Of a stretch of 45,324 nt of DNA, positions 1 to 45,324 are shown in pieces. Origin of the DNA: Sphaerochaetaceae bacterium (GTDB lineage Bacteria; Spirochaetota; Spirochaetia; Sphaerochaetales; Sphaerochaetaceae); assembly GCA_024698005.1 (NCBI GenBank), contig JAILRW010000058.1, forward strand, positions 1 through 45,324, written 5' to 3'. Position 1 is the first letter of the stretch; every line of letters begins with the position of its first letter. The notes beneath the pieces were generated by a model. It did no database searches and was not told the DNA's origin. It worked only from the letters and a program-made list of their open reading frames with translations. Made by a program: the position numbers and the translations under genes.

Positions 1-2
1 CT

Positions 3-1034
3 GGAGATATTACAGTCAAGAAAGGTGATGTCATCAGTCTGTTTGCTGAAGGAGAGACTCAGACATATGATAAATATCTCAGTATCCAGTGCACATCTGA
101 CTGCTATGTGTATGGAAACGTGATGAGTATTCTCGATCCTGTGAACTATGCAACCGATACTGATATTTCAGTGGCTTTTGCTTTAGCTGGATTGTTCAAG
201 GATAATACTTTTATAAAAAATCATGGTACAAAGGAACTGATTCTGCCAGCTACTACCTTATCAGTTGCTTGCTATTATGAAATGTTCTATGGCTGTACAG
301 GGCTAACAGCAGCACCTGAACTACCAGCCACTACCTTGGCAGTTGGTTGCTATTATGAGATGTTTGCATACTGTACAAATCTATCTGAAGCACCGGAACT
401 ACCAGCCGAGACCTTGGCTGACTCTTGCTATAATGGAATGTTCCATGACTGTAGAAATCTAACAGGGGCACCGGAACTACCGGCCGAGACCTTGGCTGAC
501 CGTTGCTATTTTGGAATGTTCTGTAGATGTACAAATTTAACAGAGGCACCAGAGCTTCCAGCCACTACCTTGGCTGACAATTGCTATAACTATATGTTCC
601 AAGGTTGTGAAAAGCTAACAGTAGCACCAAAACTTCCAGCAACTACTTTGGCATATCGTTGCTATTTTGAGATGTTCTTTCAATGTACAGGTCTAACTGA
701 AGCTCCAGAGCTGCCAGCTACGACCTTGGCTGAGAATTGCTATGAGCTCATGTTCTTAGAATGTAAAGCGCTTGAAAAGGCCCCAAAATTGCCAGCCCCA
801 ATCTTGGTTGACTCTTGTTATAGGGGAATGTTCACGAGCTGTTATGCCCTTGAGTCAATAACCTGTCTTGCAACAACAAATATCAATTCTAACAGTTTAG
901 GAGGCTGGTTAGATGATGCAGGTATCAATGCAACAGGAAAGAAATTCTATAGAAGTTCAGAAACAGCCTATGAAACATGGCAATCGTATGTTTTAGAAAG
1001 TGATGGTTGGACTATAGATGTGTACAATAACTAA
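3..1034 (+). CDS. BspA-like leucine-rich-repeat surface protein, 3' part
   Basis: The reading frame is open from base 3, so the gene begins before the window; the GTG at 108 is only an internal Val codon. About 35 residues precede it, including GDITVKKGD, which looks like a beta-rich segment. Eight 26-residue repeats follow, with consensus LPATTLAxxCYxxMFxxCTxLTxAPE, then a non-repeat tail ending NSLGGWL...DGWTIDVYNN. Repeats of this sort occur in BspA-like, cell-surface or secreted LRR proteins of gut and oral bacteria and trichomonads, where adhesion roles are known for some members. Conserved Cys and Met in each repeat set this subtype apart. No membrane anchor is visible in the part seen. 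A terminator follows directly. Family assignment is confident; function is inferred. Confidence 0.85.
   Translation, partial: GDITVKKGDVISLFAEGETQTYDKYLSIQCTSDCYVYGNVMSILDPVNYATDTDISVAFALAGLFKDNTFIKNHGTKELILPATTLSVACYYEMFYGCTGLTAAPELPATTLAVGCYYEMFAYCTNLSEAPELPAETLADSCYNGMFHDCRNLTGAPELPAETLADRCYFGMFCRCTNLTEAPELPATTLADNCYNYMFQGCEKLTVAPKLPATTLAYRCYFEMFFQCTGLTEAPELPATTLAENCYELMFLECKALEKAPKLPAPILVDSCYRGMFTSCYALESITCLATTNINSNSLGGWLDDAGINATGKKFYRSSETAYETWQSYVLESDGWTIDVYNN
243..866 (+). repeat. eight tandem 78-bp coding repeats
   Basis: The repeat unit is 78 bp (26 codons), starting at 243, 321, 399, 477, 555, 633, 711 and 789. Each copy codes a variant of LPATTLAxxCYxxMF. Copies 3 and 4 are especially alike at the DNA level, suggesting recent expansion by slippage or unequal recombination. 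Confidence 0.85.
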
Positions 1035-1054
1035 TTAATTATTTGATTTTAATC

Positions 1055-1093
1055 AATGTCGGCTCTCAATTCATATTGGAGACCGACATTTTT
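1055..1093 (+). terminator. terminator of BspA-like gene
   Basis: AATGTCGG pairs with CCGACATT, extended by CTCT/GGAG around a one-base bulge, followed by TTTTTG. It lies about 20 nt after the TAA stop. Confidence 0.75.
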
Positions 1094-1368
1094 GTTGTGT
1101 CAGCAAATAATTCCACATCTCGAGGAGGTTTCAGAAAGCTTATTGCTATACTTAGAAAAAAGAAACTCCTTGTAACCTAGATGTAACCATCCAAAGTTGC
1201 TCTATAGGAGAATAAGGAGAACAAAAGGATGAGCGGAGAATCATCCATACGAAATGAAAATGCAAATAATAAATAATGATTGTACCAAAGGGTTACCCCT
1301 GAAAAATAAACCATAAGATAGGCCAATATTTATGATTTACTTTATGTTTTTAAACTTCTATTACATCA
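1094..1368. other. non-coding gap with a possible 15-codon ORF
   Basis: This A+T-rich gap lies between two convergent genes. The only item of note is a 15-codon reading frame at 1229-1276 (+), MSGESSIRNENANNK, preceded by AAGGAG at 1214-1219. No clear promoter or terminator was found here. I cannot say whether the short frame is translated. Confidence 0.4.
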
Positions 1369-2181
1369 TTAGAATTTGAATGTTCGGCTGAAGGCTATAT
1401 AACCAACAGCATTCAAATGGTACATTCTCTCTGTGAAAAGAAAGTTGATAAGATGACTTTCTTTTTCGCCGTTCTTGACAGTTACTATGTGATCAAGAGT
1501 TGCAATATTGTAATATCCATGTAGTCCTATACGGCAGGTAATTCTATCCTTCAGAATTATCCAGAATCCTGCATCGAGATCGAGAGCAATCTTTATATCC
1601 CTATGAGAATAAGTAGTGTTTTCTGAGAAGTTTCCATAATTATGTGCTTCTATATTAATTCTAGGTCCCAATGATGTATAAAAGCTGACCGATTCGTTGA
1701 ATCTATGTCTTATTGCTGGACCCATCATTATGGCAAACTTGAAGTTCCTGTTAAATGACCAGTCTTTTTCTTTGTTTTTTGCATTCTTTTCTTCGTTGCT
1801 CTCTGGTTCGTTCGTGTTTGTTATGTTAAGTCCACTCGTTGTTGTTGTATCAAAATTAGAATCCGTTAATTCTGATGTAATACTCTCATCAATGTTATTT
1901 TGTTTTTCAAGTGAATACGCCCAGGCATTTACTGTGAAAAAGGAATTTAAAGAGGTGCGAGGAGCTTGTGCTCCAAAGCGGAAAATAAAACCTGTAGAGT
2001 TGCGTTCTATATCGAAACCAAGGATTGTATAGTCGACACCGAATACATTGCTATTACGCTTTCCTAAAGTATCTACAATAGTAGTAGCGATATTTAGCTC
2101 AAACCTATCGAAATCTTTTGCAAAAGAAGTTTCCGCTACAATGAGAATAATCATTGTAATCAGGAAACATTTTTTCTTCAT
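1369..2181 (-). CDS. secreted protein, probable outer-membrane beta-barrel
   Basis: The protein is 270 aa from the chosen start MKKKCFLITM, which begins a typical signal peptide (KKK, then a hydrophobic stretch, cleavage near SFA-KDF). The frame stays open to an ATG at 2214, but that adds 11 residues ahead of the signal peptide. The mature part alternates polar and hydrophobic residues, has a low-complexity Asn/Glu/Lys/Thr-rich loop (about residues 105-140), and ends ...AFSRTFKF with a terminal Phe, as outer-membrane barrels often do. I do not recognise the family. A perfect TATAAT lies 6 nt before the ATG, so the mRNA may be leaderless, although GGAGA also sits in that gap. Divergent from rsuA. 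Confidence 0.7.
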   Translation of the reverse strand: MKKKCFLITMIILIVAETSFAKDFDRFELNIATTIVDTLGKRNSNVFGVDYTILGFDIERNSTGFIFRFGAQAPRTSLNSFFTVNAWAYSLEKQNNIDESITSELTDSNFDTTTTSGLNITNTNEPESNEEKNAKNKEKDWSFNRNFKFAIMMGPAIRHRFNESVSFYTSLGPRINIEAHNYGNFSENTTYSHRDIKIALDLDAGFWIILKDRITCRIGLHGYYNIATLDHIVTVKNGEKESHLINFLFTERMYHLNAVGYIAFSRTFKF

Positions 2182-2187
2182 TCTCCA

Positions 2188-2193
2188 ATTATA
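2188..2193 (-). promoter_or_regulatory. -10 box of the barrel-protein gene
   Basis: TATAAT on the minus strand ends 6 nt before the ATG at 2181. The -35 is weak (TTCATG with an 18-nt spacer). Confidence 0.5.
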
Positions 2194-2225
2194 ATCTAAA
2201 AAAATGGTTGCCATGAAGATATAAC

Positions 2226-2254
2226 TTAAAGAAAGACCTCATTTAGGCTATCAT
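2226..2254 (+). promoter_or_regulatory. putative rsuA promoter
   Basis: A weak -35 (TTAAAG), 17-nt spacer and TATCAT, followed by 6 nt (ATTCGC) and then the rsuA ATG. No Shine-Dalgarno sequence fits in the gap. Confidence 0.5.
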
Positions 2255-2260
2255 ATTCGC

Positions 2261-2974
2261 ATGGAACGGCTCGATAAGGTCATTAGTGGTAGTGGAAGAC
2301 TCTCAAGAAAAGAGTGTAGAAGCTACGTGAAGCAAAAGAGAATAACCGTAGATGGTGAAATAGCAACCTCTGTCGATATGAAGGTTGATAAGGACAGATC
2401 TGAAATCAAAATTGATGGAGATCTGGTTCTGACAAGAAGACGAATGGTTGCTATTTTGAATAAGCCATCCGGCTATGTGACAAGCACAGAAGACCCTAGA
2501 GATAAAACAGTGATGGCCTTAATTCCAGAAGAGTACCGATATCTTGAACTCTTTCCTGTAGGACGGCTTGATAAGGAAACAGAAGGCTTACTTGTCATGA
2601 CCAATGATGGGGAGCTCGCACATCGCCTCATAGCGCCAAAAAATGGGGTCAGAAAGGTCTACTTTGCCCGCTTTGAAGGTAATCTTGTGCCTGAGGATGT
2701 AGACGCGTTCAGAGAGGGCCTTACGCTCAAGGATGGTCAGGTTTGTCTACCTGCAGAAATCTGCAGCTACAATGATGGTTGCCTTATTCTTATAAGGGAA
2801 GGTAAATATCATCAAGTGAGAAGGATGATGGCATCAAGGGGAATGAAAGTCACATATCTTGAAAGGGTGATGGAAGGTGATCTATCTCTAGCAAATCTTG
2901 AGCGGGGTGGTTTCAGGGTGCTGACAGCTGAAGAGGAAAAACTTCTCTTTTCAGAGGAAAAACCTTATGTCTGA
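2261..2974 (+). CDS. rsuA: 16S rRNA pseudouridine synthase, RsuA family
   Basis: The protein is 237 aa, the usual size for the RsuA/RluB/E/F family. It has an N-terminal S4 RNA-binding domain (about residues 1-58), then the catalytic domain with the family motif GRLDKETEGLL (catalytic Asp at about 104) and EGKYHQVRRMM near residue 185. The end (LERGGFRVLTAEEE) resembles E. coli RsuA more than RluB, so modification of the 16S position-516 equivalent is the likely activity; separating RsuA from RluB needs a phylogeny. The start has TATCAT 6 nt upstream and no ribosome-binding site, suggesting a leaderless mRNA. No terminator precedes the tRNA promoter just after the stop, so read-through into the tRNA-Pro terminator is likely. 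Confidence 0.88.
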   Translation: MERLDKVISGSGRLSRKECRSYVKQKRITVDGEIATSVDMKVDKDRSEIKIDGDLVLTRRRMVAILNKPSGYVTSTEDPRDKTVMALIPEEYRYLELFPVGRLDKETEGLLVMTNDGELAHRLIAPKNGVRKVYFARFEGNLVPEDVDAFREGLTLKDGQVCLPAEICSYNDGCLILIREGKYHQVRRMMASRGMKVTYLERVMEGDLSLANLERGGFRVLTAEEEKLLFSEEKPYV

Positions 2975-2977
2975 GAC

Positions 2978-3006
2978 TTGACACTTTTTTCAACATGAGC
3001 AATACT
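2978..3006 (+). promoter_or_regulatory. promoter of first tRNA-Pro
   Basis: TTGACA (2978-2983), 17-nt spacer, AATACT (3001-3006). It begins 3 nt after the rsuA stop codon. The second tRNA copy has the same layout with GATACT. Confidence 0.75.
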
Positions 3007-3018
3007 CTTAATTCGTTA

Positions 3019-3091
3019 CGGGATGTCGCCTAGCGGCTATGGCGTCTGCTTTGGGAGCAGAATATCGATGGTTCGAGTCCATTCATCCCGA
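3019..3091 (+). tRNA. tRNA-Pro (UGG), copy 1
   Basis: A full cloverleaf can be drawn: acceptor CGGGATG/CATCCCG, D stem GCC/GGC, anticodon stem TCTGC/GCAGA with loop TTTGGGA (anticodon TGG, reading CCA; G37 present), T stem GATGG/CCATT with loop TTCGAGT, and discriminator A. CCA is not encoded. Confidence 0.95.
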
Positions 3092-3096
3092 CTCTA

Positions 3097-3129
3097 AGGC
3101 TTCTGAAATTTTCAGGAGCCTTTTCTTTT
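3097..3129 (+). terminator. terminator of tRNA-Pro copy 1
   Basis: AGGCTTCTGAA pairs with TTCAGGAGCCT (11 bp, one G-U), with a 3-nt loop and then TTTTCTTTT. Confidence 0.85.
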
Positions 3130-3147
3130 GCTCTTTGCAAAAGGCTC

Positions 3148-3176
3148 TTGACACTTTCTCTCTGTTAATCGATACT
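3148..3176 (+). promoter_or_regulatory. promoter of second tRNA-Pro
   Basis: TTGACA (3148-3153), 17-nt spacer, GATACT (3171-3176). Confidence 0.75.
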
Positions 3177-3187
3177 CTCATTCGTTA

Positions 3188-3260
3188 CGGGATGTCGCCT
3201 AGCGGCTATGGCGTCTGCTTTGGGAGCAGAATATCGATGGTTCGAGTCCATTCATCCCGA
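3188..3260 (+). tRNA. tRNA-Pro (UGG), copy 2
   Basis: Base-for-base identical to the copy 169 bp upstream, with its own promoter and an identical terminator hairpin. Confidence 0.95.
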
Positions 3261-3265
3261 CTTTG

Positions 3266-3297
3266 AGGCTTCTGAAATTTTCAGGAGCCTTTTCTTT
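3266..3297 (+). terminator. terminator of tRNA-Pro copy 2
   Basis: Same 11-bp hairpin as copy 1, followed by TTTCTTTTG. Confidence 0.85.
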
Positions 3298-3307
3298 TGC
3301 TCTTCTC

Positions 3308-3336
3308 TTGAGAGCAAACTTTTAATGTACTAGTAT
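3308..3336 (+). promoter_or_regulatory. nth promoter, leaderless layout
   Basis: TTGAGA, 17-nt spacer, TAGTAT, then 7 nt (CATCAAT) to the nth ATG. Transcription would be expected to begin at or within 1-2 nt of the ATG. Confidence 0.7.
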
Positions 3337-3343
3337 CATCAAT

Positions 3344-3943
3344 ATGGATCTGACCGCCTTCAATATTTTATCTGACAGCTATCCTGAGGATATAAAGTTC
3401 CTGGTAAATGATGATAATTTCCAGTTCATCATTTGTGTCATTCTATCTGCACAGACCACAGATAAGAGAGTGATGGAAGTAACTCCAATGCTTTTTGAGA
3501 AATATCCTAATGCTGCATCTCTTGCCAAAGCGGATTTGGAAGCTGTAGAGGAGATAATTAGGCCTCTAGGCTTTTTCAGGGCCAAGGCTAGAAATATCAT
3601 AGGTTTTGCTCATGAAGTTGATAGGCTTGGCTATATTCCAGATTCGATAGAGGAGCTTGTTAAGCTTCCTGGTGTTGGTAGAAAGACAGCCAATTGCTAC
3701 CTTGAGCACATAGGCCGTCCTGCTGTAATAGTTGATACTCATTTCAAGAGAGTGTGCTACCGTCTAGGCTATACAGATAGCAAGGACCCAGATAAGGTAG
3801 AAAAGGATATTAGAAGGATTGCTCCTGAAGAGAAGTGGAGCCGTATGTCCATGGTGCTGAATGCTTATGGACGCGATGTCTGCCACTCCCAGAGACCTGA
3901 TTGTGAAAACTGCCGTGTCTCTTCCTATTGCAAGAGGAGATAG
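3344..3943 (+). CDS. nth: endonuclease III (DNA glycosylase/AP lyase)
   Basis: The protein is 199 aa, a normal length. It excises oxidised pyrimidines and cleaves at the resulting abasic site in base excision repair. The helix-hairpin-helix is LPGVGRKTA (108-116), with the catalytic Lys at 114. The catalytic Asp is at 131 in VDTH. The C-terminal [4Fe-4S] cluster ligands C180, C187, C190 and C196 keep the expected C-x6-C-x2-C-x5-C spacing. No ribosome-binding site precedes the ATG; a promoter with its -10 box 7 nt away suggests a leaderless transcript. The last 19 bp overlap the end of the convergent gene on the minus strand. Confidence 0.95.
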   Translation: MDLTAFNILSDSYPEDIKFLVNDDNFQFIICVILSAQTTDKRVMEVTPMLFEKYPNAASLAKADLEAVEEIIRPLGFFRAKARNIIGFAHEVDRLGYIPDSIEELVKLPGVGRKTANCYLEHIGRPAVIVDTHFKRVCYRLGYTDSKDPDKVEKDIRRIAPEEKWSRMSMVLNAYGRDVCHSQRPDCENCRVSSYCKRR

Positions 3944-4314
3944 CCCTCTTCAGAGGACTCAAGTAGGGCAAGAGAGTAGGTGTTAAGGATCTTTAAATCA
4001 AGCGCTTTAGGCTCCTTATCTCTTGTGAAGAAGAGCCCAGAAGGGCCACATGCTGAGTACTTCTCCTGCAGCATTCTGAGGTCAGTTTTGAAAATGTATC
4101 CAAGATCGGTTTTTGTTGCCTTGCTTTCAAATTCAAGAGATATATTGAATTTCTTTCTGTCCACTCCTTTTTTATCCGTATAGCCGATTATTACGACAGG
4201 TGGCATGATATAGAAAGAGCCATCGCCAGTTCTTTCAAGATGGGCTTTCTGGAGCTTTCTGATGGCGATTCTGTCGTTCAAATTAGGTAGTAGTACGAGA
4301 AGATTGGGCTTCAT
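3925..4314 (-). CDS. hypothetical protein, 129 aa
   Basis: The family is not recognised. I start at MKPNLLVLLPNLNDR because a perfect TATAAT lies 7 nt upstream of that ATG; the open frame extends 13 codons further (4353), but those codons contain the promoter. It is soluble in appearance, with no signal peptide or membrane segment, and is rich in Leu and Lys. An Ile/Val-rich stretch (MPPVVIIGYTDKKG, about residues 37-50) looks like a buried strand. The 3' end overlaps nth by 19 bp, so the two messages are antisense at their ends. Codon use resembles its neighbours. Confidence 0.6.
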   Translation of the reverse strand: MKPNLLVLLPNLNDRIAIRKLQKAHLERTGDGSFYIMPPVVIIGYTDKKGVDRKKFNISLEFESKATKTDLGYIFKTDLRMLQEKYSACGPSGLFFTRDKEPKALDLKILNTYSLALLESSEEGYLLLQ

Positions 4315-4321
4315 GGTGCGT

Positions 4322-4327
4322 ATTATA
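4322..4327 (-). promoter_or_regulatory. -10 box of the 129-aa gene
   Basis: TATAAT on the minus strand, 7 nt before the ATG at 4314. No convincing -35 at 16-18 nt; TTGTAT occurs at 20 nt. Confidence 0.45.
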
Positions 4328-4358
4328 AAGCACCATAAAGAAAAATGATACAAAGCTA

Positions 4359-4387
4359 TTTACAAAAGAAAGTAGAGTTGATAAAGT
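4359..4387 (+). promoter_or_regulatory. rpmB promoter
   Basis: TTTACA (4359-4364), 17-nt spacer, TAAAGT (4382-4387). It predicts a start near 4394, giving a leader of about 108 nt that opens with a long hairpin. Confidence 0.55.
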
Positions 4388-4396
4388 AGTTAGGCG

Positions 4397-4463
4397 TTGC
4401 GACATGAGAATATATTCTGCATATGCTCGTGATCATGGATCACTCAGAAGGTTCTCGCCGCAA
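4397..4463 (+). ncRNA. structured 5' leader of rpmB, candidate cis-regulatory RNA
   Basis: One long irregular stem-loop with four nested helices: TTGCG/CGCAA (4397-4401 with 4459-4463), GAGAA/TTCTC (4406-4410 with 4452-4456), TTCTG/CAGAA (4415-4419 with 4445-4449) and GTGATC/GATCAC (4429-4434 with 4438-4443), the last with a 3-nt ATG loop. That is 21 Watson-Crick pairs separated by internal loops, like many ribosomal-protein autoregulatory leaders. It is not a terminator because no T-run follows. The ribosome-binding site AAGGTGG (4486-4492) lies outside the stem. The regulatory role is inferred. Confidence 0.55.
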
Positions 4464-4501
4464 GTAAAAAGAACATAACCAAATTAAGGTGGATAATAAT
4501 C

Positions 4502-4732
4502 ATGGCTAGAAGATGTGATATTTGCGGTAAGGGAACTGTTTCAGGTAATGTCGTTACTCGTAAAGGTCAGGCAAAGAAGAAGGGTGGTGTAGGTCAGCAC
4601 ATCGGTGTAACAACAAAGCGTGTTTTCCGCCCTAACCTTGTTTCTGTCAAGACCCTCATCAAGGGAACTCCTACAACCATTAAGGTTTGTACTCGCTGTC
4701 TCAGAACTGGTGCGTTCACAAAGCTTGTATAA
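4502..4732 (+). CDS. rpmB: 50S ribosomal protein L28
   Basis: The protein is 76 aa, the normal length for L28. The start MARRCDICGKG and the HIGVTTKRVFRPNL segment are diagnostic. Two CxxC pairs (CDIC near residue 5 and CTRC near residue 63) give the zinc-ribbon version of L28. It sits in the large ribosomal subunit. AAGGTGG lies 9 nt before the ATG, a strong ribosome-binding site in contrast with the leaderless neighbours. It is monocistronic, with its own promoter, a long structured leader and a terminator. Confidence 0.97.
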   Translation: MARRCDICGKGTVSGNVVTRKGQAKKKGGVGQHIGVTTKRVFRPNLVSVKTLIKGTPTTIKVCTRCLRTGAFTKLV

Positions 4733-4757
4733 TCAAAACTCCCTTGATAAAGCAGAG

Positions 4758-4786
4758 GCTCTGGTAAATTCCAGAGCTTTTCTTTT
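4758..4786 (+). terminator. rpmB terminator
   Basis: GCTCTGG pairs with CCAGAGC, with a 6-nt loop, followed by TTTTCTTTTG. Confidence 0.8.
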
Positions 4787-4823
4787 GTTAACTCAAATCA
4801 ATGCAAAGAGGTACAGCTAGTAC

Positions 4824-4852
4824 TTCTTTGTTTTTTTCTTTTCGTGTAAACT
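4824..4852 (+). promoter_or_regulatory. putative thrA promoter
   Basis: TTCTTT, 17-nt T-rich spacer, TAAACT. The leader would be short, with AAAGGTGA as ribosome-binding site. Confidence 0.4.
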
Positions 4853-4875
4853 TGCCCCAAAGGTGATGCTCATAG

Positions 4876-7278
4876 ATGGAAAATGCAAGAATCCACGCGC
4901 TTGAAGGCGCAATGCTTACCAGCCTAGCGGGGCTGGAAAAACTGATAAAGATAGAGAATCTTTCAGAGGAGAAGACCCAGGTCTTCGTCATTTCTCCTAT
5001 CCACTCAGGTCCTCTCTGCTTTGATGATCTTCTTTTTAGTGCTAGACAGAGAGATGAAAAACTCTGGGGTCTTCTTGAAAGATCACAGCAGGACTGGCTC
5101 GATCTGGTTACCGAATGTGGAGCAGATAGCGACGAAAGTGTCATTGGCACCATGAGAAAGGGTTTTGAGGATATGGAAGATATCCTTCGCTCTGTTTGGT
5201 TGCTTGGAAGTATTTCTCATGCTACACACGATTTCTTTGCAGGGCTCACTTCTGATTTCCTGTCCCTTATTGCCACTTCTTTATTCAAGAAGAATGGCAA
5301 GAAGTGCTCTGCTATCACAGCAGATGAGGCTGTAGCACTCAATAGCTTTGAGAGCAGTACTGTTCTTGTCTATGGCAAGCTTCTGCTCCCAGGAAAAATC
5401 AAACTCAAGAAGATTGAGGGAGAGGCTGAATACACAGCAGCCTTAATCGCTTCAAAGACCCACTCTGCTATCACATATTGGAACAACCGTTCTCTTTTAT
5501 GCACTGCCAGAAGGAAGGATATCCCATCTGCAAAGGTAATAAAGACCATGACCTATGCAGAAGCAACTGAGCTGTCATTCTTTGGTGCTCCTATTGTACA
5601 TCCACACTTCTTTATCCCTGCTCAGTCTGCAGGTCTGGATGTCCAGCTCAGATACTGGGGTGAGATCGAGAATGAGGGTACAGTAATTACAAGTGTAGCT
5701 TCACCTAAGACAAAGAAGAGCGCTCCTGTAAAAGCATTCTCTGTAATGAGAGATATTTCAATAATCAATATTGAAGGCGCAGGTATGTCCGGTGTGCCAG
5801 GTATTTCATCAAGGCTCTTTACTTCCCTTAGAGCAAACGATATCTCTGTCATCCTTATCAGCCAGGCTTCAAGTGAATACTCAATCTGTTTCGCTGTTCC
5901 CGCAAATCAGGTAGAGGAAGCACAGGTCTGTGTAGAGGCTGAGTTCAGAGATGAGATAGAGAATCATCAGATCGCTTCTGTCACTGTAATGAACAGTGTT
6001 GCTATCATCGCAGCTGTTGGTGAAGAGATGACTGGTTCTATCGGTGTTTCAGGAAAGTTCTTCTCTGCTCTCGCAAGAGCTGGTGTAAACGTAAAGGTAA
6101 TTGCTCAGGGTTCAAGTGAAAGAAATATCTCTGCTGTTATCAGAGAGAAGGATTCGGTAAGGGCACTCACTGCTCTGCATGCAGCATTCTTCCTGTCCGC
6201 TCAGGCTCTATCTGTTGGTCTATTTGGACCTGGTAACATTGGAGGAACACTCCTTGACCAGATAAGAGATGAACGCGATAGACTCAAGAAGCAGTTTGAT
6301 ATCGATATAAGGATCAGAGGCATTGCCAACAGCAGAAAGATGCTTCTTTCAGAAGAGGGTGTTGATCTTGATAACTGGAGAGAGCTCTTTGAGACAAAGG
6401 CTGTAGCTTTGGATACTGAGGCATTCCTTGATCATGTAGGAGCTGAATACTATCCACATGCTGCAATTGTTGACTGTACCACAAGCCCAGTGCTGGCAAG
6501 CTCCTATGTCGAGCTTCTGGAAAGATTCCATGTAATTACTCCTAACAAGAAGGCTGCAACTGGTAGCTATGAGTATTACAAGGCAATAATGGACAAGACC
6601 AACAGCAGTGGAAAGAGATTCTTGTATGAGACCACAGTTGGTGCAGGTCTTCCTGTAATAAATACTCTCAATGACCTTATTCAGACTGGTGATGAGATTT
6701 ACAAGATCGAAGGTATGGTTTCTGGTACTCTCGCTTGGCTTTTCAGTAAATATGATGGAAATACTCCATTCTCTGAATTGGTATATGAAGCTAAGAGACT
6801 TGGCTATACAGAGCCAGATCCTCGTGATGACCTCTCTGGTATGGACGTTGCCAGAAAGACTGTAATTCTCGCTCGTGAAATAGGCCTCTCTGTCGAGCTT
6901 TCAGAACTCGACATAACCTCACTTGTTCCAGATGCTCTCAAGGATGCATCCAAGGAAGATTTCTTGAAGAGACTTCCTGAAATGGATGAGGACATGAAGA
7001 GAAGATATGATGAGGCAAAGAGCCGTGGAATGGTTCTGAGATATGTTGGTAAGGTTGATCACGGCAAGTGTTCAGTTGCACTTGAAGAGTGTCCTCTTGA
7101 CCACCCATTTGCTCAGGCTCAGGGAACTGACAATGTCATCGCATTTACAACAAAGAGATATCACGAGGGACAGCCTCTGGTCGTAAAGGGACCAGGTGCA
7201 GGCCCTGAAGTAACTGCAGGTGGAGTTTTCTCTGACCTGCTGAGACTTTCCGTCTACCTAGGCGCAGGTCTCATCTGA
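4876..7278 (+). CDS. thrA: homoserine dehydrogenase fused to a degenerate aspartokinase domain
   Basis: The protein is 800 aa, with the architecture of E. coli ThrA: aspartokinase, two ACT domains, homoserine dehydrogenase. The dehydrogenase (about 445-800) looks intact, with the NAD(P) loop GPGNIGG (451-457), TPNKKA, and GYTEPDPRDDLSGMD. The ACT region keeps QASSEYS (330-336) and QGSSERNIS, the Thr-binding neighbourhood. The kinase half is eroded. There is no KFGGTS at the N terminus, the GRNGSD nucleotide loop is replaced by IEGEAEYTA (180-188), and TDVDGVYT is replaced by NNRSLLCTA (203-211). An in-frame TAG directly before the ATG rules out a longer N terminus. It therefore probably reduces aspartate semialdehyde to homoserine under threonine feedback, with aspartate phosphorylation done elsewhere. 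thrC follows 13 bp downstream. Confidence 0.92.
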   Translation: MENARIHALEGAMLTSLAGLEKLIKIENLSEEKTQVFVISPIHSGPLCFDDLLFSARQRDEKLWGLLERSQQDWLDLVTECGADSDESVIGTMRKGFEDMEDILRSVWLLGSISHATHDFFAGLTSDFLSLIATSLFKKNGKKCSAITADEAVALNSFESSTVLVYGKLLLPGKIKLKKIEGEAEYTAALIASKTHSAITYWNNRSLLCTARRKDIPSAKVIKTMTYAEATELSFFGAPIVHPHFFIPAQSAGLDVQLRYWGEIENEGTVITSVASPKTKKSAPVKAFSVMRDISIINIEGAGMSGVPGISSRLFTSLRANDISVILISQASSEYSICFAVPANQVEEAQVCVEAEFRDEIENHQIASVTVMNSVAIIAAVGEEMTGSIGVSGKFFSALARAGVNVKVIAQGSSERNISAVIREKDSVRALTALHAAFFLSAQALSVGLFGPGNIGGTLLDQIRDERDRLKKQFDIDIRIRGIANSRKMLLSEEGVDLDNWRELFETKAVALDTEAFLDHVGAEYYPHAAIVDCTTSPVLASSYVELLERFHVITPNKKAATGSYEYYKAIMDKTNSSGKRFLYETTVGAGLPVINTLNDLIQTGDEIYKIEGMVSGTLAWLFSKYDGNTPFSELVYEAKRLGYTEPDPRDDLSGMDVARKTVILAREIGLSVELSELDITSLVPDALKDASKEDFLKRLPEMDEDMKRRYDEAKSRGMVLRYVGKVDHGKCSVALEECPLDHPFAQAQGTDNVIAFTTKRYHEGQPLVVKGPGAGPEVTAGGVFSDLLRLSVYLGAGLI

Positions 7279-7291
7279 TAGGAGATATAAT

Positions 7292-8554
7292 ATGTATTTT
7301 GTTTCAACTAGAGATAAGGAAAAGCAGAATAGACTCTGCGCAAGTGAGGCAATCCTTAAAGGGCTTGCTCCAGATGGAGGACTCTATGTTCCATCAGAGC
7401 TCCCTCAGCTTTCAAAGGATGTTAATGTAGATCTTCCATATGACGAGTTTGCCTATAGAGTTCTTCTTCCTTTCTTTGATGGGGACAAGAATCTTTCCAA
7501 GGAAGATCTCAGGGATATCTGCCGTGGTGCTTTCAACTTCCCAATTCCTCTTAACAAGCTTTCTTCTACTTCTGTTCTAGAGCTGTTTCACGGCCCAACA
7601 GCCGCTTTCAAGGATTTTGGTGCAAGATTCCTTGCTTTCACAATGGAAAAGCTCCTGGTAAAGAAAAATGAGAAGCTTTGTATTCTTGTTGCTACCTCTG
7701 GTGATACTGGTGGTGCAGTTGCTTCTGCTTTCTATAAGAGGCAGAACCTTTCTGTAAAGGTTCTCTTTCCGAAGGGAAGAGTTGCTGAGAGACAGAAGAA
7801 GCAGCTCACATGTTGGGGTGAAAATGTCGAATCCTATGAGGTAAGAGGTAGCTTTGACGACTGTCAGAGAATGGTCAAGAGCGCTTTTGTTGATAAGGAC
7901 CTTTCTGGCCTTTCTTCTGCAAACTCCATCAACCTTGGTCGTCTCCTTCCTCAGATGGTCTACTATGTATATGCTTCAATGCTCTACGTAAAGCAGTATG
8001 GTAAGTCTCCTGTTATCATCGTTCCATCTGGAAACGTTGGAAACTGTACTGGTGCTTACTGGGCAAGAAAGATTGGCTCTCCTATAAAGAGAGTTGCTCT
8101 TGCAGTCAATGCAAATACAACCATTCCTGAATATCTTGAGAGTGGAAAGTACAATCCTCGTGATGCTATCAAGACAATTGCCAACGCAATGGATGTTGGT
8201 GCGCCAAGCAACATGGAGCGTTTGTTCGATCTCTTCAAGAGCTATGAGGAGATGTGTGAAAATGTCTCTGCCTGGTCTGTAAATGATGATGAAATCAGAA
8301 GGACTATCAAGGAAGTATACAGTGAAGAGAAGTATGTGATGTGTCCTCATACTGCCTGTGGCGAGAGAGTGAGAAGGGATCACTTTGCAGGTGAAGATAC
8401 GATAATTGTATCAACTGCTCATCCAGCTAAGTTTGAAACTATTGTTGAGCCTTTGATCGGTATAACAGTTGAAATGCCTGCATCTCTTTCTTCTCTTATG
8501 GACAAGAAGAGTATTTATAAGGAGATCGATGCAGATTACCATCTACTCTTCTGA
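7292..8554 (+). CDS. thrC: threonine synthase
   Basis: The protein is 420 aa. It is a PLP enzyme converting O-phosphohomoserine to threonine. The PLP lysine lies in GPTAAFKDFGARF (near residue 110), and the phosphate-binding loop SGDTGGAVASAF follows. Length and motifs match the ThrC class found in E. coli and Bacteroidetes. The ribosome-binding site GGAGAT sits 6 nt before the ATG. It is 13 bp downstream of thrA and clearly shares its message, so two of the last three steps of threonine synthesis are coupled; homoserine kinase (thrB) is not in the window. Confidence 0.95.
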   Translation: MYFVSTRDKEKQNRLCASEAILKGLAPDGGLYVPSELPQLSKDVNVDLPYDEFAYRVLLPFFDGDKNLSKEDLRDICRGAFNFPIPLNKLSSTSVLELFHGPTAAFKDFGARFLAFTMEKLLVKKNEKLCILVATSGDTGGAVASAFYKRQNLSVKVLFPKGRVAERQKKQLTCWGENVESYEVRGSFDDCQRMVKSAFVDKDLSGLSSANSINLGRLLPQMVYYVYASMLYVKQYGKSPVIIVPSGNVGNCTGAYWARKIGSPIKRVALAVNANTTIPEYLESGKYNPRDAIKTIANAMDVGAPSNMERLFDLFKSYEEMCENVSAWSVNDDEIRRTIKEVYSEEKYVMCPHTACGERVRRDHFAGEDTIIVSTAHPAKFETIVEPLIGITVEMPASLSSLMDKKSIYKEIDADYHLLF

Positions 8555-8572
8555 TTGCTCAATAAAGACAAG

Positions 8573-8604
8573 AAAGGCGTCACTGTTCTGTGGCGCCTTT
8601 TGTC
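8573..8604. terminator. shared bidirectional terminator, thrC and inhibitor lipoprotein
   Basis: AAAGGCG-CAC pairs with GTG-CGCCTTT around one mismatch and a 6-nt loop. The plus side continues TTTTGTCG and the minus side TTTCTTGTCTTTATT, so it can serve both convergent units. Confidence 0.7.
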
Positions 8605-8606
8605 GT

Positions 8607-9032
8607 TTATAAGGTTTGTGTATGAGATAGCTGTAAGCCCACGCTTACGTTAACTTTCTTCTTTTTTACTCTTACATTCACTTCTTTCGTCTCTATAGCT
8701 TCATTCTCCCATGGTCTCATGTAGCAGAATTTAATCTTTGCATAGCCTTCCTTAAGAGCTGTGAAGTTGAAACTGTGAACTCCTCCAACTCCAACAAAGC
8801 CATCTTTTGCCTTGTTTTGCTTGTAGTTTTCAGAAGCAAGAAGTATACAGTCTCCTTCGATTTCATAGCTCCAGCTATAGCCAGTAGTAGGATTCTCTTC
8901 AAGTTCCAGAGTGAAATCATCACCTGGATGAACTTTGATTTCATCGCCATTTACGAAGCTGATACTCTTTGACTGACATGAGCAGAATAGTGCTAATGCT
9001 AATATCAGAAGTGCAAATAGTATTTTTTTCAT
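8607..9032 (-). CDS. chagasin-like (inhibitor I42) cysteine-protease-inhibitor lipoprotein
   Basis: The protein is 141 aa. It starts with a lipoprotein signal (MKKILFALLILALALFCSC), Cys about 19 being the likely lipidation site, so it should be anchored in a membrane facing the periplasm or surface. The mature domain carries the three chagasin loops: NPTTGYSW, the Gly-rich GVGGVHSFNF, and RPWENE. Chagasin-family proteins block papain-type (C1) cysteine proteases, in bacteria perhaps the cell's own or a host's. Its ATG overlaps the stop of the upstream MATE gene (ATGA), and it also has AAGGAG 10 nt upstream. It is the last gene of the recQ-MATE-inhibitor unit. Confidence 0.88.
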   Translation of the reverse strand: MKKILFALLILALALFCSCQSKSISFVNGDEIKVHPGDDFTLELEENPTTGYSWSYEIEGDCILLASENYKQNKAKDGFVGVGGVHSFNFTALKEGYAKIKFCYMRPWENEAIETKEVNVRVKKKKVNVSVGLQLSHTQTL

Positions 9033-10411
9033 CTGCTAGATACTCCTTCAATCATCCAATGTCCCTTAAAATAATACACTATGAAAAGTATTGCTGTCAC
9101 TGTCCATGTTATTGGATAGCAGAGCATTATAGATATTATTCCAGGCCAGATTCTTGCCCCTGTGAACATCCAGAGGAATCTGAGAACACAGATTCCTGTT
9201 AGAGTGAGTACTGTCGATGTAAATACCTTTCCACACCCTTTGATGACTCCAGATAGAATTTCGATTGGGAGAAATACCATGTAGAATGGCACAACTATCT
9301 TTATTATTGTTACTCCTATTTCAATTACATTTATATCATCAGTAAAGAGTGCTACGAGATTACTTCCAAATGTAAGGTATAATAATTCAATAAGCACTGT
9401 GACGATCAGAGCAAGCAAGGTGCATTCCCACATTCCTTTCCTGATCCTTTCTCTGTTTCCAGCCCCATAGTTCTGGCCTACAAAGGTTGTTATGGAGATT
9501 CCAAATGCATTGTCGATCATCCAGAAGAATGCATCTATCTTGCTGTAGGCTGCCCAGGCAGCAACTGCATCGGTTCCAAGGCTGTTTACTCCTGACTGGA
9601 TCAGTAGATTTGTAATATTGAAAAGTGCAGACTGAATGCCAACAGGAACACCTATCCTGATTATATCTCCAAGCTCCTTTATGTCGAACCCTATCTTCTT
9701 CCAGTTGATTTTGAAGCCATAATTCAAACGGAGAAGGTATATGAGTGTAAACAGCATCGAGACAGCCTGGGATATGACTGTTGCCAGTGCTGCACCTACG
9801 ACACCCATATTGAAATATCCAATGAATAGGAAATCGAGGAAAATATTCACAATACTTCCTGTGATAAGGAAGTATAGAGGATGACGGCTATCACCAAGTG
9901 CCCTGAAAATGCCACAGCCCATATTATATAGGACCAGAGTCATGCTTCCTGCAAAATAGATCTTCAGGTAGGTGTTGGATATGTCCATGATCTCAACAGG
10001 TGTACCTATCAATGAAAGCATGTTTTTAGAAAGCAAGAAACCAAACATGGTTATTACGGTACCGCAAGCTAATGCTAGGGCCAATGATGTATGTACTGCC
10101 TTGTCTGTCCTTTCTGTATTGCCAGATCCATAGCGTTGCGCAATTATGACTGAAGCTCCGGATGATAGTCCAATAAAGAAGTTTATAAGTAGATTTATTA
10201 TTACAGCAGTGCTTCCGCCAACAGCTGCAAGCGCTCCCTTTCCCAGGTAACGGCCAACAATAATGGCATCTGCAGTGTTGTAGAGTTGCTGGAAGAATGA
10301 TCCAAATAGAATTGGAAAGAAAAAAGAAAGAAGAGCCTTTGCGATTGGCCCTTCAGTTATAAAATTATTTATACTGTTTTTCACAGTCGTGGATAATAGA
10401 CCTAAGTTCAA
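9029..10411 (-). CDS. MATE-family multidrug/sodium antiporter
   Basis: The protein is 460 aa with about 12 predicted membrane helices. The N-terminal FPILFGSFFQQLYNTADAII and the later GIQSALFNITNLLIQSGVN are the paired MATE motifs of the two six-helix halves. These transporters export cationic compounds in exchange for Na+ or H+; the substrate cannot be read from sequence. The start is uncertain: a TTG at 10411 gives the length above, while a GTG 9 codons later is also possible, and neither has a clear ribosome-binding site. It begins 18 nt after recQ and ends by 4-bp overlap with the inhibitor gene, so it is probably translated from the recQ message. Confidence 0.88.
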   Translation of the reverse strand: MNLGLLSTTVKNSINNFITEGPIAKALLSFFFPILFGSFFQQLYNTADAIIVGRYLGKGALAAVGGSTAVIINLLINFFIGLSSGASVIIAQRYGSGNTERTDKAVHTSLALALACGTVITMFGFLLSKNMLSLIGTPVEIMDISNTYLKIYFAGSMTLVLYNMGCGIFRALGDSRHPLYFLITGSIVNIFLDFLFIGYFNMGVVGAALATVISQAVSMLFTLIYLLRLNYGFKINWKKIGFDIKELGDIIRIGVPVGIQSALFNITNLLIQSGVNSLGTDAVAAWAAYSKIDAFFWMIDNAFGISITTFVGQNYGAGNRERIRKGMWECTLLALIVTVLIELLYLTFGSNLVALFTDDINVIEIGVTIIKIVVPFYMVFLPIEILSGVIKGCGKVFTSTVLTLTGICVLRFLWMFTGARIWPGIISIMLCYPITWTVTAILFIVYYFKGHWMIEGVSSR

Positions 10412-10429
10412 AAAAAAGATATAGGATTT

Positions 10430-11782
10430 TCATTTATTTTTTACCCATTTGTATCTTTTAAATCTTTTTGTTACAAGACCAAATTCTATAGCTCTATCAA
10501 GTGCTCTTGTTACAGTATTTCTATCAAAATGAGTCATTCTCATGAGTCTTCTTATTATCTCTATTCTGCTATGAAAATATGGTATTCCTATCGCTTTCTT
10601 TACAATCTGTTCTCCCCTTGATTGTGTATATTTACCTTCACATCCATCACAACCAGAACACGCTTCCACAAGTGGCCTTCCAAGTGTTTGTATCAACTTG
10701 CTTCTTATGCAGCCATCTGTTGTGAATAGCTCATAGAGAGGGCTTTTATTAAATGGATTTAAAAGGACATATGAAGTGCTCTCAAGTCCATCTCTTCCAG
10801 CTCTTCCCGCTTCCTGTAGATAGTCCTGGCTGTTATCTGGTAGATAGAGGTGTATCACTGTTCTTACATGTTTTGAATCAACACCAAGGCCAAAGGCATT
10901 GGTTGCTGCAAGTACTGCTCCGTCTTCATCTCTGAACCATGCTTCTGTTTTTATTCTTTCATCCTTATCAAGTCCAGCATGGTAATAACGGGTGGGGTAG
11001 AATGCAGAAAGATAAGCTGAAACGATTTCGCATTTTTTTCTAGTTCCACAGTAGATTATTGCTTTTCTGCTCTGAACGCTTTCAAGAAGAGTTTTTATAT
11101 CTAATAAAGGGAATAGTGATCTTACACGTCTGTAGATGATATTCTCTCTGTCTGCAGATGATATGAATACATAAGGATCATCAGTGAATATCAATTCTTT
11201 TAATCTATCTACTGTCTCAGTATTGCAAGTAGCAGAGAAGGCAAGGATAGCCTTTGGATTTAAAGTAGATATTGCGTGGGGAAGGTTGAGGTAGGCAGGA
11301 CGAAAAGTCTCACCCCAGGAAATAACAGTGTGTGCTTCATCAAGAACTAGAAAGGAGAATTTATATTCCCTGAGGTGAGTTAGGATACTTTCCTGTGTCA
11401 GCATCTCTGGATTTGTGATTATAAGACGCGATTTCTTCAGTGAAAGCTGTTTGAAAGCATTCTGTTTTTCTTCCCAGCTCATTCCGCCCTTCAAGAGGAC
11501 AAAAGGGATGTTTAGTTTCCTAAGCTTTTCTGATTGGTCATTCATCAATGAAATAACAGGAAAGATTAAGATGCTGATATCATTGGACAGATAAGAGGGA
11601 AGAAGAAAACAGATGGATTTACCAAAGCCAGTAGATAGCAGTGCTAAGAGATTCTCTCTTTTTGTACTGTTTTCGTAGTTATGAATCTTTTCTATAAGAA
11701 GTTTCTGGTTAGGTTTTAAACACCTTATGCCAAAGACCTTGAGCGCTGTATTATCAATAAAATCTAGATTATCTGTATCCAT
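10430..11782 (-). CDS. recQ: RecQ-type ATP-dependent DNA helicase
   Basis: The protein is 450 aa. It is a 3'-5' DNA helicase of superfamily 2 used in recombination and fork repair. Walker A is the variant STGFGKSICF (near residue 50), followed by LVLDEAHTVISWG (DEAH) and FSATC (motif III). Motifs IV-VI include YCGTRKK, ATNAFGLGVD and QEAGRAGRDG. A zinc-binding segment (CSGCDGC, near 365) and a short winged-helix region close the protein. It is shorter than E. coli RecQ (about 610 aa) because it has no HRDC domain. No ribosome-binding site is obvious before the ATG, and the upstream 200 bp is very A+T-rich. It leads the recQ-MATE-inhibitor unit. Confidence 0.92.
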   Translation of the reverse strand: MDTDNLDFIDNTALKVFGIRCLKPNQKLLIEKIHNYENSTKRENLLALLSTGFGKSICFLLPSYLSNDISILIFPVISLMNDQSEKLRKLNIPFVLLKGGMSWEEKQNAFKQLSLKKSRLIITNPEMLTQESILTHLREYKFSFLVLDEAHTVISWGETFRPAYLNLPHAISTLNPKAILAFSATCNTETVDRLKELIFTDDPYVFISSADRENIIYRRVRSLFPLLDIKTLLESVQSRKAIIYCGTRKKCEIVSAYLSAFYPTRYYHAGLDKDERIKTEAWFRDEDGAVLAATNAFGLGVDSKHVRTVIHLYLPDNSQDYLQEAGRAGRDGLESTSYVLLNPFNKSPLYELFTTDGCIRSKLIQTLGRPLVEACSGCDGCEGKYTQSRGEQIVKKAIGIPYFHSRIEIIRRLMRMTHFDRNTVTRALDRAIEFGLVTKRFKRYKWVKNK

Positions 11783-11940
11783 ACATTAATCTAGTAATTA
11801 AATATAAATATTGTTTTAAAATGATAATAATAATCTGAAATCGGAATAATAAATATATTTAGAATATATTATATATTGTTGGTATATAACAGACTGTGAT
11901 TATATATTTCTTAATTAATTTATTGAATAATAAGGAGATA

Positions 11941-11968
11941 AAAAATATAGGGTCCCTGAGGACCCTAT
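11941..11968 (-). terminator. ackA terminator
   Basis: ATAGGGTCC pairs perfectly with GGACCCTAT around a 4-nt loop. On the minus strand it is followed by ATTTTTTAT. The plus side lacks a T-run. Confidence 0.85.
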
Positions 11969-11992
11969 TTAGAATCAGAATGATTCAATTAA

Positions 11993-13333
11993 TTACTTTG
12001 CTGGCTTAGCAATGATCTTTGCAAGCTCTGGCTTCTTCTCGAGGTTACCTACGAGACCTCTAGCTCTTGCCTTGTTGACATAGTTAGGATCTTCGAAGGT
12101 GTAGTGGAAGTTGGTATGAACATCATATGTTCCCTTCATGAGAGCATATGCATCTTCAGTCATTACGAGCTCTTCATCGGTTGGGATGACGAAGATCTTG
12201 ACCTTGGAGTCATCAGCACTGATGCATGTCTCAGCATTTCTGCAGTGTGAAAGATCGTTCTTCTCGAGGTCGAGCTTGATTCCGAGGTTTTCGAGGCCTT
12301 CACAAGCACCCTTTCTAACAGTCTCACCCATCTCACCAACACCTGCGGTGAAGACGATTGCATCTACCTTGCCATCGAGAACTGCATAGTAGGAACCGAT
12401 ATACTTCTTAAGTCTGTAGCACTCGAGGTCAACACCGAGCTGAGCCTTCTTGTCGCCTTCGCTTGCAGCCTTAGCAACATCTCTTCTATCAGACATGCCA
12501 CAGAGACCTACGAGACCAGACTTCTTGTTCATAAGAGTATCCATTTCAGCAGCAGTTACGCCGAGGTTCTTGCACATATAAGGAACAATTGCTGGATCCA
12601 TATCACCAGTTCTGGTACCCATTACAAGACCTTCAAGAGGAGTAAGACCCATGGATGTATCAACACAGACACCGTTCTTTACAGCACAAGCTGAAGCACC
12701 GTTACCAATGTGGAGGATGATGATGTTGGTGTCCTTGTTTTCCTTACCAAGGAGAACTGCAGCTCTCTTTGCACAGTAGAGGTGGCTGGTTCCGTGGAAG
12801 CCATATCTTCTGACATTGAACTTCTTATACCAGTCATATGGTACTGCATACATGAAAGCAGCTTCTGGCATTGTCTGGTGCCATGCTGTATCCATGACGA
12901 TTGCCTGAGGTACGTTTGGCATGAGCTTTCTAGCTACTTCGATACCCATGATGTTTGCTGGCATGTGGAGTGGGCCAAGTGGGATGATCTCCTTGAGCTT
13001 CTCGATAACCTCGTCAGTTACGAGTGTGGACTTCTTGAAGTATTCACCACCATGGAGAACTCTGTGACCTACAGCACCGATTTCGTCGAGGGACTTGATA
13101 CAGCCATACTTCTCGTCAACGAGCATCTTGAGAATGAGCTGGATAGCTTCCATGTGTGTTGGGCTGGAGAATCTTGTTTCATAGACTTCCTTGCCAGTTG
13201 TCTTCTGCTCGATAGTAGAATATTCAAGACCAATTCTCTCTACGATACCTACACAAAGTACGTCCTTGTTGTCCCAGTCATAGACCTGGTACTTTGCTGA
13301 GGAACTGCCACAGTTAAGTGTCAAAATAACCAT
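11993..13333 (-). CDS. ackA: acetate kinase
   Basis: The protein is 446 aa. It interconverts acetyl phosphate + ADP and acetate + ATP, the ATP-yielding end of acetate fermentation. The N terminus MVILTLNCGSSSAKYQ, HRVLHGG, and the central GTSHLYC, HIGNGAS and GTRTGDMDP segments are acetate-kinase signatures. The family normally ends soon after IPTDEELVMTEDA; here about 42 residues rich in Lys, Ala and Arg follow. The ribosome-binding site CAGGAG stands 8 nt before the ATG, and a good promoter lies about 55 nt upstream. It is monocistronic; phosphotransacetylase is not adjacent. Confidence 0.96.
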   Translation of the reverse strand: MVILTLNCGSSSAKYQVYDWDNKDVLCVGIVERIGLEYSTIEQKTTGKEVYETRFSSPTHMEAIQLILKMLVDEKYGCIKSLDEIGAVGHRVLHGGEYFKKSTLVTDEVIEKLKEIIPLGPLHMPANIMGIEVARKLMPNVPQAIVMDTAWHQTMPEAAFMYAVPYDWYKKFNVRRYGFHGTSHLYCAKRAAVLLGKENKDTNIIILHIGNGASACAVKNGVCVDTSMGLTPLEGLVMGTRTGDMDPAIVPYMCKNLGVTAAEMDTLMNKKSGLVGLCGMSDRRDVAKAASEGDKKAQLGVDLECYRLKKYIGSYYAVLDGKVDAIVFTAGVGEMGETVRKGACEGLENLGIKLDLEKNDLSHCRNAETCISADDSKVKIFVIPTDEELVMTEDAYALMKGTYDVHTNFHYTFEDPNYVNKARARGLVGNLEKKPELAKIIAKPAK

Positions 13334-13387
13334 ATAAAAACTCCTGTTAAAAGATATTCTTTGCCAATATAGCTAAATACTTTAAAA

Positions 13388-13416
13388 ATTTTATCTGTAT
13401 TTAGAAAGTAAGGCAA
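13388..13416 (-). promoter_or_regulatory. ackA promoter
   Basis: Minus strand: TTGCCT, 17-nt spacer, TAAAAT. It implies a leader of roughly 50 nt with a normal ribosome-binding site. Confidence 0.65.
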
Positions 13417-13469
13417 CACCAAAATCGGTATCATTACAACAGTATTACATTTTTCATGCTAGATAAGGC

Positions 13470-14441
13470 ATGTTGATAATTTTGCTTCTAATTCTATGTT
13501 CATCTCTATTTGCTTCGTCTATTACATATTATCCAGATAGGACAGCTTTGACCTTTTATTCAGATAACCTATATGTGAATACCTACAGTAAGGAATTCAA
13601 CTATAAATATAGAGGCTTCGAAGCAGGCCTTTTGGATAAGAGATATTACGAACGACTCTACTCTCCGTTTGCTGGAAAAACAGATCTGAGTGGAGTAGCT
13701 ATAAAGCATAAGAGAAGCGAATTCTACCTCCTCTATGATCCAGTTGTCTCACCTGGATATTTCTACAGTGGAGAGCATTTGAAACTAGCTTTAGCCGCTA
13801 ACAAAAGCAGTGATGGTAAGAATGTATTTCTGCTATCAAATGACCAAAGAGGAGCAGGGGAAGGAATCAGGGCAGATATCGCATACGAGGGGTCCTTATT
13901 ATCTATTGGTTCTACAATCGGTTTTTTCAATGAGTTGGGTTTCAGATATGCCTTCCGGGGAGGAATTAGAAAGAACGGATTCGATGTAAACTATGTCAGA
14001 GGGGTATTCCCAGGGGAAGGTAGAGTATACGAAGAGTATGTAAGCGTCGCTTATAAAAGTAAGTATCTTGATGTATTGTATACACTTGGACGTGGAAGTG
14101 AGCCAATAAAGGTTGCGACATGGAGAGAGCGATATAGTAGAGAAAGAATAATACTCAAATATAGTAAGGGAGGCTTGGTATTGGATCAGAGAGGTGAATT
14201 TAGAAAGACAGGAAAGCTATCTTTCTCTAGTACAATCTCCCTTTATTATTCAAAATGGATGATTATCTGCAAAAACTTGGATGTGTTTTATTTCTCCTAC
14301 AGAACCAAATATTTCAGTATCAGAATTGGCACAGATAGCTCTTGGGTATTCAAGTTATCAATAGAGAGAAAATCGCTGAGATTCTCTTTTTCGTTCTCTT
14401 CAAAAAACGAGGCCACTTGCTATCTGACATATAGATTCTAG
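13470..14441 (+). CDS. secreted protein, probable outer-membrane beta-barrel
   Basis: The protein is 323 aa; family not recognised. A short signal peptide (MLIILLLILCSSLFASS) leads into a Tyr/Phe-rich, strand-alternating sequence with few Cys, ending CYLTYRF. The terminal Phe and many Tyr/Phe/Ser strands are what an outer-membrane barrel would show. No normal ribosome-binding site is seen; a TAGATA preceded by TG (an extended -10) lies 4 nt before the ATG, so the exact start may be one codon later (TTG). The last 4 bp (CTAG) are shared with the stop of convergent murB. Confidence 0.65.
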   Translation: MLIILLLILCSSLFASSITYYPDRTALTFYSDNLYVNTYSKEFNYKYRGFEAGLLDKRYYERLYSPFAGKTDLSGVAIKHKRSEFYLLYDPVVSPGYFYSGEHLKLALAANKSSDGKNVFLLSNDQRGAGEGIRADIAYEGSLLSIGSTIGFFNELGFRYAFRGGIRKNGFDVNYVRGVFPGEGRVYEEYVSVAYKSKYLDVLYTLGRGSEPIKVATWRERYSRERIILKYSKGGLVLDQRGEFRKTGKLSFSSTISLYYSKWMIICKNLDVFYFSYRTKYFSIRIGTDSSWVFKLSIERKSLRFSFSFSSKNEATCYLTYRF

Positions 14442-15334
14442 AACTCGCCGAGAAGCCTTATTTCATATTCCAGATCTATGCCTTTCTTTTCCTTTACAAG
14501 GTCTATAAGTTGCTGTGAAAGTTCATAGAAATCCTGACTTGTTGCATTACCTGTATTGATGAGAACATTTGCATTGAATTCAGAGACCATTGCCCCTCCA
14601 ACACGCATTCCCTTGGCACCTAGTTCATCAAGGATTTTTCCAGCACTTTCACCCTCTGGGTTCTTGAAGAAACAGCCTAGTGATGGGTATTTGAACTGCC
14701 CCGTCTCTACTCTAATTTTCTGGTAGTTTTCCTTTTCAAGCTTGGACTCTTTGGTGTTGAGACTAGGAATCAATCTGAAGGCTGCTCTGATAACAACATC
14801 ATCCTGAGTAAATAGGCTCTTTCGGTAGGAGAAGGTATCAGAGTAGTGGGGCATTCTCCTGATATCTCCATCCTTGTTCAGGTAGTCAACATAGAAACAG
14901 AAGTCGCCAGCAGAAATACCATTGGCACCTGCATTGCCAAACACTGCTCCTCCAACAGTGCCAGGAATACCTCCTAACTTCTCAAGTCCCTTGAGATTGT
15001 GTTCAATTGCCTTGTCGATTACGTTATCAAGCTTTTCTCCTGCATGGGCAACTAGCAGGCTTCCCATTATTGTTATTCCCTTGAGGTTCTTTGTTGAAAT
15101 TACCAGACCCTCTATCTTCTTATCGGAAATGAGAGTATTGGTGGTCCCTCCTAGTACAGTGATAGGTGTAGATGTTCTCTTTGCTTCTTTTACCAGAAGG
15201 GCAAGCTCCTCATTATTCTTTGGAAAAGCAAGGATTTCAGCCTCTCCTCCACAGTGCAGATAGGAGTATCTGGACAACCTCTCATTGGTCAGTATATTGA
15301 TTTTTTCACTGTATAGGCCTACATTAAATTCCAT
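14438..15334 (-). CDS. murB: UDP-N-acetylenolpyruvoylglucosamine reductase
   Basis: The protein is 298 aa. It is a cytoplasmic FAD enzyme making UDP-N-acetylmuramate, the second committed step of peptidoglycan synthesis. FAD-binding segments LGGTTNTLI and GGIPGTVGGAVFGNAGANG are clear, as are YRKSLF and the C-terminal YEIRLLGEF. I start at MEFNVGLYSEK: a perfect TATAAT sits 6 nt before that ATG, whereas the frame's extra 37 upstream codons run through that promoter into cysS. Its message therefore seems leaderless. Divergent from cysS, with interlocked promoters. Confidence 0.93.
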   Translation of the reverse strand: MEFNVGLYSEKINILTNERLSRYSYLHCGGEAEILAFPKNNEELALLVKEAKRTSTPITVLGGTTNTLISDKKIEGLVISTKNLKGITIMGSLLVAHAGEKLDNVIDKAIEHNLKGLEKLGGIPGTVGGAVFGNAGANGISAGDFCFYVDYLNKDGDIRRMPHYSDTFSYRKSLFTQDDVVIRAAFRLIPSLNTKESKLEKENYQKIRVETGQFKYPSLGCFFKNPEGESAGKILDELGAKGMRVGGAMVSEFNANVLINTGNATSQDFYELSQQLIDLVKEKKGIDLEYEIRLLGEF

Positions 15335-15340
15335 ATTTTT

Positions 15341-15368
15341 ATTATATTTGAAAATGTAAGTAAAACAA
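15341..15368 (-). promoter_or_regulatory. murB promoter, leaderless layout
   Basis: Minus strand: TTGTTT (15363-15368), 16-nt spacer, TATAAT (15341-15346), then 6 nt to the ATG. Confidence 0.75.
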
Positions 15369-15376
15369 GATATAGG
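15348..15376 (+). promoter_or_regulatory. cysS promoter, interlocked with murB promoter
   Basis: TTGAAA (15348-15353), 17-nt spacer, TATAGG (15371-15376). The murB -35 lies inside the spacer, so the two polymerases would compete for the same DNA. Confidence 0.6.
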
Positions 15377-15386
15377 AGCAATGAGT

Positions 15387-16796
15387 ATGCCTGTCAAACT
15401 ATTTAATACAATGTCCAGACGTTTAGAAGATTTCAAGGAAATCAACCCAGGAGAGGTCAGGATGTACTGTTGCGGACCTACTGTATATAACTATGCACAT
15501 ATTGGTAACCTCAGAACCTTCATCTTTGAAGATATCCTTCATAGAACTCTTGAGCACGCTGGATACAATGTCTTGCATGTAATGAATATCACCGACGTAG
15601 GCCATCTTACAGGTGATGGAGATGACGGCGAGGATAAGATGAGCAAGAGAGCCAAGGAAACTGGCAGAAGTGTATGGGATATCGCCAAGTTCTATACAGA
15701 CGCTTTCTTTACAGATGAGAAGAATCTCAATATAGTCCGTCCAAATATTGTATGTAAGGCAACTGACCATGTTCAGGATATGATCAAGCTTATCCAGCAG
15801 CTCGAGGCAAATGGTCACACCTATATTTCTGGTGGTAACGTCTACTTCTCGATCGACACAATCGATGACTACGGCAAGCTTGCAAAGCTGAATCTTCACG
15901 AGCTCAAGGAAGGTGCAAGAATCGAAGTTGATGAGAACAAGAGAAATCCAAAGGACTTCGTTCTCTGGTTCACAAAGTCCAAGTTCGATGGTCAGGCAAT
16001 GACATGGGACAGCCCATGGGGCGTTGGATATCCAGGCTGGCACATCGAGTGTTCTGCTATGTCAAGCAAATATCTTGGGGATCACTTCGATATCCACTGT
16101 GGTGGCATCGATGCAATTCCTGTTCACCATACTAACGAAATCGCTCAGAGTGAAGCAGCTTGTGGTCACAAGCCGTGGGTAAACTATTGGTGTCACGGTG
16201 AATTCCTCCTCAACGACAAGGGCAAGATGAGCAAGTCTTCAGGTGAGTTCCTCACACTTCCTGTTCTAATCGAGAAGGGCTACAACCCACTCGATTACAG
16301 ATATTTCTGTTTAACTGGTCACTATAGAAGCCAGCTCAAGTTCAGCTACGAAGCTCTTGATCAGGCAAGAACTGCAAGAGAAGGTCTCTTTAGCAAGGTT
16401 GCAGAGTTCAAGGCTGCAGGAGAGGCTAGTGAGAGCGTAGGGGAGAAGGCCAAGAGTTACAGGGACAAGTTCTTCAATGCAATGGAGAATGATCTCAAGG
16501 CTCCTCAGGCTCTTGCAGCTATGTGGGGTATCGTTAGAGATAACCAGGTGCCAAGCACAGAAAAGCTCACTGTTCTCTATGAGATGGATGAGATCCTCGG
16601 ATTGGAGCTTGATAAGATTGAACCAAAGAAGATAGAGATTGTTGGTACACCAGAAGCTCTTGAGCTTGCAAAGAAGAGAGCTGAAGCAAAGAAGGCAAAG
16701 GATTTTGCTCTTGCCGATCAGCTCAGAGATGAAATTCTCTCTCTCGGATTTGTTGTTAAGGATACCCCTCAGGGTCCAGTATTGGAAAAAGTGTAA
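15387..16796 (+). CDS. cysS: cysteinyl-tRNA synthetase
   Basis: The protein is 469 aa. It charges tRNA-Cys in the cytoplasm. Class I signatures: HIGN (38-41) within the expected CCGPTVYNYAHIGNLR, and KMSKS (280-284). The zinc-ligand Cys/His region (WHIECSAMS, HCGG, HHTNE) is present, and the C-terminal DALR-like helical segment ends with LADQLRDEILSLGFV. I take the ATG at 15387, 8 nt after AGGAG; another in-frame ATG at 15381 is only 2 nt from it. The sigma and anti-sigma genes follow on the same strand with no terminator between, so they may share the message. Confidence 0.96.
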   Translation: MPVKLFNTMSRRLEDFKEINPGEVRMYCCGPTVYNYAHIGNLRTFIFEDILHRTLEHAGYNVLHVMNITDVGHLTGDGDDGEDKMSKRAKETGRSVWDIAKFYTDAFFTDEKNLNIVRPNIVCKATDHVQDMIKLIQQLEANGHTYISGGNVYFSIDTIDDYGKLAKLNLHELKEGARIEVDENKRNPKDFVLWFTKSKFDGQAMTWDSPWGVGYPGWHIECSAMSSKYLGDHFDIHCGGIDAIPVHHTNEIAQSEAACGHKPWVNYWCHGEFLLNDKGKMSKSSGEFLTLPVLIEKGYNPLDYRYFCLTGHYRSQLKFSYEALDQARTAREGLFSKVAEFKAAGEASESVGEKAKSYRDKFFNAMENDLKAPQALAAMWGIVRDNQVPSTEKLTVLYEMDEILGLELDKIEPKKIEIVGTPEALELAKKRAEAKKAKDFALADQLRDEILSLGFVVKDTPQGPVLEKV

Positions 16797-16825
16797 CCAT
16801 TGTGGTAAAGGGTTGTTTAGAAGGT

Positions 16826-17359
16826 ATGGAAATCAAAAGCACGGATGCGTCAGATTTCAAGCTTGTCTATGATAGTTCATTTACTCTTTTGATGAGAGTA
16901 AGCTATCACATTGTCTACAATGAAGACATAGCTGAAGAACTGGTGCAGGAAGCGTTCGAACGCTTCTACGTGAAGAATATGACCTTTCCAAGCGTGGATG
17001 AAGCAATGTTCTGGCTCATCAGAGTTACAAAGAATCTTGCACTGAACCACGTAAGGCGCCATAAGAGAGAGCTCAATATGGTGGAAAAGGTCAAGAAGAT
17101 GCCGGGAGAAGCATCCTCTAATCAGGATGGATCCAAACAGCTCATAGAGCAGGAGACAATCCAGGCGGTCAGGAAGGCAATTGAAAGTCTTCCAGACAAT
17201 TTGAAGATTGTAATCAAGCTCAAGGAGTACACAGATCTGGATTATAAGGGCATCGGTAAGGTTCTGGGCATTTCCGAAAGCAATGTCAAGGTAAGGGTCT
17301 TCAGGGCTAGAAAGAAGCTTGAAGAGCTGCTTGGCAAGGAGGATGGTTATGTGTATTGA
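16826..17359 (+). CDS. ECF-type RNA polymerase sigma factor
   Basis: The protein is 177 aa, within the normal range. Region 2 is seen in YNEDIAEELVQEAFERFY and AMFWLIRVTKNLALNHVR. Region 4, with a helix-turn-helix, is seen in SLPDNLKIVIKLKEY and LGISESNVKVRVFRARKKL. It lacks regions 1 and 3, as group IV sigmas do. The start may instead be the GTG at 16802; neither has a well-placed ribosome-binding site. It follows cysS by 29 nt and overlaps the anti-sigma gene by 11 bp, the usual pairing for a signal-controlled sigma. The regulon and signal are unknown. Confidence 0.9.
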   Translation: MEIKSTDASDFKLVYDSSFTLLMRVSYHIVYNEDIAEELVQEAFERFYVKNMTFPSVDEAMFWLIRVTKNLALNHVRRHKRELNMVEKVKKMPGEASSNQDGSKQLIEQETIQAVRKAIESLPDNLKIVIKLKEYTDLDYKGIGKVLGISESNVKVRVFRARKKLEELLGKEDGYVY

Positions 17360-17909
17360 CGAACAGCTTATTTCGAGCTATCTGGATGGTGAACTCTGTG
17401 AGCCATACAAGAGCCAGACAGAGGAACATCTTTCCTACTGTAAGGCGTGCAATGCCAGACTTGAGAAGCTCAAGAAGGTAAGTGATCTTGTTAAGCTGTC
17501 CTCTCCTTCCGATGAGGTCCTTAGCAAGGGCAAGGATGAGGTTTTTGCACTGCTTGAGAAGAAGTACCTTGGTCAGAAAAAGAAGCACATCAGTTTCTTA
17601 AGAAGAAAATTCGAGGTCACTTTCCCTACAATGGTTACCTCAGCAGCTGCAGTTGTTGTAATCTTTGTTGGAGGCTTTGTTCTCTTTGGTTCCAACAGTA
17701 GCCAGACCAATGAAATTGTTCCATCCTTCAACCTTCAGGCAGGTCAGGACAATGTTAGGTTCGTAAGCAACAAAGAGCAGGGACTTGACTCCTACAGCCT
17801 TGAAGAGATTATGAAGTATCTCGATAGCAAGGGTTATGAAGTAGATATCTCCATCAAGGGTTTGAAGCCACTTGAAGAGACCTCAACAGAACCAACAAGC
17901 CTTGAGTAA
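17349..17909 (+). CDS. membrane-anchored zinc-type anti-sigma factor
   Basis: The protein is 186 aa. The N-terminal cytoplasmic domain has the ZAS motif HLSYCKAC (HxxxCxxC), typical of zinc-binding anti-sigma factors that hold an ECF sigma. One transmembrane segment follows (TSAAAVVVIFVGGFVLF, near residue 105), then a roughly 65-residue extracytoplasmic tail. I choose the ATG at 17349 because AAGGAGG lies 6 nt upstream; it overlaps the sigma stop codon by 11 bp, favouring translational coupling. Release by redox change, zinc loss or proteolysis is possible from family knowledge but cannot be told here. Confidence 0.87.
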   Translation: MCIDEQLISSYLDGELCEPYKSQTEEHLSYCKACNARLEKLKKVSDLVKLSSPSDEVLSKGKDEVFALLEKKYLGQKKKHISFLRRKFEVTFPTMVTSAAAVVVIFVGGFVLFGSNSSQTNEIVPSFNLQAGQDNVRFVSNKEQGLDSYSLEEIMKYLDSKGYEVDISIKGLKPLEETSTEPTSLE

Positions 17910-17930
17910 ACTATCAAATGCGATTATCAT
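17902..17930 (+). promoter_or_regulatory. valS promoter overlapping the anti-sigma stop codon
   Basis: TTGAGT (17902-17907, containing part of the stop), 17-nt spacer, TATCAT (17925-17930). The predicted start near 17937 falls inside the terminator hairpin of the upstream operon. Confidence 0.65.
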
Positions 17931-17931
17931 G

Positions 17932-17961
17932 TCTCCTGAATATTTTTCAGGAGGCTTTTTA
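17932..17961 (+). terminator. terminator of the sigma operon, fused to the valS leader
   Basis: CTCCTGAA pairs with TTCAGGAG, followed by GCTTTTTATTATT and then the valS ATG at 17967. Its 3' arm (AGGAGG) is also the only ribosome-binding site for valS, 12 nt from the ATG. Confidence 0.75.
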
Positions 17962-17966
17962 TTATT

Positions 17967-20615
17967 ATGAAAGCAGTTGAACTCGCAAAGGCCTACAGTC
18001 CAAAGGACTTTGAAGACAGGATATATCAGGCATGGACCGACAACAGAGCTTTTGGTCCACAGAAAGAGGGTGCAGAGCACTTTTCTGTTGTTATGCCACC
18101 ACCAAATGTAACAGGTATCCTCCATATGGGCCATGCGCTCAATAACAACCTCCAGGATATTATTGTCCGCTATCAGAGAATGAAGGGTCTCAACACCCTT
18201 TGGGTTCCAGGCACAGATCATGCAGGTATTGCAACACAGAACGTTGTTGAGCGTCAGCTCGCCAAGGAAGGCTTGAGACGTCAGGATATCGGCAGAGAGA
18301 AGTTCCTTGAGAGAACCTGGCTTGTTAAGGACAAGCATCATGGAATTATCACAAGCCAGCTCAGAAAGATGGGCTGTTCCTGTGACTGGGAGCACGAGAG
18401 ATTTACAATGGACGAAGGTCTTTCCAAGGCTGTCCGTGAAGCTTTCGTAACCCTTTTCGAGAGAGGTCTTATCTACAAGGGCAAGTACCTCGTAAACTAC
18501 TGTCCAAAGTGTGGAACTGCACTTGCAAACGATGAAGTTGAGCATGAGCTCACTCCAGGCAAGTTCTACGATGTCCACTATCCATATGCTGATGGCAGTG
18601 GTTTCATTACTGTTGCAACCACAAGACCTGAAACTCTATTTGGTGATGTCGCTGTTGCTGTACACCCAGATGATGAGCGCTACAAAGGCTTGGTTGGCAA
18701 GATGCTCAAGCTACCTTTGACAGATAGAGAGATTCCAATCATTGCTGATGCCTTTGTTGGTATGGACTTCGGATCTGGTATGGTAAAGATCACACCAGCA
18801 CACGATCCTAACGACTGGGCATGTGGTAAGAGACATGGTCTTGACGCAATCAACCTCCTCAATCCAGATGGTACTCTCAATGAGAATGTTCCTGAAAAAT
18901 ACCGTGGCATGAGCTGCGACAAGGCTCGCGAGCTCGTTGTCGCCGACCTCGATAAAGCTGGACTCCTTGTCAAGGTCACACCACACGACCATGAGGTTGG
19001 ACATTGCTATCGCTGTCACACAGTTGTAGAGCCATATCTTTCCGAGCAGTGGTTCGTTTCTATGCGCGGCATGGCAGATAAGGCCTTGAAGGCCTGGAAG
19101 GATGGAGAGATCCAGTTCTATCCAAAGAGATGGGAAAATACATATACACACTGGATGGAAACAATTGGTGACTGGTGTATCTCTCGTCAGCTCTGGTGGG
19201 GTCACAGAATCCCAGTATGGTACTGTCAGGATTGTGGAAAGATGAGTGTTTCCAGAACTGATCTTACTGAGTGTCCAGAGTGTCACAGCAAGAATATCGA
19301 ACAGGACAAGGATGTTCTTGATACCTGGTTCAGCTCTTGGCTCTGGCCATTCTCAACCCTTGGCTGGCCTGATAAGACCAAGGACCTTGAGACCTTCTTC
19401 CCAACACAGACTCTAGTTTCTGCATACGATATCATCTTCTTCTGGATCAGCCGTATGATCATGGCGTCCGAAGAATTCATGGGTAAAGCTCCATTCAAGG
19501 ATATCGTTATCACAGGTCTTGTAAGAGACAAGCAGGGTAGAAAGATGTCCAAGAGCCTTGGCAATGGTATTGATCCTCTTGAAGTAATCGATCTGTATGG
19601 TGCAGATGCAATGAAGTTCACACTCTGCTATCTCGCAGCACAGGGCCAGGATGTCCAGGTAGATATGGACTCCTTCAAGATGGGTTCAAGATTTGCCAAC
19701 AAGATCTGGAATGCAACTAGATATCTGCTTATGAATCTCGAGGGCAGAAACCTTGTTACTATTACAGAAGATAAGCTTGATACGATGGACAAGTGGATCT
19801 ATGGTCGCTTGAACACTGCTATTACAACAATCGATGAAGCAATGAAGGGCTATCATTTCAATGAGGCAGCTCAGGCAGTCTACTCATTCTTCTGGAATGA
19901 CTACTGTGACTGGTACATTGAAAGTGCAAAGCAGAAGATGCTCCATGGAAGTGATGAGGAGAGAGACCTCGCAGTTTCAATCCTTATGGACCTTCTAGAA
20001 AAGTCCATGAGACTTCTTCATCCATTCCTTTCCTACGTTACTGAGGAAATCTACTCCAAACTTCCAAACAACAATGGTCTCTTGATCTTGCAGAGCTTCC
20101 CTGAAGTTGAGAAGTTCGAGACAGAAAAGGCAACCAGTCAGGTTGAATCTCTCCAGGAAGCTATCAGACTCGTAAGAGGTGTTAGAAGCCAGCTTGGTAT
20201 CGCTCCTGAGAAGAAGATACATGTTGTTATCAGAACAGCTGCTGATTACCAGAACAAGGATATCTTCGTAAAGGAGAAGAGCCTGATGGCTGCATTCATG
20301 GGAGCAGGTGAGCTTTCTATCGACCTTGATGAAAGCATCGATGTTTCAAAGGCATTCCCAGCAGCAGGTCTTGGTTTCGAAGCCTTTGTCTTTGTCCGTG
20401 AGGCAATCGATGTAGACGCAGAAATTGCAAAGCTTGAGAAGGAAATTGCAAAGGCCAAGGCTGACCTTGAGAAGACCAACAAGAAGCTTAACAATGAGCA
20501 GTTCGTAAACAACGCTGCTCCAGCTGCAGTTGAGAAGGAGAAGGGCAAGAAGGCAGAGTTCGAGGACAAGATCCAGAAGTCTACAGAACATATCGCACTT
20601 CTTAAGACTCTTTGA
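17967..20615 (+). CDS. valS: valyl-tRNA synthetase
   Basis: The protein is 882 aa, a full-length class I synthetase charging tRNA-Val. HMGH (53-56) is the HIGH motif and KMSKS (near 525) the second. The editing domain includes ATTRPETLFGD. Zinc-type Cys motifs CPKCG and CQDCG occur near 180 and 415. The anticodon-binding region and the C-terminal coiled coil (VDAEIAKLEKEIAKAKADLE) complete it. AGGAGG 12 nt upstream is the only ribosome-binding site and lies in the terminator arm. It is monocistronic, ending at a bidirectional terminator shared with the Hc1-like gene. Confidence 0.97.
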   Translation: MKAVELAKAYSPKDFEDRIYQAWTDNRAFGPQKEGAEHFSVVMPPPNVTGILHMGHALNNNLQDIIVRYQRMKGLNTLWVPGTDHAGIATQNVVERQLAKEGLRRQDIGREKFLERTWLVKDKHHGIITSQLRKMGCSCDWEHERFTMDEGLSKAVREAFVTLFERGLIYKGKYLVNYCPKCGTALANDEVEHELTPGKFYDVHYPYADGSGFITVATTRPETLFGDVAVAVHPDDERYKGLVGKMLKLPLTDREIPIIADAFVGMDFGSGMVKITPAHDPNDWACGKRHGLDAINLLNPDGTLNENVPEKYRGMSCDKARELVVADLDKAGLLVKVTPHDHEVGHCYRCHTVVEPYLSEQWFVSMRGMADKALKAWKDGEIQFYPKRWENTYTHWMETIGDWCISRQLWWGHRIPVWYCQDCGKMSVSRTDLTECPECHSKNIEQDKDVLDTWFSSWLWPFSTLGWPDKTKDLETFFPTQTLVSAYDIIFFWISRMIMASEEFMGKAPFKDIVITGLVRDKQGRKMSKSLGNGIDPLEVIDLYGADAMKFTLCYLAAQGQDVQVDMDSFKMGSRFANKIWNATRYLLMNLEGRNLVTITEDKLDTMDKWIYGRLNTAITTIDEAMKGYHFNEAAQAVYSFFWNDYCDWYIESAKQKMLHGSDEERDLAVSILMDLLEKSMRLLHPFLSYVTEEIYSKLPNNNGLLILQSFPEVEKFETEKATSQVESLQEAIRLVRGVRSQLGIAPEKKIHVVIRTAADYQNKDIFVKEKSLMAAFMGAGELSIDLDESIDVSKAFPAAGLGFEAFVFVREAIDVDAEIAKLEKEIAKAKADLEKTNKKLNNEQFVNNAAPAAVEKEKGKKAEFEDKIQKSTEHIALLKTL

Positions 20616-20624
20616 TAACGATTA

Positions 20625-20647
20625 CATGGGGTGAATATCACCCCATG
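20625..20647 (+). repeat. perfect 10-bp palindrome after valS
   Basis: CATGGGGTGA and TCACCCCATG flank a 3-nt loop. It begins 9 nt after the valS stop. No T-run follows on either strand, so it is not itself a terminator; it could protect the 3' end or bind a protein. Confidence 0.7.
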
Positions 20648-20650
20648 GGC

Positions 20651-20693
20651 AAAAAAATAGAGAGCTGCTTTGGGCAATCCAGCTCTCTTTTTT
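20651..20693. terminator. bidirectional terminator, valS and Hc1-like gene
   Basis: AGAGAGCTG pairs with CAGCTCTCT (9 bp, 12-nt loop). The plus side is followed by TTTTT and the minus side by ATTTTTTT. Confidence 0.85.
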
Positions 20694-20716
20694 CGTCGTG
20701 TCTTCAAATTATAATT

Positions 20717-20896
20717 TCAGTCCAGATTTTCTTTTGTTTCCTGAATCTCTTTACGTCTTTCTTTAGCAAGTCTGGTTATTTCAGAAAGAGCCTTTCTAGC
20801 TCTTGCTGCTGCTGCCTTAACTTTCTTGGTCTCAAACTTTTCAGACTCAGCAATATAGGTTTCGAACTGAGCTACAATCTGTTCATGAAGTGTCAT
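20717..20896 (-). CDS. histone H1-like (Hc1 family) small basic DNA-binding protein
   Basis: The protein is 59 aa, read directly from the minus strand. It starts MTLHEQIVAQFETYIAESEK and continues with a Lys/Arg/Ala-rich helical part (VKAAAARARKALSEITRLAK) ending RRKEIQETKENLD. The spacing of AA-RARKAL-EI--LAKE-RKEIQ matches the Hc1/histone-H1-like family of Chlamydia, Bacteroidetes and some spirochaetes, which binds DNA non-specifically and affects nucleoid packing. AAGGAG stands 8 nt before the ATG. It has its own promoter and shares a bidirectional terminator with valS. A spurious plus-strand frame covers the same bases. The family call is by eye and needs a profile search. Confidence 0.8.
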   Translation of the reverse strand: MTLHEQIVAQFETYIAESEKFETKKVKAAAARARKALSEITRLAKERRKEIQETKENLD

Positions 20897-20933
20897 ACTA
20901 ACATCTCCTTATTTGCTAATATTTTATATATAA

Positions 20934-20961
20934 AATTTATCACACTATTTGCCTATTTCAA
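20934..20961 (-). promoter_or_regulatory. putative promoter of the Hc1-like gene
   Basis: Minus strand: TTGAAA, 16-nt spacer, TAAATT, about 38 nt before the ATG. The region upstream (to 21132) is extremely A+T-rich with A and T tracts and no other feature I can support. Confidence 0.45.
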
Positions 20962-21124
20962 TAACAAAAAAATAAAAAAACGCAAGAAAAAGCCTAAATA
21001 GAAGCAAAAATAAGGGAAAAAACAACTTTTTTATTTCTTATGAACATCTAAAAAAGACACTGTAAGAAACATTTTTATTTTTTTCTTAATATGAAAATTG
21101 TGATTATAAGATTGTACTTTTAGT

Positions 21125-21159
21125 ATAATAAAGCCATAGCACAATTTGAGTACTATGGC
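21125..21159 (-). terminator. terminator of the lon-U32 unit
   Basis: GCCATAG pairs with CTATGGC (7 bp, 13-nt loop). On the minus strand TTTATTATACT follows. Confidence 0.6.
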
Positions 21160-21168
21160 CAAGATATG

Positions 21169-22398
21169 TTAGTTGATGGTCTTGATATCAGCCTCTGAGC
21201 GAAGGATGTATCCACTCTTCAAAGCCTTGTCAGTTTGTATGTATCCAATCTTTCCATGGTCGAGTTTTTCGACCTTGTTGAAATCCTTGTCGAGCAGTGT
21301 AAAGCTCTCATCTGGAATTGCAAATACATCAGGACCGATGAACTCAACCTTCTTTCCTTCTCTGATCTGATTCCTGACATCTACTGACCAGACTCCTGGT
21401 CTTACCTCTTCACGTACAGTACCAAGGTACATGTACTCTCTCTGGTAGCCAAAGCTGGTTGGCTTGTTGATATCATCATCAGTATCGATTGCATTCTTTG
21501 AGTAGAAGAATGCAGTAGAGAATTCCCTGTGGGAGACATTGAAGAGATCTTCCCTGTATATCTTTGCATCCTTGTCATGGTCAATTGCCTTTCTATAGGC
21601 TCTGGTGACAACTGCAACATAGTAGAGGCTCTTCATTCTGCCTTCGATCTTGAGAGATGATAGACCTGCGTTGATAAGGTCATCGACGTGGTCAATCATA
21701 CAAAGGTCCTTGGAGGAGAGGATTGTCGTGTAACCATCCTCATTTTCCTCGATAGGGAACCATCTGCCAGGACGCTCCTCTTCTTCAATACCTAAGCGGT
21801 AGTTCCAGCGACAGGTGTGGGAGCAATCTCCCTTGTTTCCACTTCTACCAGTGAGAAAGGAAGAGAGCAGGCAGCGGCCTGAGTAGCTCATGCACATTGC
21901 TCCGTGCACAAAGGCTTCAAGCTCAAGTTCTGGGACAGCATCCTTTATCCTTTTGATGTCATCCAAAGAGCACTCTCTTCCAAGAACAACACGGGAAAAG
22001 CCGATATCGTGGTAGAACTTTGCAGATCTGCTGTTGATACAGCTAGCCTGTGTCGAGAGGTGGAGCTGCTTGTCAGGGCAGTACTTCTGAAAAAGCTCTA
22101 CAAGTCCCATATCGGAGACAAGAAAAGCATCGAATGGACTATCTTTCAGAGAAGGGATCAAGACCTCTGCTTCGTTGATATTCTCCTCTGAAAAGAGAAT
22201 ATTCATTGTGCAGTAAAGCTTCTTTCCAGTCTTCCTTTTTAGCTCCCAGACCTTCTCAAGCTCTTCATCTGTAAAGTTTGTTGCATTCTTTCTCAGTGAG
22301 AATTTGGTAAGGCCCATGTAGGCTGCATCTGCTCCAAAGGAGAGTGCAGTCTCAAGCTTTTCGTAATTTCCAGCTGGAGCTAAAAGCTCTATTTTCAT
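21169..22398 (-). CDS. U32-family protein (TrhP/RlhA-like tRNA/rRNA hydroxylation factor)
   Basis: The protein is 409 aa. The U32 signature is plain around residues 163-200: EAFVHGAMCMSYSGRC, then SGNKGDCSHTCRW, whose four Cys are the cluster ligands in this family. Although named peptidase family U32, the characterised E. coli members TrhP (YegQ) and RlhA hydroxylate tRNA U34 or 23S C2501. The start MKIELLAPAGNYEKLETA is standard. Length is close to TrhP rather than RlhA. Its ATG overlaps the lon stop (ATGA), so it is translated from the lon message. Confidence 0.88.
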   Translation of the reverse strand: MKIELLAPAGNYEKLETALSFGADAAYMGLTKFSLRKNATNFTDEELEKVWELKRKTGKKLYCTMNILFSEENINEAEVLIPSLKDSPFDAFLVSDMGLVELFQKYCPDKQLHLSTQASCINSRSAKFYHDIGFSRVVLGRECSLDDIKRIKDAVPELELEAFVHGAMCMSYSGRCLLSSFLTGRSGNKGDCSHTCRWNYRLGIEEEERPGRWFPIEENEDGYTTILSSKDLCMIDHVDDLINAGLSSLKIEGRMKSLYYVAVVTRAYRKAIDHDKDAKIYREDLFNVSHREFSTAFFYSKNAIDTDDDINKPTSFGYQREYMYLGTVREEVRPGVWSVDVRNQIREGKKVEFIGPDVFAIPDESFTLLDKDFNKVEKLDHGKIGYIQTDKALKSGYILRSEADIKTIN

Positions 22399-24884
22399 AG
22401 TTTCTCCCTCAAGGCTTTGAAGAGCTCACCAAGCTCTTTGTCCTTTGCGTTCTTTTTCTCCATTTCCTCGTCAGCCTCTTTCTTTAGCTTTTCCTCGTAC
22501 TCCTCTTCACTCATCCTTGTAGTGATGTCGTTAGGGAATGCATAGGAGAGAACTTGCTGCATGTCCTCGACAGGGTGGAATGTGATACCTTCCTTGACCT
22601 CGTCAGAAAGCTTTTCGAGGTCCCTCTGGTTCTTTGCAGGGTAGAGAATAGTGTCAATCCCATCTCTCTTTGCTGCAAGCACCTTCTCCTTGAGACCACC
22701 GATAGGCATTACTTTTCCTGTGAGTGTAAGCTCTCCAGTCATGGCAAGGCGCTCCTTTATCACCTGCTTTGTGACAAGTGAATAAAGTGCACAGGTAAGA
22801 GTGATACCAGCACTTGGACCATCCTTTGGAACTGCACCCTCTGGGATGTGGAGGTGTACAGAGTGGTTCTTGAACCAATTTCTGTCAATACCTCTTCTTT
22901 CGGCCTCTCTCTGCAGATATGTCCAGGCAATGGAAACAGATTCCTTCATAACATCTCCAAGCTGGCCTGTTACCTTGAGCTCTCCATTTCCTGGGAAATC
23001 TTCAGCTTCAATAAATAGGGTAGCACCGCCCATCTGTGTCCAGGCAAGACCGATAGAGGTACCGATCTTATCTGCCTTGATGAACTCTCCACTTGGGAAT
23101 GGAGGAAGTCCAAGGAAGGAAGCAACCAGCTGGTCTGTGATACTTACAGGTCTCTTTACCTCTTCATCGGTAAACAGCTTGAGAGCGATCTTTCTGTTGA
23201 TCTTATCAAGTGCTTTCTCAAAGTTTCTGACACCTGCTTCTCTGCAGTACTCTTCTGCAATCTTCAAAAGGATTTTGGATGAGTACTTTACATCACCTTT
23301 CTTGAGTCCATTCTTCTCGATTGACTTTGGAACCAGGTACTTCTTTCCAATATTGAGCTTCTCCTGGCTTGTATAGCCAGAGAGCTCGATAACTTCCATT
23401 CTGTCAAGCAGAGGGGAAGGGATAGTATCGAGAGTGTTTGCTGTCACGATAAAGAGAATCTGAGAAAGGTCAAATGGAATATCGAGGTAGCGATCACGGA
23501 AAGTAGAATTCTGTTCCGGATCGAGTGCCTCGAGAAGAGCTGCAGCAGGGTCACCCTGGAAGCTCTCTCCCATCTTGTCGATTTCATCGATCAAGAATAC
23601 AGGGCTCTTTGTCTTTACAATCTTGAGACCCTGGATGAGCTTTCCTGGGAGTGCACCGATATAGGTCCTTCTGTGTCCCTTTATCTCTGCTTCATCTTTG
23701 AGGCCACCAACACTGAAGCGGTAATACTTCTTGCCAAGTGCTCTGGCAATGGACATGCCGACGCTTGTCTTACCGACTCCTGGAGGGCCAACAAGACAGA
23801 TAATGGCACCTTTTGTATCCTCTTTCTGCTTTCTTACTGCCAGGAATTCAAGGATTCTGTCCTTTACATCCTTCATGCCATAGTGGTCAGCTTCAAGAAC
23901 CTTCCTGGCCTTCTGAAGATCAATATTCTTATATCCCTCCATCTTCCAAGGCAGAGCAACTACAGTCTGCAGGTAGCCAAGAGAAATTGCATATTCTGGG
24001 GAGTTCTGGTCCATTGAGACAAAGCGGGCATATTCATTATTTACTGTCTCAAGTGCCTCTCCTTCGAGGTTGAGAGCTTCTATCTGTCTTCTGAGCTTCT
24101 CTCTGAAGTCCTCCTTGCCTCCCATTCCGAGCTGCTTCTGGATATTCTTGAGTTCTTCCCTCAAGAAGTAGTCCCTCTGGCTCTTTTCAAGTCTCTTGTT
24201 TACTGCGTTCTGAATTCCTGCCTGGATTTCAGCTATCTTTCTCTCTTTTGCATAGTAGAAGAGGACTTCTTCGATTCTCTTCTTGATATCGATTGTTTCC
24301 AGAATCTTCTGAAGATTATCTGGTTCTATATCGAGAATTGAAGCCATATAGTCAGCAAAACGGCCCGGAGAGTCGATATTCACCATATTGAGGCGGTTAT
24401 CATCTGTAAATAGTGGATTCTTTCCTGCAACAAGCTTCATCTCATCCTTCAGGCTGTTCATCCAAGGAGTATATTTTGCATTGTCTTCTTTTGTGTCCTT
24501 GATGTAGTTTACCTGTGCAGTGATGAAGTTCTGGCTTCCATAAAAACGTTCAACAACAAATCTTTCCTGAGTGGCAACAAAAACATTGAGACCGCCATCA
24601 GGCATCTTGAGAGTCTTCAAAATCCTACATAGCGTACCCATTGTATAGAAGCGTTCTTCATTGGATATTTCATTTCTCTGCTTTCCATTGGCAGTGCTTC
24701 TCTGAAGCAATGCTCCAAAGAGATTGCCGTGTGCCTGTGCCTTCTCGATGATGGCAATATCCTCCTGATCGGAGACCATCAATGGTGTAAATAGGCCAGG
24801 AAAGAGAGGCTTCATTGCCAGAGGCAAAATGAAAAGATTCTTTGGTAGTAGCTTCTCATCTTCAAGAATGCTGTCTAGATCCAT
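22395..24884 (-). CDS. lon: ATP-dependent protease Lon
   Basis: The protein is 829 aa. It is a cytoplasmic AAA+ serine protease for misfolded and regulatory proteins. An N-terminal substrate domain (FILPLAMKPLFPGLFTPLMV) leads to the AAA+ module with Walker A GPPGVGKTS (near 366) and Walker B VFLIDEIDKM. The C-terminal protease domain has the catalytic Ser in KDGPSAG (near 690) and the catalytic Lys in GGLKEKVLAAK (near 733). A short acidic/Lys-rich tail follows. AAGGA lies 9 nt before the ATG. It heads an operon with the U32 gene. No CIRCE or other heat-shock operator is obvious upstream. Confidence 0.97.
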   Translation of the reverse strand: MDLDSILEDEKLLPKNLFILPLAMKPLFPGLFTPLMVSDQEDIAIIEKAQAHGNLFGALLQRSTANGKQRNEISNEERFYTMGTLCRILKTLKMPDGGLNVFVATQERFVVERFYGSQNFITAQVNYIKDTKEDNAKYTPWMNSLKDEMKLVAGKNPLFTDDNRLNMVNIDSPGRFADYMASILDIEPDNLQKILETIDIKKRIEEVLFYYAKERKIAEIQAGIQNAVNKRLEKSQRDYFLREELKNIQKQLGMGGKEDFREKLRRQIEALNLEGEALETVNNEYARFVSMDQNSPEYAISLGYLQTVVALPWKMEGYKNIDLQKARKVLEADHYGMKDVKDRILEFLAVRKQKEDTKGAIICLVGPPGVGKTSVGMSIARALGKKYYRFSVGGLKDEAEIKGHRRTYIGALPGKLIQGLKIVKTKSPVFLIDEIDKMGESFQGDPAAALLEALDPEQNSTFRDRYLDIPFDLSQILFIVTANTLDTIPSPLLDRMEVIELSGYTSQEKLNIGKKYLVPKSIEKNGLKKGDVKYSSKILLKIAEEYCREAGVRNFEKALDKINRKIALKLFTDEEVKRPVSITDQLVASFLGLPPFPSGEFIKADKIGTSIGLAWTQMGGATLFIEAEDFPGNGELKVTGQLGDVMKESVSIAWTYLQREAERRGIDRNWFKNHSVHLHIPEGAVPKDGPSAGITLTCALYSLVTKQVIKERLAMTGELTLTGKVMPIGGLKEKVLAAKRDGIDTILYPAKNQRDLEKLSDEVKEGITFHPVEDMQQVLSYAFPNDITTRMSEEEYEEKLKKEADEEMEKKNAKDKELGELFKALREKL

Positions 24885-24982
24885 ATATATATTTCCTTCT
24901 GATATAAGTTCGAATATTTTACTAAAGATATAAAAAAGTTGAACAATCGTGAAGTGTTGATAACATAATAATTGGCAAATAA

Positions 24983-25000
24983 TTGTTGCGTTTTGTTGCG
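24983..25000 (+). repeat. direct repeat TTGTTGCG between lon and arcC
   Basis: Two copies of TTGTTGCG at 24983-24990 and 24993-25000, a 10-bp period (one helical turn), just upstream of a TATTAT (25008-25013) that could be the arcC -10. This is an operator-like arrangement in the divergent lon/arcC region. Confidence 0.45.
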
Positions 25001-25037
25001 TCAGTGTTATTATTTAACCATTAAGAGTGGAGGATGT

Positions 25038-25982
25038 ATGGATTCAAAGATTATCGTCATTGCAATCGGTGGTAATTCACTCATTGAAGACAGCAAACAT
25101 GTAACAGTATCAACTCAGTATGCGGCAGCAGCGAAGACTGCTTTTCATATCGCAAAATTAGTAAACGCAGGACACAAGGTAGTTCTTGCCCACGGTAATG
25201 GTCCTCAGGTCGGCTATATATTGAGACGTTCTGAATACTCATCAAAAATTTTGCATCCAGTACCACTTGATAGCTGTGTTGCCGATACCCAGGGTGCTAT
25301 CGGTTATCAGCTTCAAATGGCTTTGGACAATGAATTTACACGACTTGGTATGAAGGCAAATGTAGCAACTATCGTAACTCAGGTAGAGGTAGATCCTAAT
25401 GATCCATCCTTCCTGAAACCTTCAAAGCCAATTGGTTCATTCATGGATGAAGCAACTGCAATGATGCACAAGGAGAATTCAGGCTGGGCTGTCGTTGAAG
25501 ATGCAGGTAGAGGCTGGAGAAGAGTCGTTGCTTCTCCTAAGCCAAAGGCAATCGTAGAGCTTGAGACAATCGACAAGCTTATCAACGCTGGCGTAATCGT
25601 AATTGCTGGTGGTGGTGGCGGTATTCCAGTTGTCAGAAATGCCGATGGTTCATTGGTAGGCAAGGAAGCTGTAATTGATAAGGATCTGGCAGCTGCATTG
25701 ATAGCAAAGCACCTCAAGGCAGACTACTTTGTAATCAGCACAGCAGTAGAGAAGGTATCTATCAACTTCAATAAACCAAATCAGAAGGATCTCAATGTCA
25801 TCAACACGACAGAGGCAAGGAGATATATGGCAGAAGGGCACTTCCCAGCTGGTTCAATGCTTCCAAAAGTACAGGCCATGGTAGATTTCGTAGAATCAAC
25901 AGGCAATGTAGGACTTATAACAGATCCAGCCCATATCTACGACTCTATATACTACGATGCAGGAACCAAGATAGTTAAATAA
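25038..25982 (+). CDS. arcC: carbamate kinase
   Basis: The protein is 314 aa, normal length. It transfers phosphate between carbamoyl phosphate and ADP, giving ATP, NH3 and CO2. The N terminus MDSKIIVIAIGGNSLI, HGNGPQVG, and the late VIAGGGGGIPV are family hallmarks of this amino-acid-kinase fold. I start at the ATG 25038, 4 nt after GTGGAGG; the frame runs upstream to a TTG with no support. arcA and argF are not adjacent, so it may serve arginine, agmatine or purine/allantoin fermentation from elsewhere in the genome. Confidence 0.95.
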   Translation: MDSKIIVIAIGGNSLIEDSKHVTVSTQYAAAAKTAFHIAKLVNAGHKVVLAHGNGPQVGYILRRSEYSSKILHPVPLDSCVADTQGAIGYQLQMALDNEFTRLGMKANVATIVTQVEVDPNDPSFLKPSKPIGSFMDEATAMMHKENSGWAVVEDAGRGWRRVVASPKPKAIVELETIDKLINAGVIVIAGGGGGIPVVRNADGSLVGKEAVIDKDLAAALIAKHLKADYFVISTAVEKVSINFNKPNQKDLNVINTTEARRYMAEGHFPAGSMLPKVQAMVDFVESTGNVGLITDPAHIYDSIYYDAGTKIVK

Positions 25983-26003
25983 GGTTTATAGAAAGTTAAA
26001 TTC

Positions 26004-26035
26004 AAGCCACCTCAGATCATGAGTGTGGCTTCTCT
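26004..26035 (+). terminator. arcC terminator overlapping the end of the convergent gene
   Basis: AAGCCAC-CTCA pairs with TGAG-GTGGCTT around one bulged T and a 5-nt loop, then CTCTTTTCT. The right arm and T-run are also the last codons of the DUF4105 gene. Confidence 0.7.
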
Positions 26036-27255
26036 TTTCTGAGTGCATATGATTGAGAAATGAAGAAGATGAGGATTGGAATTATTATTTCCAGATTGTC
26101 TTGATAGAAGATACCTGGAAGGATGAGCTTAATGATCAGAAGCAGAACTGAAACGAATGAAAAGAGCAAAAAATAACGCTTAGCTTTATACAGATTTCTA
26201 TTCTTCCTGAATATTGTCAGCAACGAAGTCATGAGAATGATGATGATAGTTGGGTTCAGGACAATATAATTCTCATTGAAGTATGTATACCAGTGCAGAG
26301 AGAAGAACATGAAGAATGTAAGCACTAGTGAAAGGATTGTCAGGACAAGAGAGAAGAGGAACATGAGAATTGCCCAGGCTCTTCTGCTCTTTTTGAATAG
26401 GAAAACAAAAATAGAGGAGAGGATGATGGCAACGAGGCTAGGAAGTATTGGATGGTACTTGATCTTACTATCGTGTGCTTCGTAGCTTGTGATGAATTCA
26501 GAGCTGTTGTTCTGATAATCAGCTATAGCATCTTCAAGGCAGAATGGCACTAGCATGGCATCGTAGCGGTTTGCTCTTTTATCTACTTTGTTACCCTGTA
26601 GATAATTGAGTACCCAGAACTCAAGAGGCTTGTCAATCAGATAGCTGTTTGAAACTTGTCTAAGTGTCAGCCCTGTGTCCTGTTTTTCAGCCCACGCCTT
26701 GAAATCACCTCCAGTAGTTGCATTGTATAAGTCTCTTATCCTCGTTGAACAATTGTCATAGTACATATCATAAAGGTAAGTGTTTTTTTCAGGCAGGTTG
26801 TTGTAGTCGAGGAACTTTACAAGATTCTCTTTTGCTTGATCTGGTATGTTGAGAGGAAGTCTTAAGAGACTTCGTTTCTCTATTTCGCTCTTCCTGAGCG
26901 AGCGATTTAGAGTAGATATCTTCATAAGATAGAATAGGCGACCTCTGACGAAGTTGTAATAGAAGCCATTGGTGAAGTAGAAGACACCCCAGTCGCAGAC
27001 ATAGTGAGAACCTCTTGGCGTTATTACCTCCAGGCCACAGTGGCCAAAGTGTGTATATAGTTTTTCCCCTTTATCTGTCATGAGCAGGTTGAATTGATAC
27101 TCAGAATAGGATTTATCTCCGCTGTCAAAGTCAAATTGTGCAAGATTCTCTTCAGAAGGGAATGGATCTTCTGGCATATTCCCTATGATAGAAGCACAGT
27201 AGGCAGAAATTGATACCAAAAGAAAAATAAGGATTGTGAGAATCTTTTTTTTCAT
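26017..27255 (-). CDS. DUF4105/Lnb-type periplasmic domain protein with C-terminal membrane segments
   Basis: The protein is 412 aa. A signal peptide (MKKKILTILIFLLVSISAYCAS) precedes a periplasmic domain of about 230 residues with THFGHCGLEV (near 72) and MYYDNCSTRIRDL (near 165). This His/Cys/Asn pattern is that of DUF4105, the N-terminal Lnb domain, which resembles cysteine-peptidase/amidase folds. The C-terminal third has about five hydrophobic helices. The substrate is unknown. The only nearby -10 (TATCTT) is 6 nt before the ATG and there is no ribosome-binding site. Divergent from recO and convergent with arcC, whose terminator it overlaps. Confidence 0.82.
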   Translation of the reverse strand: MKKKILTILIFLLVSISAYCASIIGNMPEDPFPSEENLAQFDFDSGDKSYSEYQFNLLMTDKGEKLYTHFGHCGLEVITPRGSHYVCDWGVFYFTNGFYYNFVRGRLFYLMKISTLNRSLRKSEIEKRSLLRLPLNIPDQAKENLVKFLDYNNLPEKNTYLYDMYYDNCSTRIRDLYNATTGGDFKAWAEKQDTGLTLRQVSNSYLIDKPLEFWVLNYLQGNKVDKRANRYDAMLVPFCLEDAIADYQNNSSEFITSYEAHDSKIKYHPILPSLVAIILSSIFVFLFKKSRRAWAILMFLFSLVLTILSLVLTFFMFFSLHWYTYFNENYIVLNPTIIIILMTSLLTIFRKNRNLYKAKRYFLLFSFVSVLLLIIKLILPGIFYQDNLEIIIPILIFFISQSYALRKEKPHS

Positions 27256-27284
27256 ATGAAAAAGATAGCACGAATCAGATAAGG

Positions 27285-27313
27285 TTGACAGTTGGTAGTG
27301 GAGTAAATATCCT
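27285..27313 (+). promoter_or_regulatory. recO promoter, leaderless layout
   Basis: A consensus TTGACA (27285-27290), exact 17-nt spacer, TATCCT (27308-27313), then 7 nt to the ATG at 27321. This is the clearest leaderless promoter in the window. Confidence 0.8.
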
Positions 27314-27320
27314 CAAATTC

Positions 27321-28064
27321 ATGGACCGAAATGAGAGTGCACCCGCAATTGTCATTCAGAGTGAGAAGCGGGGTGATTATGACAGGATACTTACACTCCT
27401 ATCTCCTGTTTGGGGGATAAGGCGTGTTATTGTCTACGGAGCCAGAAAAAGTCAGAAGGCCGTCAAGGCTTCTCTCTACACTGAAGCGACCTTTGTCATC
27501 TACTCAAATCCAGAGCGCCATAACTGTACTCTAGTAGACATTACTCCAATTTCTGTTCACAGCAGCATACTGACAAGTCTGGAAACCTCTTTTTCTGCAT
27601 CCCTTATGAGCGAACTTGCTCTGATAGAGAAGGGGGAAGAGCGTGAAGAGCTCTATGATCTGTATACCTCCTTTCTGGATATTCTTGATGAGAATAATTG
27701 GAGGAGAGTGTTGATCCAATATATTGTCAGATACCTCTCCCTCGTGGGTCTTTTTGATGACTTGGAGTACTGTCCAGTCTGTTTGAGGCCGTATGGAGAA
27801 AAGGATATCCTTGGATTTTCTTCTTCTCTGGGTGTCCCTTGCTGCCCAAATTGTGATAGTATGTCTTCAGAGCTCATACTTCCACCCAACGCACGTGCCT
27901 ACCTCAGAGAATCTCTGAGGACAGAGAAAGAAAGAGCGATGGGTTTCATAATAAGTGAAAATATGGAAGCTCGTCTGCTCAGGTATCTTACAAGGACACT
28001 ATCATACAGCCTTCCAGTGCCTCTTAAGTGCCTTAAGAGCGGACTATTGAACAGTTTACAATAG
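27321..28064 (+). CDS. recO: DNA repair protein RecO
   Basis: The protein is 247 aa. It loads RecA onto SSB-coated DNA together with RecR. An N-terminal OB fold (SEKRGDYDRILTLLSP, YGARKSQKAVK) is followed by a helical domain with the zinc Cys set CPVC (about 164) and CCPNC (about 183). The start is MDRNESAPAIV, because the promoter -10 ends 7 nt upstream; the frame also allows an earlier codon at 27285, but that codon lies within the -35 element. recJ follows 13 nt downstream, so recO-recJ form one unit. Confidence 0.9.
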   Translation: MDRNESAPAIVIQSEKRGDYDRILTLLSPVWGIRRVIVYGARKSQKAVKASLYTEATFVIYSNPERHNCTLVDITPISVHSSILTSLETSFSASLMSELALIEKGEEREELYDLYTSFLDILDENNWRRVLIQYIVRYLSLVGLFDDLEYCPVCLRPYGEKDILGFSSSLGVPCCPNCDSMSSELILPPNARAYLRESLRTEKERAMGFIISENMEARLLRYLTRTLSYSLPVPLKCLKSGLLNSLQ

Positions 28065-28077
28065 GATAAAAATATAT

Positions 28078-30210
28078 ATGGATTTTACTTTGAGCAGGGT
28101 CCACAGTGAGGATGTGATGCACCTTATGGAGCACTATCACCTTCCTTCTACTTGGGCTACTGTACTTGCAAGGCGTGGTGTCACTAAAAGACAGGATGTC
28201 AGGTTCTATTTGGAAAATGGACTTGGCTATTTACATTCACCTTTCCTCTTTGAAGATATGGAAAGCGCAGTAGAGCGCGTCCTTTCTGCAATGGAGGACA
28301 AGGAAACTGTCTGTGTCTTTGGAGATAGAGATGCAGATGGTATTACTTCAACTGCTCTTCTGGTAAGAGAGTTGAGAAGTTCTGGTATCGATACATCCTA
28401 CCTTCTTCCAGAAGGGGATGAGCCTTATGGTTTGACTTTACAGGCAGTTGAGAAGATAAAGGCCTTGAATGCTACTCTTGTTATCACTGTAGACTGTGGA
28501 ATTTCCTGCGTGGATGCAATCGATGAGCTTAATAGAAATGGAATCGATACAGTTGTTCTTGACCATCATATTGCAGGAGAGATCAAGCCAGATGCCATCG
28601 CTATCATAGATCCTAAGGATCCTGAGTCCGGTTATCCTTTTGAACACCTTGCAGGCTGTGGCGTAGTTGCCAAGTTCATCTGGGCTCTTCGCTTTGCTCA
28701 GACTGACCTCTGGAAAAGTAGTGTGATATTGCTTCATGCAGAACCAGGTCCAGGAGAGAACTCAACTACAATTATCCAGGCGGTTCATCTGGAGAATCTG
28801 GTAGAAGTCGATAGAATCATTGACGAGGTCCCAAATGGGAACATCGATCTTTATTCAAGTCGTATCGTCAACTTCCTCAACAGAAATCTTCCTATTCTGG
28901 TATTGGACAAGAGCACAGAGCTCAAAGCATTGAGGAATGCTTTTGGTCCTGGCGTCGACATCTCCCTTGTCGAGATAAGGGATGAGCTTGAAAAGGTAAT
29001 CCCAAGTGTCAAAAGTAGGGGGCTGTTTGAACTTTCCAAGAGAAGTAGGGCGGTCATGTACAAGGATGGACACGAGGAACTTGAAACGCTTGTCTCTCTC
29101 TTCACAAGTTGCTGCATCTACAAATATCCAGAATTATCTTCAAAGTGGGTCCAGATACTGGATCTGGTTGCTATTGGTACAATTGCTGACCTTATGCCAT
29201 TGAAGGATGAAAATAGGATTCTTGTCCGCCTTGGCCTTGATAGACTATCTAATGCACCTTGTCAGCAACTCACACCGCTGCTTTCCAAGCAGAATCTTAT
29301 CTCACGTCCTCTTTCAAGTCAGGATGTTGGCTGGTATGTCTCTCCAGTAATCAATGCAAGTGGAAGACTCGGAAGGCCTTCTGTCGCTGTAGAGCTCTTG
29401 CTTTCCGACAGCCTTGATGAGATCGAAAAGAGGACAAACGAACTCTTTGAGCTCAATAAAGAGCGCCAGAAGAGAGGAGAGGAGGCCTGGGAAAGAGTTA
29501 AGCCAAAGGCAAAGAAGAGCCTTGAGGATTTTGGAAGCAAGTTTGTACTGATAGAGGATAAGAGTATAGAAAGAGGTCTAACTGGCTCCCTGTCTTCCAG
29601 AGTATTGAAGGAGTGTGGTGCTTCCCCTGCTGCAATGGTACTTGCTGATGCAGGAGATGGAAGAATTTCTGCATCTATAAGATCTAGAAATGGTTTTGAT
29701 TCAAGAGCTTTCCTTGCAAAGTTCTCTTCCCTTCTTGATGATTTTGGTGGTCACAAATATGCAGGTGGTTTTTCAATGAAAGCTGAGAACCTTCCAGCTT
29801 TCCGAAAGAAGGTAGAGGAAGAAGTTTTCTCTATGGATGCTTTCGAGAGTGACGATACTATCAATGTAGATCTAATGCTCGATAAAAATACATTGAATGA
29901 GAATCTAGTGAATCTTGTTGAAAGCTTCGAGCCATATGGCGAACAGAATCCACCACTTGTCTTCATGGCTGAAGGACCAGAAATAAAGAATATAGTTGAA
30001 CTTGGGAATGATAGGGAAAGAGGTCATTTGAAATTGACTCTTTCCTATGGCAGATACTTGTGGAACTGCGTATTCTGGTCTGCAAGGGGACGATATCCAA
30101 ATGACTTCACAGTAGGAGACCAGGTCAGGGTTATCTTCCGTCTGGGTAGAAACTACTGGAAGGGCTCCGCTTCATTGCAGCTTACTATCATGGGAATGGA
30201 GCGACTATGA
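28078..30210 (+). CDS. recJ: single-stranded-DNA exonuclease RecJ
   Basis: The protein is 710 aa. It is a 5'-3' ssDNA exonuclease of the DHH superfamily. The metal motifs are present: FGDRDADGITSTAL (near 82), TVDCGIS, and VLDHHIAGE (DHH near 162). DHHA1 with GGHKYAGGFS (near 557) and a C-terminal OB segment follow. It is about 130 residues longer than E. coli RecJ. The extra length lies roughly between residues 215 and 350, after the DHH domain. It is cotranscribed with recO. Confidence 0.94.
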   Translation: MDFTLSRVHSEDVMHLMEHYHLPSTWATVLARRGVTKRQDVRFYLENGLGYLHSPFLFEDMESAVERVLSAMEDKETVCVFGDRDADGITSTALLVRELRSSGIDTSYLLPEGDEPYGLTLQAVEKIKALNATLVITVDCGISCVDAIDELNRNGIDTVVLDHHIAGEIKPDAIAIIDPKDPESGYPFEHLAGCGVVAKFIWALRFAQTDLWKSSVILLHAEPGPGENSTTIIQAVHLENLVEVDRIIDEVPNGNIDLYSSRIVNFLNRNLPILVLDKSTELKALRNAFGPGVDISLVEIRDELEKVIPSVKSRGLFELSKRSRAVMYKDGHEELETLVSLFTSCCIYKYPELSSKWVQILDLVAIGTIADLMPLKDENRILVRLGLDRLSNAPCQQLTPLLSKQNLISRPLSSQDVGWYVSPVINASGRLGRPSVAVELLLSDSLDEIEKRTNELFELNKERQKRGEEAWERVKPKAKKSLEDFGSKFVLIEDKSIERGLTGSLSSRVLKECGASPAAMVLADAGDGRISASIRSRNGFDSRAFLAKFSSLLDDFGGHKYAGGFSMKAENLPAFRKKVEEEVFSMDAFESDDTINVDLMLDKNTLNENLVNLVESFEPYGEQNPPLVFMAEGPEIKNIVELGNDRERGHLKLTLSYGRYLWNCVFWSARGRYPNDFTVGDQVRVIFRLGRNYWKGSASLQLTIMGMERL

Positions 30211-30212
30211 CA

Positions 30213-30241
30213 GGAAGGACCACCTTTTGATGTGTCCTTCC
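30213..30241 (+). terminator. hairpin after recJ, T-run absent
   Basis: GGAAGGAC pairs with GTCCTTCC directly after the recJ stop, but ATAAATAG follows instead of a T-tract. It may be a factor-dependent stop or an mRNA 3' stabiliser. The rest of the gap to 30419 is A+T-rich with no other feature seen. Confidence 0.45.
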
Positions 30242-30419
30242 ATAAATAGTATAAAACGAAAGGAAAAATTATTTTTTCCTTAAATGGTCGTTACATTTCT
30301 TGTGGAAATATAGAAAAATTGATTTTTTGATAAAAAAATATTAGTTAAATTAATATATACATAAATTTTTTTATAAAAATTACTTTTTTAATAAAATTTT
30401 ACATCAAAAATTAATATAT

Positions 30420-30448
30420 TTGACTGAAAAACGGTTGCATTGGATACT
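30420..30448 (+). promoter_or_regulatory. promoter of the serine operon
   Basis: TTGACT, 17-nt spacer, GATACT. The same -10 hexamer is used by tRNA-Pro copy 2. The leader is about 30 nt with GGGAGGA. Confidence 0.7.
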
Positions 30449-30486
30449 TTTCTTGTGAAGAATAAAAAATATAGGGAGGAATCGCA

Positions 30487-31374
30487 ATGCTTATTTTAAT
30501 TGCAGATGCATTTGATAAAGGTCTGCCAGCAAAGCTTTCTGTATTTGGTGAAGTCACCGATGATATTTCAAGACTTCCTGAAGCTGACGTCGTTCTTATT
30601 AGAAGTAAGACAAAAGCAACTAAGGAATACATTGATCAAGCAAAGAACATGAAGGTAATACTCCGCGGTGGAGTAGGAATGGATAATATTGATAGAGCCT
30701 ACTGTAAGGAAAAGGGCATTATCGCAATGAATACTCCTCATGCTTCAGCTCCTGCTGTAGCCGAGCTCGCATTTGCTCTTATGCTCTCTACTGCTGCAAG
30801 AATCTGTTTCTATGACAACTCCATGAAGAAGGGTGAATGGGCAAAGAAGGAAAAGAGAACTGAACTTCTTGGAAAGACTCTTGGCCTTATCGGCTTTGGC
30901 AACATCTCTAAGTCTCTTGCTCAGAGAGCAAAGGCTTTCGGTATGAACGTTGTCTACTATGACATCATCAAGAGTGATGTTGACTATGCTGAGTACAAGA
31001 GTTCAATGGATGAGGTTGTTGAGAATGCTGACTACATCTCCTTCCACATTCCATATACTCCAGAGACTGACAAGGTACTCAATAAGGATCTCATTGCCAA
31101 GATGAAGAAGGCTCCTGTCATTATCAACACAGCACGCGGCAAGATTGTAAACGAGCAGGATGTTGCTGACGCACTCAAGGAAGGTAAGCTCTCATGGTAC
31201 TGCACCGATGTATATACTTCTGAGCCACCTGTAATGGAAGACAATCCTCTCTTCAAGGCTGAGAGAGTAACTTTCACACCACATGTAGGTGCCAATAGTA
31301 AAGAAAACCTCCTCAGAATTGGAGACGAGGTCTATGAAACAATCGAGAAGTACCATAAGGAGGGTATAATCTGA
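30487..31374 (+). CDS. serA: D-3-phosphoglycerate dehydrogenase (short form, no ACT domain)
   Basis: The protein is 295 aa. It belongs to the D-isomer-specific 2-hydroxyacid dehydrogenases: the NAD loop is GFGNIS (136-141), INTARGKIV carries the substrate Arg, and TPHVGANSKEN the catalytic His (near 273). Family alone would allow other 2-hydroxyacids, but serC begins immediately after the stop, which makes phosphoglycerate oxidation, the first step of serine synthesis, the best call. It has no C-terminal ACT domain, so no serine feedback site is seen. A strong ribosome-binding site (GGGAGGA) precedes it. Confidence 0.88.
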   Translation: MLILIADAFDKGLPAKLSVFGEVTDDISRLPEADVVLIRSKTKATKEYIDQAKNMKVILRGGVGMDNIDRAYCKEKGIIAMNTPHASAPAVAELAFALMLSTAARICFYDNSMKKGEWAKKEKRTELLGKTLGLIGFGNISKSLAQRAKAFGMNVVYYDIIKSDVDYAEYKSSMDEVVENADYISFHIPYTPETDKVLNKDLIAKMKKAPVIINTARGKIVNEQDVADALKEGKLSWYCTDVYTSEPPVMEDNPLFKAERVTFTPHVGANSKENLLRIGDEVYETIEKYHKEGII

Positions 31375-32453
31375 TGAGAAAGAAGAATTATTTTGCAGGT
31401 CCTTCTGTACTTCCAATGGAGGTACTTCAGGAGATGAGAGATCAGCTCGTTGATTACGAGGGAAATGGTATCTCAATGCTAGAGACCAGCCATCGTGGTG
31501 GCATGTTCGAGAAGATGTATGACGATTGTCTTTCAACATTCAGAGAACTCATTCACATCCCAGAGGATTACGATGTCTATTTCCTCGGTGGTGGTGCAAC
31601 TCTCCAGTTTGCAATGATCCCATTCAACTTCCTTCTTCCTGGAACCAAGGCTGCATATTGTAAGACTGGTACCTGGGCAAACAAAGCTTGCAATGATGCT
31701 CAGAAGATTGGTGACGTTGCAGTTATCTTCGATGACAAGGAAAACAACTATACACATCTTCCAGATGTAGACAAGCTCGTTATTCCTGAAAACTGTTCCT
31801 ACCTCTATCTCTGTGCCAACGAGACAATTGGAGGTATTGAATACAAGAAGTTCCCAAAGAGAGACAAGACTCCAATCATTGCAGATATGTCCTCTGACTT
31901 CATGTCCCGCCCTGTCGATGTTTCAAACTTCGATATGATCTATGGTGGTGTACAGAAGAACCTCGGACCTGCTGGTGCTACATTCATCATAATGAAGAAG
32001 TCAATGCTCGATAGAAGGAACAAAAACCTCGTTGCTTATCTTGATTACGCTCTTCATGCAAAGGAAAAGGGCCTTTACAACACTCCTCCAGTTGCAGCTA
32101 TCTGGGGTGTCAAGCTTATGTTCGACTGGATCAAGAAGATGGGTGGTGTAGAAGCTATGGACAAGAGGGCAGAGCTCAAGAGTTCCATGATCTACAATAT
32201 CATCGACTCTTCCGATTTCTGGAGAAGTCCAGTAGATCCTGCAGTAAGGTCAAGAATGAATATTGTCTTCCGTCTTCCATCTGAAGAGCTTGAAGCAAAG
32301 TTCGTTGAAGAGTCCAAGAAGGAAGGTATGCTTGGTTTGAAGGGACACAGATCTGTTGGTGGTCTCAGGGCATCCCTCTACAACGCTTGTCCTGTTGAGG
32401 ATGTTGAGGCACTTGCTGCATTCATGAAGGAATTTGAGAGAAAGAATGGCTAA
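31374..32453 (+). CDS. serC: phosphoserine aminotransferase
   Basis: The protein is 359 aa. It is a PLP aminotransferase making 3-phosphoserine from 3-phosphohydroxypyruvate and glutamate. NYFAGPSVLP at the start, GGGATLQF (72-79) and the PLP lysine at 195 in YGGVQKNLGPAG are diagnostic. Its ATG overlaps the end of serA by one base, with AAGGAGGG 9 nt upstream. serB is not adjacent. Confidence 0.96.
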   Translation: MRKKNYFAGPSVLPMEVLQEMRDQLVDYEGNGISMLETSHRGGMFEKMYDDCLSTFRELIHIPEDYDVYFLGGGATLQFAMIPFNFLLPGTKAAYCKTGTWANKACNDAQKIGDVAVIFDDKENNYTHLPDVDKLVIPENCSYLYLCANETIGGIEYKKFPKRDKTPIIADMSSDFMSRPVDVSNFDMIYGGVQKNLGPAGATFIIMKKSMLDRRNKNLVAYLDYALHAKEKGLYNTPPVAAIWGVKLMFDWIKKMGGVEAMDKRAELKSSMIYNIIDSSDFWRSPVDPAVRSRMNIVFRLPSEELEAKFVEESKKEGMLGLKGHRSVGGLRASLYNACPVEDVEALAAFMKEFERKNG

Positions 32454-32913
32454 GTCAGAAAAGAAAGTTGTAGATTCGATCAACAAGCTGATTATCAGAG
32501 AACTTAAGAATGGCAGACAGCCATATTCTGAAGTTGCTGAGAAGCTAAAGCTGACAGAAAATACTGTCAGAACAAGGGTCAACAAGCTGGTCGATGATGG
32601 TATTCTTAGTTTTGTGGGGGAGGTCAATCCACGTAACTTCACGGATATCCAGATAGCTTTCATGGGCATAAAGGTCAAGACCATGGATATGGAACGCAAG
32701 GCCAAGGAGCTGACGAACCTCAGAGGTGTCGTCTATTGTGCGGTCGTTACCGGACGCTATGATCTGATTTTACAACTCGAGCTCTCTGAGGGCGAAGGTT
32801 ACAGCTTGCTAGACTTTTTCAAGACGGAATTGGTAAAGGTTTCTGAAATCTCTGAAGTGGAGACGTTCATAGTTTACCAAAGTCATAACATGTCAGTCCC
32901 ATATCTACTATGA
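32446..32913 (+). CDS. Lrp/AsnC-family transcription regulator
   Basis: The protein is 155 aa. The N-terminal helix-turn-helix (VAEKLKLTENTVRTRVNKLVDDG) is followed by the RAM ligand-binding domain (VYCAVVTGRYDLILQLEL; near the end SEISEVETFIVYQS). I start at MAKSEKKVVDS; four upstream codons of the open frame lie within serC. It overlaps serC by 8 bp and is last in the serine operon, so it may sense serine or a related amino acid and control this operon, an inference from position. The terminator follows within 10 nt. Confidence 0.9.
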   Translation: MAKSEKKVVDSINKLIIRELKNGRQPYSEVAEKLKLTENTVRTRVNKLVDDGILSFVGEVNPRNFTDIQIAFMGIKVKTMDMERKAKELTNLRGVVYCAVVTGRYDLILQLELSEGEGYSLLDFFKTELVKVSEISEVETFIVYQSHNMSVPYLL

Positions 32914-32921
32914 GACAATCG

Positions 32922-32952
32922 AGGAGCTTCAGTTCGAAGCTCCTTGCTTTTT
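32922..32952 (+). terminator. terminator of the serine operon
   Basis: AGGAGCTTC pairs perfectly with GAAGCTCCT (5-nt loop), then TGCTTTTTAT. The -35 of the next gene begins in its last stem base. Confidence 0.85.
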
Positions 32953-32973
32953 ATATTCACTTTTAAATATCAT
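32944..32973 (+). promoter_or_regulatory. promoter of second MATE gene, fused to a terminator
   Basis: TTGCTT (32944-32949), 18-nt spacer, TATCAT (32968-32973), then 8 nt to the ATG. Confidence 0.65.
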
Positions 32974-32981
32974 TCTTACCC

Positions 32982-34307
32982 ATGATTGATACTTCAAATC
33001 GCCTTGGAAGAGAGAATATGGTAAGCCTTGTTATAAGGATGGCTCTTCCAATAATGCTCTCTATGGCCCTGCAGGCCGTTTACAATATTGCAGATTCTCT
33101 ATTCATATCTCGCTATTCGCTATCTGCATTTGCTGGAGTATCAGTAATACAACCTTTTTCCCAGATTGTTATCTCAATAGCTGTGGGTCTTGCAGCAGGT
33201 CTTTCCGGAGTGCTTTCAAACAGTCTTGGAAGAAGAGATGATAAGAGAGCATTTGATTCGATAAGATCTGCAAAGATAATCGCTATCTATATTTCTTTTA
33301 TCTTCCTGTTCCTGATGGAAATTCTTTCAACTCCATTTGTATATTTCTTTGTAAAGGAAGAAGTTGCCTATAACTCCGGAGTTGAATATCTCAGAATCTT
33401 TTCTCTAGGCCTTCCTCTTCTTTTTATTATGAATATCCTCTCATCAATCTTGCAGAGCCATTCAAGAAGCAGAGATGCAATGCTAGTGCAGTCCAGTGGT
33501 TGTATCGTCAATATAGTTTTAGATCCACTGCTTATATTCACATTCGATTTAGGGGCTAGGGGAGCTGCAATCGCTACAGTACTTGGCTTTCTTGTTTCAG
33601 CTCTTTTCGGGGTGGTTCTTGTCAAAAGATTATCCATTGTGAAAGGAAGTTTTTCTCTTCCTCTTGTATGGAAGATTATCTACATAGGGCTTCCTACATT
33701 GCTTGTATCCGGAGCCGGTCCTATCATAAGCATCTTCTACAACAAGCTTGTTATTCAGTATGGTGTTGATGCGATGATTGCCTATGGCATGTATCTCAAG
33801 ATGGAGTCCTTTATGTTCCTATCTGCAAGCGGGGTATCCAGTGCCCTTATAGTTATTGCAGCATACAATCTTGGAGAGGGAAAACTTGATAGAGTGCACT
33901 CTGCCTACAATGTTTCTCTCTTTATAGGATGGGGAACAATGCTTTTGGGGTTCTTGCTATTTCAGCTCTTCCCTGGTTTCTTTGTCCACCTGTTTACATC
34001 AGAAGGGGGAGAGCTCTATCTTCTTGGAATTACTGCCTTCCACTATCTTTCCTTCTGTTTCTTGATCTCTCCTTTTAATATTGTTACTTCAGGCCTTTTC
34101 CAGGGGTTGGGTCAGGGAGCGAGAGGTATGGTTATTATCGCAGTAAGATTCTTTGTATTCTTACTTCCATACTCCTTCATACTTTCCCATTTCTTTGGCC
34201 TCAAGGGCCTTTTCTTGAGCTATTTTGCTGCAGATATGACTAATTTCCTGCATGTATATATCCAGAAAGAGTTAGCTTTCAAATCTGTTGAGAAGAGCAA
34301 ATTCTAA
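32982..34307 (+). CDS. MATE-family efflux transporter (second copy)
   Basis: The protein is 441 aa with about 12 membrane helices. Motifs RMALPIMLSMALQAVYNIAD (N half) and GLPTLLVSGAGPIISIFYNK (C half) place it in MATE. It is distinct from the other MATE protein in the window (N-terminal halves similar in plan but not in detail), so they are paralogues of different subfamilies rather than a recent duplication. No ribosome-binding site: TATCAT lies 8 nt before the ATG, suggesting a leaderless or near-leaderless message. Substrate unknown. Monocistronic. Confidence 0.9.
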   Translation: MIDTSNRLGRENMVSLVIRMALPIMLSMALQAVYNIADSLFISRYSLSAFAGVSVIQPFSQIVISIAVGLAAGLSGVLSNSLGRRDDKRAFDSIRSAKIIAIYISFIFLFLMEILSTPFVYFFVKEEVAYNSGVEYLRIFSLGLPLLFIMNILSSILQSHSRSRDAMLVQSSGCIVNIVLDPLLIFTFDLGARGAAIATVLGFLVSALFGVVLVKRLSIVKGSFSLPLVWKIIYIGLPTLLVSGAGPIISIFYNKLVIQYGVDAMIAYGMYLKMESFMFLSASGVSSALIVIAAYNLGEGKLDRVHSAYNVSLFIGWGTMLLGFLLFQLFPGFFVHLFTSEGGELYLLGITAFHYLSFCFLISPFNIVTSGLFQGLGQGARGMVIIAVRFFVFLLPYSFILSHFFGLKGLFLSYFAADMTNFLHVYIQKELAFKSVEKSKF

Positions 34308-34386
34308 AGTATTTGCTATCTGAATAACTTATATTATAGGTTTGATTTACACTAATTTTGTGAGCCTTTATCTATTTTTGTACCTG

Positions 34387-34395
34387 TGATATAAT
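34387..34395 (+). promoter_or_regulatory. extended -10 promoter of the acyltransferase gene
   Basis: TGATATAAT, an extended -10 with perfect TATAAT and a poor -35. The transcript would then include a small hairpin, AAGCCTT/AAGGCTT (34415-34431), before TGGAG and the ATG. Confidence 0.6.
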
Positions 34396-34451
34396 AGACT
34401 AGTTTTTCATACGAAAGCCTTATGAAGGCTTAAACATTGGAGAATGATATA

Positions 34452-35588
34452 ATGATAGATTACGAGTCTTTTAAGGATATTGCTCCTTATGACCAAAAGG
34501 ATTGCGAGGAAGCTATAAAGCGAATCCAGCAACATCCTGAATATATGAATATGTTTGCGAAGGCCCTTATCAAGGGCGACGGTCTTCTTGTTCAGGCTGC
34601 TAGAAAGGCATTCTCTGCCTATGTTATGACCAGACTTAACAAGATTCATTCCTATACAGATTTCCAGAAGAATATTACATGCGGTATTTTCTTCCCAACA
34701 GTTCTCAAGAACACTAGTAAAGAGTTCACAGTTTCTGGTTTGGAGAACTTGAAGAAGGATGGCGCTTATCTATTTATCAGCAACCACAGAGATATCATCC
34801 TTGACTGTGGCCTAATGGACTATGCTCTTTTCAAGAACGATTACCCTTTGTGCGAGATGTGTACTGGTGATAATCTTCTTGCTAATCAGTTCATCGTAGA
34901 CCTTTTCAAGCTTGATGGTGGAATTATCGTAAAGAGATCTCTTCCTATGAAGGAGAAGTATCTTGAGACAGTTCGCTTATCTCAGTACATGGTTGAGACA
35001 ATTGAATCTGGTACATCTATCTGGGTTGCCCAGAAGAGTGGTAGAAGCAAGGATGGTATCGATACTACTCATCCTGCAATTGTAAAGATGCTTCATCTTT
35101 CTCAGAGAAAGAATGGAAGCTATGCTGATACCATAAAGAGATGCCATATCATTCCTGTCGCTATCAGTTATGAATATGACCCTAATGATATCTCTAAGGC
35201 TAGAGAGGCTATTCACACTGAAAGAGAAGGTACTTACGAGAAGAGGAAATTTGAAGATTTGGCTTCAATGCTCCGTGGCCTTAGAAAGAATAAGGGTAGA
35301 ATCCACCTCTCTTTCGGTAAGGAACTCACAGGCGAGTATAACGAAGCGGTAGAAGTTGCTCATGAAATAGACCGTCAGATCTATGAAATCTACAAGCTCT
35401 GGCCTGTTAACTATTTCTGTTTTGACTATGCAGAAAAGAAGAGCGATTTTGCTGATAAATACAAGGATTTCGATTCTGAAGCATTCCTCAAAAAGTATGC
35501 TCACCTTGATGAAGAAAAGAGAATGTTCGTTATCAACAGCTATGCAAATCCAGTGAGGACACACCTTGGCCTCATCAAGAGTGAATAA
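34452..35588 (+). CDS. glycerol-phosphate acyltransferase-like protein (PlsC superfamily)
   Basis: The protein is 378 aa. The region FISNHRDIILDCGLMD (near 108) is the catalytic block of a PlsC-related family, followed by GIIVKRS and the LWVAQKSGRSKDG-like segment IWVAQKSGRSKDG (substrate phosphate site). The canonical HxxxxD is here HRDIILD, with Asp at +2 and +6, as in a subgroup of bacterial homologues. It likely acylates lysophosphatidate or a related lipid at the inner membrane. It lacks clear transmembrane helices. The ATG 9 nt after TGGAG is preferred over a TTG 15 nt upstream. It overlaps the next gene by 8 bp. Confidence 0.82.
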   Translation: MIDYESFKDIAPYDQKDCEEAIKRIQQHPEYMNMFAKALIKGDGLLVQAARKAFSAYVMTRLNKIHSYTDFQKNITCGIFFPTVLKNTSKEFTVSGLENLKKDGAYLFISNHRDIILDCGLMDYALFKNDYPLCEMCTGDNLLANQFIVDLFKLDGGIIVKRSLPMKEKYLETVRLSQYMVETIESGTSIWVAQKSGRSKDGIDTTHPAIVKMLHLSQRKNGSYADTIKRCHIIPVAISYEYDPNDISKAREAIHTEREGTYEKRKFEDLASMLRGLRKNKGRIHLSFGKELTGEYNEAVEVAHEIDRQIYEIYKLWPVNYFCFDYAEKKSDFADKYKDFDSEAFLKKYAHLDEEKRMFVINSYANPVRTHLGLIKSE

Positions 35589-36240
35589 GCTTCTATTACC
35601 AGTTGCAATGGCCCTGCTGCTTCTGAGCTGTCAGGGCTCCTCTTTCTCTGTCTCTGATGTCAACCTTGAGCACAATACAAGACTTACTGTTTCTGACAGT
35701 AAGGTTGTTTCAGATAACAGTTATATAGTCCTTTCTTTTGAGTCTACAAAAAAAGATAAGTATACCTATATCCTGAGAAGCCCTGATGGGGATATCTCGT
35801 GGGAAGGTAGTTTTTCTGAAAAGGATGGGATATACACGTCTGAAGATATCTATCTTTCAAGATTCTCTTCATTCGAGTGTGGTGAGTATGAATACTTCAT
35901 CTACTCAGAAAATGGGCAGGAAAAGAATGGTAAAGTCTCTCTTGGCTATTCAAGCTTTTCAGGACCATTCTTTTCTGAAGATGGAATGCTTGAAATTGTA
36001 GGACTGAGTGTAGATAAAACAGAAGAGGAGAAGAGGGTAGAGGGACATGATAGCTATGGTAATAGTGTTGTCCTTGAGCGAATAGAAACACCTGTAAAAG
36101 AAGAATCTGCTTCTGAAATGCAAGTCATTGAAGCTTCCTCTGCAGAGTCATCCGAGCCAGAGAAAGCTATTAATGAGGAGATTGTGGATCCTACTTTGTC
36201 CTTCCCACCATCTTTCTTAGATCTGCCTCATCAAGAGTGA
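35581..36240 (+). CDS. putative lipoprotein, unknown function
   Basis: The protein is 219 aa. A GTG start (overlapping the acyltransferase stop) gives a lipoprotein signal ending LLLLSC, with Cys near residue 17 the probable lipidation site. The mature part looks beta-rich for about 120 residues (Ig-like: SPDGDISWEGSF, CGEYEYFIYSENGQ), then becomes an acidic Ser/Glu-rich tail ending FLDLPHQE. It is not recognised beyond that. Its last 50 bp lie inside mutL on the other strand, so the tail is coded in both directions. Confidence 0.65.
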   Translation: MNKLLLPVAMALLLLSCQGSSFSVSDVNLEHNTRLTVSDSKVVSDNSYIVLSFESTKKDKYTYILRSPDGDISWEGSFSEKDGIYTSEDIYLSRFSSFECGEYEYFIYSENGQEKNGKVSLGYSSFSGPFFSEDGMLEIVGLSVDKTEEEKRVEGHDSYGNSVVLERIETPVKEESASEMQVIEASSAESSEPEKAINEEIVDPTLSFPPSFLDLPHQE

Positions 36241-38020
36241 TTATGAAGGTCCTGCCATGTGGGCAAGAAGGATCTTCAAGCTGGAATGTCTTTTCGAGCA
36301 ACGCTTCAGCTGAATATCTGTCAACAATGTCACCTGCCTTGATTGCTGCCTTGCAGGCAACAATAGCATAAAGGCCACTCTCGAGTTCACTCTCATCACC
36401 TGTCTTAGTGCTTATATATTCGACAAGCTGCTTTTCTACTGGTCTGGCCATTGCAGGAAGAGATAAAAGCGACCAAAGACAATCTTCTTTTCTCACGATG
36501 TTGATTCCATACTGTGTGTATAGATCTGCATGATTGGACAGGAACTCATCGACATCACGTTCAACTTCAAAATCGATTGGAACAAGGAGTTGCTGAACGC
36601 TTCTCTGTTCCTTGAGCTCTTCAAATATCACTCTTTCATGTGCTGCGTGCTGATCTACAAGATAGAGCTTTCCCTTACGCTCACAAATCAAAAAAAGCTT
36701 GAATGCCTGACCGATATAGGTAAAGGAGTTATCTTCTACATCCCAGACACTTTCTTTTGAATTTGTGCTCTTCTCGTAGCTCTGTGCTATTTCTCTTTCT
36801 TCCTTCTTGACTGCAAGTTCCTTTGCTTTCTGAAGCCAGGAGTTGTCACTTGGCTTTTCTACACTTCGGTAATCTTTTCTTGGAGATGAGACAGAGGAAG
36901 AGAAGTTTTCTTCCTGTGGCACTTCAGAGCGGTTCAGGAAGAAGTTTCTATCCTGATAGCTTGTTGTTGTCTTTATTACAGGAGGAAGCTCCCTCTGTTC
37001 GTCTTCCTTTGCCTGAATTGAAGGAATTGTTCTTGGAAGCTTTTGTTTGATGAGGGAGGAGACTACATGATGGATCTCTGCTCTGTTTCTGAGCTTTACC
37101 TCTTTCTTTGCTGGATGGATGTTGAAGTCAACAAGTTCTGGGTCATCCTCTATGAAGAGTACTGAGTATGGGAATGAACCACCAGGCAGTCTCTCTCCAT
37201 ATCCATAGGAGATGGCCTGGACCATGGAATACTCTTCTACAGCTCTTCCATTTACATAGATCTTGATTCTTCCTCTATCACTTCTGTGAAGCTCAGCAAG
37301 GCTTGTTACAAGCTTTACAGAGAATTTCTCTCCCTTGTCATTGAGCTCGACAAAAAGCTTTCTATTTAGCTTCTCATCTTCTGTTATTATATCCAAAACT
37401 CGGTCAAAACGAGATGCACGAGCTGGTAGGTGCAATCTGAGAGCTCCATCTTGATAATAACGGAATGTAATCTCAGGAAAGGCCATAGCCTTTGAAAGAA
37501 GCATGTTTCTTACAAGGGTGGCTTCACTGGATGGACGCTTTAAAAAGCTTCTTCTTGCAGGAATCTGGCCAAATAGGTCTTCTACGGTAACTACAGTTCC
37601 ACTGTCAGGACCACCTTTCTTGATACCGAGTACTCTTCCATTGTCCACAATTAAAGTGTATGCTTCCTCTCCCATGTAGCTTGAAGCAATAGTGAGCCTT
37701 GAGACTGCTGAGACAGAGTAGAGCGCTTCACCACGGAAACCTAGGGTAGAGAGGTGGTATAGGTCATCCACAGAGGAAATCTTGCTGGTCGCGTGACGTT
37801 CTATAGTCTTTTCAAGATCATCCTTTTCAATTCCGCTTCCGTTGTCCTTTACACTTAAAAGCTCTATTCCACCACCTTCGACGGTGAGTGTTATTTCTGA
37901 TGCCTTTGCATCGATTGCATTGTCTATAAGCTCTCTGGCAACAGACTGTGGTCTGTCTATGACTTCGCCTGCAGCTATTCGAGCTGCAACTACACTATCT
38001 AATGTATTGATTCTACCCAT
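36191..38020 (-). CDS. mutL: DNA mismatch repair protein MutL (endonuclease type)
   Basis: The protein is 609 aa. The N-terminal GHKL ATPase has ELIDNAIDA, DNGSGI and TLGFRGEAL, which move with ATP in mismatch repair. After a variable linker rich in Lys/Glu/Ser (about 335-415), the C-terminal domain has the metal site DQHAAHERVIFEE, ACKAAIKAGD and CPHGR, meaning the nicking MutL of organisms without MutH. I start at MGRINTLDSVVAAR, since TAAATT sits 7 nt upstream of that ATG and no ribosome-binding site is seen; 12 extra upstream codons are possible but would contain the promoter. Its 3' end overlaps the lipoprotein gene by 50 bp. Confidence 0.95.
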   Translation of the reverse strand: MGRINTLDSVVAARIAAGEVIDRPQSVARELIDNAIDAKASEITLTVEGGGIELLSVKDNGSGIEKDDLEKTIERHATSKISSVDDLYHLSTLGFRGEALYSVSAVSRLTIASSYMGEEAYTLIVDNGRVLGIKKGGPDSGTVVTVEDLFGQIPARRSFLKRPSSEATLVRNMLLSKAMAFPEITFRYYQDGALRLHLPARASRFDRVLDIITEDEKLNRKLFVELNDKGEKFSVKLVTSLAELHRSDRGRIKIYVNGRAVEEYSMVQAISYGYGERLPGGSFPYSVLFIEDDPELVDFNIHPAKKEVKLRNRAEIHHVVSSLIKQKLPRTIPSIQAKEDEQRELPPVIKTTTSYQDRNFFLNRSEVPQEENFSSSVSSPRKDYRSVEKPSDNSWLQKAKELAVKKEEREIAQSYEKSTNSKESVWDVEDNSFTYIGQAFKLFLICERKGKLYLVDQHAAHERVIFEELKEQRSVQQLLVPIDFEVERDVDEFLSNHADLYTQYGINIVRKEDCLWSLLSLPAMARPVEKQLVEYISTKTGDESELESGLYAIVACKAAIKAGDIVDRYSAEALLEKTFQLEDPSCPHGRTFIITLDEADLRKMVGRTK

Positions 38021-38027
38021 ATCTAAA

Positions 38028-38056
38028 AATTTAACTTTCCTTGGTGTGAAAAACAA
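38028..38056 (-). promoter_or_regulatory. mutL promoter, fused to a terminator, leaderless layout
   Basis: Minus strand: TTGTTT (38051-38056), 17-nt spacer, TAAATT (38028-38033), then 7 nt to the ATG. The -35 is the T-tract of the upstream terminator. Confidence 0.6.
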
Positions 38057-38081
38057 GAGGTAGGATACTGGATCCTACCTC
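38049..38081 (-). terminator. terminator of the HD-ttcA-FecR unit
   Basis: GAGGTAGGAT pairs perfectly with ATCCTACCTC (10 bp, 5-nt loop); on the minus strand TTGTTTTTC follows. Confidence 0.8.
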
Positions 38082-38110
38082 CCATATGAAAAATGAATTT
38101 ATTTGTTTCA

Positions 38111-39628
38111 TTATTTGCTTGGCTGCATTGTAAGCATTAGCCTTGGCACTAGAGGTCTCTTGATGAGGATACCCTTCTCAACATATGGAGCTGCAGGAAT
38201 GCTATCTCTTCTAACATACTTGTTAGCTTCGAGAGCGATGTATTCAGCTGCTTCCTTGATCTCCTCTGGAGTCATTGTGATAGGGTAGTAGAGCTCAATT
38301 CTGCCAGGAACTCCATCACTGATGCAAATAAAGTTGGTTGCAATCATTGGGTTCTTTTCTGAGAGCCAGTTGAAGAAAGCAATTGCCTTTTCATCTGTGA
38401 TTGTCTCAGAGTAGGAAATTGTTGCAACACCCAGTGTAGCTGCATAATTTACAGTGTATTCTCCAACAACATTGAAACCTGAAATTACGTTTCCACCAAT
38501 TGTGTAGAGGAAGGAAGAAACGTTGTTGATGATTTCATCAATGAAGTAGTAGTTGGTTTTAGCAGTACCCTTTCTTGGAATATACAGGCCATCTTTTACA
38601 GTCTGAATATCCAATGTACTATCTTCTTTGAGCAATACCTGCTTGATGCGCTCTGACTGATCGAGAGGAAGAATAAGATTGATTCCGTTTCTTGTTGCTT
38701 TATATGTGACAGAAAGCTTTCCAAAATCAATAGTATTCTTGAAGTAGGTTTCAGAAGTTGTAGAATCGGTTACGAGATTCTTATTGCTTGGAACATTGTA
38801 CTTGCCAAGGTAGACATCATATTTTTCAAGAGCGTTCTTTATGATTTCAAGAGCTGTGCTGTTTGAATACTTTGCAGGGAAGTAGAAGATAATCTTTCCT
38901 GGATATACAGAAGTCTTGAAACTTGAAATTCTCATATCATACTCTGCTGCAAAGCGGAGGAAGTCCTGAGTTTCTAATTCACTTAGAGCATAACCATGTC
39001 CAATGATTGCCTTTCCTTCTCCGATAGTGTAGTCGAAGATGAGAGTGCTTGAAGCAATTGTACCCTTGAGGGCTCTAGTGGAAGACATATTGAGGATTTT
39101 CTCAATCTTGTTAGTCATAAGGTCGACAGTGTGCATTCCAGTAACAGTGTAGTTGTTTCCTCTTAAGGAATCCTTTACTGATACAATTTTCTCGGAAAGG
39201 TTGGTGAAAATTGCTCTGTATTCGGTGTACTCGAGAGAATAGGTTCCTGCACTCATCCTAAATACTTCAGTTGGTGAATAGAGGGAAAGGTGCTTGTTTC
39301 CTTTTACAGTAATTGAAACAGCGCCGCTGACAAGATAGAGGGATGGTCTTACTTCGTTATAATTATCAATTACCAGAATGGAATCGGCTTCAAGTGCAAA
39401 GTAACCAAATGGAGCTGTAAAATATGCAGCTTCTTCAGTTGTTCTAATAATGTAGCCACTTTCTGTTATCTCGGTAAAAGGGTCAACTTTTTTACCTGAA
39501 GGTGAGTATATTGATACATTGGTACCCTCTCCCTTTAACTGGATGCTCTCATCAGCAAGAATAGGGAAAAGTATCAAGAAAAGCAGTACTACTGCCAAAA
39601 TGGAAACACGGAAATTCATAATTCTCAT
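38111..39628 (-). CDS. secreted protein with a FecR-like N-terminal part
   Basis: The protein is 505 aa. It starts with a signal peptide (MRIMNFRVSILAVVLLFLIL, cleavage near LADES). The next about 150 residues (ITESGYIIRTTEEAAYFTAP, LYLVSGAVSITVKG, FRMSAGTYSLEY) look like the FecR/iron-dicitrate-sensor beta fold seen in many spirochaete secreted proteins. A long beta-rich remainder ends LMLTMQPSK; its function is unknown. The ATG at 39628 follows AAAGGA by 7 nt; a TTG at 39679 is rejected. It lies 78 nt after ttcA and may share the HD-ttcA message. Confidence 0.65.
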   Translation of the reverse strand: MRIMNFRVSILAVVLLFLILFPILADESIQLKGEGTNVSIYSPSGKKVDPFTEITESGYIIRTTEEAAYFTAPFGYFALEADSILVIDNYNEVRPSLYLVSGAVSITVKGNKHLSLYSPTEVFRMSAGTYSLEYTEYRAIFTNLSEKIVSVKDSLRGNNYTVTGMHTVDLMTNKIEKILNMSSTRALKGTIASSTLIFDYTIGEGKAIIGHGYALSELETQDFLRFAAEYDMRISSFKTSVYPGKIIFYFPAKYSNSTALEIIKNALEKYDVYLGKYNVPSNKNLVTDSTTSETYFKNTIDFGKLSVTYKATRNGINLILPLDQSERIKQVLLKEDSTLDIQTVKDGLYIPRKGTAKTNYYFIDEIINNVSSFLYTIGGNVISGFNVVGEYTVNYAATLGVATISYSETITDEKAIAFFNWLSEKNPMIATNFICISDGVPGRIELYYPITMTPEEIKEAAEYIALEANKYVRRDSIPAAPYVEKGILIKRPLVPRLMLTMQPSK

Positions 39629-39706
39629 ACCAAATTCCTTTTTTTGATAATTAATCAACGATATTTTACCATGATTCAACTAGTTTTAAAAATAGGTAAT
39701 TTGGCC

Positions 39707-40453
39707 TTAACCATTGAAACTATTAAAGATGTGCTCTCTAGAAAGCGGATTTATGCGTGAAATTTCCTTTACAATTGGTTTTAGCTTACTTCTTATATTT
39801 GTCTGGTCGTATGGGCAGACTGGCTTGACTACTGGAAGGTCATACTCGTTTGCAAGTCTTTTTGTGACTGACTCATGCACTAGGATCATCGGTCTTATGA
39901 CCTTAAGTTTTCCATCAAAGAAATCTTGTACACACTTCATTGGAGCAAGCTTAGAATGGAAGCACTGGTTCATAAGTGCCGTCTCTACAAAGTCATCGAG
40001 GTGGTGACCCATGGCAATGAGCGTTGCTCCCTTTTTCTGAGCATATTCAAATAGTATCTTCCTTCTGTTTCTTGAACAGATGTAGCAGTTGTATTCTTCT
40101 TCATTGTTAGAAGCAAACTGTCTTTCATCCAATATTTCCAGCTCAATATCCAGACTTGAAAAGTATTCTTTCAAGAGAGATCTATATTCTTCTGGGATTG
40201 GATGCTCAACCCAGTTGATCATCAAGGCAGTTAGGCCGTAGCGATCTTTTATCCATTTTCTTCTGAGTGAAAGGGCAAGAGCCAGGGCAAGGGAGTCCTT
40301 TCCTCCAGAGACAGCAAGGAGCACATTGTCTCCTTTCTTTATCATCCCATAGCGATTAATTGCCTTACCTGTTAGCTTTACAAATCTCAAGACCCAAGGA
40401 GGAAGCTTTCCATCTAGAAGCTCCCTGTAATCTTTTCTTTCATCAGAAGACAT
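39707..40453 (-). CDS. ttcA: TtcA-like tRNA 2-thiolation PP-loop ATPase
   Basis: The protein is 248 aa. The PP-loop SGGKDSLALAL (near 50) activates the target uridine/cytidine, CYICSRNRRK (near 125) holds two of the cluster Cys, and a later Cys in KPVCPYDQ is the likely third, as in the [4Fe-4S] TtcA enzymes that make 2-thiocytidine at tRNA position 32. AMGHHLDDFVETALMNQ also fits TtcA/TilS relatives. The ATG at 40453 overlaps the HD gene by 11 bp; the upstream TTG is not used here. Confidence 0.85.
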   Translation of the reverse strand: MSSDERKDYRELLDGKLPPWVLRFVKLTGKAINRYGMIKKGDNVLLAVSGGKDSLALALALSLRRKWIKDRYGLTALMINWVEHPIPEEYRSLLKEYFSSLDIELEILDERQFASNNEEEYNCYICSRNRRKILFEYAQKKGATLIAMGHHLDDFVETALMNQCFHSKLAPMKCVQDFFDGKLKVIRPMILVHESVTKRLANEYDLPVVKPVCPYDQTNIRSKLKPIVKEISRINPLSREHIFNSFNG

Positions 40454-41696
40454 TTTCAACAACTCTTTCTACCTTTTCTTTAGAAACGTAAGCAGGAGTG
40501 AAGACACTAACAACTCTCAGAGAGGTTGCGAACTGCTTGCCAATATCTTTACTGAATAGGCCAGATACCTCACAAAAGGCTTTTGTAGATCCATCTTCCA
40601 TGATGATACTTACGTCGGCTTCAAAGGAAATTGGCTCTGGAATATCGATAATAACTTCATGCCTTTCAAGCTGTGGATAATCCTTCTTGAGATGCATGTA
40701 GATTTTATCTTCTGCTTCAAAACGATTCTCTATGTTACCTGCAGCCTTTTCAAGTTCGCCATCTTTTTCCCACTGCTTTGTATAGGATGCCTTGAAAAGG
40801 CGACTGTTTGCTACATCTCTGATTAGGCTAAAAGGTGGATACTCTCTGTCTTCAAGTCCCTGGAACTGGAAGTCGTCAAGCATTATAAGCTCTTCTTTTT
40901 TTAGAACGCCCTCTCTGAGTGCAGATAGCAATGCTTTCTTTATCATGGCAGTAGCACTTCTTGTGCCCTTGTGCCAGTAGACATTCTTGTACATCAGATA
41001 CTTTGAGAAGAGTATGTTCTCAAGCGACTGGTAGTTAGAATATGGCAAGGCAAGACGGCCATCGTGAAGAATTACGGAAGAGAGGATGTGATCGTTGTCC
41101 TGAATGCCATAGGGGACACCTGCAAAGAATGCATCTCGGTTGAGGTAATCGAGTTTATCAGGATCGAGTGCACCAGAAAGGAAGTTTCTATAAATCTCAG
41201 TTTCACTGTCAGCGTCTCTGGTCTTATCGATGATTGAGGCAACCATTTCTTTATCAGCACCCGCATTGTCTATCGCTTCGCTAAGCTCCTTATCATTCAG
41301 AATCTGCTCGGCTGCGATCTCTTCATGCTCTCTTATCTTTATTTCCTTGAGTGAGTGGGCATATGGAAAGTGGCCAATATCATGAAGTAGGCAGGCTGCA
41401 AGAAAGCTTCTTTCTCCCTTTACTGTGAATGGGCACACTTGCCTTGTCAGAAGTCCAAGGAGCAACTCTCTGCCAATTCTATAGACACCAAGGGAGTGGG
41501 AGAGGCGAGTGTGGACAGCACCTGGATAGATGTGGCAGGTAGGGCCATTCTGTCTTATCCTGTCAAGCTTCTGCATCTGCTTGGTCATGATGATGTTCTT
41601 CATCCCATCATCGAGTGGAATATTTTTCCACAGTGGGTCTCTATATGCATGGATAAAACCCTCTGTCAGTGCATTCATCAAGCTTGGATTGTTCAT
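40443..41696 (-). CDS. HD-domain phosphohydrolase (YwfO/dNTPase-like)
   Basis: The protein is 417 aa. The HD metal ligands are HTRLSHSLGV (near 62), LLHDIGHFPYAHS (HD near 105), and the distal Asp in LDPDKLDYLNRD (near 180). This arrangement is that of COG1078/SAMHD1-like nucleotide triphosphohydrolases; dNTP hydrolysis or a regulatory ligand-binding role are both possible. AGGAGG precedes the ATG. It is the first gene of the HD-ttcA-FecR unit and divergent from a small exported protein. Confidence 0.87.
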   Translation of the reverse strand: MNNPSLMNALTEGFIHAYRDPLWKNIPLDDGMKNIIMTKQMQKLDRIRQNGPTCHIYPGAVHTRLSHSLGVYRIGRELLLGLLTRQVCPFTVKGERSFLAACLLHDIGHFPYAHSLKEIKIREHEEIAAEQILNDKELSEAIDNAGADKEMVASIIDKTRDADSETEIYRNFLSGALDPDKLDYLNRDAFFAGVPYGIQDNDHILSSVILHDGRLALPYSNYQSLENILFSKYLMYKNVYWHKGTRSATAMIKKALLSALREGVLKKEELIMLDDFQFQGLEDREYPPFSLIRDVANSRLFKASYTKQWEKDGELEKAAGNIENRFEAEDKIYMHLKKDYPQLERHEVIIDIPEPISFEADVSIIMEDGSTKAFCEVSGLFSKDIGKQFATSLRVVSVFTPAYVSKEKVERVVENVF

Positions 41697-41747
41697 CTCT
41701 TTCCTCCTATAGAAAATTTAACAGTCGCGACGATCAAAGAAAAGTAG

Positions 41748-41753
41748 TAATAT
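41748..41753 (+). promoter_or_regulatory. -10 box of the 124-aa exported-protein gene
   Basis: TAATAT, 6 nt before the ATG at 41760. No good -35 and no ribosome-binding site. Confidence 0.45.
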
Positions 41754-41759
41754 TGCCCT

Positions 41760-42134
41760 ATGAAACTCTCCGTGGCCATTTTAATTCTCTTGTTTTCTTT
41801 AGGTACCATCAACGCCACGGTGAAGTATGGTAGTGATAAGGATATCGGTCCTCTTTCTGATCCAGAAGTTGGAAGTGTTGAAGAGAAGCTTAGCGAAGCA
41901 TTCAATGAACCTTACTCTCTTGAATGGGTCGAGAATTATGTTTCCAAAGAAGATCAGAAGATCTTCACAATGCAATATTCTAAGAACCTTCTCTCTCTCT
42001 TGCCTCTTGAGGATTATGTCTATTCATCAAGTGAAGAGGGGACTTTCTTCCTCAAAAGCAGGAAAAACAAGGCCATCATCACAGTTTTCTATGATTCAGG
42101 CCTTATCAATTCTTTAGGTATCTCTACTTATTGA
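41760..42134 (+). CDS. small exported protein, unknown function
   Basis: The protein is 124 aa. It has a signal peptide (MKLSVAILILLFSLGTINAT, probable cleavage after NAT). The mature 100 residues carry an Asp/Glu-rich start and a compact end (NKAIITVFYDSGLINSLGISTY). I do not recognise it. A -10 box 6 nt from the ATG suggests a leaderless message. The last 11 bp overlap the end of convergent pepF. Confidence 0.65.
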   Translation: MKLSVAILILLFSLGTINATVKYGSDKDIGPLSDPEVGSVEEKLSEAFNEPYSLEWVENYVSKEDQKIFTMQYSKNLLSLLPLEDYVYSSSEEGTFFLKSRKNKAIITVFYDSGLINSLGISTY

Positions 42135-43896
42135 TCAGGTGCTCAAATTCATCGAGCAGTGACTCGAAGTATCTGATTGCATCATCTACTGGCTCTGGGG
42201 AAGACATATCTACTCCAGCCTTCTTCAATGATTCGATTGGATAGCTGGAGCCACCACTCTTGAGGAATGACAGGTAATCTTCTCTTTCCTTATCACCGCC
42301 CTTTGTCACTCTATTTGCAAGGGCAATAGCAGCACTGATTCCAGTTGAATACTTATAAACATAGAATGCGTTGTAGAAGTGAGGAATTCTCAATCCTTCA
42401 AGATCACTTGCCTCCTCAAATACCATGTTAGGACCAAAGTACTCTTCCAAAAGAGCTCTGTAGCTCTTTCTGAAGAAGTCGAAGGTCAGAGCTTCTCCTC
42501 TTTCAGCTGCTTCGTGACAGAGCAGTTCGTACTCAGCAAACATTGTCTGTCTGAAAAGAGTAGCTACGATATCTGAAAGCTGGTTTGATATAAGGTATGC
42601 CTTGAGAAGGTCATCTTCACTTGTGTTTATGAGATACCTGGCTAGAAGCTGTTCGTTGAAGGTAGATGCAACTTCGGCTTCAAAGATTGAGTAGTCGTAG
42701 TGCATGAATGGATTGTTTCTCGTGCTGTAGTAGCTGTGCATTGAGTGTCCACCTTCGTGGATAAGAGTGAAGACAGAATTGAGTACTTCATCCTTGTAGC
42801 TCATAAGAATATAAGGGTTGCCTGTAAAACAGCCAGCGGAGAATGCACCTGAGCGCTTTCCTTCATTCTCATATCTATCTACCCATCTTTCACTTGTCAG
42901 ACCCTTTACAATTGTTTCCTGATACTCTTTTCCTAGAGGAGCAACTGCATTCTTGATGAGCTCGACTGCCTCATCATAGGTGTGAGTAGACTTTACTCCA
43001 CTTACAAGAGGTACATAGACATCGTAGTGATTGAGTTTTTCTTTCTTCAATACTTTTGCCATCACAGCATAGTAGCGATGGAGGATAGGAAAGCCTTTAT
43101 GGACACTTTTGATGAGGTTTTTGTAGACTTCCTCTGGCACGTTATCAGGGAAGAGGGAAGCATCAAGGGATGATTTATAGCCTCTTGCACGGGAGATAAA
43201 GATATCTCTCTGAATTGAGCCAGCATAGAGACGAGAGATCACATGCTGGTTCTTTTCATACTCCCTGTAGTACTTTGTGAAAGCTTCCTTTCTTATCTTC
43301 TCATCCTCACTCCTTATGAAGGTGGAGTAGGAGGCGTGAGTGAGCTTTTCTCCAGCTACATCCTCAAAGCTGAGGTCTACGTTGTTTAGATCCTGGAAGG
43401 CATTCTGTGCTGTCTGCCCTGACTCGATAGAGAGTGCGAGAAGTCTCTCTTCTTTCTTGGAAAGGGTGTAAGGGGAGAAACGGAGAATCTTCTCAAGGTA
43501 GATTCTGAACTCCTTGAAACGCTCTTCCTTAAGCTTGTCTTCAAGCATCTTCTTGTCAAGTTCAAGCAGTTCTGGTTCAAACCAGCTGAGGTTCTGGCTA
43601 AGGTTTGCACCTAGTGATTCAGCCATGCCAGCTCTTCTCTGATTCTCTGCATCCGAAGCGTCTGCAGAATAGTTCAGGAATGCCCAGTTTGCAATGCATT
43701 CGTATTCAATTTCATCATCTCTGAGCTTTACAAGAAAGTTGTATAGATTGTCACCTTCAGCCAGTTTTCCCTGGTAGGCAGCAAACCCTGTTATTCTTTC
43801 CATAAGAGCCTTGAATCTCTCTTCCCACTCTGCTTCATTCTTGCAAAGGGCAGTAAGGTCCCAAGTATTTTCTATTTTCTGTTCACACCTTTTCAT
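42124..43896 (-). CDS. pepF: oligoendopeptidase F (M3B metallopeptidase)
   Basis: The protein is 590 aa. It cleaves cytoplasmic oligopeptides. The zinc site is HEGGH (380-384), with the third ligand Glu in FEAEVAS near 408. The helical N-terminal region (ENTWDLTALCKNEAEWEERF) and SGAFSAGCFTGNPYILMSY before the active site are family signatures. GGAGG 6 nt before the ATG overlaps the end of rdgB; the two genes overlap by 14 bp, so they form one unit. Confidence 0.95.
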   Translation of the reverse strand: MKRCEQKIENTWDLTALCKNEAEWEERFKALMERITGFAAYQGKLAEGDNLYNFLVKLRDDEIEYECIANWAFLNYSADASDAENQRRAGMAESLGANLSQNLSWFEPELLELDKKMLEDKLKEERFKEFRIYLEKILRFSPYTLSKKEERLLALSIESGQTAQNAFQDLNNVDLSFEDVAGEKLTHASYSTFIRSEDEKIRKEAFTKYYREYEKNQHVISRLYAGSIQRDIFISRARGYKSSLDASLFPDNVPEEVYKNLIKSVHKGFPILHRYYAVMAKVLKKEKLNHYDVYVPLVSGVKSTHTYDEAVELIKNAVAPLGKEYQETIVKGLTSERWVDRYENEGKRSGAFSAGCFTGNPYILMSYKDEVLNSVFTLIHEGGHSMHSYYSTRNNPFMHYDYSIFEAEVASTFNEQLLARYLINTSEDDLLKAYLISNQLSDIVATLFRQTMFAEYELLCHEAAERGEALTFDFFRKSYRALLEEYFGPNMVFEEASDLEGLRIPHFYNAFYVYKYSTGISAAIALANRVTKGGDKEREDYLSFLKSGGSSYPIESLKKAGVDMSSPEPVDDAIRYFESLLDEFEHLINK

Positions 43897-44482
43897 TCAT
43901 GACCTCCATAAGCAGCTTATTCATCTTTCTTGCAGCTCTACCTCTGTGACTGTGCTCGTCTTTTTCTTCTGCACTCAGCTCTGCTGCTGTTCTACCTGTA
44001 TCCTCAACAAGGAAGACAGGGTCATAGCCAAAGCCTTCTATTCCACGGGGAGTAGTTGCAATTGAACCTTCGACGCACTCCTCGATGATATATATTCTCT
44101 CCTTTGAGAGCATAAGAACAAGTGCACAGACAAATCGAGCACTTCTTACGATGTTTCCTTCGAGATTCTTTATAAGCAATGTGTACTGCTCTTGGCTTGT
44201 TAGCTTCTTTTCTTCTGTACAACCATATCGGGCAGTGTGAATTCCAGGATTTCCTCCAAGACCATCACAGACTAGACCTGAATCATCAGCAATGACAGGT
44301 TGATTTACTATCTCATAGAGGCTTCTAGCTTTTATGAGTGCATTTTCGATAAAGGTTGAACCATTTTCTACTGGATCGAATGAAATACCTTCTTCTTTGG
44401 GAAGAGTCAGTTCAAAGCCTCCCAAGAGTCTTTTCATCTCTTGTTTCTTATGTTCATTACCGCTGGCAAAATAGAGTTTCAT
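43883..44482 (-). CDS. rdgB: XTP/dITP diphosphatase
   Basis: The protein is 199 aa. It removes non-canonical purine triphosphates (XTP, dITP), protecting DNA. Signatures: SGNEHKKQEM at the start, ADDSGL (near 67), GFGYDPVF (near 150) and HSHRGRA (near 180). AAAGGA stands 8 nt before the ATG. It leads the rdgB-pepF unit. An IS605-type element lies directly upstream, so its native promoter is missing or displaced. Confidence 0.94.
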   Translation of the reverse strand: MKLYFASGNEHKKQEMKRLLGGFELTLPKEEGISFDPVENGSTFIENALIKARSLYEIVNQPVIADDSGLVCDGLGGNPGIHTARYGCTEEKKLTSQEQYTLLIKNLEGNIVRSARFVCALVLMLSKERIYIIEECVEGSIATTPRGIEGFGYDPVFLVEDTGRTAAELSAEEKDEHSHRGRAARKMNKLLMEVMNEKV

Positions 44483-44515
44483 AAATAAAATCCTTTCTGT
44501 TGTTGTAGGCGGAAA

Positions 44516-44537
44516 CCCACTGCCCTTGGGCGGTGGG
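44516..44537. repeat. putative IS left-end hairpin
   Basis: CCCACTGCC pairs with GGCGGTGGG (one G-U) around a 4-nt loop. It lies 24 nt beyond the 3' end of tnpA, where TnpA-recognised subterminal hairpins sit in this family. Confidence 0.65.
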
Positions 44538-44561
44538 AGGAGCTTTGTGAATTCGTAGCCA

Positions 44562-44966
44562 TTAACCTTGGCTCTCGATATACTTTTGTATAGTGGATGA
44601 TGATACTTCGCTTATACTACAAGCAAAATATCCGTCGGACCAAAAGATTTTCTTTTTCCAATACTGTTTAGACAAAAAGTTTGGATATTTCTGTCAAAGA
44701 TAGTATGTGGTCTGCTGTTTAATAAGTTTTACCATGTCGCAAACTCTATCCGTGGTATCATAGCTGATAAGAAAATGTATATGGTCTTTATCAGTTTCCA
44801 TAGCTATAATACCGTAACCTTTAGAATTGCAGATATCGTATATCTTTTGTTTTACATTGTCAGCGATAGAACCTTTAAGTATTTGCTTGCGGTACTTTGT
44901 AACAAGAACCATATGCACTTTCAGGCTATATTTGCGTCTGTTATAACGGTTATATCTATTATCCAT
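44562..44966 (-). pseudogene. tnpA: tnpA transposase, interrupted by an in-frame TGA
   Basis: The full frame would be 134 aa. It starts MDNRYNRYNRRKYSLKVHMV with AAGGA 7 nt upstream, and keeps the HUH pair in DHIHFLI (near 71). At 44694-44696 a TGA stands after TTYYL, where relatives have Trp; the frame then continues exactly as a normal TnpA (QKYPNFLSKQYWKKK, FWSDGYFACS, STIQKYIESQG) to TAA at 44562. The catalytic Tyr lies in that last segment (KYIES), so the truncated 90-residue product should be inactive unless TGA is read through. A single TGG to TGA change explains it. Confidence 0.88.
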
Positions 44967-44991
44967 ATCGAGTCCTTCAAATATATTGACT

Positions 44992-45026
44992 TTCACTAAT
45001 GAATAGTATAACATATACTTAGTGAA
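44992..45026. repeat. palindrome between tnpA and tnpB
   Basis: TTCACTA (44992-44998) with TAGTGAA (45020-45026) enclose AGTATA (45005-45010) with TATACT (45014-45019). It lies in the divergent promoter region and could be an operator or a hairpin in the tnpB leader. Confidence 0.55.
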
Positions 45027-45045
45027 ATATCTATGAGGTGAAATT

Positions 45046-45324
45046 GTGGAACAGGTGACAGTTACGGCTAAAATTCAGATATCCGTTAATGCAGGCAGTA
45101 AGGTTTTACTTGATGAAACCATATCTGTTTATTCTGATGCCTGCAATTTTGTGTCTGACTATGTGTTCCGTACTCACGACTTAAAGCAGTTTTCCTTGAA
45201 TAAGGTTTTGTATTCCACACTTCGAGAAAGGTTTGGTCTTAAATCCCAAATGGCCCAATCTGTGTTCAAGACGGTTATTGCAAGATATAAGACTATCCTC
45301 GAAAATCAGAAGAAGTGGATTCGG
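45046..45324 (+). CDS. tnpB: TnpB (IS605-type RNA-guided nuclease), N-terminal part
   Basis: 93 codons are seen to the window edge. The GTG start has GAGGTG 5 nt upstream. The sequence VEQVTVTAKIQISV, LKQFSLNKVLYSTLRERFGL, SQMAQSVFKTVIARYKTIL matches the N-terminal region of TnpB proteins, the RNA-guided DNA nucleases ancestral to Cas12. The RuvC and zinc parts, and the right-end guide RNA, lie outside, so activity cannot be judged. Confidence 0.85.
   Translation, partial: MEQVTVTAKIQISVNAGSKVLLDETISVYSDACNFVSDYVFRTHDLKQFSLNKVLYSTLRERFGLKSQMAQSVFKTVIARYKTILENQKKWIR

Follow-up and report, generated by a model that had tools for sequence, protein, structure and literature searches.

The thrA-like gene of the window (the whole stretch of 45,324 nucleotides analyzed here) raises the question of whether the N-terminal half of its product still works as an aspartokinase and, if it does not, why it has been kept. 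The original prediction placed a catalytically dead aspartokinase domain at positions 4876 to 5625, corresponding to residues 1 to 250, in a protein otherwise laid out like the bifunctional ThrA. The features of the locus are collected in Table 1.

Gene order, domains and predicted fold

Judging from its architecture and from its ACT and dehydrogenase residues, the window protein is an orthologue of ThrA. A kinase fold, two ACT domains and a homoserine dehydrogenase were recognized in a single chain by Pfam, NCBIfam and structural modeling (AlphaFold2 and Foldseek). Strong Pfam matches were obtained for the ACT region (PF22468; E = 3.7e-41) and the homoserine dehydrogenase (PF00742; E = 5.3e-51), and the NAD domain of the dehydrogenase was also matched. 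For its part, the AA_kinase match was restricted to residues 115 to 257 (E = 1.3e-8). The NCBIfam model NF006959 (PRK09436), an equivalog for bifunctional aspartate kinase/homoserine dehydrogenase I, gave a score of 777.6 bits (cut-off, 726), with its best-matching stretch starting only at residue 184.

When 84,980 species genomes were scanned, 99 stretches encoding relatives were obtained. The 80 loci listed out of these 99 are all spirochaetal, including those of Bullifex porci, Candidatus Ornithospirochaeta and Sphaerochaeta halotolerans, and together with the window protein and a second copy on contig C28 they make up the 82-sequence Sphaerochaetaceae set. The equivalents of E. coli S345, Q351, S353, S354, G433, S434 and E436 in the ACT threonine site, positions that are important for the threonine response of ThrA, were identical in all 82 sequences. 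Similarly, the dehydrogenase motif TPNKKA was present in 82 of 82, and the E, D and K of YTEPDPRDDLSGMDVARK were found in the 81 sequences in which that part is present, in agreement with the predicted good conservation of the ACT and dehydrogenase regions.

The thrC gene starts 13 bases after thrA, and many relatives keep the order rpmB-thrA-thrC, often preceded by nth. The in-frame TAG that had been put forward against a missed N terminus was confirmed; since it adjoins the ATG and rpmB lies just upstream, no N terminus is missing from the window protein. These observations, plus the open frames in all 80 relatives' loci (79 complete; L165 cut by a contig end), exclude both a missed N terminus and a frameshift.

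Table 1. Features of the thrA locus (positions in the window; LysC numbering refers to the E. coli enzyme)
Feature	Positions	Strand	Basis
thrA-like gene, 800 aa (predicted pseudo-aspartokinase, two ACT domains, homoserine dehydrogenase)	4876-7278	+	ORF, Pfam, NCBIfam
Predicted pseudo-aspartokinase domain, residues 1-275	4876-5700	+	AlphaFold2 (pLDDT 92.3, pTM 0.90); top Foldseek matches aspartokinases
Residues 7-13, HALEGAM where the KFGGTS lysine motif is expected (K8 > A8)	4894-4914	+	Alignment
W64, new invariant residue of the clade with putatively dead kinase, absent from intact ThrAs	5065-5067	+	Conservation comparison
W108, newly conserved in that clade	5197-5199	+	Conservation comparison
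Residues 123-129, GLTSDFL versus the GE(K/L)MS aspartate-binding motif (E119 > S126)	5242-5262	+	Alignment
Residues 180-185, IEGEAE versus the GRNGSD loop (R198 > E181, D202 > E185)	5413-5430	+	Alignment, profile
Residues 203-209, NNRSLLC versus the TDVDG nucleotide-binding motif (T221 > N203, D222 > N204)	5482-5502	+	Alignment, profile
T231, changed specifically in that clade (almost all intact ThrAs have M)	5566-5568	+	Conservation comparison
P239 at the LysC K257 position	5590-5592	+	Alignment
Two ACT domains, residues 286-440, threonine-site motifs QASSEYS (330) and QGSSERN (411)	5731-6195	+	Pfam, residue conservation, fold match 6mx1
Homoserine dehydrogenase domain, residues 444-800, TPNKKA and YTEPDPRDDLSGMDVARK motifs intact	6205-7275	+	Pfam, motif conservation
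In-frame TAG stop immediately 5' of the thrA ATG	4873-4875	+	Read from sequence
thrC, threonine synthase, adjoining thrA downstream (conserved neighbor)	7292-8554	+	ORF, NCBIfam, relatives' gene order
rpmB (ribosomal protein L28), upstream of thrA, kept in many relatives	4502-4732	+	Sequence inspection

The genome of the window (G000) is a fragmented assembly of 169 contigs, 92% complete. It holds a second thrA-thrC pair of the same dead-kinase type on contig C28 (positions 29800 to 32199, minus strand; L007, 7180 to 9582), 82% identical to that of the window. This pair was initially read as a paralogue, a reading that was set aside because rpmB lies upstream there too; it is probably the orthologous locus of a co-binned relative.

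AlphaFold2 models were built from alignments of window-like proteins and compared with the PDB by using Foldseek. The N-terminal lobe alone (residues 1 to 275) was confidently modeled as an aspartokinase fold, and residues 1 to 445 reached a pLDDT of 89.1 and a pTM of 0.86. The top PDB matches of both models were aspartokinases, the first being the threonine-sensitive enzyme of M. jannaschii (3c1m, 3c1n, 2hmf). Residues 1 to 445 were closer to its threonine-bound form (3c1n; TM 0.83 to 0.85) than to its substrate-bound form (3c1m; 0.78 to 0.79, by query length), which was solved with MgAMP-PNP and aspartate. The leading matches of the lobe gave TM values of 0.71 to 0.81 by query length, and the ACT part matched the regulatory domain 6mx1 at 0.95 by target length. 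The aspartokinase fold is thus retained in the models despite the loss of residues described below. The M. jannaschii enzyme differs from the window protein in being monofunctional and in having retained the lysine, aspartate and TDV motifs.

Aspartokinase residues in the window protein and across Spirochaetia

In aspartokinases, the residues corresponding to K8 and D202 of LysC are important for catalysis. E119 and R198 of LysC bind aspartate through salt bridges with its amino and carboxylate groups (PMC5481828). Alignment to E. coli ThrA and LysC placed KFGGTS over HALEGAM, GEKMS over TSDFL, GRNGSDY over IEGEAEY (residues 180 to 186) and TDVDGVY over NNRSLLC, bearing out the losses first noticed in the KFGGTS, GRNGSD (IEGEAEYTA) and TDVDG motifs. 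The KFGG(T/S)S lysine, E119 and R198, D202 and the TDV motif, which mark an active aspartokinase, are all replaced. A further substitution affects G225 (L207), and the LysC letter is retained only at G11, S39 and G199 among the positions tabulated.

The same changes run through the 82-sequence set. At the K8 position, 77 sequences have A, 4 have S and one has a gap. All 82 show E at D202 and N at T221, 81 show P at K257, and E119 and R198 are lost in nearly all. Alignment of the lobe with intact ThrAs is less certain at positions outside the motifs. At the motifs, a profile of the 80 relatives aligned independently to 3c1m gave a register identical to that of the LysC/ThrA alignment, with E185 on the catalytic D, N203 on T, and no displaced lysine. 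This agreement argues that the catalytic residues are absent rather than displaced; displacement, which would have spoken against the original prediction, was looked for by profile and fold comparison and was not found. With key positions replaced in the window protein and 81 relatives and the predicted fold kept, the view of a catalytically dead kinase half is strongly supported, and aspartokinase activity would be completely absent. Since the residues defining an active aspartokinase are missing, EC 2.7.2.4 should not be assigned to the window protein.

To judge from motif losses shared by 82 of 82 Sphaerochaetaceae sequences and by other families, as the proposed survey of spirochaete homologues revealed, the dead kinase is an ancient state common to several families and not peculiar to the window gene. 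A total of 248 genomes of the class were surveyed, in which fused ThrAs occur in several families (f-numbers are working labels, not family names). Five families besides Sphaerochaetaceae show partial or full losses. In Treponema-like families f24 and f42 and in G040 (f5), which have the same fusion, the kinase motifs are intact, in the forms KFGG(T/S)S, GR(N/G/D)GSD and (T/S)DV(D/E)G. Partial loss was observed in f22, with the lysine kept (KFDDS, KFDRE), LGRHGSE or LGRHGME in the loop, and a degraded TDVDG, and in f25, with RVDG or AFEG and FHSDGAE or LGRDGAE. Since f22 keeps the lysine and some of its members the arginine, kinase activity may persist there. Loss is full or nearly full in f3, f4, f17 and f1, the arginine surviving in f17 only in G075. 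Among the degenerate ThrAs whose lobe can be compared, D202 is changed to E throughout; the strongly reduced G179 is the exception. A viral source was rejected, no relative being found on viral contigs.

A tree was built on the ACT and dehydrogenase columns, leaving out the kinase lobe. An earlier tree that included E. coli MetL and very long branches was misrooted, and MetL, G179, G028, G182 and G080 were omitted from the final one. This tree requires one change of state, the branch of the dead group having a support of 89/91 and appearing in 86% of bootstrap trees. A single origin of the kinase loss is thus the best-supported tree, with moderate support, given that G040 and the outgroup lie on long branches.

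Reduction went further in some lineages. Within f1 the lobe is partly deleted in G027 (L102; 720 aa), G215 (L249; 715 aa) and G028 (L101; 653 aa), as it is in L264 (G179) of the same family, the four proteins spanning 653 to 749 aa. Some genera have a monofunctional dehydrogenase, and separate dehydrogenases were found in G022 to G026 and G033. The lobe is thus not essential everywhere. The presence of intact, partly lost, fully lost, truncated and missing forms in a single class makes the order of the losses readable and testable.

Pathway context and annotation

The original prediction called for a search for a separate aspartokinase (lysC), and one was found. Contig C84 of the window genome carries a 407-aa frame, cut by the contig end, with intact KFGGSS, SRGGSD and WTDVSG motifs; it is the one further aspartokinase found in that genome. 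The other kinase-fold genes found there begin, on sequence inspection, like glutamate 5-kinase, a UMP-kinase-like protein and carbamate kinase. By hand count, a strong match to a separate aspartokinase (E < 1e-70) was present in 46 of the 49 surveyed genomes whose ThrA is degenerate or reduced; among the remaining three, G155 has no separate aspartokinase, G027 has a contig-edge fragment, and G075 is without a clear assignment. No aspartate-semialdehyde dehydrogenase domain (PF02774, PF01118) was found in the window genome, while sister genome G006 has a PF01118 match; this is probably due to the incompleteness of the assembly.

The domain order, the ACT threonine-site residues, the dehydrogenase motifs and the thrC neighbor are those of E. 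coli ThrA (aspartokinase I-homoserine dehydrogenase I), from which the window locus differs in the replaced aspartokinase residues and in the lack of thrB between thrA and thrC. Several ThrAs with a dead kinase score above the NF006959 cut-off (the window protein, L118 of Bullifex porci, L176, the C28 copy and that of G060), so that automatic annotation will name them bifunctional aspartate kinases. Through the NCBIfam equivalog, dozens of spirochaete proteins are credited with an aspartate kinase activity that they very probably lack. The misannotation has consequences for metabolic models of spirochaetes from the gut and the environment, in which the aspartokinase step would fall to a separate LysC-like enzyme. 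A dead aspartokinase in ThrA was not found described in the open-licence literature, and these proteins add a clear case of a fused catalytic domain of a metabolic enzyme that has apparently turned into a pseudoenzyme.

Selection on the retained lobe and its possible role

The dead lobe is under purifying selection. Pairwise dN/dS values were calculated by the Nei-Gojobori method with a custom script. Across the 19 closest pairs, in which the dS of the dehydrogenase did not exceed about 0.75, lobe values ranged from 0.043 to 0.133, compared with about 0.01 to 0.08 in the other domains. Medians over 221 pairs were 0.21 for the lobe, 0.11 for the ACT region and 0.14 for the dehydrogenase, with dS near saturation in the distant pairs. 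The lobe has also acquired conserved residues of its own. Of the 37 positions that do not vary among intact ThrAs, 18 have changed in the dead ones, and W64, W108, E185, T231, L52, A56 and E61 have become fixed, or almost fixed, in the dead proteins of Sphaerochaetaceae as well as in the majority of intermediates from other families; W64, W108, T231, L52, A56 and E185 are missing from the intact sister G040. Sequence, dN/dS and models thus concur in a kinase fold kept under selection without its catalytic residues, as expected of a regulatory pseudokinase. Purifying selection and the newly fixed residues support the view that the lobe survives because it still does something.

We consider it probable that the window protein is a threonine-regulated homoserine dehydrogenase with an ancient N-terminal pseudo-aspartokinase, that the kinase was inactivated a single time, ahead of the radiation of several families of Spirochaetia, and that aspartyl phosphate comes from a separate aspartokinase. 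According to the conserved residues and to family knowledge, that separate enzyme would supply aspartyl phosphate, the ThrA chain would act as the homoserine dehydrogenase, and threonine would bind to the ACT domains and inhibit the dehydrogenase by analogy with ThrA. For its part, the lobe may keep the ACT domains and the oligomer in a threonine-responsive arrangement and relay threonine binding to the dehydrogenase. We infer such a structural or allosteric scaffold role, which is consistent with the data. The proposal that the pseudo-aspartokinase itself senses threonine holds only as far as the protein is concerned: the threonine-site residues are conserved in all 82 sequences, and it is the ACT domains, rather than the kinase lobe, that would do the sensing.

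In N-acetylglutamate synthase, a domain of the amino-acid-kinase fold without kinase activity regulates the catalytic domain fused to it. We take this domain to be the nearest analogue of the lobe described here, albeit a functional one only: it belongs to another kinase subfamily, is fused to an acetyltransferase and binds arginine, whereas the effector site expected in the window protein lies in the ACT domains. As a tentative extension of the pseudo-aspartokinase reading, the lobe could have been rebuilt on the stem of the dead clade, where D202>E, W64, W108, L52 and T231 would have been fixed together, to be retained in several families afterward, into a new sensor or interface that controls the homoserine dehydrogenase beside threonine, possibly by binding a metabolite other than aspartate or ATP.

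The faster evolution of the lobe relative to the ACT and dehydrogenase domains means that part of its retention could be the inertia of a fused fold. The lobe might even be a mere remnant for folding or solubility, with no regulatory part, whose removal destabilizes the fused protein and whose eventual loss is to be expected, in keeping with the truncated lobes of G027, G215 and G028 and the separate dehydrogenases of G022 to G026 and G033. We regard this as rather unlikely in view of the residues absent from intact ThrAs that were fixed and then kept across six families (W64, W108, T231, E185, L52) and of the low lobe dN/dS in close pairs (0.04 to 0.13).

Reconstruction of the pocket for a new ligand (for instance, a regulatory metabolite, on the model of N-acetylglutamate synthase) or a new reaction (for instance, a different kinase reaction, like the phosphorylation of homoserine) appears improbable. 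It would fit the fact that E185, which takes the place of the catalytic D, is invariant among the 82+17 dead sequences and that H7 is 99% conserved in Sphaerochaetaceae. It would also fit the search for homoserine kinases (ThrB, TIGR02535 and APH families), which recognized none in G000 or its sister G006, even though thrA and thrC are present; a TIGR00191 match in G000 begins like IspE. However, the use of ATP is unlikely now that the lysine has been lost along with both the GRNGSD loop and the nucleotide-binding TDVDG motif, and an APH-type candidate kinase is found elsewhere in most other genomes of the genus.

That the kinase remains active through displaced residues, as the KF and occasional arginine of the f22 intermediates might suggest, or that the sequence is an assembly error is scarcely credible against the 3c1m profile register and against changes shared by 80 loci of other public assemblies, all in open frames.

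Two long frames of the class, L107 (G050; 769 aa) and L106 (G044; 758 aa), end in an aspartokinase-like domain, matched from about residues 349 and 513, respectively, and are apparently other aspartokinase fusions.
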